From contig JBBECS010000053.1 of the NCBI GenBank assembly GCA_040881685.1, forward strand, positions 154,924-195,161: 40,238 nucleotides of DNA, read 5' to 3'. The translations under genes and the position numbers were made by a program. Positions within the stretch are counted from its first letter, which is position 1, and each line of letters begins with the position of its first letter. Shown one piece after another: positions 1-40,238 of this stretch. This stretch comes from Acidimicrobiia bacterium. GTDB taxonomy: Bacteria; Actinomycetota; Acidimicrobiia; IMCC26256; PALSA-555. Below the pieces are notes generated by a model. That model saw only the letters and a list, made by a program, of their open reading frames with translations, had not been told where the DNA came from and searched no databases.

Positions 1-7
1 GCTCGCT

Positions 8-75
8 CGGCGCCGGGATACCCGGCGCCGCCCTTCGGGTCGCTCGCTTGCTCCCGGCGAGCTCCCCCGCCTTTC
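8..75 (-). repeat. Interspersed palindromic repeat, copy 1
   Basis: Positions 8-17 and 21-30 form a perfect 10-bp inverted repeat around the loop ATA. It is followed by the small hairpin CCC-TTC-GGG at 31-39. About 30 of the first 35 bases (8-42) match a second copy at 20656-20690, including an identical ten-base block CTTCGGGTCG. Both copies lie at the 3' side of a minus-strand gene in the same orientation, so a terminator or 3'-UTR role is possible. It could also be a mobile intergenic repeat family; two copies cannot decide. Confidence 0.7.
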
Positions 76-94
76 GCTCCGGTCGCCGCACGTC

Positions 95-865
95 CTAGGC
101 GGGATCAGCCCACTTCGGCTGGCGCTTCTCGGCAAACGCGGTGGCGCCTTCGATCGGATCGGGGCTCGAGAACATCTCGCGGGCGAGCTCGTTGGTTCGG
201 GCCCAGCCCTGCTCTTCGGTGAGGTCGGCCGCGTCCTTGACGAGACGGCGACCCAGGCGCACCGCGGTGGGCGAGTTCTCGTTGATGCGCTCCGCGAGGG
301 CGACGGCCTCGTCGACGACTCGGTCGCCGGGGACGACGCGGTTCACGAGGCCGAGCTCGAACGCGCGCGCGGCCGGGATCTGTTCGCCGGTCATCACGAT
401 CTCGAGCGCCGTGGCGAGCGCGATGCGCTTCGTGAGTCGGATTGGTCCGCCCGCACCGGCGAGGAGGCCGCGCTTGGTCTCCGGAAGCCCGAACGTGGCG
501 TCTTCCGCGGCGACCACCAGGTCGCACGCGAGCACGAGCTCGAAGCCTCCCGCGAGCGCGGGCCCGTTTACGGCCGCGATCACGGGCTTCGGGAAGTCGC
601 GCTGCACGAGGCCGCCGAAGCCACCCTTGGGGGCGTTGATCTCGAGACCGCGGCCCTGCGCGACCACCTTCAGGTCCGCGCCGGCGCAGAAGATCGGGCC
701 GGTGCCCGTGATCACCACGGTCCATACGTCACGTTCGTGCTCGATGTCGTCGAGCGCGTCCTCAATGGCGAGCGACAGCTCGGGACTCATCGCGTTGCGG
801 GCTTCCGGCCGGTTCAGTCGCAGGATCTCGACTCGCCCCCGCCGTTCACGCTCGAGGATCGTCAT
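95..865 (-). CDS. Enoyl-CoA hydratase/isomerase (crotonase family)
   Basis: The product is a 256-residue cytosolic acyl-CoA enzyme of the crotonase superfamily, expected to hydrate or isomerise enoyl-CoA thioesters. The family's CoA-binding and oxyanion-hole segments are visible: FCAGADLK near residue 60, and AAVNGPALAGGFELVLACDLVVA near 97-119. The segment FGLPETKRGLLAGAGG follows near residues 125-140, with the Glu in the position of the usual catalytic acid. The length is typical of single-domain crotonases. The start ATG at 865 has no obvious Shine-Dalgarno site but has a TAGCCT box six bases upstream, so it is probably leaderless. The MFS gene ends 22 bases upstream on the same strand, so read-through is also possible. 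The exact substrate cannot be told from sequence. Confidence 0.93.
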   Translation of the reverse strand: MTILERERRGRVEILRLNRPEARNAMSPELSLAIEDALDDIEHERDVWTVVITGTGPIFCAGADLKVVAQGRGLEINAPKGGFGGLVQRDFPKPVIAAVNGPALAGGFELVLACDLVVAAEDATFGLPETKRGLLAGAGGPIRLTKRIALATALEIVMTGEQIPAARAFELGLVNRVVPGDRVVDEAVALAERINENSPTAVRLGRRLVKDAADLTEEQGWARTNELAREMFSSPDPIEGATAFAEKRQPKWADPA

Positions 866-871
866 GGGGCG

Positions 872-877
872 AGGCTA
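872..877 (-). promoter_or_regulatory. Putative leaderless -10 box of crotonase gene
   Basis: On the minus strand TAGCCT is followed by six bases and the ATG at 865. This TANNNT-N6-start layout recurs before many genes in this window. No clear -35 box is seen. Confidence 0.5.
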
Positions 878-887
878 GTGAGCGGGG

Positions 888-2144
888 CTATTCGGTCGCG
901 GCGATCGGAGCGGTGTCGGCCCGTGGTGCGATGTCGCCGAGCTCGCGGTCGAACCCGGGATTCATCGCGCGAGTCGCGGCCACCGTGATCGCCAGGATCA
1001 CCGCGGCTCCAGCCGTGGTCGCTCGAAGTCCGATCTCGTCAGCGAGTGCGCCCTGGATGAGCAGACCCAGCGGGTACAACGTGCCGAGCAGCACCATCAG
1101 CGCGCTCATCACCCGACCTCGGAACTCTGGTGATGCCCGTAGCTGCGCGATCGACGTGAAGCTCGACAGGCAGCCGAGGTAGAGGAAACCCACCGCGAAG
1201 ATCGCCGCGGCGGAAAGGGCGAGCGATGGCGCGAACGCGTAGAGCACCAATGCCACTGGCAGGGCTGTCACCGCGGTCAATACGACGTGGCGATTGCCGA
1301 ACCGAGCCGCGAGCCCACCCAGCAGCAGCACCATCAGAACCGCACCGACTCCCTGGGTCGTCACGAGCACCGAGGCATCGCGGGCGTGCCCGGTCACGAC
1401 CTTCGCCATCGGTGCCACGAGACCGATGAAGGGCGCCGCGAGCAGCGAGTTCAATCCCACGTAGACCATGACCGCGCGGATCCCGGGTTCCCGAACGGAG
1501 AAGAGGATGCCGTCTTTGATCGCTCGCGGGATCGACTCACCCGCTTTGGGTGTGGGCGCGGGAAGCTTGAGCGGAGCGACGGCCGCGATCACCGCGAGAA
1601 AGCTCACCGTGTTGATCGCGAAAGCCCACTCGTAGCCGCCGGCCGCGATCACCGCGCCGGCGAGTGCGGGACCGACCACGCGTCCCAAGTTCCACTGCGC
1701 GGCGCCGAGCGCGGCAGCCGCGGTGAGCTCTTCACGCGGGACGAGGTCGGGCATCATCGATTGGTACGACGGGAACCCGAGCGCGCCGGCACAGCCTGAC
1801 GCGAGCACGATCAGGGTGACTGCCCAGGGCTCGGTCGCGTCGAGCGCGGCGAGCGCGGTGAGCACTCCTGCGAGCGTGGTCTGCACGGCGGTCGTCCCGA
1901 GCAGCAGTCGTCGTCGGGGCACTCGATCCGCCAGCGCGCCGCCGAACGGGCCGATGATCGCGTTCGGCACGAAGCCTGCCGCGGCCACGATGGCAGCCCA
2001 CACGGCCTGATGGGTGACCTCCGTGACGAGGATGCCGACGGCGACCGCCTCCATCCAGGTCCCGATGTTCGAGAAGAACGCGCCGGTCCACAGCCCGGCG
2101 AACTGGCGGTGGCGAAGCGGCGCGAACGACCGGGGCAGCGCCAC
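888..2144 (-). CDS. MFS transporter, EntS/MFS_3-like
   Basis: A 418-residue membrane protein of the major facilitator superfamily, probably an exporter, with about 12 hydrophobic segments. The N-terminus (RSFAPLRHRQFAGLWTGAFFSNIGTWME) is characteristic of the EntS/enterobactin-exporter-like branch. The loop GALADRVPRRRLLL near residues 68-81 matches the conserved MFS loop 2-3 motif. The start is GTG at 2144, 15 bases after the stop of the DinB-like gene, so the two are probably co-transcribed with msrA further upstream. A small palindrome (CCGCCGGCGG) lies just before the start. The substrate is unknown; siderophores, drugs or lipophilic metabolites are typical of the family. Confidence 0.9.
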   Translation of the reverse strand: MALPRSFAPLRHRQFAGLWTGAFFSNIGTWMEAVAVGILVTEVTHQAVWAAIVAAAGFVPNAIIGPFGGALADRVPRRRLLLGTTAVQTTLAGVLTALAALDATEPWAVTLIVLASGCAGALGFPSYQSMMPDLVPREELTAAAALGAAQWNLGRVVGPALAGAVIAAGGYEWAFAINTVSFLAVIAAVAPLKLPAPTPKAGESIPRAIKDGILFSVREPGIRAVMVYVGLNSLLAAPFIGLVAPMAKVVTGHARDASVLVTTQGVGAVLMVLLLGGLAARFGNRHVVLTAVTALPVALVLYAFAPSLALSAAAIFAVGFLYLGCLSSFTSIAQLRASPEFRGRVMSALMVLLGTLYPLGLLIQGALADEIGLRATTAGAAVILAITVAATRAMNPGFDRELGDIAPRADTAPIAATE

Positions 2145-2159
2145 GACGACCGCCGGCGG

Positions 2160-2846
2160 TTATTCGACGAGATCGGTCGCGGCGGGCCGGAAGAGCGTCG
2201 TCGAGAGCAGCAATGCTTCGGGTTCAAACGGGCCGTCCCAGTCCATCGCCTTGAGCTGGGCCAGGCTTCGCCGGCCGGTGAAGCCACGAACGACATCGAA
2301 GCGATCGGCGCGCAGTCTCGTGACGGGCTCGCCGGGGCCGACCGTCTTGGTCTCCGTGTCGGTCTCGAAGACCACAGAGCCGTGACCTTCCTGGTCGAGG
2401 CGATCGCCGAGCCGATCGGTCCCCCAGTCGAACGCGATGGCGAGCGCGCTGGCATCGCGGCCACCCCGCGTGCGCAGCGCGCCGCGGATGTCCTGCTCGT
2501 GCGTGTACGCGTCGGTGATCATCTGTCCGACCACGATCGGCGGGAAGGTACCGATCTGCGGCTCGATCGCTGAGGCGTGCTCGCGCCAGTCGTCGAGGAG
2601 GCGCTCGGTCGACCAGCCGCGTCGCGGCTCGACTTGGGCGTTCGTCCACTCTTCACTTCCGACACCGTCGAGGCGTGCGTGCGCGACGTCGTCACAGATT
2701 CCCGCGAGATGCGCAACGATGTCTCGCACGCGCCACTCAGGCGTGGCGGGGGCTACCTCGTCGAGCTCGTCGGGGTGAGCGCGCACCAGGTCAGTGACGC
2801 GCTCGAGAAGCTCGCGGTAGGCAGACGCGTAGTCCCAGTCGTTCAC
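2160..2846 (-). CDS. DinB/maleylpyruvate isomerase-like protein (TIGR03083-type)
   Basis: A 228-residue protein of the actinobacterial mycothiol-dependent maleylpyruvate isomerase-like group (DinB fold). Family features are the N-terminal helix with [15 protein letters not shown] near residues 35-49 and the putative metal-ligand segment [14 protein letters not shown] near 110-123, rich in His and acidic residues. I place the start at GTG 2846 because it overlaps the msrA stop as GTGA, giving translational coupling. An in-frame ATG at 2876 lies inside msrA and is less likely. The family probably catalyses thiol-dependent chemistry with mycothiol, but most members have no known substrate. Pairing with MsrA suggests, without proving, a redox or stress role. 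Confidence 0.83.
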
Positions 2847-3487
2847 GATTCGGCCGTCGCGATGCCGATCGGGCACGACAGGCCGGTGCCTCCGAGCCCG
2901 AAGTATCCGCCCGGGTTCTTGGCCAGGTACTGCTGGTGGTACGCCTCGGCGTAGTAGAACGACTTGGCCTCGACGATCTCGGTGGTGATGGTCCCGAATC
3001 CTTCGCGGTCGAGCACCTCCTGGAACATCTCGCGCGATCGTTCGGCCGTTGCCCGCTGCTCTTCGCTGAACACGTAGATGCCGGAGCGATACTGCGTCCC
3101 GACGTCGTTACCTTGGCGCATCCCTTGCGTCGGGTCGTGGCTCTCCCAGAACACGCGCAGCGTGGCCTCGTAGTTGGTGCGCGACGGGTCGAAGACGACC
3201 AGCACGGCCTCGTTGTGCCCAGTGCGCCCGCTGCACACCTCTTCATACGACGAGTTGGGGGTGAAGCCTCCCGAGTAGCCGACCGCAGTGGTGTAGACGC
3301 CGTCGGCCTCCCAGAACTTGCGTTCCGCGCCCCAGAAGCACCCCATCCCGAACATGGCGGTCTCGAACCCGTCGGGGAACGGCCCGCGAAGCGGCGTGCC
3401 GAGCACGAAATGCGCCTCGGGCACCGTCATCTCGTCGCCGCGCCCGGGGAGCGCCTGCTCAGGCGTCGGCATCGACGTCGACCCCAT
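2843..3487 (-). CDS. msrA: Peptide-methionine (S)-S-oxide reductase MsrA
   Basis: MsrA reduces methionine-S-sulfoxide in proteins and free methionine. The signature GCFWGAE is present, with catalytic Cys at about residue 50, together with [10 protein letters not shown] and [11 protein letters not shown], all standard MsrA blocks. A Cys near the C-terminus (GLSCPIG) is a candidate resolving Cys. I chose ATG 3487 because GGAGG sits five bases upstream; an in-frame ATG at 3499 would add four residues but has no such site. The protein has about 214 residues, including a roughly 45-residue N-terminal extension typical of longer MsrA forms. Its stop overlaps the next gene's GTG. A divergent flavin-reductase-like gene lies upstream. 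Confidence 0.95.
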
Positions 3488-3608
3488 GCTGTCCTCCATT
3501 GGTCTACGACGGGTTGAGACGACTCCGTGCGTCGACGGTCGGCAAAGCCGCCGCCGCCTCCTCCTCCTACGTTGTGCTGTGTCCTACGCTACTGGCGTTC
3601 GTTGGGGA

Positions 3609-3614
3609 TACGGT
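3609..3614 (+). promoter_or_regulatory. Putative leaderless -10 box, flavin reductase gene
   Basis: TACGGT is followed by exactly six bases and the ATG at 3621. No Shine-Dalgarno sequence separates them, which suggests transcription starts at or next to the start codon. Confidence 0.55.
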
Positions 3615-3620
3615 CCCCGG

Positions 3621-4166
3621 ATGCCTACGCAACACGGTCTGGTCGGTCCGTTTCCCTCCGGTGTCGACGAAGACGAGTACGACCGCCTCCGTCGCCGGGT
3701 CTTGTGGACGATGCCGTCGGGTCTCTACGTGATCGGCTCCACGGACCGCGCCGAGCGGCGCAACGGCATGACGGCCAACTGGGTGACCCAGCTGTCGTTC
3801 GACCCCAAGTGGGTGAGTGTGAGCGTCGAGCGCGAGGCGCTCACGCACGAGCTCATCGATGCGAGCGGCTGCTTCTCGGTGTCGCTGATCGATCGTGAGG
3901 ACCGCGCCATCGTCCGCAAGTTCACGAAGCCCGTGGAGGTGGACCTCCAGGCGAAGACGCTGAACGGGTTCGCCTACGTCGAACGCGTGACGGGTGCCCC
4001 GGTCCTCGCGCAGGCGGTCGCGTTCGTGGACTGTGAGGTGCGTGACCGGCTCAGCGCGGGGGACCACACGCTCTTCGCCGGCGAGGTCGTCGACGCCGGA
4101 TTCCTGAAGGGTGAGGAGACGCCGGTGCTACGCATGGAAGACACCAAGATGAACTACGGCGGCTAG
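3621..4166 (+). CDS. Flavin reductase-like FMN-binding domain protein
   Basis: A 181-residue protein with one flavin-reductase-like (split-barrel FMN-binding) domain. The segment MPSGLYVIGS near residue 31 followed by NGMTANWVTQLSFDPKWVSVSV near 49-70 is the usual FMN-phosphate and isoalloxazine-binding region. CFSVSLI and the later HTLFAGEVVDAG are also family-typical. Members supply reduced flavin to monooxygenases or act as small oxidoreductases. I chose ATG 3621 because it begins the domain-sized protein and has a TACGGT box six bases upstream; the open frame runs back into the msrA leader without homology. A hairpin lies after the stop, shared with the convergent histone-like gene. Confidence 0.88.
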   Translation: MPTQHGLVGPFPSGVDEDEYDRLRRRVLWTMPSGLYVIGSTDRAERRNGMTANWVTQLSFDPKWVSVSVEREALTHELIDASGCFSVSLIDREDRAIVRKFTKPVEVDLQAKTLNGFAYVERVTGAPVLAQAVAFVDCEVRDRLSAGDHTLFAGEVVDAGFLKGEETPVLRMEDTKMNYGG

Positions 4167-4183
4167 CGGGACATCACGCGAAA

Positions 4184-4211
4184 CGGCGGCCGACCCCTCG
4201 GTCGACCGCCG
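4184..4211. terminator. Bidirectional hairpin between convergent genes
   Basis: Positions 4184-4194 and 4201-4211 form an 11-bp stem with one C-A mismatch and a six-base loop. It lies between the stops at 4166 (plus) and 4235 (minus). There is no long T tract; AAA at 4181-4183 gives TTT on the minus transcript. It is probably a two-way terminator. Confidence 0.6.
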
Positions 4212-4234
4212 TCGCGGGTACTCGTCGTCTCGCG

Positions 4235-4603
4235 TTAACTCGTCTTGCCGGTGAGTCGGTCCCAGAGGCTCGGCCCCGTCGATGGCGCGCTGGCCATCGG
4301 TGGTGCGGACGGCATCGGGGCGGGCTTCTTGGCGGCGGTCTTCTTGGCGGCGGTCTTCTTGGTGGTGCGCCGCTTGGCCGCCTTGCGCCTGGCCGGCTTG
4401 CGCGTCGTCTTCCTCTTGGTCGCGCGCCGCTTGGCCGGCTTCCTGGCAGCAGCCTTCTTCTTGGTGGTGCGCCGCTTCGTCGCCTTGCGCTTTGCAGGTG
4501 CCCGCTTCGCAGTCCTGCGCTTCGCGGTGGTCCGTCTCGTCGTCTTGCGGGACGCCGACTTCTTGGTGGTGCGCCGCTTCGTCGCCTTGCGCTTCGCCGG
4601 CAT
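4235..4603 (-). CDS. Lysine/arginine-rich histone H1-like DNA-binding protein
   Basis: A 122-residue, extremely basic protein made almost entirely of Lys, Arg, Ala and Thr in AKRKATKRRTTKK-type repeats. It ends in a Pro/Ala/Ser stretch and a short hydrophobic tail (SLWDRLTGKTS). Low-complexity proteins of this kind resemble the C-terminal tails of actinobacterial HupB and histone H1-like proteins, and probably coat or condense DNA. No globular HU domain is present. The start ATG at 4603 has a GAGGGGG site five bases upstream. The reading frame remains open upstream across the whole antisense of the UbiA gene, but nothing supports using it. A perfect 6-bp palindrome at 4622-4635 lies in its leader. 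RNA binding is an alternative role. Confidence 0.82.
   Translation of the reverse strand: MPAKRKATKRRTTKKSASRKTTRRTTAKRRTAKRAPAKRKATKRRTTKKKAAARKPAKRRATKRKTTRKPARRKAAKRRTTKKTAAKKTAAKKPAPMPSAPPMASAPSTGPSLWDRLTGKTS
4331..4594 (-). repeat. Direct repeats inside the histone-like gene
   Basis: A 35-base block at 4458-4492 recurs exactly at 4560-4594 (period 102 bases). A 15-base unit is tandemly duplicated at 4331-4345 and 4346-4360. The repeats encode the KR-rich peptide units, so copy number may change by slippage or recombination. Confidence 0.85.
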
Positions 4604-4689
4604 CAATGCCCCCTCACTCACGCGCCGAACGGCGCAGACACAAGAAATCCTGCCATGCCGTTCCCCGTGGTAGGTGGATCCTTCACGGT

Positions 4690-4695
4690 TACGCT
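4690..4695 (+). promoter_or_regulatory. Putative leaderless -10 box, UbiA-family gene
   Basis: TACGCT lies seven bases before GTG 4703. It supports this GTG over the in-frame ATG at 4655, which lacks both a box and a ribosome-binding site. Confidence 0.45.
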
Positions 4696-4702
4696 CGAGC
4701 TC

Positions 4703-5740
4703 GTGGCCACCGTCCGTGAGCCTGCTGAGGCTGCACCCGCCCCTCCGCGGACCCGTCTCGCGCATCGGTGGCGCGTGGCCTTCGTCACGGGGAACGCGCC
4801 AGCAGGCACGCTCGACACGATCACGCGTTGGCTCGTGCTCTCGCGCGCCTCGGTCCTGCCGATGACCATCACCGCGGCACTTGTCGCCGGCCTGCTGGCC
4901 TGGTGGAACGCTGACACCGTCGACGTCGGGCTCTGTGCTCTGGCTGGTGTCGGCATCGTGCTCGCGCACGTGGCCAACAACCTCATGAACGACCTCTTCG
5001 ATCTCCAGGTCGGCACCGACTCCGACGACTACCCGCGTGCCCTCTACGCGCCCCACCCGGTGCTGTCGGGGATGACGACCAGGTCCGGCCTCGCGATTCG
5101 GGCGTTGCTGGTGAACCTGATCGACCTGGCGATCCTGGTGGTGCTGGTGGACGAGCGTGGCTGGCCGATCCTCGCGTTCGCGCTCGGCGGCTTCCTCCTC
5201 TCCTTTGCTTACACGGCTCCTCCCCTCCGATTGAAGAAGCGTGGGCTCGGCGAGCCGACGGTCTTCGTCGTGTGGGGCCCGCTCATGGTGGGCGGCACGT
5301 ATTACGCGGCGGTCGGCAACGTGCCCTGGGAGGTCGTGCTCGCGTCCGTGCCGTACGCGCTGCTCTGTACCACCGTCCTCATGGGCAAGCACATCGACAA
5401 GATCCCTTGGGACGAGCCCGCCGGCACGCGCACCCTGCCCGTGCTGGTCGGCGAGCGCCGCGCCCGGGCGCTGACCCAAGGCCTGATGGCGGCCTTCTAT
5501 CCGCTCGTCGGGCTGATCGTGGCGCTCGGCACGATGCCCGTCCTCGCGCTCGGCTGCCTCCTCGGGCTCGTACGCCTCGCTCGGGTGTGGAGGGCGTTCT
5601 CTCGACCCAAGCCCGACGCCCCACCGGAGGGGTTCCCCATCTGGCCGCTCTGGTTCGCCGCCTTGGCGTTCGTGCACACGCGTGTCGCGGGGGCGCTGCT
5701 CGTCCTCGGTCTGCTCGCCGGCGCCGCAACCGGGGTGTGA
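4703..5740 (+). CDS. UbiA-family prenyltransferase (MenA-like)
   Basis: An integral membrane prenyltransferase with eight to nine hydrophobic segments. It carries both Asp-rich UbiA motifs: NDLFDLQVGTDSDD near residues 95-108, and HIDKIPWDEPAGTRTLPVLVG near 231-251. Between them FLLSFAYTAPPLRLKKRGLGE is a classic UbiA segment. It should attach a prenyl diphosphate to an aromatic or other acceptor in the membrane; the second motif ending in GTRTLPV resembles MenA (menaquinone pathway), but no other men gene is here. I place the start at GTG 4703 (345 residues), supported by a leaderless box; ATG 4655 would add 16 residues. The glycosyltransferase gene follows 58 bases downstream. Confidence 0.88.
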   Translation: MATVREPAEAAPAPPRTRLAHRWRVAFVTGNAPAGTLDTITRWLVLSRASVLPMTITAALVAGLLAWWNADTVDVGLCALAGVGIVLAHVANNLMNDLFDLQVGTDSDDYPRALYAPHPVLSGMTTRSGLAIRALLVNLIDLAILVVLVDERGWPILAFALGGFLLSFAYTAPPLRLKKRGLGEPTVFVVWGPLMVGGTYYAAVGNVPWEVVLASVPYALLCTTVLMGKHIDKIPWDEPAGTRTLPVLVGERRARALTQGLMAAFYPLVGLIVALGTMPVLALGCLLGLVRLARVWRAFSRPKPDAPPEGFPIWPLWFAALAFVHTRVAGALLVLGLLAGAATGV

Positions 5741-5786
5741 CGCGGCCCGGCCGGGCATCCGAGGATTGATTTCGCCTGCTCACGGC

Positions 5787-5792
5787 TATCGT
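5787..5792 (+). promoter_or_regulatory. Putative leaderless -10 box, glycosyltransferase gene
   Basis: TATCGT is followed by six bases and GTG 5799. A weak -35-like TTGATT lies at 5766-5771, but the spacing is short (15 bases). Confidence 0.5.
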
Positions 5793-5798
5793 TTGTCC

Positions 5799-7583
5799 GT
5801 GCGTCGAGGGATTTTGATCGTCTCGGCGTCGATGGGCGCCGGGCACAATGGCGCGGCCTACGAGCTCGAGCGACGGCTGACAGAACGGGGTCACGACGTC
5901 CACGTCGTCGACTACCTCACGATGCTGCCGTTCGGCATCGGTCGCTGGCTGCGTTGGAGCTACCGCTTCCAGCTCAACCGATTGCCGGCGACCTACGACG
6001 CCTCGTATCACATGTTCAGTCGTCGCCTCGGACGCGTGATCCGTCGCCCCCTGGCGCTCGTCGCGACCTGGTTCTCACGACGCGCCATCAAGCGCGCGCT
6101 CCGAGACACTCGCCCTGACGCCATCGTCTCGACGTACTGGCTCGCCTCGCTCGTCCTCGGTCTCATGCGCAAGCAGCAGACGCTGCGGGTGCCGGTTGCG
6201 AGCTACCTCTGTGACTTCGGTGTGCACCCACTCTGGGTGCACCCTGGTATCGATCTCAACCTCGCGGTCAGCCCCGGTTCGGCCCGAGCAGCCGGCGCGC
6301 TCGGTGGACGCGTCAACCGCCCATCGGGGCCGCTCGTCGCCGACCGTTTCCGCGATCGGAACGGCGACCGCGAGGCGATGCGCCAGCAGCTCGGCATTCG
6401 TCCCGACGAGCGCGCCATCCTTGTGGTCGCCGGCTCGTGGGGCGTCGGCGAGATGCCGGACACCGTCGATGCGATCACACGATGCGGCGCGCACTACCAC
6501 CCGATCACCGTGTGCGGGCGTGACGAACGGCTGCGCTCGTCGCTCCTCGAACGCGGCGTCAATGGCACGGTCCTCGGCTGGACCGACGAGATGCCGGCGC
6601 TCATGGCCGCGGCCGACGCCACAGTCGAGAACGCCGGTGGGCTCACCGCGATGGAAGCATTCGCGGCCGGACTCCCCGTCATCACCTTCCGACCCATCCC
6701 GGGCCACGGGAAAGACAACGCGAGCTGCATGGCCGCGGCCGGTGTGAGTCGCTACGCGCGAGATGAGCACGAGCTGGCCGAGGCCCTGGACCAAGCGACG
6801 GCTCCGGGTCTGGAGCGCGACACCTTGGTTGCATCGGGTCAGGCCCTCTTCGCGGGAGATCCCGCCGACGACGCAATCGAGCTCGCCGCCGACACCCCGG
6901 CCCACGCCTTGCTCACGCCGTTACGCGTGAGACGGGGTCGACGCAGGGTTGCGTTCGGCGCCGCATCGCTCTGTGGGCTCTACCTCGCGCTCACGGTGGG
7001 CGCGCACGGCGTCGCCGCGCTGGGGGTGGGTGTGGCCAAGCCGCCGAAGGGCGTCGCCGACACCGTGTACCTCGGCGTGCGCGTCGACAGCATCGAGCTG
7101 CAGAGCTCCGAGGTCGTCACTGCGATCGAGGACGCCGAGGTGACGCTCGTTGTCAGCGGTCGGACGGCTCGGCACGCGGGGCGGACGCTGCAGGAGCTCG
7201 CGAGTGCCGGCGTCGACCTTGCCAACGGCGGATGGGGGAAGAGTCGGTTCCTCCGTTGGGACCGTGCGCAGGACGACTGTGACAAGTCGTGGCGGGTGAT
7301 TGCCGCGACCTCAGGTGAGCGGATGCACGAGTTCGTGCCCGGGCGGTCGATCGATGCGTTCGACCAGCTCTACTGTCGCACTGGCAAGGACAAGCAACGG
7401 CTCGTGCGCGTCAACGAGGAGTTCCATCCCGAAGCGGCGCCTCCCGAGCTCGAGGAGCGCAAGATCTACCTCCTCGACGGGCGCCGCCGCGATCCGGCCT
7501 TGGTCGCGGTCGCGCTCGCGTGGTTCGTGGCGCGAGCCGAGGCTCAGGGGCTCGAGGTTCGCCCACTCGAGGAGCTGCGCTGA
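5799..7583 (+). CDS. MGDG synthase-like glycosyltransferase fused to a degenerate NodB-like domain
   Basis: A 594-residue fusion. Residues 1-370 are a GT28/MGDG-synthase-type glycosyltransferase: the N-terminal SMGAGHNGAAYELERRL (11-27) and the C-terminal donor-binding region around ENAGGLTAMEAFAAGLPV (277-294) and PGHGKDN (301-307). After a basic stretch, a hydrophobic helix at about 384-410 should cross the membrane. Residues 420-594 resemble a polysaccharide deacetylase (NodB) fold, but the catalytic Asp and metal His motifs are missing. The last 40 residues parallel the end of the intact deacetylase encoded next door. GTG 5799 is chosen because homology starts there and a TATCGT box lies six bases upstream. 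It probably glycosylates a lipid on the inner face; the outer domain may be a pseudoenzyme. The acceptor is unknown. Confidence 0.85.
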   Translation: MRRGILIVSASMGAGHNGAAYELERRLTERGHDVHVVDYLTMLPFGIGRWLRWSYRFQLNRLPATYDASYHMFSRRLGRVIRRPLALVATWFSRRAIKRALRDTRPDAIVSTYWLASLVLGLMRKQQTLRVPVASYLCDFGVHPLWVHPGIDLNLAVSPGSARAAGALGGRVNRPSGPLVADRFRDRNGDREAMRQQLGIRPDERAILVVAGSWGVGEMPDTVDAITRCGAHYHPITVCGRDERLRSSLLERGVNGTVLGWTDEMPALMAAADATVENAGGLTAMEAFAAGLPVITFRPIPGHGKDNASCMAAAGVSRYARDEHELAEALDQATAPGLERDTLVASGQALFAGDPADDAIELAADTPAHALLTPLRVRRGRRRVAFGAASLCGLYLALTVGAHGVAALGVGVAKPPKGVADTVYLGVRVDSIELQSSEVVTAIEDAEVTLVVSGRTARHAGRTLQELASAGVDLANGGWGKSRFLRWDRAQDDCDKSWRVIAATSGERMHEFVPGRSIDAFDQLYCRTGKDKQRLVRVNEEFHPEAAPPELEERKIYLLDGRRRDPALVAVALAWFVARAEAQGLEVRPLEELR

Positions 7584-7591
7584 GCGTCGAG

Positions 7592-8332
7592 GTGGTGGCG
7601 TCGGCCTCGGTCGCAGGTCTCGTCGGGGTCGGTGCGCTGCTGCACGCGGGTCCGGGACTTCCTGGCGTGTATCCCCTCGGCATGTACGTCGTACCAGCGC
7701 TGCACGGTCGGGGCCGCTCTGGTCACGTCGCGCTCACCTTCGACGACGGTCCGGATCCGGCGTCGACGCCGAAGTTCCTCGCCGAGCTCGACCGCCTCGA
7801 CTGGCGCGCCACGTTCTTCATGCTGGGCACGATGGCGCGAAAGGCCCCCGGTCTCGTCGCCGAAGTCGTGGCGGCCGGGCACGAGATCGCCGTGCATGGC
7901 GACGAACACCGCAACATGCTGCGACGGTCGCCGTGGTCGGCGCGGGCCGACATCCAGCGATGTCGCGACACCCTCGCCGAGCTCGCCGGCCGCGAGCCGG
8001 TGTTCTTCCGTCCACCGTTCGGAACGCTCGCCTTCGGTGCGTTCTGGGGGGCGCGGCGCGCCGGCCTGACAACCGTGCTGTGGACGAACTGGGGGCGCGA
8101 TTGGCGTGACGAATCGTCACCCGAGATCGTCACCGAGGAGCTGCTGGCGCGCGACATCGACGGCGGCACCCTGCTGCTCCACGACTCGGACTGTCAGTCC
8201 GACCCCGGATCGTGGCGGAACGCGTTGGGTTCGCTGCCCTTGCTCGCCGAAGCGTTCGCAGCACGCGACCTCACGGTCGGGCCGCTGCGGGACCACGGCC
8301 TGCGGGGTTCGCGCATCACGTCCGATGTCTGA
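7592..8332 (+). CDS. Polysaccharide deacetylase (NodB/CE4 family)
   Basis: A 246-residue membrane-anchored CE4 deacetylase, expected to remove N- or O-acetyl groups from a cell-surface glycan or glycolipid. All catalytic motifs are visible: TFDDGP (49-54) with the base and metal Asp, H102-GDE-H106 for metal binding, RPPFG (140-144), and LLLHDSD (194-200) with the catalytic His. A single hydrophobic segment at about 3-35 should anchor it with the enzyme outside. The start is GTG 7592 (or the next GTG at 7595), just after the stop of the upstream fusion gene. Tight spacing and the shared fold with the fusion's C-terminal domain imply joint function. The downstream transporter overlaps it by eight bases. 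Confidence 0.9.
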   Translation: MVASASVAGLVGVGALLHAGPGLPGVYPLGMYVVPALHGRGRSGHVALTFDDGPDPASTPKFLAELDRLDWRATFFMLGTMARKAPGLVAEVVAAGHEIAVHGDEHRNMLRRSPWSARADIQRCRDTLAELAGREPVFFRPPFGTLAFGAFWGARRAGLTTVLWTNWGRDWRDESSPEIVTEELLARDIDGGTLLLHDSDCQSDPGSWRNALGSLPLLAEAFAARDLTVGPLRDHGLRGSRITSDV

Positions 8333-9221
8333 CACCGCCCTCGCGGTCGGCCTCGCACTTGTCGGCGGCGGTTGCTATGCGACCGCCGCCGTGCTCCAGC
8401 AGCGCGTCGCCGTCGAGCAGCCCGTCGAGCTCGCCCTGTCTCCGCGGCTCATCGGCCGACTCGTCAGGCGACCGCTCTGGTTGCTCGGGATCGCGTTCGA
8501 CATCGCGGCGTACGCGTTCGAAGCCGCTGCGCTCGGCGTGGGCTCGGTCGTGGTGGTGGGACCGGTGCTCGTCAGCAGCCTGCTGTTCGCGATCCCGCTC
8601 GCCACCGTGGGGAAGCCAGCGCGCGTGACACGGCGCGACCTGTCAGCCGCCGTCCTCGTCGTGGTCGGGCTCTCGGTGTTCGTGGGGGTCGGCGATCCGC
8701 ACGGGAGCTCATCGGTTGCCTCCACGACCGCCTGGATCATCGCGGGAGCCGCCATCGCGCTCATCGCGGGGACGGCCGTCGCGTTCGGGCGACGCGCGCG
8801 CAAAGCCTCCGAACGGGCGCTGCTGTTCGGCTTGGCGACGGGCACGATCTATGCGCTCACGGCGGTGCTCACGAAGGCGACCGTGGACCTCTTCGACCAC
8901 GGTGTGGTCGACGCGTTCTCGCACTGGCAACCGTATGTGCTCGTCACGGTGTCGATCGCGGGCCTGGTGCTCAACCAGAGCGCCTTCCAGGCCGGCCACC
9001 TCGCGGCATCGCTCCCGGCGATCTCGGTGACGAACCCGGTGCTGAGCGCCATGCTCGGTGTGGCGCTCTTCGATGAACGGTTCGGTGCGTCAGGTGTGCC
9101 CGCGGTCGCAGCCACCGTCGTTGCGGTCGTCGTGATGATCGTGGGCACGCTGCGCCTCGCGCGCTCTCCGCTCGTCACGGAGGCGCACGGAGCCAGCGCC
9201 GCCGCGCTCCCCGTCGGGTAG
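8325..9221 (+). CDS. DMT-superfamily transporter (EamA/NIPA-like)
   Basis: A 298-residue protein with nine to ten hydrophobic helices in two repeat halves. It belongs to the drug/metabolite transporter superfamily. The first helix (LALVGGGCYATAAVLQQRVA) and the pattern FEAAALGVGSVVVVGPVLVSSLLFAIPLA match the actinobacterial DMT group related to Mg-transporter NIPA. The ATG at 8325 lies inside the end of the deacetylase gene (8-base overlap), so it is translated from the same mRNA. It may move a lipid-linked sugar, precursor or product of the neighbouring glycosyltransferase and deacetylase, but this is inferred from position only. It ends three bases from the convergent oxidoreductase gene. 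Confidence 0.85.
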   Translation: MSDTALAVGLALVGGGCYATAAVLQQRVAVEQPVELALSPRLIGRLVRRPLWLLGIAFDIAAYAFEAAALGVGSVVVVGPVLVSSLLFAIPLATVGKPARVTRRDLSAAVLVVVGLSVFVGVGDPHGSSSVASTTAWIIAGAAIALIAGTAVAFGRRARKASERALLFGLATGTIYALTAVLTKATVDLFDHGVVDAFSHWQPYVLVTVSIAGLVLNQSAFQAGHLAASLPAISVTNPVLSAMLGVALFDERFGASGVPAVAATVVAVVVMIVGTLRLARSPLVTEAHGASAAALPVG

Positions 9222-9224
9222 GTC

Positions 9225-10118
9225 TCAGGTCTGGAGGTCGAGCACCGCGTCGGCGACGCGGGAGAGCTCGGCGTGCCAATCGTCGGGCTCGGCCAGGGGC
9301 ACGAGCACGAGCTTCGTGAAGCCGACCTCGACGTATTCAACGAGACGCTCTCGCAGTGCGGGAAGGCCAACCGGTACGAGATCGGCCGCGTCGATGTCGC
9401 CACGAAGTGCCGCGAGGCGGGCGCGCAGCGCGTCGGGGATCTCGTCGTGCGAGTACGTCACCATCGCGCCGAAGTGCTCGGGGTCGATCTCGCGGCCTTC
9501 GCGCTCGGCTTCTGCCTCGATCACCGGGCGCCCACCCGCACAGTCCGCTGGTGTGAAGAAGCTCGCGAGCCAGCCGTCACCCAACCGTCCGCATCGTCGC
9601 AGCTCGCTCGGCGCGCGGCCCCCGAGCCACACATCGAGCCGACCGTCGGCGGGCTTGGGGTGCACGGTGAGCCCCTCGTAGTGGAACCACTTCCCGTCGT
9701 GGTGCAAGTCGTCCTCGGCCCAGAGGCGGCGCAGGAGCGGGAGCACCTCGTCGAAGACGGGCGCTCGGTCTTCCCGCGCGACACCGAACGCCTGGTGCTC
9801 GGCGGCGATCGGATTCCCCAACCCGAAGGCGGGGAGCGCGCGCCCACCCGAGAGGCGGTCGAGGCTGGCCCACTCCTTCGCGAGCAGGGCGGGGTTGCGG
9901 CCGGGGAGCACCTGGACGCTGGTGCCGAGCTTGAGCTTCTCGGTTCGCCCGGCCGCGAAGGCGAGTCCGACGACCGGGTCGGGCGCATCACCCGCGACGC
10001 GTTCGGAAAGCCACAACGAGTCGAACCCGTTGCCTTCGAGGGCGTCCACGAGCTGACCGAAGCGCCCTTCATCACGGAGCCCCGCGACGCCCAGGCCGAA
10101 CCCGATGCGCGTCTTCAC
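9225..10118 (-). CDS. LLM-class F420-dependent oxidoreductase
   Basis: A 297-residue luciferase-like TIM-barrel oxidoreductase. The start (TRIGFGLG), GFDSLWLSER near residue 34, LKLGTSVQVLPGRNPALLAKEWASLDRLSGGR near 63-94 and VWLGGRAPSELRR near 152 are strong matches to the actinobacterial F420-dependent branch; I recall these as TIGR03854-like. The enzyme should use coenzyme F420 rather than FMN, but the cofactor is inferred from family. GTG 10118 is the likely start, four bases after the stop of the acyl-CoA dehydrogenase gene, so the two form an operon. The substrate is unknown; the partner suggests fatty-acid or xenobiotic CoA-ester metabolism. Confidence 0.9.
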   Translation of the reverse strand: MKTRIGFGLGVAGLRDEGRFGQLVDALEGNGFDSLWLSERVAGDAPDPVVGLAFAAGRTEKLKLGTSVQVLPGRNPALLAKEWASLDRLSGGRALPAFGLGNPIAAEHQAFGVAREDRAPVFDEVLPLLRRLWAEDDLHHDGKWFHYEGLTVHPKPADGRLDVWLGGRAPSELRRCGRLGDGWLASFFTPADCAGGRPVIEAEAEREGREIDPEHFGAMVTYSHDEIPDALRARLAALRGDIDAADLVPVGLPALRERLVEYVEVGFTKLVLVPLAEPDDWHAELSRVADAVLDLQT

Positions 10119-10122
10119 CCCA

Positions 10123-11340
10123 TCACGCCTTGCGGTACGCCTCGTGCTTGCGGAGCTCGCGGCGGGCGATCTGCATCTTGTGCACCTCGTCGGGGCCGTC
10201 GACGAAATGCAACGTGCGGGCGTACGTGTACATCTGCGCGAGCGGCCAGTCGTCGGACAAGCCCGCACCGCCGAACACCTGGATCGCCCGGTCGACGACC
10301 GTCGTGGCCATGCGTGCGGCGACCACCTTGATCGCCGCGATCTCGAAACGAGCACCCTTGTTGCCGACCGTGTCCATGAGCCAGGCGGCCTTCATCGTGA
10401 GCAGCCGGGCCTGCTCGATGGCGATGCGACTCTCGGCGATGTTGTCCTGCACGACGCCCTGGTCGGCGAGGGGCTTGCCGAACGCGACGCGCTGCTGAGC
10501 CCGCTGGCACATGAGCTCGAGCGCGCGTTCGGCGACTCCCACGGCGCGCATGCAGTGATGGATGCGCCCAGGCCCCAGGCGCGCCTGCGCGATCGCGAAG
10601 CCGCCACCTTCTTCACCGAGGAGATACTCGGCCGGCACGCGCACGTTCTCGAAAAGCGTCTCGCAGTGTCCGCCACCGCCGTCGTGGCTCAGCACCGGCA
10701 GCGTGCGCACGACCCGGAAGCCGGGGGCGTCGAACGGCACGATCACCATCGAATGGCGGTGGTACGGGTCGGCGTCGGGATCGGACACGCCCATGACCAC
10801 CGCGACGCGACAGCGCGGTGATGCCGCACCGCTCGTCCACCACTTGTGCGCGTTTACCACGTAGTGGTCGCCGTCGCGTTCGATCCGGCTCGAGATGTTC
10901 GTGGCGTCGCTGCTCGCTACCCACGGCTCGGTCATGGCGAAGCAGGAGCGGATCTCGCCGTCGAGCAGCGGTTGGAGGAACTGATCCTGCACGAGTGGCG
11001 TGCCGAAGTGCGCCAGCACCTCCATGTTGCCCGTGTCGGGCGCTGAGCAGTTCGTCGCCTCGGCCGCCAACGGGCTCGCGCCCATGAGCTCGCACAGCGG
11101 CGCGTACTCGAGGTTCGTGAGGCCGGCTCCGTGGCGCTCGTCGGGGAGAAAGAGGTTCCACAGGCCGCGTGAGCGCGCCGCGGTCTTCAGCTCCTCCATC
11201 ACCGGCGGATGGAAGTGAGGATCGCCGGACTCCTCGACCTCACGTTGATACACCGGCGTCGCGGGGTCCACGACGGTGGCGATGAAGTCACTCAAGTGCT
11301 CGCGCATCTGCTCACAGCGCGCGCTCAACGCGAAGTCCAC
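10123..11340 (-). CDS. Acyl-CoA dehydrogenase
   Basis: A 405-residue FAD-dependent acyl-CoA dehydrogenase of the larger ACAD10/11-like branch. Visible blocks are CFAMTEPWVASSDATNI near 134-150 (FAD-binding region), RVAFGKPLADQGVVQDNIAESR near 286-307, IQVFGGAGLSDDWPLAQMY near 355-373, and DGPDEVHKMQIARREL near 382-397, where the Asp or Glu is the candidate catalytic base. I chose GTG 11340 (product begins M-DFALSAR, typical of this family) because a TAGGGT box lies seven bases upstream. A GTG at 11349 would add only three residues. It is co-transcribed with the F420-type oxidoreductase downstream and diverges from the glycosyltransferase gene. Confidence 0.94.
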   Translation of the reverse strand: MDFALSARCEQMREHLSDFIATVVDPATPVYQREVEESGDPHFHPPVMEELKTAARSRGLWNLFLPDERHGAGLTNLEYAPLCELMGASPLAAEATNCSAPDTGNMEVLAHFGTPLVQDQFLQPLLDGEIRSCFAMTEPWVASSDATNISSRIERDGDHYVVNAHKWWTSGAASPRCRVAVVMGVSDPDADPYHRHSMVIVPFDAPGFRVVRTLPVLSHDGGGGHCETLFENVRVPAEYLLGEEGGGFAIAQARLGPGRIHHCMRAVGVAERALELMCQRAQQRVAFGKPLADQGVVQDNIAESRIAIEQARLLTMKAAWLMDTVGNKGARFEIAAIKVVAARMATTVVDRAIQVFGGAGLSDDWPLAQMYTYARTLHFVDGPDEVHKMQIARRELRKHEAYRKA

Positions 11341-11347
11341 GATCCGC

Positions 11348-11353
11348 ACCCTA
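11348..11353 (-). promoter_or_regulatory. Leaderless -10 box of acyl-CoA dehydrogenase gene
   Basis: TAGGGT on the minus strand, seven bases before GTG 11340. It shares two bases with the oppositely directed box at 11352-11357, so the two promoters may exclude each other. Confidence 0.5.
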
Positions 11354-11357
11354 CATT
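11352..11357 (+). promoter_or_regulatory. Leaderless -10 box of glycosyltransferase gene
   Basis: TACATT, seven bases before GTG 11365. Only 24 bases separate the divergent start codons at 11340 and 11365, leaving no room for leaders with ribosome-binding sites. Confidence 0.55.
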
Positions 11358-11364
11358 TCGCTCT

Positions 11365-12432
11365 GTGCGGGTGCTGTTGGTCGGTGTCGGTTGGTCAATC
11401 GGGTGGTGGCTCTGTTGGCGGGTCTCCCGAGTGCGGCTCTTGAACGACTTCGTACCCGCACCCGCAATTTCCGTCGTCATTCCTGCGCGCGACGAGGAGC
11501 GAATGCTCCCCGTGATTCTCGACCGATTGGCGGAGCAGACGATGCCCGCCGCTGAGGTGATCGTGGTGGACGATGAATCACACGACGCGACGGCCGCGGT
11601 TGCTCGCGCGCGAGGCGCGCAGGTCATCGCCGGCCAGCCACTCCCTCCAGGATGGGTTGGAAAGCCATGGGCGCTCGCACAAGGCGTCAGGGCAGCGCAC
11701 GAAGAGGTCGTGGTCCTGCTCGACGCTGACGTGGCTCCGTCCCCGCAGTTCCTCGCGCGGATGGGAGTGCTGTTTCCGCGCGTCGGTGGGCTCGTGTCGG
11801 TGCAGCCGTACCACCGGGTCCGACGATGGTGGGAGCACGCGTCCGCGTTCTTCAACCTCGTCGCGGTGATGGGCACGGGGATCGCGTCGCCGCTGCGGAC
11901 CCGGTGGCGGCCGGTGCTGGCGTTCGGTCCCGTGATGATGTGCCGGCGCGACGCATTCCTCACGCATGTCGAACACCCCGAGGTTCTCGGCGCGGTGCTC
12001 GACGACGTCGCGTTGGCCCGACGGTTCGCGGCCGCGGGCGACCCGATCACGCTTCACGGTGGTGTGGGCGTCGTCGACTTCCGCATGTATGACCGGCCGC
12101 GCGATCTCGTGGAGGGGTGGACGAAGAACGTGGCGGCAGGGGCACGAGCCACGCCCGTCCTACGGGCAATGTTGTTCGGCGTGTGGATCACTGCAGGCCT
12201 GGGGATCTGGGTGGGCGACGACGGCTCGTGGTTCGTGCTCGTGGCGTACGTGGCGTTCGTGGTCCAGATCTTCGTCATGCTGCGTCAGATCGGCAGCTTC
12301 GGCCCGCTCACTGCGCTCGCGTATCCGCTGCTCGCGCTGGCATTCGTCCTGCTCTTCGGCGCCTCCATCGTGCTGACGGTGCTCGGTCGGGTGCGCTGGA
12401 AGGGCCGCACGATCCGACTGCGCGGCTCGTAG
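11365..12432 (+). CDS. Family 2 glycosyltransferase, CrtQ-like
   Basis: A 355-residue membrane glycosyltransferase of the GT2/GT-A fold. An N-terminal helix (about 1-18) precedes ISVVIPARDEERMLPVILDRL near 33-53. Then come the donor DxD-type motif LLDADVAP near 119-126 and AVLDDVALARRF near 211-222, where the acidic pair is the candidate catalytic site. Three C-terminal helices complete the anchor. The layout matches the CrtQ group (4,4'-diaponeurosporenoate glycosyltransferase), and the next gene is CrtO-like, which strengthens that reading. No carotenoid backbone genes are present, so the acceptor could be another polyisoprenoid or lipid. GTG 11365 is chosen for its leaderless box; an upstream extension lies antisense to the dehydrogenase gene. 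Confidence 0.85.
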   Translation: MRVLLVGVGWSIGWWLCWRVSRVRLLNDFVPAPAISVVIPARDEERMLPVILDRLAEQTMPAAEVIVVDDESHDATAAVARARGAQVIAGQPLPPGWVGKPWALAQGVRAAHEEVVVLLDADVAPSPQFLARMGVLFPRVGGLVSVQPYHRVRRWWEHASAFFNLVAVMGTGIASPLRTRWRPVLAFGPVMMCRRDAFLTHVEHPEVLGAVLDDVALARRFAAAGDPITLHGGVGVVDFRMYDRPRDLVEGWTKNVAAGARATPVLRAMLFGVWITAGLGIWVGDDGSWFVLVAYVAFVVQIFVMLRQIGSFGPLTALAYPLLALAFVLLFGASIVLTVLGRVRWKGRTIRLRGS

Positions 12433-12434
12433 GA

Positions 12435-12905
12435 ATGGCGTCGTCGCGCAACGTTGCGCTCGCGCTCGGGGGAGCGGTGACGTGGGCTCTCTGGAGCACC
12501 TTGTGTGGCTATGTCGCGCATCGGATCCCGGCGCGCCGGCTCGACCACGACGGATGGCTCCTGCGTCTCCGCACGCCCGAGCATGCTGGGCGGGTTTACG
12601 ACCACTGGTTGCGGATCAAGCGCTGGAAGGACCTGTTGCCCGAGGCTGGCGCGCTGTTTCGTGGCGGCTTTGCCAAGCGCACAGTTCGCCACGATCGCGC
12701 GTACCTCGAGCAATTCCTCGTGGAGACGCGGCGCGCCGAGCTGGCGCATTGGCCGATCCTCGCGCTCGGGCCGACCTTCTACGTGTGGATGCCGTGGTGG
12801 CTCGCGACCGCGATGCTCGCCTATGCGATCGCGGCCAACGTGCCGTGCATCCTCGTGCAGCGCTACAACCGCGCTCGTCTGGTGCGCATTCTGCAGGACG
12901 CGTGA
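12435..12905 (+). CDS. CrtO-like glycosyl-carotenoid (lipid) acyltransferase
   Basis: A 156-residue protein with two or three hydrophobic segments. It resembles CrtO of staphyloxanthin synthesis (glycosyl-4,4'-diaponeurosporenoate acyltransferase). Matching features are YDHWLRIKRWKDLLPEAGALFRGGF near residues 55-79, FLVETRRAELAHWPIL near 94-109, and the C-terminal NVPCILVQRYNRARLVRIL near 135-153. The family would esterify a sugar hydroxyl with a fatty acyl group. The ATG lies two bases after the stop of the CrtQ-like gene, so they form a coupled pair, as expected for sequential glycosylation and acylation. The family call comes from recalled motifs, and the real substrate is unproven. Confidence 0.75.
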   Translation: MASSRNVALALGGAVTWALWSTLCGYVAHRIPARRLDHDGWLLRLRTPEHAGRVYDHWLRIKRWKDLLPEAGALFRGGFAKRTVRHDRAYLEQFLVETRRAELAHWPILALGPTFYVWMPWWLATAMLAYAIAANVPCILVQRYNRARLVRILQDA

Positions 12906-12909
12906 TTGG

Positions 12910-14139
12910 TCAGCACGCGCAGTCCACGCTGCCCTTCGCCGTGTAGGGAAGCGTGTCAGCAACGCTGCGGATCCCACCCTCTGGGACCTTGACACTCCAA
13001 CTACGGCCGCCACCACGCGAGTTGTATGCCGTCACCCGATCACCCTCGGCCACGAGGACGAGTCCTGTCGTGCCGAGGTGAAGGGCCTGAACTCGACCAT
13101 CGGTCGACCACGCCTGCATGCGCCGTCCCGTCACCCGACTCAACTCGACGACCGATCGCTCGCTCGAGACATAGACCCCGCTGGGCGTCGCCACTGCCAC
13201 GATCCGTTCGCCCGTGGTCGGAACCCCGCGGAACGGCTTGGTTCGCAGCACCTTCAGCTCGGTTGCGTCCACGTCGACCATCGTGCGCGCGGCGCCGTCC
13301 ACCACGATGACCTGTCCACCCTGCGGTGTGGTGGTGATCGCCACGGCGGCGGGGTCGGTACCGAAGCCTTCGGGGAGGTCGACGCAGTTGGCGAACTGCT
13401 GATCGAGGTTCAGCACGTGCACGAATGCCTCGCCGTCGGGCTTCTTGTAGAACGTGTAGACCTTCGTTCCATCGGGCGCGACGACCTGCGTGTACGCGAT
13501 GCCGCGCATGTCACCTTGCAGCTCCTTCTCGTTCGTGAACACGTAACCCAGCTCTCCGGTGGATAGGTCGAGACGGCTCACCCGGTACCGATCGGGGTGC
13601 AGAGCCGGCGCGTAGCGGATGACGAAGAGCGCCGCGTTGTCGTTCGAGAACGCCTCCGGCTCCACGTTGGCATCGAGATCGATCGACCGCGGGGCCGAGC
13701 CGTCGAGATGCGTGAGGACGATCCTGGTCTCGTCCCGGCTCGCCGGTCGGTACAGGCCATTGCCGCCGTAGCGCCCTGGCTCGCGGGGCATCAACGCGAC
13801 GAGATCGCCGTGCAGGGACACCGCGCGCACGCTGAGCTCCTCATCGAAACGCTGCGTTCGCAGGATCTCTCCGGTCACGGGGTCGACCGCCTCCACCACG
13901 GTCGAACCGTTGCCCGCCGCGCGGGCGCGCAGGATCTGGGACCAGTCACCGGACGGCAACGCGTCGCGCGCTGACAGCATCGTGTCGCCTGTCGTCGAGT
14001 CGACCACCGCAATCCCGTTGCGGGTGCCGAGGTACAGCAGCTCGCCGTCACCTGCGTGCCGCGGAACGGCCGTACCCACCGACAGCGCCAGTGCGCTGAC
14101 TCCGATCGTGCTCATGAGCGTGCCGAGCGGACGTCGCAT
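12910..14139 (-). CDS. Secreted beta-propeller protein
   Basis: A 409-residue protein with an N-terminal signal or anchor helix (GTLMSTIGVSALALSVGTAV, about residues 5-24). About seven repeats of strand-rich sequence follow with YVNN/PQQ-type phrases such as LYLGTRNGIAVVDSTTGD, VVAPDGTKVYTFY and GGQVIVVDGAARTMVDVD. It is probably exported and folds as a beta-propeller. It ends in the unusual sequence VDCAC, and the terminal Cys pair could form a disulfide with the Cys in FANCVDL. ATG 14139 is chosen because of the GAGGGGGAG site just upstream. It is the third gene after an ECF sigma factor and a related membrane propeller. No enzymatic residues are recognised. Confidence 0.75.
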   Translation of the reverse strand: MRRPLGTLMSTIGVSALALSVGTAVPRHAGDGELLYLGTRNGIAVVDSTTGDTMLSARDALPSGDWSQILRARAAGNGSTVVEAVDPVTGEILRTQRFDEELSVRAVSLHGDLVALMPREPGRYGGNGLYRPASRDETRIVLTHLDGSAPRSIDLDANVEPEAFSNDNAALFVIRYAPALHPDRYRVSRLDLSTGELGYVFTNEKELQGDMRGIAYTQVVAPDGTKVYTFYKKPDGEAFVHVLNLDQQFANCVDLPEGFGTDPAAVAITTTPQGGQVIVVDGAARTMVDVDATELKVLRTKPFRGVPTTGERIVAVATPSGVYVSSERSVVELSRVTGRRMQAWSTDGRVQALHLGTTGLVLVAEGDRVTAYNSRGGGRSWSVKVPEGGIRSVADTLPYTAKGSVDCAC

Positions 14140-14196
14140 GGCTCCCCCTCGTCGTGGTCCACCTCCACGACGCACGGGAGCGCTGCTGCGTTGCCT

Positions 14197-15420
14197 CTAC
14201 TCGGGGAGCTTGACCTGGAAGACGGCTCCATGAGACGTGATGAACACGGCGCGGTTGGAGAGGAGCGCGACGGCTGCATCGCTCAGGTTGCCGAGCCGCA
14301 CGGTCCGCGTGACCGCGAGGGCATTGCCGTCCACCTCGACCCTGAGGAGCGCGAGCTTGCTGTTGAGCAAGCCGGTGACCCATGCGATCCCGTCGAACGC
14401 GACGATGTCGGCGGCAACGAAGCCGTCGGGCAGGTCGAGATGATCGAACGGTGGCGCGGGATTGAACGCGTCCGACCGCTCGACTGCCGAGCGACCGTCG
14501 GGCGTGCGCGCGAGCCACCAAGCGTCGACGCCATCCACCGTGCCGCTGACGAACTCCGAGATCCGGCCGCTGTCGTCGAGGGCGAACGAGATCGCGTTGT
14601 CGCCCGACGGGTCGAGGCGCTTCCACTCGAGCCCGTCGGACACGTAGACACCCTTGCCAGCGTCGACGACCTCTCGGCGGTCGGTCAGGGTCGAGAGTGT
14701 GATCTTCGCGGCGAACGCGCCGGTATCGAGATCGAATCGCAGCACGCCGTCACGCACCGGGACCCACACGCCACCTCCGCTCGACACGATGCGGCCGACC
14801 GGCTGCTCGCCAGGTGGGACCGGGTTGGACTTGACCGACTCGTCGGGTCCGATCCGCTTGATGCGGAACTCCGGATCGTCGGGTCCGATCACGGTCTTGT
14901 CGTGCGTGAGCGCCCAGCGCGCGCCCTCCCCGTCGGCGAGCGACAGCACCTCTCCCTCGAGATCGATACGGTCGATCACCTTGCCATCGCGGTCGATGCG
15001 CACGATGCGTGAGGGTGGGAACGTGTACGTCGCGCCGTCACGGTTGTACGCGGCCATCGCGATCGTGCCGGCGCTGCTCGGGAGCAACGGACCGCGCACA
15101 TAGCCCTCGTCCGGCTCGAGCCGGACCCGACCGACGTCGGCCCGCCGGATGCTCTGCCCGTCGATTACCCGAGCCTTGGGCACCGAACCGGGTGCGAGCG
15201 GGACCGCGACCTGCTGCTCGGCCACCCGTTCGTCGAGGACGACGAGGCCGGCCACGACCATGCCCGCGAACACCACAGCCACCAGAGCGCCGCGCTCGAT
15301 GCGGTGGATCGTCTGGCGGCGCGCGACCTTCGCGTGAACGCGCCCGAGAACGTCTTCGGTCGATGGTTCGTGCGCCGCATCGCGGAACGCGGAATGCAGG
15401 CGGTCGTCATCCACCGGCAT
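14197..15420 (-). CDS. Membrane-anchored beta-propeller, putative anti-sigma/sensor protein
   Basis: A 407-residue protein placed directly after an ECF sigma factor gene, which it overlaps by 14 bases. A cytoplasmic N-terminal part of about 45 residues (FRDAAHEPSTEDVLGRVHAKVARRQTIHR) precedes one membrane helix (GALVAVVFAGMVVAGLVVL). About 330 residues of extracellular, strand-rich repeats of propeller type follow. Gene order, size and topology are those of an anti-sigma factor with an outside sensor domain. However, there is no HxxxCxxC zinc motif in the short cytoplasmic part, so any sigma binding would use another mode. The propeller resembles the protein encoded downstream, perhaps through duplication. 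Confidence 0.72.
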   Translation of the reverse strand: MPVDDDRLHSAFRDAAHEPSTEDVLGRVHAKVARRQTIHRIERGALVAVVFAGMVVAGLVVLDERVAEQQVAVPLAPGSVPKARVIDGQSIRRADVGRVRLEPDEGYVRGPLLPSSAGTIAMAAYNRDGATYTFPPSRIVRIDRDGKVIDRIDLEGEVLSLADGEGARWALTHDKTVIGPDDPEFRIKRIGPDESVKSNPVPPGEQPVGRIVSSGGGVWVPVRDGVLRFDLDTGAFAAKITLSTLTDRREVVDAGKGVYVSDGLEWKRLDPSGDNAISFALDDSGRISEFVSGTVDGVDAWWLARTPDGRSAVERSDAFNPAPPFDHLDLPDGFVAADIVAFDGIAWVTGLLNSKLALLRVEVDGNALAVTRTVRLGNLSDAAVALLSNRAVFITSHGAVFQVKLPE

Positions 15421-16021
15421 GGTGATCCTCCCGCTCGTCGTCGATGTCGTCGCGCAGCGCCTCGGCGAGCCCTTGCCGAGCGCGGAACAGCTGGGCCTTC
15501 ACCGTGCCCTCACCGATGCCGAGCCAGGCGGCGATCGCCGCCACGTCGAGCCCGAGGTAGTACCGAAGCGCAGTGACTTCGCGTTGGCGGCGGGGGAGCG
15601 CACGCAGTGCCTCGCGGACGGCAAGGGCGTCGCCGCTCGCGCTCGGCGCATCGGGCAGGTCGCGCTGGAGCGGAGCCAGGCGGGTGTGCGCCTTGCGTTC
15701 CGATCGCCATCGACGCATCTGGCTCCGTGCGAGGTTGAGTGCAACCGTCGTCACCCACGCGGCGAGTCGGTCGATCGCCTCACCGCGAGCCTCTCGTTCC
15801 CATGCACGCGCCATCGCCTCCTGTACCGCGTCCTCTGCGGTCGCCAGACTCCCGCACACGAACTCCACCGTCGCCACGACCTGGCGGTACTCGTCCGCCA
15901 CGAAGCTCTGGAGCCGCGCGTCCATTCCCGAGGTCAACGACGCCCCCCGGGCGACTCGGGGCGCGCGTGGAGACGCGTTGTGCACGAACGCCGTGGCGGC
16001 CACCGGGGACTCCTGGGTCAC
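15407..16021 (-). CDS. ECF RNA polymerase sigma factor
   Basis: A 204-residue extracytoplasmic-function sigma factor with only sigma2 and sigma4 regions. Sigma2 covers about residues 38-100 (FVADEYRQVVATVEFVCGSLATAEDAVQEAMARAWE, then AAWVTTVALNLARSQMRRWR). Sigma4 covers about 135-190 (ALRALPRRQREVTALRYYLGLDVAAIAAWLGIGEGTVKAQLFRARQGL). GTG 16021 has a strong GGAGGGG site eight bases upstream, so I keep it although the family usually starts near ATG 15925; the first 32 residues may be a low-complexity extension. The following propeller gene overlaps its stop. It probably directs its own operon in response to an envelope signal. Confidence 0.92.
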   Translation of the reverse strand: MTQESPVAATAFVHNASPRAPRVARGASLTSGMDARLQSFVADEYRQVVATVEFVCGSLATAEDAVQEAMARAWEREARGEAIDRLAAWVTTVALNLARSQMRRWRSERKAHTRLAPLQRDLPDAPSASGDALAVREALRALPRRQREVTALRYYLGLDVAAIAAWLGIGEGTVKAQLFRARQGLAEALRDDIDDEREDHHAGG

Positions 16022-16125
16022 GCGACTCGCCCCTCCGACGCATCAGGGGGGCGGAGGGTTGCCTCCCACGTGCCGATCCACCGTAGTTGGGGGCTTCCTC
16101 CGGGCGAGGGTCGTCCCGTCGGCAC

Positions 16126-16656
16126 TCACCCTCGTGACGACGTGGCCTCGAGGATCTCGGGCGTCGGCGGATCGCCGAGCCGCGGCATCGAGGCGCGCAG
16201 CTGCTCGTCGGCATCCGATCGATCGCCGGGCGTGAACCCTCGGGTCGTACAGCAGACCTCGGCCGCGATGCCGTTCGGGTCGTCGATGTAGATGGAGGTG
16301 CACCAGCCGTGGTCGATGCGAAGCACGTCGTATCCGTGGTCTCGCCACCGCGACTGCGCCGTGTCGAGCGCGCCCAGGTCGGCCGCCGCGAACGCGACGT
16401 GGTTCGTCCATGACGGCAGGCCGAGGCCGCGGCTGATCGACGCGTCGAATCCGTCAGGGATCGCCGGGTCGTCGTGCACGTCCCACACTGCGAGGCACTC
16501 GCCGCCACCGGTGTCGTAGAAGCAGTGGCGTGCCCAGCCGCCTTCCGGTGCGGGCGCGGCCTCCACCTTGGCCAGCTCGAAGCCCATGACCTCGGTGTAG
16601 AAGGCGTGCGTCGCAGCCAGGTCCCGTGTCGTGATCGCGACGTGGTGGAACGCCAT
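16126..16656 (-). CDS. VOC family (glyoxalase/extradiol dioxygenase-like) protein
   Basis: A 176-residue protein with two beta-alpha-beta-beta-beta modules of the vicinal oxygen chelate fold. Candidate metal ligands are His5 in FHHVAITTRDLAATHAFYTEVMGF, His in WTNHVAFAAADLGALDTA near residue 86, and Glu in YIDDPNGIAAEVCCTTRGF near 132, the standard H-H-E set. It could be a glyoxalase-like lyase, a dioxygenase or a binding protein; the substrate is not evident. ATG 16656 has a GAGGAG site six bases upstream. It appears to be its own small transcription unit between the YihY gene and the ECF sigma gene. Confidence 0.87.
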   Translation of the reverse strand: MAFHHVAITTRDLAATHAFYTEVMGFELAKVEAAPAPEGGWARHCFYDTGGGECLAVWDVHDDPAIPDGFDASISRGLGLPSWTNHVAFAAADLGALDTAQSRWRDHGYDVLRIDHGWCTSIYIDDPNGIAAEVCCTTRGFTPGDRSDADEQLRASMPRLGDPPTPEILEATSSRG

Positions 16657-16713
16657 GAGCAGCTCCTCTCGACGTTGGTCGGCGCCCCTATTCGCAGCCC
16701 GCCGCCCAAGGGA

Positions 16714-17490
16714 TCATCGGGAGGCGCGTGAGTCGCGTTTGGCCTCGATGACTGCGACGTAGACGACGAGTCGGCCGAACACGAGCAGCCAGAGCAGCAG
16801 CGCGAAGACCGTCCCCAGGGCGCCGTAGAGCTCCGACGAGCTGGAGACGTAGCGCGGCACGACGTACGCGCCCATCACCTTGAGCACCTCGAGTGCCACG
16901 GCACCGATCAGCGCCGGTACGAGCAGCTGTCGCACGCGCGCCCGGCGGTTCGGGAGGATCCACGCGGTCCAGAGCCACACCGCCGTGTTCCCGCCGATCG
17001 TCACGGCGACGACGAGCGGCGCGAACGCTCCGGGGAGCAGGTCCCAGAGCGCGGTGGCCCAGCCCGCGGCGGTCAGGAGCACCGCCGCGCCGAGCAGCCA
17101 GAGCAGAGCGACGCCGCGCTCGCGCACGCCGCGAGCCGTGACGCCCAACGCCGCGTTGAATGCCGCGGCGATCGTGAGCGCGAAGCTCGTGCCGAGCCAC
17201 ACGATGCCCACGACGCCCAGCACGGTTGTCAGCCGCCGGCTGTCGCGAGCGGCGTCGACGGCGTCGTCCACGATCCGGGCTGCGTCACCCGTGAGACCGA
17301 GGTCGTTCGTCACGTCCCGGGCGAGGTGCTCGTTGCCAACCGACAGGAAGCCGAGCACCGCGACCGCAAGCACCAGGAGCGCGAAGAGAGCGAGGAACCC
17401 GTAGAGCGCGATGCCGCCGGCGAGCGCTTGCCCGCCGATCTGCGAGTACCTGCGTTGCACGTCGCGCGCCCACTCGAAGACGCCGCGCAT
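16714..17490 (-). CDS. YihY/BrkB-family inner membrane protein
   Basis: A 258-residue protein with six hydrophobic helices, matching the YihY/UPF0761 (BrkB-like) family. The N-terminal QRRYSQIGGQALAGGIALYGFLALFALLVLAVAVLGF is the diagnostic region, and the C-terminal SSSSELYGALGTVFALLLWL is also conserved. It was once annotated as ribonuclease BN in error. The function of the family is unsettled, with transport or envelope roles proposed. The ATG at 17490 is four bases after the stop of the sigma-factor fusion gene, so the two share a transcript. This places a membrane protein of unknown function downstream of a membrane-tethered regulator. Confidence 0.88.
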   Translation of the reverse strand: MRGVFEWARDVQRRYSQIGGQALAGGIALYGFLALFALLVLAVAVLGFLSVGNEHLARDVTNDLGLTGDAARIVDDAVDAARDSRRLTTVLGVVGIVWLGTSFALTIAAAFNAALGVTARGVRERGVALLWLLGAAVLLTAAGWATALWDLLPGAFAPLVVAVTIGGNTAVWLWTAWILPNRRARVRQLLVPALIGAVALEVLKVMGAYVVPRYVSSSSELYGALGTVFALLLWLLVFGRLVVYVAVIEAKRDSRASR

Positions 17491-17494
17491 CAGA

Positions 17495-18880
17495 TCAGCA
17501 CATCATCGTCTGGACGACGAACGAGCCCGAGGATGTGCTCGTATTGCCCTTTGCGTCGGTGGCAGTCACCGTCCAGGAGTAGGTGCCAAGACCGTTGAAG
17601 CTGATGGACGCGAAGTAGTTGCTCCCGCCCCCCGGGTTCATCGCCTGGAACGCCGGCGATGTCATCGCTGGGCCGCTGGCGCTCAGCGTGACCGACGCAA
17701 TGCCAGACGGATCAGTCGTCGTCGCGGCGATGCTGTTGCTGCCGGGGAAGTTGTTGAAGCACGCGGCCGCCTGTGACACCGCCAGGGACGGGCCCGCGAA
17801 GTCGGGCGGTGGCGGCTTCGCCGGTGCGACCACGGGCGTGGTCGTGGTCGGCGGGAGTGTGGTCGTGGTGACCGGCGCAGAAGAGGTCGTTGTCACCGGG
17901 TCGCGCCGCTCGGACGCCACCTCGGGTTCGCCGCCCCCGCCCCGACCGAGCGCATCCCCGATCACCACGCCGACCACCACGAGGCCGACCGCGGCCGCGA
18001 CCATCAACGGGCGCCGGCGCCGGTCGGGGAAGAGTGGCGGAGGGAAGCCCTGGCGCGCCGAGGCTCGGCGCCACCCTCCAACCGGACGGACGTTGGCGAT
18101 GTTCTGCACGCGGTCGAGCGTGAGCTTGCGCAGCGCGAGCGGAGCGGGGACGAGCGGCACGGCGGCGAGGAACGCCAACGGGCTGAGGAACTTCTTGCGA
18201 CCTTCCGAGCACGTCTCGCAGTCGTCGACGTGGCGCGCTACTCGCTTCCGCCACAGCGGGGAGTACGTGCCGTCCCAGTCCTTGAGCACCTCTTGGAGCA
18301 CCTCGCAGTCGTCGCGGCCCAGCCGCGCCACCAGCAACGCTCCCAAGGATCGCTCCACCTGGTCGCGCAGCCGGCTCATCAAGACGTACGCGTGGTCCGC
18401 GGTCGTGCCGATCGCGTCGGCGAGCTCTTGGCCGTCGAGCCCCTGGCGCAGGTGCAGGTCGAGCAGCACACGGTCGCGCTCCGAGAGTCCTGCAGCCGCG
18501 TCCCACACGATGGCGCCCGCGTCTCTCCCGCTCACGACGTCTTCCGGGCTCGACTCGTCGATGGCGACGTCCACGCCGGCGTCCTCGGTCGGTGTTGCCC
18601 GACCGCGGGCCTTCGCGCGCCGCAAAGATTCGTGACGCGCGATTGCGAACAGCCACGGGCGCAGCTTCTCGGGATCGCGGAGCTGCCCGAGGCGCTGCGC
18701 GGCGAGCACGAACGTGTCCTGCATCGCGTCGGCCGCCTCGTGCCGGTCGCGCAGCACCGAATGGCAGAAGTCGTGGAGGCGGTCGGCGTAGCGGTCGTAG
18801 ATCGCCGCGAACGCAGCCTGGTCGCCGGACCGGGTGGCCGTGACCAGCTCGGCGTCGCCTTGCACGCCGGAAGCGGGCAT
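17495..18880 (-). CDS. ECF sigma factor fused to zinc anti-sigma motif, membrane helix and extracellular domain
   Basis: A 461-residue multi-domain protein. Residues 10-95 are sigma2 (AIYDRYADRLHDFCHSVLRDRHEAADAMQDTFVLA; LRPWLFAIARHESLRRAK). Residues 127-182 are sigma4 (LSERDRVLLDLHLRQGLDGQELADAIGTT, then YVLMSRLRDQVERSL). Next, C192, H217, C221 and C224 have the exact spacing C-x24-H-x3-C-x2-C of a zinc-binding anti-sigma (ZAS) motif. A membrane helix lies at about 292-312, then a Thr/Pro-rich linker (328-360), then a strand-rich, Ig- or cadherin-like domain to the end with Cys at 374 and 461. The start ATG has a TAACCT box six bases upstream. The sigma part should stay at the membrane unless it is cut loose or changes shape. 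Actinobacterial ECF groups with C-terminal extensions are known; the ZAS identification is my own. Confidence 0.88.
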   Translation of the reverse strand: MPASGVQGDAELVTATRSGDQAAFAAIYDRYADRLHDFCHSVLRDRHEAADAMQDTFVLAAQRLGQLRDPEKLRPWLFAIARHESLRRAKARGRATPTEDAGVDVAIDESSPEDVVSGRDAGAIVWDAAAGLSERDRVLLDLHLRQGLDGQELADAIGTTADHAYVLMSRLRDQVERSLGALLVARLGRDDCEVLQEVLKDWDGTYSPLWRKRVARHVDDCETCSEGRKKFLSPLAFLAAVPLVPAPLALRKLTLDRVQNIANVRPVGGWRRASARQGFPPPLFPDRRRRPLMVAAAVGLVVVGVVIGDALGRGGGGEPEVASERRDPVTTTSSAPVTTTTLPPTTTTPVVAPAKPPPPDFAGPSLAVSQAAACFNNFPGSNSIAATTTDPSGIASVTLSASGPAMTSPAFQAMNPGGGSNYFASISFNGLGTYSWTVTATDAKGNTSTSSGSFVVQTMMC

Positions 18881-18886
18881 TGGCGG

Positions 18887-18892
18887 AGGTTA
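18887..18892 (-). promoter_or_regulatory. Putative leaderless -10 box, sigma-factor fusion gene
   Basis: TAACCT on the minus strand is followed by six bases and ATG 18880. There is no Shine-Dalgarno site. Confidence 0.5.
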
Positions 18893-18988
18893 CCGGGGGC
18901 CTCCGGCCGCGACTGACCAGGGCGGTCCGTGGATCGCATGCTGATGAGAGGCACGCGGGGGCCGTGATCTTGCGGAAAACTCGGCCGT

Positions 18989-19627
18989 ATGACGACCACG
19001 GCCTACGTGCTCCTCGGTGTGGCGGTGCTCGCGGCCGTCGCGGACTGGCTCGCCGTGCTCCGGGTTCACCAGCCGCTCGAGTACGTGTGCAAGCCCTTGG
19101 CGACGGCGGCCCTCGTGGCGGTGGCTGCCACGCTCGATCCGGGCTCCTCCGACCAGCGCCTCGCCTTCGTGGTGGCGCTCGTGCTGTCGCTGGCCGGCGA
19201 TGTGGCGCTCATGATGCCGAGCGATCGCTTCGTCATCGGCCTGGGTTCGTTCCTACTCGCGCATGTCGCCTACATCGTGGGCTTCGCGATCATCGGAGCT
19301 GGCGCGGGGGACTACGCGATCGGCATCGCGGCTGTCGCGGTCCCGATCGTGCTGCTCGCGACCAGATACGTCCGAGCCCTCGAGCGCGCCGGGCGAGGAG
19401 AGCTGCTCGGTCCGGTGATCCTGTACATCGCTGCCATCGGTGCGATGGTCGCCAGCGCGATCGCAGCTGGCAACGCATTGGCGATCGCGGGGGCCACACT
19501 GTTCTTCGTATCTGATGCGCTGATCGCCGAGACGCGCTTCGTGGGCCCGCGCCGCTGGGGCCCGCTCGTGATCATCGTCACCTACCACCTCGCCCAAGTG
19601 GCGTTGGTGCTCTCGCTCCTGCCCTGA
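18989..19627 (+). CDS. Lysoplasmalogenase (YhhN/TMEM86 family)
   Basis: A 212-residue integral membrane protein with about eight helices, matching the YhhN family. Characteristic segments are LEYVCKPLATAALVA near residues 30-44, LVLSLAGDVALMMPSDRFVIGLGSFLLAHVAYIVGF near 64-99, and LFFVSDALIAETRF near 170-183. The conserved Lys and Asp residues are the proposed catalytic set. It would hydrolyse the vinyl-ether or alkenyl bond of lysoplasmalogens in the membrane. ATG 18989 lies close to where transcription probably begins; an AAAACT element seven bases upstream only loosely fits the leaderless box. It diverges from the sigma fusion gene and is followed by a structured intergenic region. Confidence 0.87.
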   Translation: MTTTAYVLLGVAVLAAVADWLAVLRVHQPLEYVCKPLATAALVAVAATLDPGSSDQRLAFVVALVLSLAGDVALMMPSDRFVIGLGSFLLAHVAYIVGFAIIGAGAGDYAIGIAAVAVPIVLLATRYVRALERAGRGELLGPVILYIAAIGAMVASAIAAGNALAIAGATLFFVSDALIAETRFVGPRRWGPLVIIVTYHLAQVALVLSLLP

Positions 19628-19638
19628 GGCAAACGCCC

Positions 19639-19733
19639 GTGGCGCAGGTACCCTGCGCCACAGTGAGCCGGGGCCCAAGCGGCCCGGCGGCGTAGCCGCC
19701 GAGAGCGGGATGCTGACCTGCGCAACGAAGGAG
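19639..19733 (+). ncRNA. Structured intergenic RNA candidate (switch-like leader)
   Basis: The gap between the lysoplasmalogenase and CxxC genes holds several stable helices. Positions 19639-19648 and 19652-19661 form a perfect 10-bp hairpin with a three-base loop. 19667-19675 pairs with 19681-19688 (one bulge). 19685-19691 pairs perfectly with 19695-19701, competing with the previous stem. In addition 19642-19649 is exactly complementary to 19716-19723, which would close a multi-branch structure and break the first hairpin. The GGAG of the next gene lies at 19730-19733, just beyond that stem. The first hairpin may simply terminate the upstream gene. It matches no riboswitch class I could recognise. 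Confidence 0.4.
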
Positions 19734-19740
19734 TCGCTTG

Positions 19741-19995
19741 ATGCGACGTTCGATCGACGACGCCACCGACGATCACCCGGCGAACCAGGGCGACCGGCCG
19801 CCGGCGTCGTGGGCGGTCGCGGTCTCCGACGACTGCGAAACGTGTGGCGACGCCGCGCTGCGCGTCGTGCTGACGCTCGAGGAGGTGGGTCGCTCGGGCT
19901 ACGGCCTGGTCGCGCACCTTGCACCGGCGACGGCCCGCCGGCTGCGCGTCGCGCTTGCCGCCGCGCTCCGAGAGATCGGCGAGGACCCTGGCTAG
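19741..19995 (+). CDS. Small conserved-looking CxxC protein, function unknown
   Basis: An 84-residue protein I do not recognise. An acidic, polar N-terminus of about 25 residues is followed by DDCETCGDAALRVVLTLEEVG (CxxC at about residues 32-35) and a helical tail (APATARRLRVALAAALREIGEDPG). The CxxC could bind a metal with a partner or act in thiol exchange; a single CxxC is not a full zinc site. The ATG has GGAG seven bases upstream, and codon use matches neighbouring genes, so it is likely expressed. It sits behind a structured RNA candidate. Its TAG stop shares the palindrome CTAG (19992-19995) with the stop of ribB on the other strand. Confidence 0.65.
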   Translation: MRRSIDDATDDHPANQGDRPPASWAVAVSDDCETCGDAALRVVLTLEEVGRSGYGLVAHLAPATARRLRVALAAALREIGEDPG

Positions 19996-20624
19996 AGGAG
20001 CAACGTCGCCGGCGCGCGGGCGGCTGAGCCCCGATGGCCGGCGATCTGGTCGATCGACACGATCGCGATGCGGTGACGCTCCGCGAACGCGAACAGGTAC
20101 TCACCGCTCGCCGCGTCACCGTCGTCGTCCAGCACCTCGCACGTGACCGCGACCGGTGGCAATCCCGCGAGCAGGGCGAGGTCGACGGCGGCCTCGGTGT
20201 GCCCGCGGCGCTCGAGCGTGCCGCCCGGTGCGGCGCGCAGGGGGAACACGTGACCGGGGCACTTGAACTCGCTGCGCTGGGTATCGCGATCGACGACGCG
20301 GCGGATCGTGAGCGCTCGGTCGGCGGCGCTGATCCCGCTGCCGGTCTCGATGTGGTCGATCGGCACGGTGAACGGCGTGTCGCATCCCGCGTGCTCGGGT
20401 GCCACCATCGGCGCGAGACCCAGTGCGTCGATCACCTCGGGTGCCGCCGGCATGCAGATCAACCCGCGTGCCCAACGAAGCATGAAGTTCAGCGCGTCCG
20501 CCGTCACCCAGCTCGCCGCCATCTGGAGATCGCCCTCGTTCTCGCGATCCTCGTCGTCGACGACGAGGATCATCTCGCCGCGTCGGATCCGCTTCAGTGC
20601 CTCATCGATGTTGGCGAACTGCAT
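19992..20624 (-). CDS. ribB: 3,4-dihydroxy-2-butanone-4-phosphate synthase
   Basis: This is the RibB enzyme, which converts ribulose 5-phosphate to 3,4-dihydroxy-2-butanone 4-phosphate and formate for riboflavin synthesis. The 210 residues match the monofunctional enzyme with no fused GTP cyclohydrolase II. The signatures are ILVVDDEDRENEGDL (residues 22-36, acidic active-site loop), CDTPFTVPIDHIETGSGISAADRALTIR (about 87-114), GHVFPLRA near 131, and RRGHTEAAVDLALLAG near 145-160. ATG 20624 is chosen because AAGGA lies seven bases upstream; the open frame continues back into the kinase gene without support. No FMN riboswitch is visible upstream. It follows the histidine kinase gene on the same strand, across a palindromic repeat. 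Confidence 0.95.
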   Translation of the reverse strand: MQFANIDEALKRIRRGEMILVVDDEDRENEGDLQMAASWVTADALNFMLRWARGLICMPAAPEVIDALGLAPMVAPEHAGCDTPFTVPIDHIETGSGISAADRALTIRRVVDRDTQRSEFKCPGHVFPLRAAPGGTLERRGHTEAAVDLALLAGLPPVAVTCEVLDDDGDAASGEYLFAFAERHRIAIVSIDQIAGHRGSAARAPATLLL

Positions 20625-20655
20625 GTGGTTGTCCTTCTTCTTGGTTACATTCACT

Positions 20656-20730
20656 CGACGCCCGGATACCGGACGCAGCCCTTCGGGTCGTTCATCGTTC
20701 CCGCGAGCGCGCTGCGCGCGCCGCCTTTCT
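20656..20730 (-). repeat. Interspersed palindromic repeat, copy 2
   Basis: The block 20656-20690 matches copy 1 (8-42) at about 30 of 35 positions, sharing GGATACC and CTTCGGGTCG. Its hairpin is imperfect here (four pairs, one mismatch, two pairs around ATA). The element crosses the stop of the histidine kinase gene, so the last residues of the kinase appear to be encoded by it. It separates the kinase from ribB and could end or attenuate transcription. Confidence 0.65.
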
Positions 20731-21768
20731 TGGCAAGTTGACGACCATGCGGCAGCCATGCGGCTCGCGCCGTTCGGGGTGGATGTCGCCGCCGTGCAGG
20801 TCGACGATCCAGCGGGCGATCGCGAGACCGAGCCCCGCGCCGCCGTTCATGGATGACCGCGCCGCATCGGCCCGGTAGAAGCGCTCGAACACCCGCGTGC
20901 GCTCGGTGTCGGGGATGCCCGGGCCCTCGTCCAACACCTCGATCGTGACGCCGTGGTCGCTGCGGTGGGCCCGCACCTCCACCACACCGCCACTTGGCGT
21001 GAAGCGCACCGCGTTTTCGAGCAGGTTCGCCACGACCTGATGCACGCGCTCGGGATCGCCGTCGGCCGTGAGGTCGTTGGGCTCGACCGACACTGCGACG
21101 TCGACCTTCGGCTCGTTGAGCTGCTGTTCGCGGACCGCGTGCTCGAGCAGGGGCTCGACGCGAAACTCCTCGCGCGCGAGTGGCACGACACCGGCTTCGA
21201 GGCGCGACAGATCGAGGAGCTGCTGTACGAGGCGGCCGAGGCGCTCCACCTGGGCGAGCATCGTGCGGAACGTCTCGGGCTCGGCCGTAGCCACGCCGTC
21301 GACGAGGTTCTCGAGCGCCACCTGCAGCGCGGTGATCGGGGTGCGGAGCTCATGTGACACGTTCGCCACGAGATCGCGTCGCACATGATCCGTCTCGGCG
21401 AGTTCGGCCACCATCTCGTTGAAGGCCTTGGCGAGCGTCCCGACCTCGTCGTGCGAGGTGGTCGTCACCCGGCGTGAGTAGTCGCCGCGGGCCATCGCGT
21501 CGGCCGCGGCCGCCATCTCCCGCAACGGCCGGGTCATGCCTCGGGAGAGGAACCACACGAAGGCCATCGCGACCAGGGCTGCAAGCACGCCGCTGATGGA
21601 CGGCCACAGCCCGATCGTGACGCCGATCCAGAACACGAAGACGGTCACCGCGACCGCTGCGGCGATCACGAACCCGAGTTTGAGCTTGATGGACGGGAGC
21701 AGGTCGAGTGGGTGACGCATGTCGATCTTGCGCAACTGCTCTACGTCGAGCGGGAGGCGGCGGTTCAT
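20692..21768 (-). CDS. Sensor histidine kinase
   Basis: A 358-residue membrane kinase, partner of the response regulator gene it overlaps (ATGA). After a cytoplasmic N-terminus of about 30 residues come two helices (about 31-50 and 53-73) with almost no loop between them, so there is no outside sensor domain. A HAMP region (RGMTRPLREMAAAADAMARGDYSRRV) follows at about 75-100. The H-box is VANVSHELRTPITAL near 135-149. The N-box is QVVANLLENAVRFTPSGG near 246-263. ATP-binding Gly motifs DEGPGIP and GAGLGLAIARWIVDLHGGDI complete the core. ATG 21768 is chosen for the coupling. The signal may come through the membrane or cytosol. The tail AARAARSRER is encoded by the interspersed repeat. Confidence 0.93.
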   Translation of the reverse strand: MNRRLPLDVEQLRKIDMRHPLDLLPSIKLKLGFVIAAAVAVTVFVFWIGVTIGLWPSISGVLAALVAMAFVWFLSRGMTRPLREMAAAADAMARGDYSRRVTTTSHDEVGTLAKAFNEMVAELAETDHVRRDLVANVSHELRTPITALQVALENLVDGVATAEPETFRTMLAQVERLGRLVQQLLDLSRLEAGVVPLAREEFRVEPLLEHAVREQQLNEPKVDVAVSVEPNDLTADGDPERVHQVVANLLENAVRFTPSGGVVEVRAHRSDHGVTIEVLDEGPGIPDTERTRVFERFYRADAARSSMNGGAGLGLAIARWIVDLHGGDIHPERREPHGCRMVVNLPRKAARAARSRER

Positions 21769-22490
21769 TCGGCGTCTCCCGCGGCGTATCCAACCCCGTG
21801 CACCGTGCGGACGATCTCGGACCCGAGCTTGCGCCGCAGGGCACGCACATGGGAATCGACCGTGCGAGCACCGCATCCGTCGCGGTAACCCCAGACCTCG
21901 CCGAGGAGCTGGTCGCGTGTGAGCACGCGCCCCGGCCGCTTCGCGAAGAACGCGAGCAGGTCGAACTCCGTGGGTGTGAGATGGATGTCGTCGCTGTCGC
22001 GCGTCACCTTGCGCGTCTCCAGGTCGAGCTCGACGTTCCGAAGCTGGAGGGTCGAGGCATCAGCCCGATCAGGCGCGCGGTCGACCCGGCGCAAGAGCGC
22101 ATGCACGCGAGCCGTCAGCTCTCGTGCGCTGAACGGCTTGGTGATGTAGTCATCGGCGCCGACGGCGAGACCTACGACGAGATCGGTCTCGGAGTCGCGC
22201 GCCGTGAGCATGAGAACGGGGACGGGACGCTCACGCTGGATCTGCTTGCAGACCTCCAGCCCGTCGAGGCCGGGGAGCATGAGGTCGAGCACGACCAGAT
22301 CGGGACGCAGCCGGGCGCAGGCTTCGACGCCGCCGGGCCCGTCGCCGACGACTTCGACCGCGTAGCCCTCGCTGCGCAAGCGTGCCGCGACGGCTTCGGC
22401 GATCGTGGCTTCGTCCTCGATGACGAGGATGGTTCGTGTCTGCGTGGGCGTGGGGGTCGCCGGCATCAGCGTCGCAAGCACGAGGCCCAT
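21765..22490 (-). CDS. OmpR/PhoB-family response regulator
   Basis: A 241-residue two-component regulator. The receiver domain begins at TILVIEDEATIAEAVA (about residue 20). It has the acidic pair EDE, the phospho-acceptor Asp in PDLVVLDLMLPGLDG near 69, Thr in VLMLTARD near 97, and Lys in DYITKPFSARELTARV near 119. A winged-helix DNA-binding domain fills about 145-236 (HLTPTEFDLLAFFAKRPGRVLTRDQLL; ARTVDSHVRALRRKLG; VRTVHGVGYA). The start is ATG 22490 or ATG 22466, and neither has a clear ribosome-binding site. It lies 68 bases after thiQ on the same strand, so it might be read from the thiamine operon or from a promoter in that gap. Confidence 0.94.
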   Translation of the reverse strand: MGLVLATLMPATPTPTQTRTILVIEDEATIAEAVAARLRSEGYAVEVVGDGPGGVEACARLRPDLVVLDLMLPGLDGLEVCKQIQRERPVPVLMLTARDSETDLVVGLAVGADDYITKPFSARELTARVHALLRRVDRAPDRADASTLQLRNVELDLETRKVTRDSDDIHLTPTEFDLLAFFAKRPGRVLTRDQLLGEVWGYRDGCGARTVDSHVRALRRKLGSEIVRTVHGVGYAAGDAE

Positions 22491-22558
22491 CGTACGGAGC
22501 CGATGTGGGGGAGTCCTGCCGAAGATGTGCGGATTGTGTGCAGGATAGAAGAGTTGTC

Positions 22559-23512
22559 TCAGGTTCCGAGACTCACCACACCGTCCGGATCGACCGCGAG
22601 GCGCACAGCGTCGCCAGGGGAAGGTGGTGCGTCGTCGCGGATCGTCAGCGCGAGCCTGTCGTCGCCGTCATCGAGCTGCACCTCGACGCGGAAGTGATCG
22701 CGGCGGAACGTGCGCGCGACCACGATGCCCGAGAGCTCACCGTCGGACGAGACCCGCAACGCATCCGGGCGGATCGCAATGCGGGCTCCGTCGGGTGCGC
22801 GCGTGACGTTCCAACCGAGGAAGTCGGCGACGAACCCTGACGCGGGGTTCCGCCACACCTCGACCGGCGTCCCGATCTGGTCGATTCGCCCGGCGTACAT
22901 GATCGCAACCCGGTCGCCGAGCGCGAAGGCCTCGTCCTGGTCGTGGGTCACGAGCAGCACCGCGAGGCCGAGACGATCGAACAGCTCCCGCAGCTCACCA
23001 GCCAGGTCGTCGCGCAGCGCAGCGTCCAACGCGCCGAGGGGTTCGTCGAGCATCAAGAGACTCGGTTCCGGTGCGAGCGCCCGAGCCAAGGCGACGCGCT
23101 GCTGCTCGCCACCCGAGAGATCTCGGATGCTTCGGTGCTCGAAGCCTTCGAGTCCGACGAGTGCGAGCACTTCTCCAGCCCGAGCGGTTGCTTGGTCACG
23201 GGGGACGTCTCGCATGCGCAATCCGAACGCAACGTTGCGCAGGACGTCGCGGTGCGGGAAGAGCGCGTGATCTTGGAACATCAGGCCGAGGCCACGTCGG
23301 TGGGGCGGGGCGTCTGCGAGGTCCACTCCGTCTCGCGCGATGACGCCGGCATCGGGGCGCTCCAAGCCCGCGATCGCCCGCAACAGGGTGGACTTCCCAC
23401 TCCCGCTGGGACCGAGCACGCACACGACCTCGTGGTCGCCGACGGTGAGGTCGAGCCCGTCGACGGCGACCGTGGTGCCGTACCGCACCGTGAGACCGCG
23501 GATCTCGAGCAT
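22559..23512 (-). CDS. thiQ: Thiamine ABC transporter, ATP-binding protein
   Basis: A 317-residue ABC ATPase that powers thiamine uptake with ThiB and ThiP. It has Walker A GPSGSGKST (about 34-42), Q-loop LMFQDHALFPH near 78, signature LSGGEQQRVALARALA near 128-143, Walker B LLMLDEPLGALD near 149-160, and switch His in VTHDQDEAFA near 185. A C-terminal TOBE-like segment from about 235 (IRPDALRVSSDGELSGIVV) makes it longer than the roughly 230-residue enterobacterial ThiQ and more like the Fe(III)/spermidine ATPases. The ATG at 23512 overlaps the ThiP stop by one base. The thiamine assignment comes from ThiB and the TPP riboswitch upstream, not from this protein alone. Confidence 0.88.
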   Translation of the reverse strand: MLEIRGLTVRYGTTVAVDGLDLTVGDHEVVCVLGPSGSGKSTLLRAIAGLERPDAGVIARDGVDLADAPPHRRGLGLMFQDHALFPHRDVLRNVAFGLRMRDVPRDQATARAGEVLALVGLEGFEHRSIRDLSGGEQQRVALARALAPEPSLLMLDEPLGALDAALRDDLAGELRELFDRLGLAVLLVTHDQDEAFALGDRVAIMYAGRIDQIGTPVEVWRNPASGFVADFLGWNVTRAPDGARIAIRPDALRVSSDGELSGIVVARTFRRDHFRVEVQLDDGDDRLALTIRDDAPPSPGDAVRLAVDPDGVVSLGT

Positions 23513-25092
23513 CAGAACGCCCCAAGCTCGCGGGTGCGGAATCGCTCGATTGCGAGCACGGAGACGAGCGTCAGGAGCATCAGGATCGTGCTGGCGGCCA
23601 TGGCCGCACCGAAGTTCTGCGCGCCGGGCTGGCCGAGAAGCCTGAACACGACGACCGGAAGCGTCGGGCGGTCCGGGCGCGCGATGAAGGCCGTCGCGCC
23701 GAACTCCCCGAGCGAGATCGCGAAGGCGAACCCTGCGGCGACAAGAAGCCCGCGGGCCGCGATCGGCAGGTCCACCTCCCGCCAGACGGCGCGCGGTGAC
23801 GCGCCGAGCACCGCGGCTGCCTCGCGCAGTCGTGGCTCGATCGAACGGAGTACCGGCACCGCGACGTACACCACCACTGCGACGGCCACCAGCGCGTGGG
23901 CGATCGGCACGAGGACCCATGAGCCGCGCAGATCGAGCGGCTGCTCGTCGAGGGCGATGAGGAAGCCGAAGCCCACGGTGACCGCCGACACTCCGAGCGG
24001 CAGCGCCAACACGAGATTCAGCGCCGCGCCACGTCGGGAGCGCGCGATGGCGAACGCGGCAGTGCCGCCGACGAGCAACGCGATCGCGGTTGCACCGAGC
24101 GCGTACAGCACTGAGTTGCCGATCGCCTCCGCCGGCGGCACGAAGAGCACGCTGTTCGCGTGCAGCTCGCCGAGCGCTCGGTAGAAGCCGAAGCCGAATC
24201 CGTCGGCAGTGTCGAACGACCGCGCCACGAGCACCGCAATGGGTGTACCGAGCAGGAGCCCCGTCGTGGTGAGCACTCCGGTCAGCAGTGCTCGCTCGCC
24301 GGCCGCGCGTGGGAGACGCACAGATTCGGGCGCGGACACGAGGGACAGCGGCACCGTCCGTCGGCCCAGCGATCCGGTCATGACCAGCAATGCGACGACG
24401 GCGATGAGCTGCACGATCGACAGTGCCGCCGCGGTGCGCAGATCGAGCACTTGTGTGGTTTGGCGGTAGATCTCGGTCTCGAGTGTGGCTCGCGACGGTC
24501 CGCCGAGGATCAGGATGATCCCGAACGACGTGAACGAGAACAGGAACACGATCGAGGTTGCCGCCAGGATTGCCGGCCGCAACGCGGGGAGCGTGACCGA
24601 AACGAGGGCGCGAAGTCGGGTCGCACCCAGGACCCGCGCGGCGTCCTCTTGCCGCGGGTCGAGATGCGACCAGAGCCCGCCCACGACATAGACGACGACC
24701 GCGTAGTTGAAGAACGCGTGCGCGAGCAGGATCGCCGCGATGGACGGCTCGAAACCCAACGCTCGGAACGCAGAGGCGACCACCACCGTCGGCAGCACGA
24801 ACGGCACGATCATGAGGCCGCGCACCAGCGCGCGCCCTCGGAACCGGTAGCGCGCCACCACGAAGGCCGCGGGGAGCGCGACCACCAGCGTGAGCGCCGT
24901 CGATGCCGCGGCCTGCCAGACGGTGAACCACATGATGTGGCGCATGCCGGAGTCGCTGAACACGTGGCCCACCGGAGAGAAATCGAGGCCTCCGTCTGGC
25001 CACAGCCCGCGCCCGAGGATCGTGACAACGGGGTACACGAAGAAGACGCCCATGAAGGCGATCGGAACCGCCCATGCCGCTCCTCGCCTCAA
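23512..25092 (-). CDS. thiP: Thiamine ABC transporter, permease (fused two-domain)
   Basis: A 526-residue membrane protein with about 12 helices and two copies of the binding-protein-dependent permease domain, as in ThiP. Each half has its EAA-type coupling loop: EDAARVLGATRLRALVSVTLPALRPAI near residues 150-176, and REAAAVLGASPRAVWREVDLPIAARGLL near 420-447. The best start is TTG at 25092, which overlaps the thiB stop as TTGA; no ATG or GTG precedes the first helix in frame except inside thiB, and the next Met is within helix 1. It forms the channel for thiamine with the ATPase encoded immediately downstream. Confidence 0.88.
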   Translation of the reverse strand: MRRGAAWAVPIAFMGVFFVYPVVTILGRGLWPDGGLDFSPVGHVFSDSGMRHIMWFTVWQAAASTALTLVVALPAAFVVARYRFRGRALVRGLMIVPFVLPTVVVASAFRALGFEPSIAAILLAHAFFNYAVVVYVVGGLWSHLDPRQEDAARVLGATRLRALVSVTLPALRPAILAATSIVFLFSFTSFGIILILGGPSRATLETEIYRQTTQVLDLRTAAALSIVQLIAVVALLVMTGSLGRRTVPLSLVSAPESVRLPRAAGERALLTGVLTTTGLLLGTPIAVLVARSFDTADGFGFGFYRALGELHANSVLFVPPAEAIGNSVLYALGATAIALLVGGTAAFAIARSRRGAALNLVLALPLGVSAVTVGFGFLIALDEQPLDLRGSWVLVPIAHALVAVAVVVYVAVPVLRSIEPRLREAAAVLGASPRAVWREVDLPIAARGLLVAAGFAFAISLGEFGATAFIARPDRPTLPVVVFRLLGQPGAQNFGAAMAASTILMLLTLVSVLAIERFRTRELGAF

Positions 25093-26132
25093 CGGAGCAC
25101 GATTTCGGTCCACTGCCGAATCCACGTGTCGCGGTTCCGTTCGATGTCCTCCGGCGGGATCGAGAGTGCTGGCCGTTCGGGGAGCCCTGCGTACTCCACG
25201 AACGCCGGCGGGAGCGCAGCGTCGCCGCGCACCGGGAACACGTACATCTGCTCCGGCATGTCCTCCTGGAAGCGCTTCGACAGCATGAAGTCGACGAGCT
25301 GTCGAGCCGCACCGCGGCGCTCGGTTCCCTTCAACACGCCGGCGAACTCGATCTGCTGGAAGCACGTCGACGCGACGCTGCCGGCGCGCGCGGGTCCGCC
25401 GTCCTCGGGAATGGTCGCCGGTGGGCTGGATGCGTACGACACGACGACTGGGCGGTCTCCGCTGTCGCTCGCGGCGGTGAAGTGCTCGTACCACGCTTGC
25501 TCCCAGCCGTCGACGACCAGAACATCGTTGGCGCGCAACGACGTCCAGTAGTTGCGCCAGCTCTCGCCGATGAAGTTCGCCCTCGTCGCGAGCATGAAGG
25601 CGAGGCCGGGAGACGACGTCGCCGGGTTCTCGACCACCGTGAGGCTCTTGTATGCATCGCTGGTCAGGTGCTTGAAGCTCGTCGGCGGGGCCAAGCCGTG
25701 GTCGGCGAACCACTCTTTGTCGTAGTTCACGCAGACGTCGGCACGGTCGATCGGGGTGACGCGATGGCGACGATCGAGCACGTAGCCCGATGGGACGAGA
25801 TCGAGTTGACGTGCCGTGTACGGCTCGAAGATCCCGTTGTCGAGTGCGCGCGACAGGAAGGTGTTGTCGACGCCGTAGAGCACGTCGCCGATTGGATGGT
25901 CCTTCGTGAGGATCGCCTGGTTGAGTGCCTGACCCGCATCGCCGGCCCGCAGGATGCGCACCTTGATATCGGTCGAGCGCGTGAACGCTCGCAGCACGGC
26001 TTTTGAGACGTTGAACGAGTCGTGCGTCACGAGCGTGATCGTCACGGTCTCACTCGCGCCGGTCGAGGTGGCAAGTCCGCCGATCACCAAGGCCACGATC
26101 GCGACGATCGAGGGCAAGCGCCGAGTGATCAC
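25089..26132 (-). CDS. thiB: Thiamine ABC transporter, substrate-binding protein
   Basis: A 347-residue extracellular solute-binding protein of the ThiB group. The mature part opens with TITLVTHDSFNVSKAVLRAFTRSTDIKVRIL near residues 32-62. Next come GDVLYGVDNTFLSRALDNGIFEPY near 82-105 and the conserved VCVNYDKEWF near 134. An N-terminal signal helix (about 7-27) ends in STGASE. No lipobox Cys is present, which is unusual for a binding protein of a Gram-positive-type cell, so it may stay membrane-bound by an uncleaved helix or be released. GTG 26132 overlaps the thiN stop as GTGA. Gene order thiN-thiB-thiP-thiQ under a TPP riboswitch supports thiamine or its phosphates as ligand. Confidence 0.9.
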   Translation of the reverse strand: MITRRLPSIVAIVALVIGGLATSTGASETVTITLVTHDSFNVSKAVLRAFTRSTDIKVRILRAGDAGQALNQAILTKDHPIGDVLYGVDNTFLSRALDNGIFEPYTARQLDLVPSGYVLDRRHRVTPIDRADVCVNYDKEWFADHGLAPPTSFKHLTSDAYKSLTVVENPATSSPGLAFMLATRANFIGESWRNYWTSLRANDVLVVDGWEQAWYEHFTAASDSGDRPVVVSYASSPPATIPEDGGPARAGSVASTCFQQIEFAGVLKGTERRGAARQLVDFMLSKRFQEDMPEQMYVFPVRGDAALPPAFVEYAGLPERPALSIPPEDIERNRDTWIRQWTEIVLR

Positions 26133-26803
26133 GTCAGGTCCTCCAAAGCATGCGGCTGGACGGCGAGCAGTGCGCCGGCACGGATCGCAACCGACGCGGT
26201 CGACTCCGTCAGCTCGTTGCTCACCCCACGGGTGGATCCCGGGAGGAGCTCGTCATCGTCGAGCGGATAGAGCAGTCCACTCGTCGTCACGCCGCGTGCC
26301 ACGCCCCCGACCGCGAGCAGCGTGCACAGGGATCCCGCCGTGCCGTGCAGCTCGGTGCGCGATCGGATGACCGTGATCAGCGCGGATCCGATCCACGCGT
26401 CGATCTCGGAATCCGCGAAGCGCGACGACGCGAGGAGCAGCGCGTTGGCCAGGAAGTGGTCGACGCGGCCGCCATGACCGCCGACCACCGTGATGCGTCG
26501 GGCTCCCCTTGCCTGTGCCGCCTCGAGAGCGAGCTCCAGGTCGCTGGCGTCCTTCTGGGCCGGATGGCGCTCCACGTCGGTGCCGGCGGCTTCCGCGTCG
26601 GCGAGCGCGACCGGGTCGACAGAGTCGAGGTCGCCCACGACGAGGTCGACGTGGCGCCCGAGCGCCCGCGCGTGGTGGAGTCCCGAATCAGCCGCGATCA
26701 CGAACGCGCCGTCCGCCAGCAACGACGCGACTGCCTCAGGTGGGGGATCGCCGCCTGCGAACACGAGCGCGTCGGTGGCTGGGCCCGATGCAGGCTGGCT
26801 CAT
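26129..26803 (-). CDS. thiN: Thiamine pyrophosphokinase
   Basis: A 224-residue cytosolic kinase that transfers pyrophosphate from ATP to thiamine, giving the active cofactor TPP. Catalytic-domain motifs are FVIAADSGLHHARALGRHVDLVVGDLDSVD near residues 34-63, HPAQKDASDLELALEAA near 79-95, and VVGGHGGRVDHFLANALLL near 106-124. The C-terminal part is the strand-rich TPP-binding half (GSLCTLLAVGGVARGVTTSGLLYPL; GVSNEL near 190). ATG 26803 follows the TPP riboswitch by a few bases, so TPP should control its translation or transcription. It is the first gene of the transporter operon, forming a direct uptake-and-activation route for thiamine. Confidence 0.94.
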   Translation of the reverse strand: MSQPASGPATDALVFAGGDPPPEAVASLLADGAFVIAADSGLHHARALGRHVDLVVGDLDSVDPVALADAEAAGTDVERHPAQKDASDLELALEAAQARGARRITVVGGHGGRVDHFLANALLLASSRFADSEIDAWIGSALITVIRSRTELHGTAGSLCTLLAVGGVARGVTTSGLLYPLDDDELLPGSTRGVSNELTESTASVAIRAGALLAVQPHALEDLT

Positions 26804-26806
26804 GGT

Positions 26807-26917
26807 TCCCTCCCTTCGCCGGCATTACCCGGAGCAGGTTCGAGGGGTCGGCGCCGCTGTCGTGCGTTCGCACGACGTGGTCGCCCTCTCAGCCCGGCTG
26901 TCCCGAGCTCCCCGTGG
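26807..26917 (-). promoter_or_regulatory. TPP riboswitch (THI element)
   Basis: Read on the minus strand, the region has the conserved parts of the THI element in order. First comes CCGGGCTGAGAGGG with the core CUGAGA (about 26886-26899). A perfect 7-bp variable hairpin follows at 26859-26865/26870-26876. The pyrophosphate-binding half is GAACCTGCTCCGGGTAATGCC (about 26821-26842), then GGCGAAGGGA. The final GGGAGGG (26808-26814) doubles as the ribosome-binding site of thiN, whose ATG is at 26803. TPP binding would therefore hide the ribosome-binding site and reduce expression of thiN-thiB-thiP-thiQ. Confidence 0.95.
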
Positions 26918-26953
26918 GATGTCAACCGCGACGCGATCAGCGCGGCGTGTGAC

Positions 26954-26959
26954 GATGGT
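26954..26959 (-). promoter_or_regulatory. Possible -10 box of the thiamine operon
   Basis: TACCAT on the minus strand lies about 37 bases before the aptamer, a suitable place for the operon promoter. A perfect TTGACA at 26920-26925 (minus strand) has no matching -10 box 17 bases on, so it is less likely to be used. Confidence 0.3.
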
Positions 26960-26983
26960 ACCGGAACCGACGTGAGGAAGGGC

Positions 26984-27547
26984 ATGTCGAACGAGATCAT
27001 CGTGGTGCGCCACGGCGCAACGGAGTGGAGTGAAAGCGGACGCCACACGAGCCGCACGGACCTCGCGCTGACCGAAGCCGGGCGCCAGGAAGCCGAGCAC
27101 CTCCGCGAGCGCCTGCGTGATCTCGACTTCGAACTCGTGCTCACGAGCCCCATGCGCCGCGCCCGGGATACCGCGGCGATCTGTGGTGTGGGTGAGCGCG
27201 CCGAGGTGGACGATCTCCTCAGAGAGTGGGACTACGGCGCGTACGAAGGTGTCACGACCCGGGAGATCCGCGAGACCGTTCTGGGTTGGACGGTCTGGAC
27301 GGGCTCGTGCCCCGACGGTGAGACGGCCGCAGAAGTGGGTGCCCGTGCGGACGCGGTGCTGGAGCGGACGGCGACGATCGACGGGAGGGTCGCGGTGTTC
27401 AGCCACGGCCATTTCCTTCGTGTGCTCATGGCTCGCTGGCTCGAGCTCCCCTCGACCGATGGCCGGCTGTTCGCACTCCGCACCGGGACGCTGAGCATCT
27501 TGGGCTACGAGCGGGAGCAGCGTGTTCTGGCGCAGCTGAACGGGTAA
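26984..27547 (+). CDS. Histidine phosphatase (phosphoglycerate mutase-like)
   Basis: A 187-residue enzyme of the histidine phosphatase superfamily. The catalytic RHG motif is in IIVVRHGATEWSESGRHTSRTDLALTEAGR (residues 5-34), followed by VLTSPMRRARDTAAICG near 52-68, the acid REWDYGAYEG near 80-89, and the second catalytic His in VAVFSHGHFLRVL near 137-149. Members dephosphorylate sugar phosphates, nucleotides or cofactors. GAGGAAGG lies a few bases before ATG 26984, which fixes the start. It diverges from the thiamine operon, and the next DinB-like gene begins ten bases after its stop. The substrate is unknown; SixA- or GpmB-like labels are possible but unsupported. Confidence 0.92.
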   Translation: MSNEIIVVRHGATEWSESGRHTSRTDLALTEAGRQEAEHLRERLRDLDFELVLTSPMRRARDTAAICGVGERAEVDDLLREWDYGAYEGVTTREIRETVLGWTVWTGSCPDGETAAEVGARADAVLERTATIDGRVAVFSHGHFLRVLMARWLELPSTDGRLFALRTGTLSILGYEREQRVLAQLNG

Positions 27548-27557
27548 GAATTCGCGC

Positions 27558-28124
27558 ATGGCTGCTGACAAGCTCATCAAGGACCACCAGAAGGCTCGTC
27601 AAGGATTCACGAGCGTCGTCGAATCGGTCGACGCGTCGCGATGGGATGCGCCGTCGCCGTGTCCCGAGTGGGATGCGCGCGGCGTGGTGGAACACGTGAT
27701 CGGGTTCCACGAGATGCTGCTGCTGAAGCCGCTCGGCGTGAAGGCCGATCGACCGCGTGAGGACGCCGTGGCGCGCTGGAAGGCGACCGATGCCGCGCTC
27801 AGTGAGGCGTTGAGCAGCGTCGCCGCGCTCGACCAGGAAGTGGACGGCCCGATGGGCACCACCACACCGCGATCGCTCCTGCCTGCGCTCACCGGCGACG
27901 TGCTCATGCACTCGTGGGATCTCGGCCGCGCCGCCGGTCTCGACGTCGAGCTCGATCCGGACCTGTCGGCGGCTGCCCTCGAGATGGGTCAGAAGAACGC
28001 CGAGCAGCTCGCGGCGTCGAAGATGTTCGGGCCTCCGGTGGCCGTGCCCGACGATGCCCCGGTCCAGGATCGAATGCTCGGTCAGTTCGGGCGAGACCCC
28101 GGGTGGAGCCCGCCGAAGCAGTAG
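27558..28124 (+). CDS. DinB/maleylpyruvate isomerase-like protein (TIGR03086-type)
   Basis: A 188-residue member of the TIGR03086-like branch of the mycothiol-dependent DinB family. The N-terminal FTSVVESVDASRWDAPSPCPEWDARGVVEHVIGFHEMLL (about 17-55) carries the family Cys-Pro-x-Trp and His-rich helix. TGDVLMHSWDLGRAAGLD near 113-130 supplies further metal-ligand candidates. It is expected to be a soluble four-helix-bundle protein that uses or binds mycothiol; the reaction is unknown. The ATG is ten bases after the phosphatase stop, so the pair is probably one transcript. A paralogue of the same superfamily is encoded at 2160-2846. Confidence 0.87.
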   Translation: MAADKLIKDHQKARQGFTSVVESVDASRWDAPSPCPEWDARGVVEHVIGFHEMLLLKPLGVKADRPREDAVARWKATDAALSEALSSVAALDQEVDGPMGTTTPRSLLPALTGDVLMHSWDLGRAAGLDVELDPDLSAAALEMGQKNAEQLAASKMFGPPVAVPDDAPVQDRMLGQFGRDPGWSPPKQ

Positions 28125-28164
28125 GCGGAGCCGGAGCCTGCGACGGCGACCAATGGAGGCGGCG

Positions 28165-29301
28165 CTACCGGTAGTTCCCCGTGTGTCCGAGGCTGTAGCG
28201 CCCGGGCTGGGGAAAGTACGCGAGGCCGTGCGGCCCATGGCCGACCGGGATCGTCGCGAGCAGATGACCGTCGGCGGTGTCGAACACATACACCACGTCG
28301 TGGTAGCGCGCGCTCACCCAGAACTGCGTGCCGTCGGATGACACGCCACCCATGTCGGGGCTTCCACCACCGGGGATGACCCACGTGCTCACGACGGCAT
28401 CGGTCGCGAAGTCGATCACGCTCACCGATCCCGCGGCGCGGTTGGTCACGTAGAGCGCTGTCGCATCGCGACTTGGAGAGAGGCCGTGCGCACCCGCAGC
28501 CGTGGGCACGAAGGCCAGCTCAGTCATGGTCAGCGGGTCCACGACCGAGACGCCGCCGCCGCCCTTCACGTGGTTCGCCACGTAGACCTTCGATCCGTCG
28601 GGCGAGAGCCGGACGTCGATCGGCTCCCCACCGACCTCGACCTCGCCGGTGTAGGCGAGTGTCGCGAGGTCGATCCGCACCACCCACCCCGAGAACTCGC
28701 AGCTTGCGATCATCGTTGAGCCGTCAGCGGTGAAGTCGGCGTGGTTGATGCCGCGGTGCGGTATCTCGACCGACTTCACGAGCTCCCACGTGACCGGGTC
28801 GCGGAAGTCGATTTGGCTGTTGCGCTCTGCCATCACTGCGGCGTACTTGCCGCCGGGGGTGAAGTACAGGTTGTACGGATCGTCGACGGGGATCGCCGGA
28901 CCAGGAAGGCTGGTCCGCGGGTCGATCGGCGTGAGCGTGTTGCCGTTGTTGTTGTTGACGTAGAGGGTTTGCAGGTCGTAGGACGGCACGACGTGCTGCG
29001 GCAACGCATCGACGGGAAACGAGTTGACGACTTGGAACGTCGCGGGATCGATCACCGTGACGGTGCTCGAATGACCATTCGGCACGTACACCCGCGCCGG
29101 TACGTCGCGTATCGAGGCCGCGAGCATCCCGGCGCGTGTGTAGGCGTAGACATCTGTTCGTGGGGGAGCCGTCGTCGTGGTGGCGACCGGCGCGGTCGTC
29201 GACGGCTTCGCCTTGGTGTTCGGGTCGCTTCCGTCACCGCTCCCGCACGCGGGAACGGCAACCAATGCCGTCATTGCAGTGACGACAAGGACCCGTTGCA
29301 T
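28165..29301 (-). CDS. YncE-like beta-propeller lipoprotein
   Basis: A 378-residue exported protein. The signal helix VLVVTAMTALVAVPAC ends in a plausible lipobox Cys (residue 19), followed by a Thr/Pro linker (PSTTAPVATTTTAPP, about 33-47). About seven blades of the YVTN/YncE type follow, with repeats such as ARVYVPNGHSSTVTVIDPATFQVV, TLYVNNNNGNTLTPIDP, GSKVYVANHVKGGGGVSVVDP and TALYVTNRAAGSVSVIDFATDAVV. It should sit on the outer face of the membrane as a binding or structural propeller; no catalytic residues are recognised. It diverges from the amino-acid dehydrogenase gene with only 33 bases between starts. A 40-base gap separates its 3' end from the convergent DinB-like gene. Confidence 0.88.
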   Translation of the reverse strand: MQRVLVVTAMTALVAVPACGSGDGSDPNTKAKPSTTAPVATTTTAPPRTDVYAYTRAGMLAASIRDVPARVYVPNGHSSTVTVIDPATFQVVNSFPVDALPQHVVPSYDLQTLYVNNNNGNTLTPIDPRTSLPGPAIPVDDPYNLYFTPGGKYAAVMAERNSQIDFRDPVTWELVKSVEIPHRGINHADFTADGSTMIASCEFSGWVVRIDLATLAYTGEVEVGGEPIDVRLSPDGSKVYVANHVKGGGGVSVVDPLTMTELAFVPTAAGAHGLSPSRDATALYVTNRAAGSVSVIDFATDAVVSTWVIPGGGSPDMGGVSSDGTQFWVSARYHDVVYVFDTADGHLLATIPVGHGPHGLAYFPQPGRYSLGHTGNYR

Positions 29302-29320
29302 CGGCCCATTGTCACTCGCG

Positions 29321-29326
29321 TAGCGT
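29321..29326 (+). promoter_or_regulatory. Putative -10 box, amino-acid dehydrogenase gene
   Basis: TAGCGT lies eight bases before GTG 29335. A -35-like TTGCAT at 29296-29301 is 19 bases upstream and overlaps the start codon of the divergent lipoprotein gene. Confidence 0.45.
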
Positions 29327-29334
29327 CAACACCC

Positions 29335-30468
29335 GTGACGATCGTGACCGAGCAGATGATCTCCCACGGTCACGAGCAGGTCGTCTTCGTCGCCGATGCC
29401 GGCTCAGGGCTCCGCGCGATCATCGCGATCCACTCGACGGCGTTGGGACCTTCGCTCGGCGGTGTGCGGTTCTGGCACTACGAGCAGGAACGCGATGCCG
29501 TGCTCGACGTGCTGCGCCTCTCCGAGGCGATGACGCTCAAGGCGTCGATCTCGGGCCTCCACCAGGGAGGCGGGAAAGCCGTCGTGCTGCTCGCGGCGCC
29601 CGACGCGCCGCACTCAGCATCGATGCTGCGCGCGTTGGGGCGGGCGATCGACGAGCTCGGCGGGCGGTACCTGGCGGCCGAGGACGTGGGCGCGACACCC
29701 GGAGACATGGAGGCGCTCGCGCTCGAGACGCCCTGGGTCACCGGCGTGGACGTCGCGGCCGGAGGCTCTGGTGATCCGTCACCGATCACGGCCGTCGGCG
29801 TGATGGCGGCGATGCGGGCGGTCGCCCGTGCGCTCGACGACGGACCGTCGATCGAGGGCTATCGGGTCGCGGTCCAAGGGGTCGGCCACGTCGGCCGTCA
29901 CCTCGTCACCGACCTCGTGGAGGCAGCGGCAGAAGTGGTCGTGACCGACGTGAACCGTGATCGAGCGCGCGAGGTGGCGGCCGAGCACAACGTAGAGGTC
30001 GTTGAGCCCGACGCGATCCTCGAGGCTCCGTGCGACGTGCTCGCTCCGTGCGCGCTCGGTGGGGTCCTCGACGCAGACACGGTTCCGCTGCTCCAATGCC
30101 GTGCTGTGTGCGGCGCTGCGAACAATCAGCTCGCTGACGACGGGATCGACGACCTGCTGGTCGAGCGCGGCATCCTGTACGCGCCCGACTTCGCCGCAAA
30201 CGCCGGAGGGATCATCAACATCGCCGAGGAGTTCACCGGGTACTCACTCGAGCGTGCTCTCGAGCGCACGGCCCGCATCGAGGACACGATGACCGCAGTG
30301 TTCGAGCGCGCACGGGCGGAAGGTCGCGGGCCAGGACGTATCGCAGCCGACATGGCGAACGAACGCATCGCACGCGAGGGCTCCGGGCGACGTTGGAACC
30401 CTGGGGACCCGACGGCGTGGACGGGTGGCGAACCGCTGCGGCGCCTCCGACCGGTGGCGGACCGTTGA
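29335..30468 (+). CDS. Leu/Val/Phe (branched-chain or aromatic) amino-acid dehydrogenase
   Basis: A 377-residue NAD-dependent oxidative deaminase of the Glu/Leu/Phe/Val dehydrogenase family. The catalytic domain has STALGPSLGGVRFW near residues 33-46, LSEAMTLKASISGLHQGGGKAVVL near 62-85 with both expected Lys residues, and YLAAEDVGATPGDM near 112-125. The Rossmann domain is marked by VAVQGVGHVGRHLV near 178-191 and VVTDVNRDRAREVA. The later CALGGVLD, GAANNQL and APDFAANAGGIIN segments are highly conserved. It interconverts a hydrophobic amino acid and its 2-oxo acid. The start is GTG 29335 (promoter box eight bases upstream) or ATG 29356. The RNase D gene starts inside its stop. Confidence 0.93.
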   Translation: MTIVTEQMISHGHEQVVFVADAGSGLRAIIAIHSTALGPSLGGVRFWHYEQERDAVLDVLRLSEAMTLKASISGLHQGGGKAVVLLAAPDAPHSASMLRALGRAIDELGGRYLAAEDVGATPGDMEALALETPWVTGVDVAAGGSGDPSPITAVGVMAAMRAVARALDDGPSIEGYRVAVQGVGHVGRHLVTDLVEAAAEVVVTDVNRDRAREVAAEHNVEVVEPDAILEAPCDVLAPCALGGVLDADTVPLLQCRAVCGAANNQLADDGIDDLLVERGILYAPDFAANAGGIINIAEEFTGYSLERALERTARIEDTMTAVFERARAEGRGPGRIAADMANERIAREGSGRRWNPGDPTAWTGGEPLRRLRPVADR

Positions 30469-31613
30469 ACACGGCTGCGCCGCGCTGGGTTGACGACGAC
30501 GCGGGCATGCGCGAGCTCGTCGAAGCTCTGCGTTCGCAACCGGAGTACGGCCTCGACACGGAGTTCGTCGCCGAGAAGTCATACTGGCCGCGCCTGTGTC
30601 TCGCGCAGGTCTCGTGGCCCGGCGGCGTTGCTCTCGTCGACGCGCTCGCGTGCGACGTTCAACCGCTGCGCGAGATCCTCGAGGGCCCAGCGACGATGGT
30701 CACGCACGCGGGTGCAGCCGATCTTCCGATCCTCGAGCGCGCGTGTGGTGCACGTCCCACCGTGCTGTTCGACACCCAGCTCGCCGCCGGCTTCGTCGGG
30801 CTGGGTCTGCCGTCGCTGTCGGTGCTCGTGTCGTCCGTGCTCGGTATTCGCCTCGACAAGAAGGAGCAGCTCACGGATTGGGCGCGCCGTCCGCTCTCGG
30901 GCAGCGCACAGGCGTACGCCGCGAGCGACGTGCTCCACCTGCTGCCGCTCACCGCGGCGTTGCGTGGTCGACTCGCATCGGCGGGTCGCGAGGAATGGGC
31001 CGCGGCCGAGACCGAGTTGCTGCGCACGCTTCCCACCCGCGACCAAGACCCCGACACCGCGTGGTGGCGCATCAAGGGCTCCCGGTCGTTCCGTGGCGAG
31101 CACGCGGCCGTCGCGCAGGCTGTTGCGGCATGGCGCGAGCGTCGTGCGCAAGAGCTCGATCGGCCGGCGCGCTTCGTCCTCTCGGAGCTCGTGCTGGCGG
31201 GCCTGGCCGCGCGGCCCCCGCGAACCGCCCGCGAGCTCGGCCACCTCCGCGGCGCCGAATCGCTCCCCAAGGCCGTCGCCACGGCGGTGGTCGAGGCGGT
31301 GGAAGCAGGGCGGGCGATGCCTCGGAGTGAGCTGCGCCTCCCACCGCGCCACGACGACGACGCAGCCCTCGACGCCGCGGTTGGGCTCCTCGTGGCGTGG
31401 ACCGCACAGGAGGCGGCTCGGGAGGGGATCGAGGCCCGCCTGCTGGGGACCCGTGACGATGTGCGGGCGCTCGTGAACGGCCGCCCCAACCGGCTCGACG
31501 ACGGCTGGCGGGCCGAGATGGTGGGGAATCAGATCCGCCAGCTCGTGGCCGGCGGCGCCGTGCTGCGCCTCGTGGACGGGGGCCGCCGGGTTCGACTGGA
31601 ATCTGGGTCCTGA
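30465..31613 (+). CDS. Ribonuclease D-like 3'-5' exonuclease with HRDC domain
   Basis: A 382-residue DEDDy exonuclease, probably RNase D, acting in 3' trimming of stable RNAs. Exo motifs are YGLDTEFVAEKSYWPRLCLAQVS near residues 26-48 (first Asp and Glu), MVTHAGAADLPILER near 78-92 (second Asp), and AYAASDVLHLLPL near 148-160 (Tyr and last Asp). An HRDC domain spans about 205-275 (WRIKGSRSF; AAWRERRAQELDRPARFVLSE). The best start is TTG 30465, overlapping the dehydrogenase stop as TTGA; no in-frame ATG or GTG lies nearby upstream. The C-terminal 100 residues form a second helical region seen in actinobacterial RNase D proteins. Confidence 0.92.
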   Translation: MNTAAPRWVDDDAGMRELVEALRSQPEYGLDTEFVAEKSYWPRLCLAQVSWPGGVALVDALACDVQPLREILEGPATMVTHAGAADLPILERACGARPTVLFDTQLAAGFVGLGLPSLSVLVSSVLGIRLDKKEQLTDWARRPLSGSAQAYAASDVLHLLPLTAALRGRLASAGREEWAAAETELLRTLPTRDQDPDTAWWRIKGSRSFRGEHAAVAQAVAAWRERRAQELDRPARFVLSELVLAGLAARPPRTARELGHLRGAESLPKAVATAVVEAVEAGRAMPRSELRLPPRHDDDAALDAAVGLLVAWTAQEAAREGIEARLLGTRDDVRALVNGRPNRLDDGWRAEMVGNQIRQLVAGGAVLRLVDGGRRVRLESGS

Positions 31614-31653
31614 GCAGGGGCGGGGTCGCCTTGCGGGGGTGGGGCGGGCAAGG

Positions 31654-32040
31654 ATGACGGACGTGGCGGACCAGGAGCCGGTGCTACCGGCCACGCACTT
31701 GACGCGTCGAGAGCGCCGCATCGCTCGGTCGCGCGCCCGGCGCGCCACCGCGCTCGTGGGGTGGATGACATACGGAGCCGGGGTCTTCGTGGTGATCATG
31801 ACTGCGGCGTGGCTGGCGGTCGGAGCCGCCACCGCGCCGGCACCCGCGCCCGTTGCCCGCACCGCGAAGTCGACCCGTGCGGAGGTGGCGCTGCCCGACG
31901 TGACGAGCACGACGGCCGGCGCTGCCGGTACGGCCGCGGCTCCCGTCGTAGCGCCCGCCATCGCGAGCACCACGACGACGACGACGGTCCCGGTGCTGTC
32001 CGTAGCCGCTACTCCCGGGGCGCCCGCGCCGACACCGTGA
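31654..32040 (+). CDS. Small single-pass membrane protein with Thr/Ala/Pro-rich tail
   Basis: A 128-residue protein with no recognised family. A basic cytoplasmic part (HLTRRERRIARSRARRA, about 16-32) is followed by one membrane helix (ALVGWMTYGAGVFVVIMTAAWLAVGAA, about 33-59). The outside tail is about 70 residues of Ala, Pro, Thr and Val with a run of six Thr. This matches a one-helix membrane protein with a disordered, possibly glycosylated outer segment. ATG 31654 is preceded by purine-rich sequence, and an in-frame start 15 bases upstream is possible. It sits between the RNase D and hydroxy-acid oxidase genes with short gaps, so it is probably part of the same run. The function is unknown. 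Confidence 0.68.
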   Translation: MTDVADQEPVLPATHLTRRERRIARSRARRATALVGWMTYGAGVFVVIMTAAWLAVGAATAPAPAPVARTAKSTRAEVALPDVTSTTAGAAGTAAAPVVAPAIASTTTTTTVPVLSVAATPGAPAPTP

Positions 32041-32062
32041 CATCCCGATCGGCGGACCCGGC

Positions 32063-33271
32063 ATGAAGCCGACCGAGATCGCCTCGCTTCTCCGGCCTCG
32101 GCGCCCGATCCTGCGCCCGAGCACGCGCCGCCTCGCGCGGTGCCAGAACATCGAAGATCTCCGCCGCGCCGCCCGACGCCGCCTGCCGCGACCGGTGTTC
32201 GACTACGTCGAAGGTGGTGCCGAGGACGAGATCACGCTGCACCGGAACACCGAAGCCTTCGACGACCTCGTCCTCACGCCTCGCGTCCTGCGCGACGTGG
32301 ATGCGGTCGATCTCAGCACGACGATCCTCGGCGAACCCTCGCCGCTCCCGTTAGCGCTGGCACCCACCGGTTTCACGCGCATGACCCATCACGAGGGTGA
32401 GCTGGCCGTGGCCCGGTCGGCGCAACGCGCCGGCATCCCGTACACGCTTTCGACGATGGGCACCCGGTCGATCGAGCGGGTCGCCGCGGAGTCGTCGGGA
32501 TCGCTGTGGTTCCAGCTGTACGTGTGGCGCGACCGCGGGCTCGCGAAGGAGCTCATCGAGCGGGCGAAGGCAGCCGGCTACCGCGCGCTTGTGCTCACCG
32601 TGGACGTGCCCGTTCCCGGCGCGCGCGAGCGGGACCTGCGCAACGGGCTCACCATCCCGCCGAGTCTTGGGGTGCGGACCTTTTTCGAGGGTGCGCGCCA
32701 CCCTCATTGGTGGTGGAACTTCCTGATGCGTGACGCAGTGAGCTTCGAGTGCGTGAGTGATCGGGCTGCGGACCCGTCGGGCGTGATGGCGCTGCTCGCC
32801 GAGCAGTTCGATCCGTCCGTCACCTGGAACGACCTCGACTGGATCCACGATGCGTGGGACGGCCCGTTCGTGTTGAAGGGCATCGTCGACGCCGACGACG
32901 CACGGCGAGCGGCCGACGCCGGCGTCACGGGGGTCGTGGTGTCCAACCATGGCGGCCGCCAGCTCGACCGGAGCCCGGCCGCCATCGCCGCGCTCCCCGC
33001 CGTCGTCGAAGCCGTCGGGGATCGCCTCGACGTGCTCTTCGACTCGGGCATACGCCGCGGGCGGGACATCCTCACCGCGCTCGCGCTCGGCGCGCGCGCA
33101 TGTCTCGTTGGTCGGGCCTATCTGTACGGCCTCGGGGTTGCCGGCGAGCGCGGCGTCGACCGCGCGATCGAGCTCTTGACCGGTGAGCTGCGACGCTCGA
33201 TGCAGCTTGTTGGCGCCCGGACCGTGAGCGAGCTCGAGCCTTCGATGGTGGCGCCGCTCGAGAGGCGATGA
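32063..33271 (+). CDS. FMN-dependent alpha-hydroxy-acid dehydrogenase (LldD-like)
   Basis: A 402-residue TIM-barrel flavoprotein of the L-lactate dehydrogenase/glycolate oxidase family. Visible landmarks are VFDYVEGGAEDEITLHRN near residues 45-62, LALAPTGFTRMTHHEGELAVARSA near 97-120, FQLYVWRDRG near 149-158 with the substrate Tyr, VLTVDVPVPGARERDLRNG near 176-194, and VVSNHGGRQLDRSPAAI near 292-308 with the catalytic His and Arg. FDSGIRRGRDI near 329 binds the FMN phosphate. It closely resembles actinobacterial LldD2-type enzymes and should oxidise L-lactate or a related 2-hydroxy acid at the membrane. Its stop overlaps the start of a GlcF-like iron-sulfur gene (ATGA), pointing to a joint electron path. 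Confidence 0.92.
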   Translation: MKPTEIASLLRPRRPILRPSTRRLARCQNIEDLRRAARRRLPRPVFDYVEGGAEDEITLHRNTEAFDDLVLTPRVLRDVDAVDLSTTILGEPSPLPLALAPTGFTRMTHHEGELAVARSAQRAGIPYTLSTMGTRSIERVAAESSGSLWFQLYVWRDRGLAKELIERAKAAGYRALVLTVDVPVPGARERDLRNGLTIPPSLGVRTFFEGARHPHWWWNFLMRDAVSFECVSDRAADPSGVMALLAEQFDPSVTWNDLDWIHDAWDGPFVLKGIVDADDARRAADAGVTGVVVSNHGGRQLDRSPAAIAALPAVVEAVGDRLDVLFDSGIRRGRDILTALALGARACLVGRAYLYGLGVAGERGVDRAIELLTGELRRSMQLVGARTVSELEPSMVAPLERR

Positions 33272-34416
33272 CGATGCTCGCGGTCGACGAAGAAGCGCTC
33301 GTCGCGTGCGTGGCATGTGGCCTGTGCTTGCCTCACTGCCCGACGTATCGCGTCACTGGTGACGAGTCGGCCTCGCCACGCGGCCGGATCGCGGCAATGC
33401 GAGCCGTGCAGTCGGGTGCGGCCGAGCTCCGAGGTGAGTTCACCGAGTACATGGACCTGTGCGTGCAATGCCGTGCGTGTGAAGCGGTGTGCCCCTCCTC
33501 GGTCCCATTCGGCCGTCTCATGGAAGGCTCGCGCACCACACTCGTCAGTCAGACGCGGTACGTACCGCGGTGGCAGCGGCTCGCGTACCGAGTCTTGCGC
33601 CACCATCGCCTGCTCGTGCTTTTCTCGCGTCTCGGTGCGGTGCTCCAGCGCGCCCACCTTGTTCCGAGGCGCCTGGGGTTGCCGCGGCTCCCGTTGCGTT
33701 CGACACGTCTGCGCGCGACCGGGACCGACGTTTGGTTGTTCACGGGGTGCGTGATGGACGCGTGGCAACGAGACGTGCACGCGGCGGTCGTGCGGGTGCT
33801 CGGCGCGGCCGGTGTGGGCGTCCGGTTGCCCGACGCTCGCCGGGCTGGGTGCTGTGGCGCGCTCCACGTGCACGCGGGGCTCGCCGAGCCGGCGCGTGCG
33901 CTCGCCGAGCGGGTGATGACCGCGTTCCCTGGTGATGCGCCGGTCCTCGTCGATTCGGCGGGGTGCGGCGCCGCGCTGAAGGACTACGGGCATCTCGTCG
34001 GGACACCCGCCGCGGCGGCGTTCGCGGCGCGGGTATTCGATGTGCACGAGTGGCTCGCGGCTCGAATCGAACAGCTCCCGGTGCCGACGGTGCCTTTCGC
34101 CGAGCCGGTCGCGCTCCACGATGCTTGTCACCTCCGCCACGTGCAGAAGGCGCATCTCGCGGTGCGTACCGTGCTCGCTCCATTTGCCGAGGTGCGAGAG
34201 CTCGATGACGAGGGTCTGTGCTGCGGAGCCGGCGGCGCGTACGCGGCGTTGCATCCCGACATGGCGGCTGACATCCGGAAGCGCAAGCTCGACTCGATCG
34301 CAAGGACGGGGGCTCGTGTCGTGGCGAGCGCCAACCCGGGGTGCACGTTCCACTTGGCAGCCGCGGGCGTAGACCTGCGGCATCCGTTCGAAATCATCGA
34401 CGAAGCGTTGCGCTGA
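33268..34416 (+). CDS. GlcF-like iron-sulfur protein (4Fe-4S and CCG domains)
   Basis: A 382-residue protein that should carry electrons from the adjacent flavoenzyme to the respiratory chain. The N-terminus holds two 4Fe-4S motifs: CVACGLCLPHCPTY near residues 14-27 and CVQCRACEAVCPSS near 65-78. Two CCG-type domains follow, with Cys clusters AGCCGALHVHAG near 192-203, DSAGCGAALKDYG near 230-242, HDACHLRHVQ near 284-293, and GLCCGAGGAYA near 313-323. This is the layout of GlcF, the iron-sulfur subunit of glycolate oxidase. GlcD and GlcE are absent; its partner here is an FMN LldD-like enzyme. ATG 33268 overlaps the upstream stop; a second ATG lies six bases on. Confidence 0.9.
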   Translation: MTMLAVDEEALVACVACGLCLPHCPTYRVTGDESASPRGRIAAMRAVQSGAAELRGEFTEYMDLCVQCRACEAVCPSSVPFGRLMEGSRTTLVSQTRYVPRWQRLAYRVLRHHRLLVLFSRLGAVLQRAHLVPRRLGLPRLPLRSTRLRATGTDVWLFTGCVMDAWQRDVHAAVVRVLGAAGVGVRLPDARRAGCCGALHVHAGLAEPARALAERVMTAFPGDAPVLVDSAGCGAALKDYGHLVGTPAAAAFAARVFDVHEWLAARIEQLPVPTVPFAEPVALHDACHLRHVQKAHLAVRTVLAPFAEVRELDDEGLCCGAGGAYAALHPDMAADIRKRKLDSIARTGARVVASANPGCTFHLAAAGVDLRHPFEIIDEALR

Positions 34417-34434
34417 CATTCCCGGAGCGGCGTG

Positions 34435-35598
34435 TTACGCCGCGCTGCTATGGGGTGGGGCGCGGAGTGACCACGTGCCGTCGTGGTTGTCGATGACCTC
34501 GTAGCCGCGGTGGGTGATGAGGTCGTGGTGGTCGGGGCAGACGTCGCCGAGGACCTGGTAGCTGGTGGTCTTGTTGTTGGCGAAGCCGAGGGTGTGGTGG
34601 CGTTCGGTGGCGCGGGTGTGGTCGCAGTCCCGGACCTTGCAGACGCCGCCGTCGCGCTCGTCGATGGCGATCTTCAGGGCCTTTGGCACGTGGCGTGTGG
34701 TCGAGACGACGGTCTGCACATCGACGCCGTCGGTGATCACGAGTTCGAGCAAGCCGTGGCTCAGGACCTCGCGGGCGTGCGCGACCGGGACTGGGCCGAC
34801 ACCGGGGATCTCGCAGACGTATTCGACGCCGGTGGCGGGCTTCCCGAGGAGCTTGTCGAGACCGACGCGGACCCGCACCACCGGTTCGGGGCGCTTGGCG
34901 CCGCCCGTGGCAGTACCGCGGGCCAGCGCGACCAGCGCGTCGAACCGGTAGGCGGCGAGCGGTTGATGATCACCAGCCTTGCGGGCAGCCTCGAAGGCCG
35001 CCTTCGCCAGCGGCTCGAGGGTTGCGAAGAGATCGGCGACGTCCTCGGTGGGGCCTGAGAAGCTGCCATGCGTCGCTAGACCCCGGGTCCAACCGACGAG
35101 GTGCCGCTCGTCTTTGGCCATGCGCCTCAGCCGGTCCTCTTCACTGGCCGCAGCGACCATGCGCTCCTTGGTGGCGCGCAACTCCCGGAACCCGCGCGTG
35201 GTGGCGCGCAGCATTCGATCCTCGGCGCCGGGATCCACTGCCGCGGCCGCGGTCACCTGGTGGGCTTGCGCCAACGACAGCTCCCCGGCGCGCAGCTTCT
35301 GGGTGGTGGCCGGTAGCCCCGACAACCGATCCGCAGTCATCAAGGTCTCGCGGGCTGCGTACTCCGACGAGCCGGCGATGTTGGCCAGCCACTGCTCGGC
35401 GCTGACCGCGTGTGAAGTGCGGGTCCATCCGCCAGTGTCAGCGGCACGCTTGGCCAGCAGCACGGTGGCGGTCTCGCCGAGGTTGCGGATCTCCGCGGCG
35501 ACTTCGGCGTGTCGCGCCGCGTCGGCACCCGAGTAGCAGTTGGGTTCGAGCGTCGCGAGTCGTTCTCGCAGCGCGGCGGCGATCTCCTCGAACGTCAT
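34435..35598 (-). CDS. DUF222 / HNH endonuclease-domain protein (13E12-type)
   Basis: A 387-residue member of the DUF222 family, abundant in Actinobacteria as 13E12-repeat proteins. The N-terminal helical region (AEIRNLGETATVLLAKRAADTGGW near 29-52; LRAGELSLAQAHQVTAAAA near 101-119) is typical. The C-terminus holds an HNH-type nuclease motif: CKVRDCDHTRATERHHTLGFANNKTT near 320-345, then CPDHHDLITHRGYEV near 354-368, with Cys pairs for zinc and catalytic His. The family is multicopy and suspected to be mobile or defence-linked, but its role is not established. I chose ATG 35598; the frame continues upstream into an AT-rich intergenic region without support. It is convergent with the GlcF-like gene. 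Confidence 0.9.
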   Translation of the reverse strand: MTFEEIAAALRERLATLEPNCYSGADAARHAEVAAEIRNLGETATVLLAKRAADTGGWTRTSHAVSAEQWLANIAGSSEYAARETLMTADRLSGLPATTQKLRAGELSLAQAHQVTAAAAVDPGAEDRMLRATTRGFRELRATKERMVAAASEEDRLRRMAKDERHLVGWTRGLATHGSFSGPTEDVADLFATLEPLAKAAFEAARKAGDHQPLAAYRFDALVALARGTATGGAKRPEPVVRVRVGLDKLLGKPATGVEYVCEIPGVGPVPVAHAREVLSHGLLELVITDGVDVQTVVSTTRHVPKALKIAIDERDGGVCKVRDCDHTRATERHHTLGFANNKTTSYQVLGDVCPDHHDLITHRGYEVIDNHDGTWSLRAPPHSSAA

Positions 35599-35758
35599 GC
35601 GTGCAGCATGCCAGGGGGGTGTGACAGTCAAGCGGGGTGTCAAGCAGAAATCTTGAAACTCTTCGAGAAACTTTGAGAACCGGTATCGAACCTTGATCAG
35701 CGCGTTACATATCCGAGGGTTGACGGTTCGATGTTGCGCGATCCGACATGATGGAGTC
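35599..35758. promoter_or_regulatory. Divergent, AT-richer promoter region with short repeats
   Basis: This 160-base gap is visibly richer in A and T than its surroundings. GTCAAGC occurs at 35627-35633 and 35639-35645 (12-base period), which on the minus strand gives TTGACA and TTGACT, two -35-like boxes for the DUF222 gene. On the plus strand TTGACG (35720-35725) and CATGAT (35747-35752, six bases before GTG 35759) could serve the hydrolase gene, though their 21-base spacing is long. No gene is seen in it. Confidence 0.45.
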
Positions 35759-36445
35759 GTGCGGTCGCCCTGCTTCGTGCTCGTGCACAGCCCGCTTGTC
35801 GGGCCAACCGTGTGGAAGTGGACCGGACAGGAGCTGACGAAGCGCGGCGCCGACGTCGTCATCCCCGCGCTCGGCGACGTCACAACGTTCGCGACGCCGC
35901 GATGGCGCGGTTGCGTAGACGCGGTAGTAGACGCGGTCCCTAATCGCGACGACGTCGTGCTCGTCGCGCACAGCGGCGCAGGGCCATTGCTCCCCGCGAT
36001 CGGCGGAGCGCTGAAGGTGCCGCCCGCCCGCTACGTCTTCGTCGACGCCCGAATGCCGGCTCCGCCGGGAGCGTCGACCGCGCTGGAAGCGGACTTCCGC
36101 GACTTCCTCGCGTCTCTTGCGCAAGAAGGAGTGGTCCCGAAGTGGTCAGAGTGGTGGGGTCCCGGCGCGATGGAGGCACTCGTCCCGGACCTTGACCGAC
36201 GACAGCTCGTCGAGAGGGAGCTGCCAATGCTCCCGCTCGCCTTCTTCGACGAGCCCGTGCCCACCCCCGAAGCTTGGGTGGGTCGAGTCGACTACCTGCA
36301 GCTCAGCTCCGCGTACGAAGTGGAAGCCCGAGAGGCTGCGTCGCGCGGCTGGACCGTCGACCTGCTCGCCGGAGGCCATCTCCACATGGCTGTCGATCCC
36401 GAGGCCGTCGCGGATCGCCTGCTGGGTCTTGCGACGACCCGCTAG
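35759..36445 (+). CDS. Alpha/beta hydrolase fold protein
   Basis: A 228-residue alpha/beta hydrolase. It opens with a strand and oxyanion-type region (CFVLVHSPLVGPTVWKW, residues 5-21). The nucleophile elbow is VVLVAHSGAGPLLPAIGG near 62-79, with Ser at about 68. The C-terminal catalytic His is in LLAGGHLHMAVDPEAVADRLL near 203-223; an Asp in the VFVDARMPAPPG region is structural or acidic. The reaction is not evident (esterase, lactonase or a haloperoxidase-like enzyme). I prefer GTG 35759, which begins the domain and follows a CATGAT box by six bases; a TTG at 35693 is possible. Its TAG stop shares the palindrome CTAG (36442-36445) with the coxS stop on the opposite strand. Confidence 0.82.
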   Translation: MRSPCFVLVHSPLVGPTVWKWTGQELTKRGADVVIPALGDVTTFATPRWRGCVDAVVDAVPNRDDVVLVAHSGAGPLLPAIGGALKVPPARYVFVDARMPAPPGASTALEADFRDFLASLAQEGVVPKWSEWWGPGAMEALVPDLDRRQLVERELPMLPLAFFDEPVPTPEAWVGRVDYLQLSSAYEVEAREAASRGWTVDLLAGGHLHMAVDPEAVADRLLGLATTR

Positions 36446-36924
36446 CCCGCGCCGCTCATCGTCTTGGCAGCGCGCTCGACCGCGCGGATGATGCCCTGGT
36501 AGCCGGTGCAGCGGCAGAGGTTGCCCGACAGTGCCTCGACGATCTCGTTGCGCGTGGGGACCGGGTGATCGGCGAGGAACGCGTGCACCGACACGACGAA
36601 GCCGGGCGTGCAGAACCCGCACTGGAGACCGTGCTCCTCGCGGAACGCATCCTGCACTGCAGACAGCGTTCCGTCGTGGGCGGAAAGGCCTTCGATGGTC
36701 GTCACCTCTGCGCCCTCGGCCTGTACCGCGAACATCAGACAGGAGCGCACCGCGACGCCGTCGACGATCACCGTGCACGCGCCGCAGACCCCGTGTTCGC
36801 AACCGAGGTGGGTGCCGGTGAGCGCGCAGTCCTCACGGAGGAAGTCAGCCAACGTCTTGCGGGGCTCGACCGTGCCGCGGTGTCGTTCGCCGTTGACGGT
36901 CAAGGTGACCGGGAGCTCATGCAC
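36442..36924 (-). CDS. Molybdenum hydroxylase small (2Fe-2S) subunit, CoxS-like
   Basis: A 160-residue iron-sulfur subunit of the xanthine dehydrogenase/CO dehydrogenase family. The plant-ferredoxin-type cluster is bound by GCEHGVCGACTVIVDG near residues 41-56 and a later RSC. The second 2Fe-2S cluster is bound by QCGFCTPGFV near 101-110 and GNLCRCTGYQGI near 133-144. It passes electrons from the molybdenum subunit to FAD in the M subunit encoded upstream. GTG 36924 lies inside the end of the M gene (8-base overlap). The large, Mo-binding subunit is not encoded in this window, so the real substrate cannot be called; CO oxidation should not be assumed. Confidence 0.93.
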   Translation of the reverse strand: MHELPVTLTVNGERHRGTVEPRKTLADFLREDCALTGTHLGCEHGVCGACTVIVDGVAVRSCLMFAVQAEGAEVTTIEGLSAHDGTLSAVQDAFREEHGLQCGFCTPGFVVSVHAFLADHPVPTRNEIVEALSGNLCRCTGYQGIIRAVERAAKTMSGAG

Positions 36925-37807
36925 GGTCGGCGTCCTCCAATGCCGCGCCGAGGGCGCGGGCGACGACGTGCGCACCAACGCTGCGGCGGTATTGAGAGGA
37001 CGCGTGGATGTCCTCGGGCGGATCGAGGTCGGCGACTGCGAGCTGGGCGATCTCGCCGAGGTCTGCGGCGCTCGGCGTGGTGCCAGCCAGGGCGGCCTCC
37101 GCGGCCGATGCGCGCAGCGGTGTGCTGCCCATTCCGAGCAAAGCGATGGCGGCGCGGGCGACTCGACCGGCGTCGTCGAGCTCGACGCCGCACGTCACGC
37201 CGACGAGCGCGAAGTCGCCGAGGCGTCTGGAGACTTCGTCCACTGCAAAACCGGAACGTCCTGACCACACGGGGAAGTGCACGCCGGTGAGGAGCTCGCC
37301 GTCGTCGACGGTCGTCGTCCACGTCCCGACGAAGAACTCAGACGCGGGTTCGAGGCGAGTGCCCGACGACGAAGCAATCTCGAGCTGAGCGTCGAGCGCG
37401 AGCGCGACGGCAGGCAGCTCGGCGGCGGGATCGGCGTGCGCGATCGACCCACCCACAGTGCCGCGGTTGCGGATCTGGAAGTGCCCGATGAGCGGCGTCG
37501 CCTTCGTGAGCAGCGGGATGGCCCCAGCAGCTTCCGATCCTTCGAGGTCGGCCTGACGGGTCATCGCGCGCACCACTACCGTGCCGTTGCGGCGCTCGAC
37601 ACCCGTGAGCTCCGCCACCCGGTTGAGATCGACGAGATGACCGAACCGCGTGAGCCGAAGGGCGAGCATCGGAACGAGGCTCTGTCCGCCGGCGAGGGGC
37701 TTGGCCTCGTCGCCATGCTCGCCGAGCAGCCCGACCGCGTCGGCAGTGGTCTCGGGCGCGTGGTACTCGAACGGCGCCGGCTTCACGGAGTGGGACGGTA
37801 GCCGCAT
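36917..37807 (-). CDS. Molybdenum hydroxylase FAD subunit, CoxM-like
   Basis: A 296-residue FAD-binding subunit of the same family. The FAD sites are visible: PLAGGQSLVPMLALRLTRFGHLVDLNRV near residues 37-64 and HFQIRNRGTVGGSIAHADPAAELP near 108-131. The C-terminal CO-dehydrogenase flavoprotein domain runs to about 290 (PLRASAAEAALAG; SSQYRRSVGAHVVARAL). It forms a heterotrimer with the S subunit encoded just downstream and an L subunit encoded elsewhere. ATG 37807 is the likely start although no strong ribosome-binding site is seen. It diverges from the UspA-UbiB gene, with 43 bases between starts. Confidence 0.92.
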   Translation of the reverse strand: MRLPSHSVKPAPFEYHAPETTADAVGLLGEHGDEAKPLAGGQSLVPMLALRLTRFGHLVDLNRVAELTGVERRNGTVVVRAMTRQADLEGSEAAGAIPLLTKATPLIGHFQIRNRGTVGGSIAHADPAAELPAVALALDAQLEIASSSGTRLEPASEFFVGTWTTTVDDGELLTGVHFPVWSGRSGFAVDEVSRRLGDFALVGVTCGVELDDAGRVARAAIALLGMGSTPLRASAAEAALAGTTPSAADLGEIAQLAVADLDPPEDIHASSQYRRSVGAHVVARALGAALEDADRA

Positions 37808-37850
37808 AGCGTTGCGGCCGGCACGGAGTCGACCAAAGGATGGGGAACGC

Positions 37851-39917
37851 GTGGTGCAGCGGGTCGTCGTAGCGACCGACCGATCGGAGACGGCTGCGCG
37901 CGCGGTTCAATGGGCGGCCGACCTGGCGGCCAGGTACGCAGCCGACCTCGTGCTCGTGCAAGTGCTCCCGGCCGAGCCGGATCCGGGCACGGAGGGACTC
38001 CCCGAGGTCAAGCCCCGCGTCGATCTCGCCGCGGGCGTGCTCGCGCGGGAGGTCAGCGACCTCGCCGGACCCAGGGGCAAGGCCCGAGTGGTCGTGGGCG
38101 ACGATCCCGCCGTCGCGATCCTGCGCGTCGCCGACGAGGAGCACGCGGACCTCGTCGTCGTGGGAAACGCGGGGATGGCGGGGCGCAAGAAGTTCCTGCT
38201 CGCCAACGTGCCCAACCGCATCACCCACCTCGCGCGCTGCACGGTGATCGTCGTGAACACGTCGGGAGCCGTCATGCGCGGTGGCGCGCCGCCACCCGTG
38301 ATCGACCTGCCTCCGCCGCCCGACGAGGACGAGGAGCCGCTGCTCACCGCACGCGCAGCCACGATCGCAAAGGTCGCGACCAAGCACGGGTTCAAGGAGC
38401 TGTGGTCGCGCATCGGGCATCACGACGACCCTGACGTCCGCGCGAGCGCGCGCCGGCTCCGGAGCGCGCTCGAAGAGCTCGGCCCCACGTTCTGCAAGCT
38501 CGGGCAGATCCTGTCGACGCGGCCCGACCTCGTTCCGGCCGAGGTGATCGACGAGCTCGCGACGCTGCGCGACCAGGTCCCGCCACTCAGCGAGAACGAA
38601 GTGGTCGAGGTGATGGAGCAGGAGCTCGGCGTGCCGTGGGAGGACGTCTTCGACACGATCGAACCCGAGCCGCTCGCCTGCGGGACGATCGCCCAAGTCC
38701 ACCGGGCGACCCTTGCCAACGGTGAGCGAGTCGTCGTGAAGGTGCAACGGCCGACGGCGCGTGAAGAGATCACTCGCGACCTCGGACTCCTCGAGGTGTT
38801 CGCGCGCAAGAGCGGATCGCGGCCAGCGCTGCGCCAGATCGTTGATCCGGCCGCGGTCGTCGAGCACCTCTCCGAGTCACTCCAACGCGAGCTCGACTTC
38901 CGGCTCGAGGCGGCGAACATCCTGAGGATGGACGCGCTCCTCGAGCGCTATCCGCGCCTGGCCGTACCCGAGGTCTACACGGACCTCTCCACCGACCGCC
39001 TGCTCGTGATGCAAGAGGTGCAGGGCGGGCCGATGGGGAGCGCGCCCGAGGGTCCAGCGCGCAAGGAAGCGGCGCGTCAGCTCCTCGAGTCGTACTACCG
39101 CCAGATCCTCACCGAAGGCTTCTTCCACGCCGACCCGCACCCCGGCAACCTCAAGTGGTGGGACGGGAAGATCTACTTCCTCGACTTCGGGATGGTCGGC
39201 GAGGTCGGGCCGCAGCTTCGCGACGGGCTCATGCTGATGCTCCTCGCGTTCTGGCGCGAAGACGTCGAGTTCCTGGCCGACGTCACGCTGATGATCTCCG
39301 GTGAGGAGGAGCGACCCAACCTCGACCTCACCGACTATCGCGAGGAGATCGGCTCGCTCGTCACGCGATACCGACATCTCCCGTTGCGCGAGATCCAGCT
39401 CGGACCGATGCTCCAGGACATCACGACCATCTCCATTCGCCACGGCGTGTCGCTGCCGGCGCCGCTCGTGCTCACCGGCAAGGCGCTCGCGCAGGTGCAG
39501 CTCGCGACCGCCGAGCTCGATCCCGACCTCGACCCGTTCTCGGTCGCGGGCAGCTTCATGGCCAAGTCGGCATTCGACCGGCTGCGCAACGTGGCCGACC
39601 CGCAGACCGTGCTCTACGAGTCCCAGAAGATCAAGGTTCGCGTGGGTCGCCTCATCGAGTCGTTCGAGCGCCTCACCGGCGCGCGCCCCGGTCCCAAGCT
39701 CCAGGTGCACTTCCGCGGCATCGAAGGGATCGAGGTCGGCGTGCGACGCGCGACGCGTCGGGTCTCGTTGGCGATCGTGGCCGCCGGATCGTTCATCGCA
39801 ACGGCCATGACGGCCGACTCGGGCAGCGTCGGTTCGTGGGTGCCGATCGCGTTCGGCGCCGTGGCGGGGCTGCTGACCCTCGGGCTGGTCGTGGACCTCG
39901 CACGGCCCGGTCGCTGA
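37851..39917 (+). CDS. UspA-UbiB (ABC1/AarF kinase-like) fusion protein
   Basis: A 688-residue fusion. Residues 1-137 are a universal stress protein domain (RVVVATDRSETAARAVQWAADLA; VVVGNAGMAGRKKFLLANVPNR). A Pro/Asp/Glu linker (147-163) joins it to an ABC1/UbiB atypical kinase. The kinase has KLGQ (216-219), the nucleotide loop ACGTIAQVH (277-285), Lys297 in VVVKVQRP, FFHADPHPGN (424-433) and DFG (445-447). Two helices end the protein (about 631-680). UbiB/COQ8 proteins help isoprenoid-quinone synthesis, perhaps by moving lipid intermediates. The usual Ala-rich loop (AAAS) reads ACGT here. GTG 37851 is preceded by purine-rich AAAGGATGGGGA. An internal Met at 142 could give a kinase-only product. 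Confidence 0.92.
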   Translation: MVQRVVVATDRSETAARAVQWAADLAARYAADLVLVQVLPAEPDPGTEGLPEVKPRVDLAAGVLAREVSDLAGPRGKARVVVGDDPAVAILRVADEEHADLVVVGNAGMAGRKKFLLANVPNRITHLARCTVIVVNTSGAVMRGGAPPPVIDLPPPPDEDEEPLLTARAATIAKVATKHGFKELWSRIGHHDDPDVRASARRLRSALEELGPTFCKLGQILSTRPDLVPAEVIDELATLRDQVPPLSENEVVEVMEQELGVPWEDVFDTIEPEPLACGTIAQVHRATLANGERVVVKVQRPTAREEITRDLGLLEVFARKSGSRPALRQIVDPAAVVEHLSESLQRELDFRLEAANILRMDALLERYPRLAVPEVYTDLSTDRLLVMQEVQGGPMGSAPEGPARKEAARQLLESYYRQILTEGFFHADPHPGNLKWWDGKIYFLDFGMVGEVGPQLRDGLMLMLLAFWREDVEFLADVTLMISGEEERPNLDLTDYREEIGSLVTRYRHLPLREIQLGPMLQDITTISIRHGVSLPAPLVLTGKALAQVQLATAELDPDLDPFSVAGSFMAKSAFDRLRNVADPQTVLYESQKIKVRVGRLIESFERLTGARPGPKLQVHFRGIEGIEVGVRRATRRVSLAIVAAGSFIATAMTADSGSVGSWVPIAFGAVAGLLTLGLVVDLARPGR

Positions 39918-39925
39918 CGCGCCGG

Positions 39926-40066
39926 TTACGCAGCGCTCTCGCGCTTGGTGCTGCGGCGCGTGCTGCGCACGACGAGACGCTCGATCGCGAACACGATCAC
40001 GCCCATCACGACCCCCATGATCACGCGATCGACGGGTCGCGCCACGCGGCGGAAGCGATTGCCCAC
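39926..40066 (-). CDS. 46-residue single-helix membrane protein
   Basis: A small open frame starting at GTG 40066 and ending TAA 39926. It encodes a basic N-terminus (GNRFRRVARPVDR), one hydrophobic helix (VIMGVVMGVIVFAIERLVV) and a basic, Ser/Thr-rich tail (RSTRRSTKRESAA). A TAGTCT box lies six bases before the GTG, the same layout as other genes here, which supports expression. It is convergent with the UspA-UbiB gene (8-base gap). It may be a membrane microprotein; no family is recognised. Confidence 0.6.
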   Translation of the reverse strand: MGNRFRRVARPVDRVIMGVVMGVIVFAIERLVVRSTRRSTKRESAA

Positions 40067-40072
40067 GGCGTC

Positions 40073-40090
40073 AGACTAGAACCCTACGAT
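40073..40090. promoter_or_regulatory. Back-to-back leaderless -10 boxes
   Basis: TAGTCT (40073-40078, minus) lies six bases before GTG 40066, and TACGAT (40085-40090, plus) lies six bases before GTG 40097. Only 30 bases separate the two start codons, so both mRNAs should begin at their start codons. Confidence 0.6.
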
Positions 40091-40096
40091 CAGCAG

Positions 40097-40238
40097 GTGG
40101 ACGAGCCGGCCGATCGCGCTGCGCTGCGTCAGCTCGTCGAGGCGTACGCGCACGGCGTCGACCGTCGCGAGCCCGAGGCGGTTGCCGCGCTCTTCTGTGA
40201 GGACGGCGTGCTCGCGATCTACGAGGGGGATCCCGACC
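40097..40238 (+). CDS. SnoaL-like / NTF2-fold protein (partial, cut by window end)
   Basis: The first 47 codons of a gene that runs off the window. The product begins DEPADRAALRQLVEAYAHGVDRREPEAVAALFCEDGVLAIYEG. This is the N-terminal helix-helix-strand pattern of SnoaL-like (nuclear transport factor 2 family) domains: an alpha-helix, an Asp-rich turn and an LF-x-EDGVL strand. GTG 40097 follows a TACGAT box by six bases. The family includes dehydratases, cyclases and non-enzymatic binding proteins; the missing part is needed to say more. Confidence 0.75.
   Translation, partial: MDEPADRAALRQLVEAYAHGVDRREPEAVAALFCEDGVLAIYEGDPD

Follow-up and report, generated by a model that had tools for sequence, protein, structure and literature searches.

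In a window of 40,238 nucleotides from an Acidimicrobiia bacterium, which is the whole stretch of DNA analysed here, a single gene joins an ECF sigma factor to a zinc anti-sigma (ZAS) domain, a membrane helix and an extracytoplasmic domain. We propose, with a probability of roughly 0.6, that the product is a one-protein sigma/anti-sigma system that is held in a self-inhibited state at the membrane and is freed by proteolysis. The design itself is real and is widespread in the Actinomycetota.

The fused gene and its sigma regions

The original prediction, which placed the sigma factor, the ZAS motif, the membrane helix and the outer domain in one unbroken frame, is borne out by the open reading frame at 17495-18880 on the minus strand. 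This frame is intact, running from an ATG at 18880 to a TGA stop at 17497-17495 and encoding 461 amino acids, and a 459-aa homologue in a genome of the same genus shows 73% identity to it over the full length. An artefactual read-through of two genes was ruled out by the full-length fused homologues found elsewhere, at 73%, 53% and lower identity. The parts of the gene are as follows:

17495..18880, minus strand: whole gene, ECF sigma factor with ZAS domain, membrane helix, Thr/Pro linker and outer domain (intact ORF, 461 aa)
18590..18856, minus strand: sigma region 2, residues about 9-97 (Pfam Sigma70_r2; model helices at pLDDT 94-97)
18320..18529, minus strand: sigma region 4, residues about 118-187 (NCBIfam sigma70-ECF on residues 23-177; structure match of residues 6-182 to SigW)
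18191..18313, minus strand: zinc anti-sigma core, residues 190-230, with ligands C192, H217, C221 and C224 (invariant columns; profile matches to RsiW, ChrR and 3hug_B; pLDDT 90-96)
18098..18181, minus strand: fourth anti-sigma helix region, residues 234-261 (profile alignment through the fourth helix of RsiW; model helix 249-261)
17948..18016, minus strand: membrane helix, residues 289-311, preceded by RRRR (hydropathy 2.42; model helix 289-311; positive-inside pattern)
17801..17947, minus strand: Thr/Pro/Ser-rich extracytoplasmic linker, residues 312-360 (sequence; pLDDT mostly below 50)
17498..17800, minus strand: outer Ig/PKD-like beta domain, residues 361-461, with Cys374 and Cys461 (strands 365-456; Z 10-11 to collagenase PKD domains; conserved Cys pair)

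The sigma2 and sigma4 regions are supported by profiles and by structure alike. The NCBIfam model sigma70-ECF (TIGR02937) matches residues 23-177 with 61.3 bits against a cut-off of 42.9, Pfam Sigma70_r2 matches with 41.5 bits against a cut-off of 24, and the structural model of both regions could be matched to SigW. Pfam region 4 by itself was undetected in the 461-aa protein; it was matched by 23 of the 35 homologues. The protein has regions 2 and 4 only, with the ECF profile above its cut-off, as is required of an ECF sigma factor.

The gene lies in a genome of 3.1 Mb. A gene for a BrkB/YihY-type membrane protein (16714-17490, minus strand) begins 4 bases past its stop and is followed by a small gene (16126-16656, minus strand), an order that is kept in a genome of the same family (L006/L014) and not in L005 of the same genus, while the divergent upstream neighbour is a YhhN-family gene. 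An additional, ordinary ECF sigma factor gene is located close by, at 15407-16021 on the minus strand. No shared promoter of the kind expected for self-regulation was evident by eye upstream of four close homologues. The same genome also carries a second sigma-ZAS fusion that has no membrane helix (L089 1459-2277, minus strand; G000:C54:112446-113066), which is 272 aa long when read from a TTG, ends about 25 residues past HLAACAAC and reaches into the 5' end of a gene for a multi-helix membrane protein. At three other sites in this genome an ECF sigma gene has a zf-HC2 match next to it (G000:C2:93927-94635, C44:4723-5392 and C28:69677-70236), and these are apparently ordinary two-gene pairs.

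The zinc anti-sigma domain

The spacing C192-x24-H217-x3-C221-x2-C224 given in the original prediction is exact in the sequence, and the fusion that was spotted from raw sequence is real, though the Pfam zinc-finger model zf-HC2 misses it, scoring 11.8 bits against a cut-off of 22.2. Only 4 of 35 homologues were matched by zf-HC2 at E 0.01. Because this model falls so far under its cut-off, independent tests of the ZAS part were needed; Pfam alone is uninformative here, and it is conservation together with profile searches that reveals the domain. In 35 fused homologues the four zinc ligands are the only invariant columns, and the same four columns were again invariant among 66 sequences that included Streptomyces-type proteins. 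The 35-row alignment was limited to motif-bearing ORFs, the motif-free hits there all being short ORFs (109-225 aa) that lack the extension. Since both of these sets had been picked by Hx3Cx2C, the count was redone with no motif filter on 87 distinct relatives, comprising all hits that span the region, which were collected with a profile built from motif-bearing sequences. C192, C221 and C224 are each kept in 86/87 of these relatives and H217 in 87/87, and these are the top four conserved positions across the whole sigma and ZAS stretch, which rules out a chance motif. L116 (G240:C9) is a fused relative with W, H, S and A at the four ligand positions, three of the ligands being lost, and its extension may thus be retained in the absence of zinc.

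When residues 184-262 were compared as a profile with all PDB sequences, the top distinct molecules were RsiW (E 8e-5), ChrR (0.002) and 3hug_B (0.003), the last of which we take to be the RslA anti-sigma factor of M. tuberculosis; the alignment to RsiW extends through its fourth helix. In an AlphaFold2 model of the full fusion, built with 35 sequences, helices are predicted at residues 193-198, 208-220, 222-230, 234-240 and 249-261, with a pLDDT of 90-96 over the zinc core. No PDB match was found for a model of the isolated ZAS part (pLDDT 77). A failure of residues 185-230 to be conserved, or to be predicted as ZAS helices, had been named beforehand as what would count against the reading; the ligand counts and the pLDDT over the core both go the other way. 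With its conserved Hx3Cx2C, an upstream Cys/His ligand and a sequence relation to proven ZAS domains, the extension has the sequence characters of ZAS class I.

Predicted closed form and topology, and proposed release

The original prediction had also suggested a tethered, self-inhibited sigma factor, and the model is in keeping with this. Its sigma2 and sigma4 regions can be superimposed as a whole on SigW of the SigW-RsiW complex (157/157 residues, 3.6 A, Z 15.1) and on CnrH of the CnrH-CnrY complex (154/154 residues, 2.7 A), whereas RNA polymerase-bound ECFs differ from it by about 27 A, that is, they match domain by domain only. Foldseek concurs with the structure alignment on this arrangement. 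As the whole fit is to SigW and CnrH and not to the polymerase-bound proteins, what the model predicts is the inhibited state, with sigma2 and sigma4 held in the arrangement seen when an inhibitor is bound.

Hydropathy, sequence and the strands of the model agree with the membrane helix, Thr/Pro linker and strand-rich outer domain that had been read from the sequence. The helix spans residues 292-310 by hydropathy and 289-311 in the model, and the RRRR ahead of it fits the positive-inside rule for an N-in protein. Where the two sides differ, 66 of 74 relatives have more Arg/Lys on the inner one, and an N-in topology is predicted for the fusion. A GFP(P/R) motif lies just inside the membrane helix (18034-18048, residues about 278-282) and is present in 25/83 relatives, mostly of the clade to which the fusion belongs. 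The outer part of about 100 residues is all-beta and PKD/Ig-like, with Z of about 10-11 to the PKD domains of the collagenases ColH and ColG when the model is aligned to them. Cys374 and Cys461 are, as originally noted, the sole cysteines outside the membrane, but the redox-sensitive disulfide suggested for them is unlikely. Most proteins of the clade of the fusion have exactly two cysteines in the outer part, spaced by about 80-95 residues, and the pair is absent from relatives with other outer ends; a pair that recurs at this spacing argues for a fixed structural bond. From the sequences, Cys374 and Cys461 probably form a structural disulfide that fastens the end of the chain to the first strand.

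The most likely course of events for this protein is that the cytoplasmic ZAS domain (residues 190-261) would fold onto its own sigma2 and sigma4 and hold both closed, and in this form they would be barred from docking on RNA polymerase and from binding promoters. The membrane helix would tie the protein to the membrane, and the Ig/PKD-like domain may perceive an envelope cue, with the Thr/Pro linker possibly reaching into the cell wall. A site-1 cut outside would be followed by an intramembrane cut by a site-2 protease, and degradation of the ZAS part in the cytosol would then free the sigma factor to act on its putative target genes. The steps after folding are drawn from RsiW (PMC5358783) and IutY (PMC8999054). 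RsiW has a CHCC site (C3, H30, C34, C37), is controlled by intramembrane proteolysis and is insensitive to oxidation (PMC5358783), and the ligand pattern of the fusion equals that of RsiW. A site-2 protease gene with a strong match (Peptidase_M50, E 3e-41) is present in the genome, but this says little, since Peptidase_M50 genes were present in 14/14 control genomes. PrsW was dropped as a site-1 protease, as no homologue of it was found in this genome.

In another reading the CHCC site is itself the sensor, such that cytosolic thiol oxidation would form a C192-C221/C224 disulfide, expel the zinc and open the protein as in RsrA, leaving the sigma factor to act tethered or after a later cleavage. 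The C-x24-H-x3-C-x2-C ligand set is indeed of the type found in RsrA (C11, H37, C41 and C44 in one published model, with a Cys11-Cys44 disulfide; PMC3961337), but RsiW, with the same CHCC, still holds SigW when oxidised (PMC5358783), which makes a switch driven by redox alone, as in RsrA, less likely. A sensor at the zinc site would also make the conserved outer module unnecessary, and L116 keeps the fusion despite its lost ligands, and we consider this explanation unlikely. A reversible change of shape, pulled from outside by ligand binding or wall tension, with no cleavage and with the sigma factor working at the membrane, would suit the single membrane helix and long linker seen in nearly all relatives as well as the wide variety of their outer modules. 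It is nevertheless improbable, in that IutY, the closest experimentally studied fusion, requires proteolysis (PMC8999054) and a sigma factor held at the membrane would have to reach promoters while tethered. That the extension serves chiefly to anchor the protein in the membrane or to stabilise it, leaving the sigma factor uninhibited, is very improbable, for although development was still partly delayed in an S. coelicolor strain with the SCO4117 sigma domain only (PMC5826349), the ligands are conserved above the sigma residues in the 87 relatives, the profile matches true anti-sigma domains and the model is closed.

Relatives and comparison with known systems

The survey for the same fusion that had been proposed was carried out on 396 Actinomycetota genomes, and fused relatives were found in many families. 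Those that are named come from bins of Actinomycetota from lakes and other environments, and some of these bins bear the label Acidimicrobiia. The outer modules vary among the relatives: some have a further Ig domain that is BACON-like, others end in a different short stretch or a Pro-rich tail, and CAP, beta-helix and NPCBM domains occur as well. In the tree, the fusion groups with proteins of its own class (8 rows, 100/99), and this clade is nested in a 32-row set (96/92) together with mycobacterial fusions. The f66/g117 genomes that carry the latter are taken to be Mycobacterium because two of them contain 72 and 83 PE genes, and the g104 genomes, which are large and have NPCBM-ended fusions, are presumably Streptomyces. 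A tandem pair of fused sigma-ZAS genes is present in one presumed Mycobacterium genome (L115, G165:C1:4895800-4901500), and CAP or beta-helix outer domains occur on fused sigma factors of presumed Streptomyces (L102, L104, L109 and L112).

The fusion design is not new. The original prediction had treated a complete ZAS motif in such an extension as the open point, but this had already been published for ECF48, ECF52 and ECF53 of the Actinobacteria (PMC8999054) and for SCO4117 (PMC5826349). The C-terminal fusions of these three groups include a zinc finger, likely of ZAS type, along with one or two membrane helices; their extensions reach up to 400 residues, and they are expected to act via proteolysis (PMC8999054). 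SCO4117 of Streptomyces coelicolor, an ECF52 protein with a zinc finger, a membrane region, a Pro-rich stretch and a carbohydrate-binding domain (PMC5826349), is the only such Actinobacterial protein that we found reported as characterised in the literature. Our analysis adds to this how strongly the ligands are conserved, a model in the closed form, a position in the tree and a view of how varied the outer modules are.

Judging from its clade, shared with the presumed Mycobacterium fusions, the 461-aa protein is perhaps an ECF48 member, this being the best candidate. ECF48, compared here by its description, has a fused zinc finger (likely ZAS) and a membrane helix as in the present protein, and its cited representative is mycobacterial (PMC8999054); the mycobacterial fusions, unlike the 461-aa protein, end in Pro-rich tails that lack an Ig domain with two cysteines. 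In SCO4117, too, a single protein carries the sigma domain, a zinc finger, a membrane region and a Pro-rich stretch as well as an outer domain (PMC5826349), but this outer domain is a carbohydrate-binding NPCBM where ours is Ig/PKD-like. Membership of ECF52 was ruled out, as no NPCBM match was found in the 461-aa fusion and an AU test rejected one clade of the fusion and the NPCBM group (p 2.8e-6). ECF52-type proteins with an NPCBM end were present in Streptomyces-like genomes of the scan. ECF53, again compared by description, has its parts in the same order (PMC8999054), and the other Streptomyces-like fusions, with CAP or beta-helix ends, form a clade separate from the 461-aa protein. Bacillus SigW-RsiW shares the CHCC ZAS sequence relation and, in the model, the inhibited arrangement of sigma2 and sigma4, but comprises two proteins where here there is one. 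IutY (ECF243) of Pseudomonas putida combines sigma factor and membrane anti-sigma factor in one protein and is released by proteolysis, whereas for our fusion release is proposed by inference; IutY serves Gram-negative iron signalling, is activated by Prc and RseP (PMC8999054), and its group is listed apart from ECF48, ECF52 and ECF53.

We tentatively suggest that the Acidimicrobiia proteins may be an undescribed subgroup, with a disulfide-locked Ig/PKD-like sensor on a wall-spanning linker, and that the sigma and ZAS cassette with its many outer modules may constitute a general one-component receptor platform of the Actinomycetota. The prediction that the chain adopts the closed form of RsiW-held SigW is open to structural test. 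With sigma and anti-sigma factor in one chain their ratio is fixed at 1:1, and signalling from the outside to the promoter becomes a one-gene affair, while the relatives show how broadly the cassette occurs and how freely its outer part changes.
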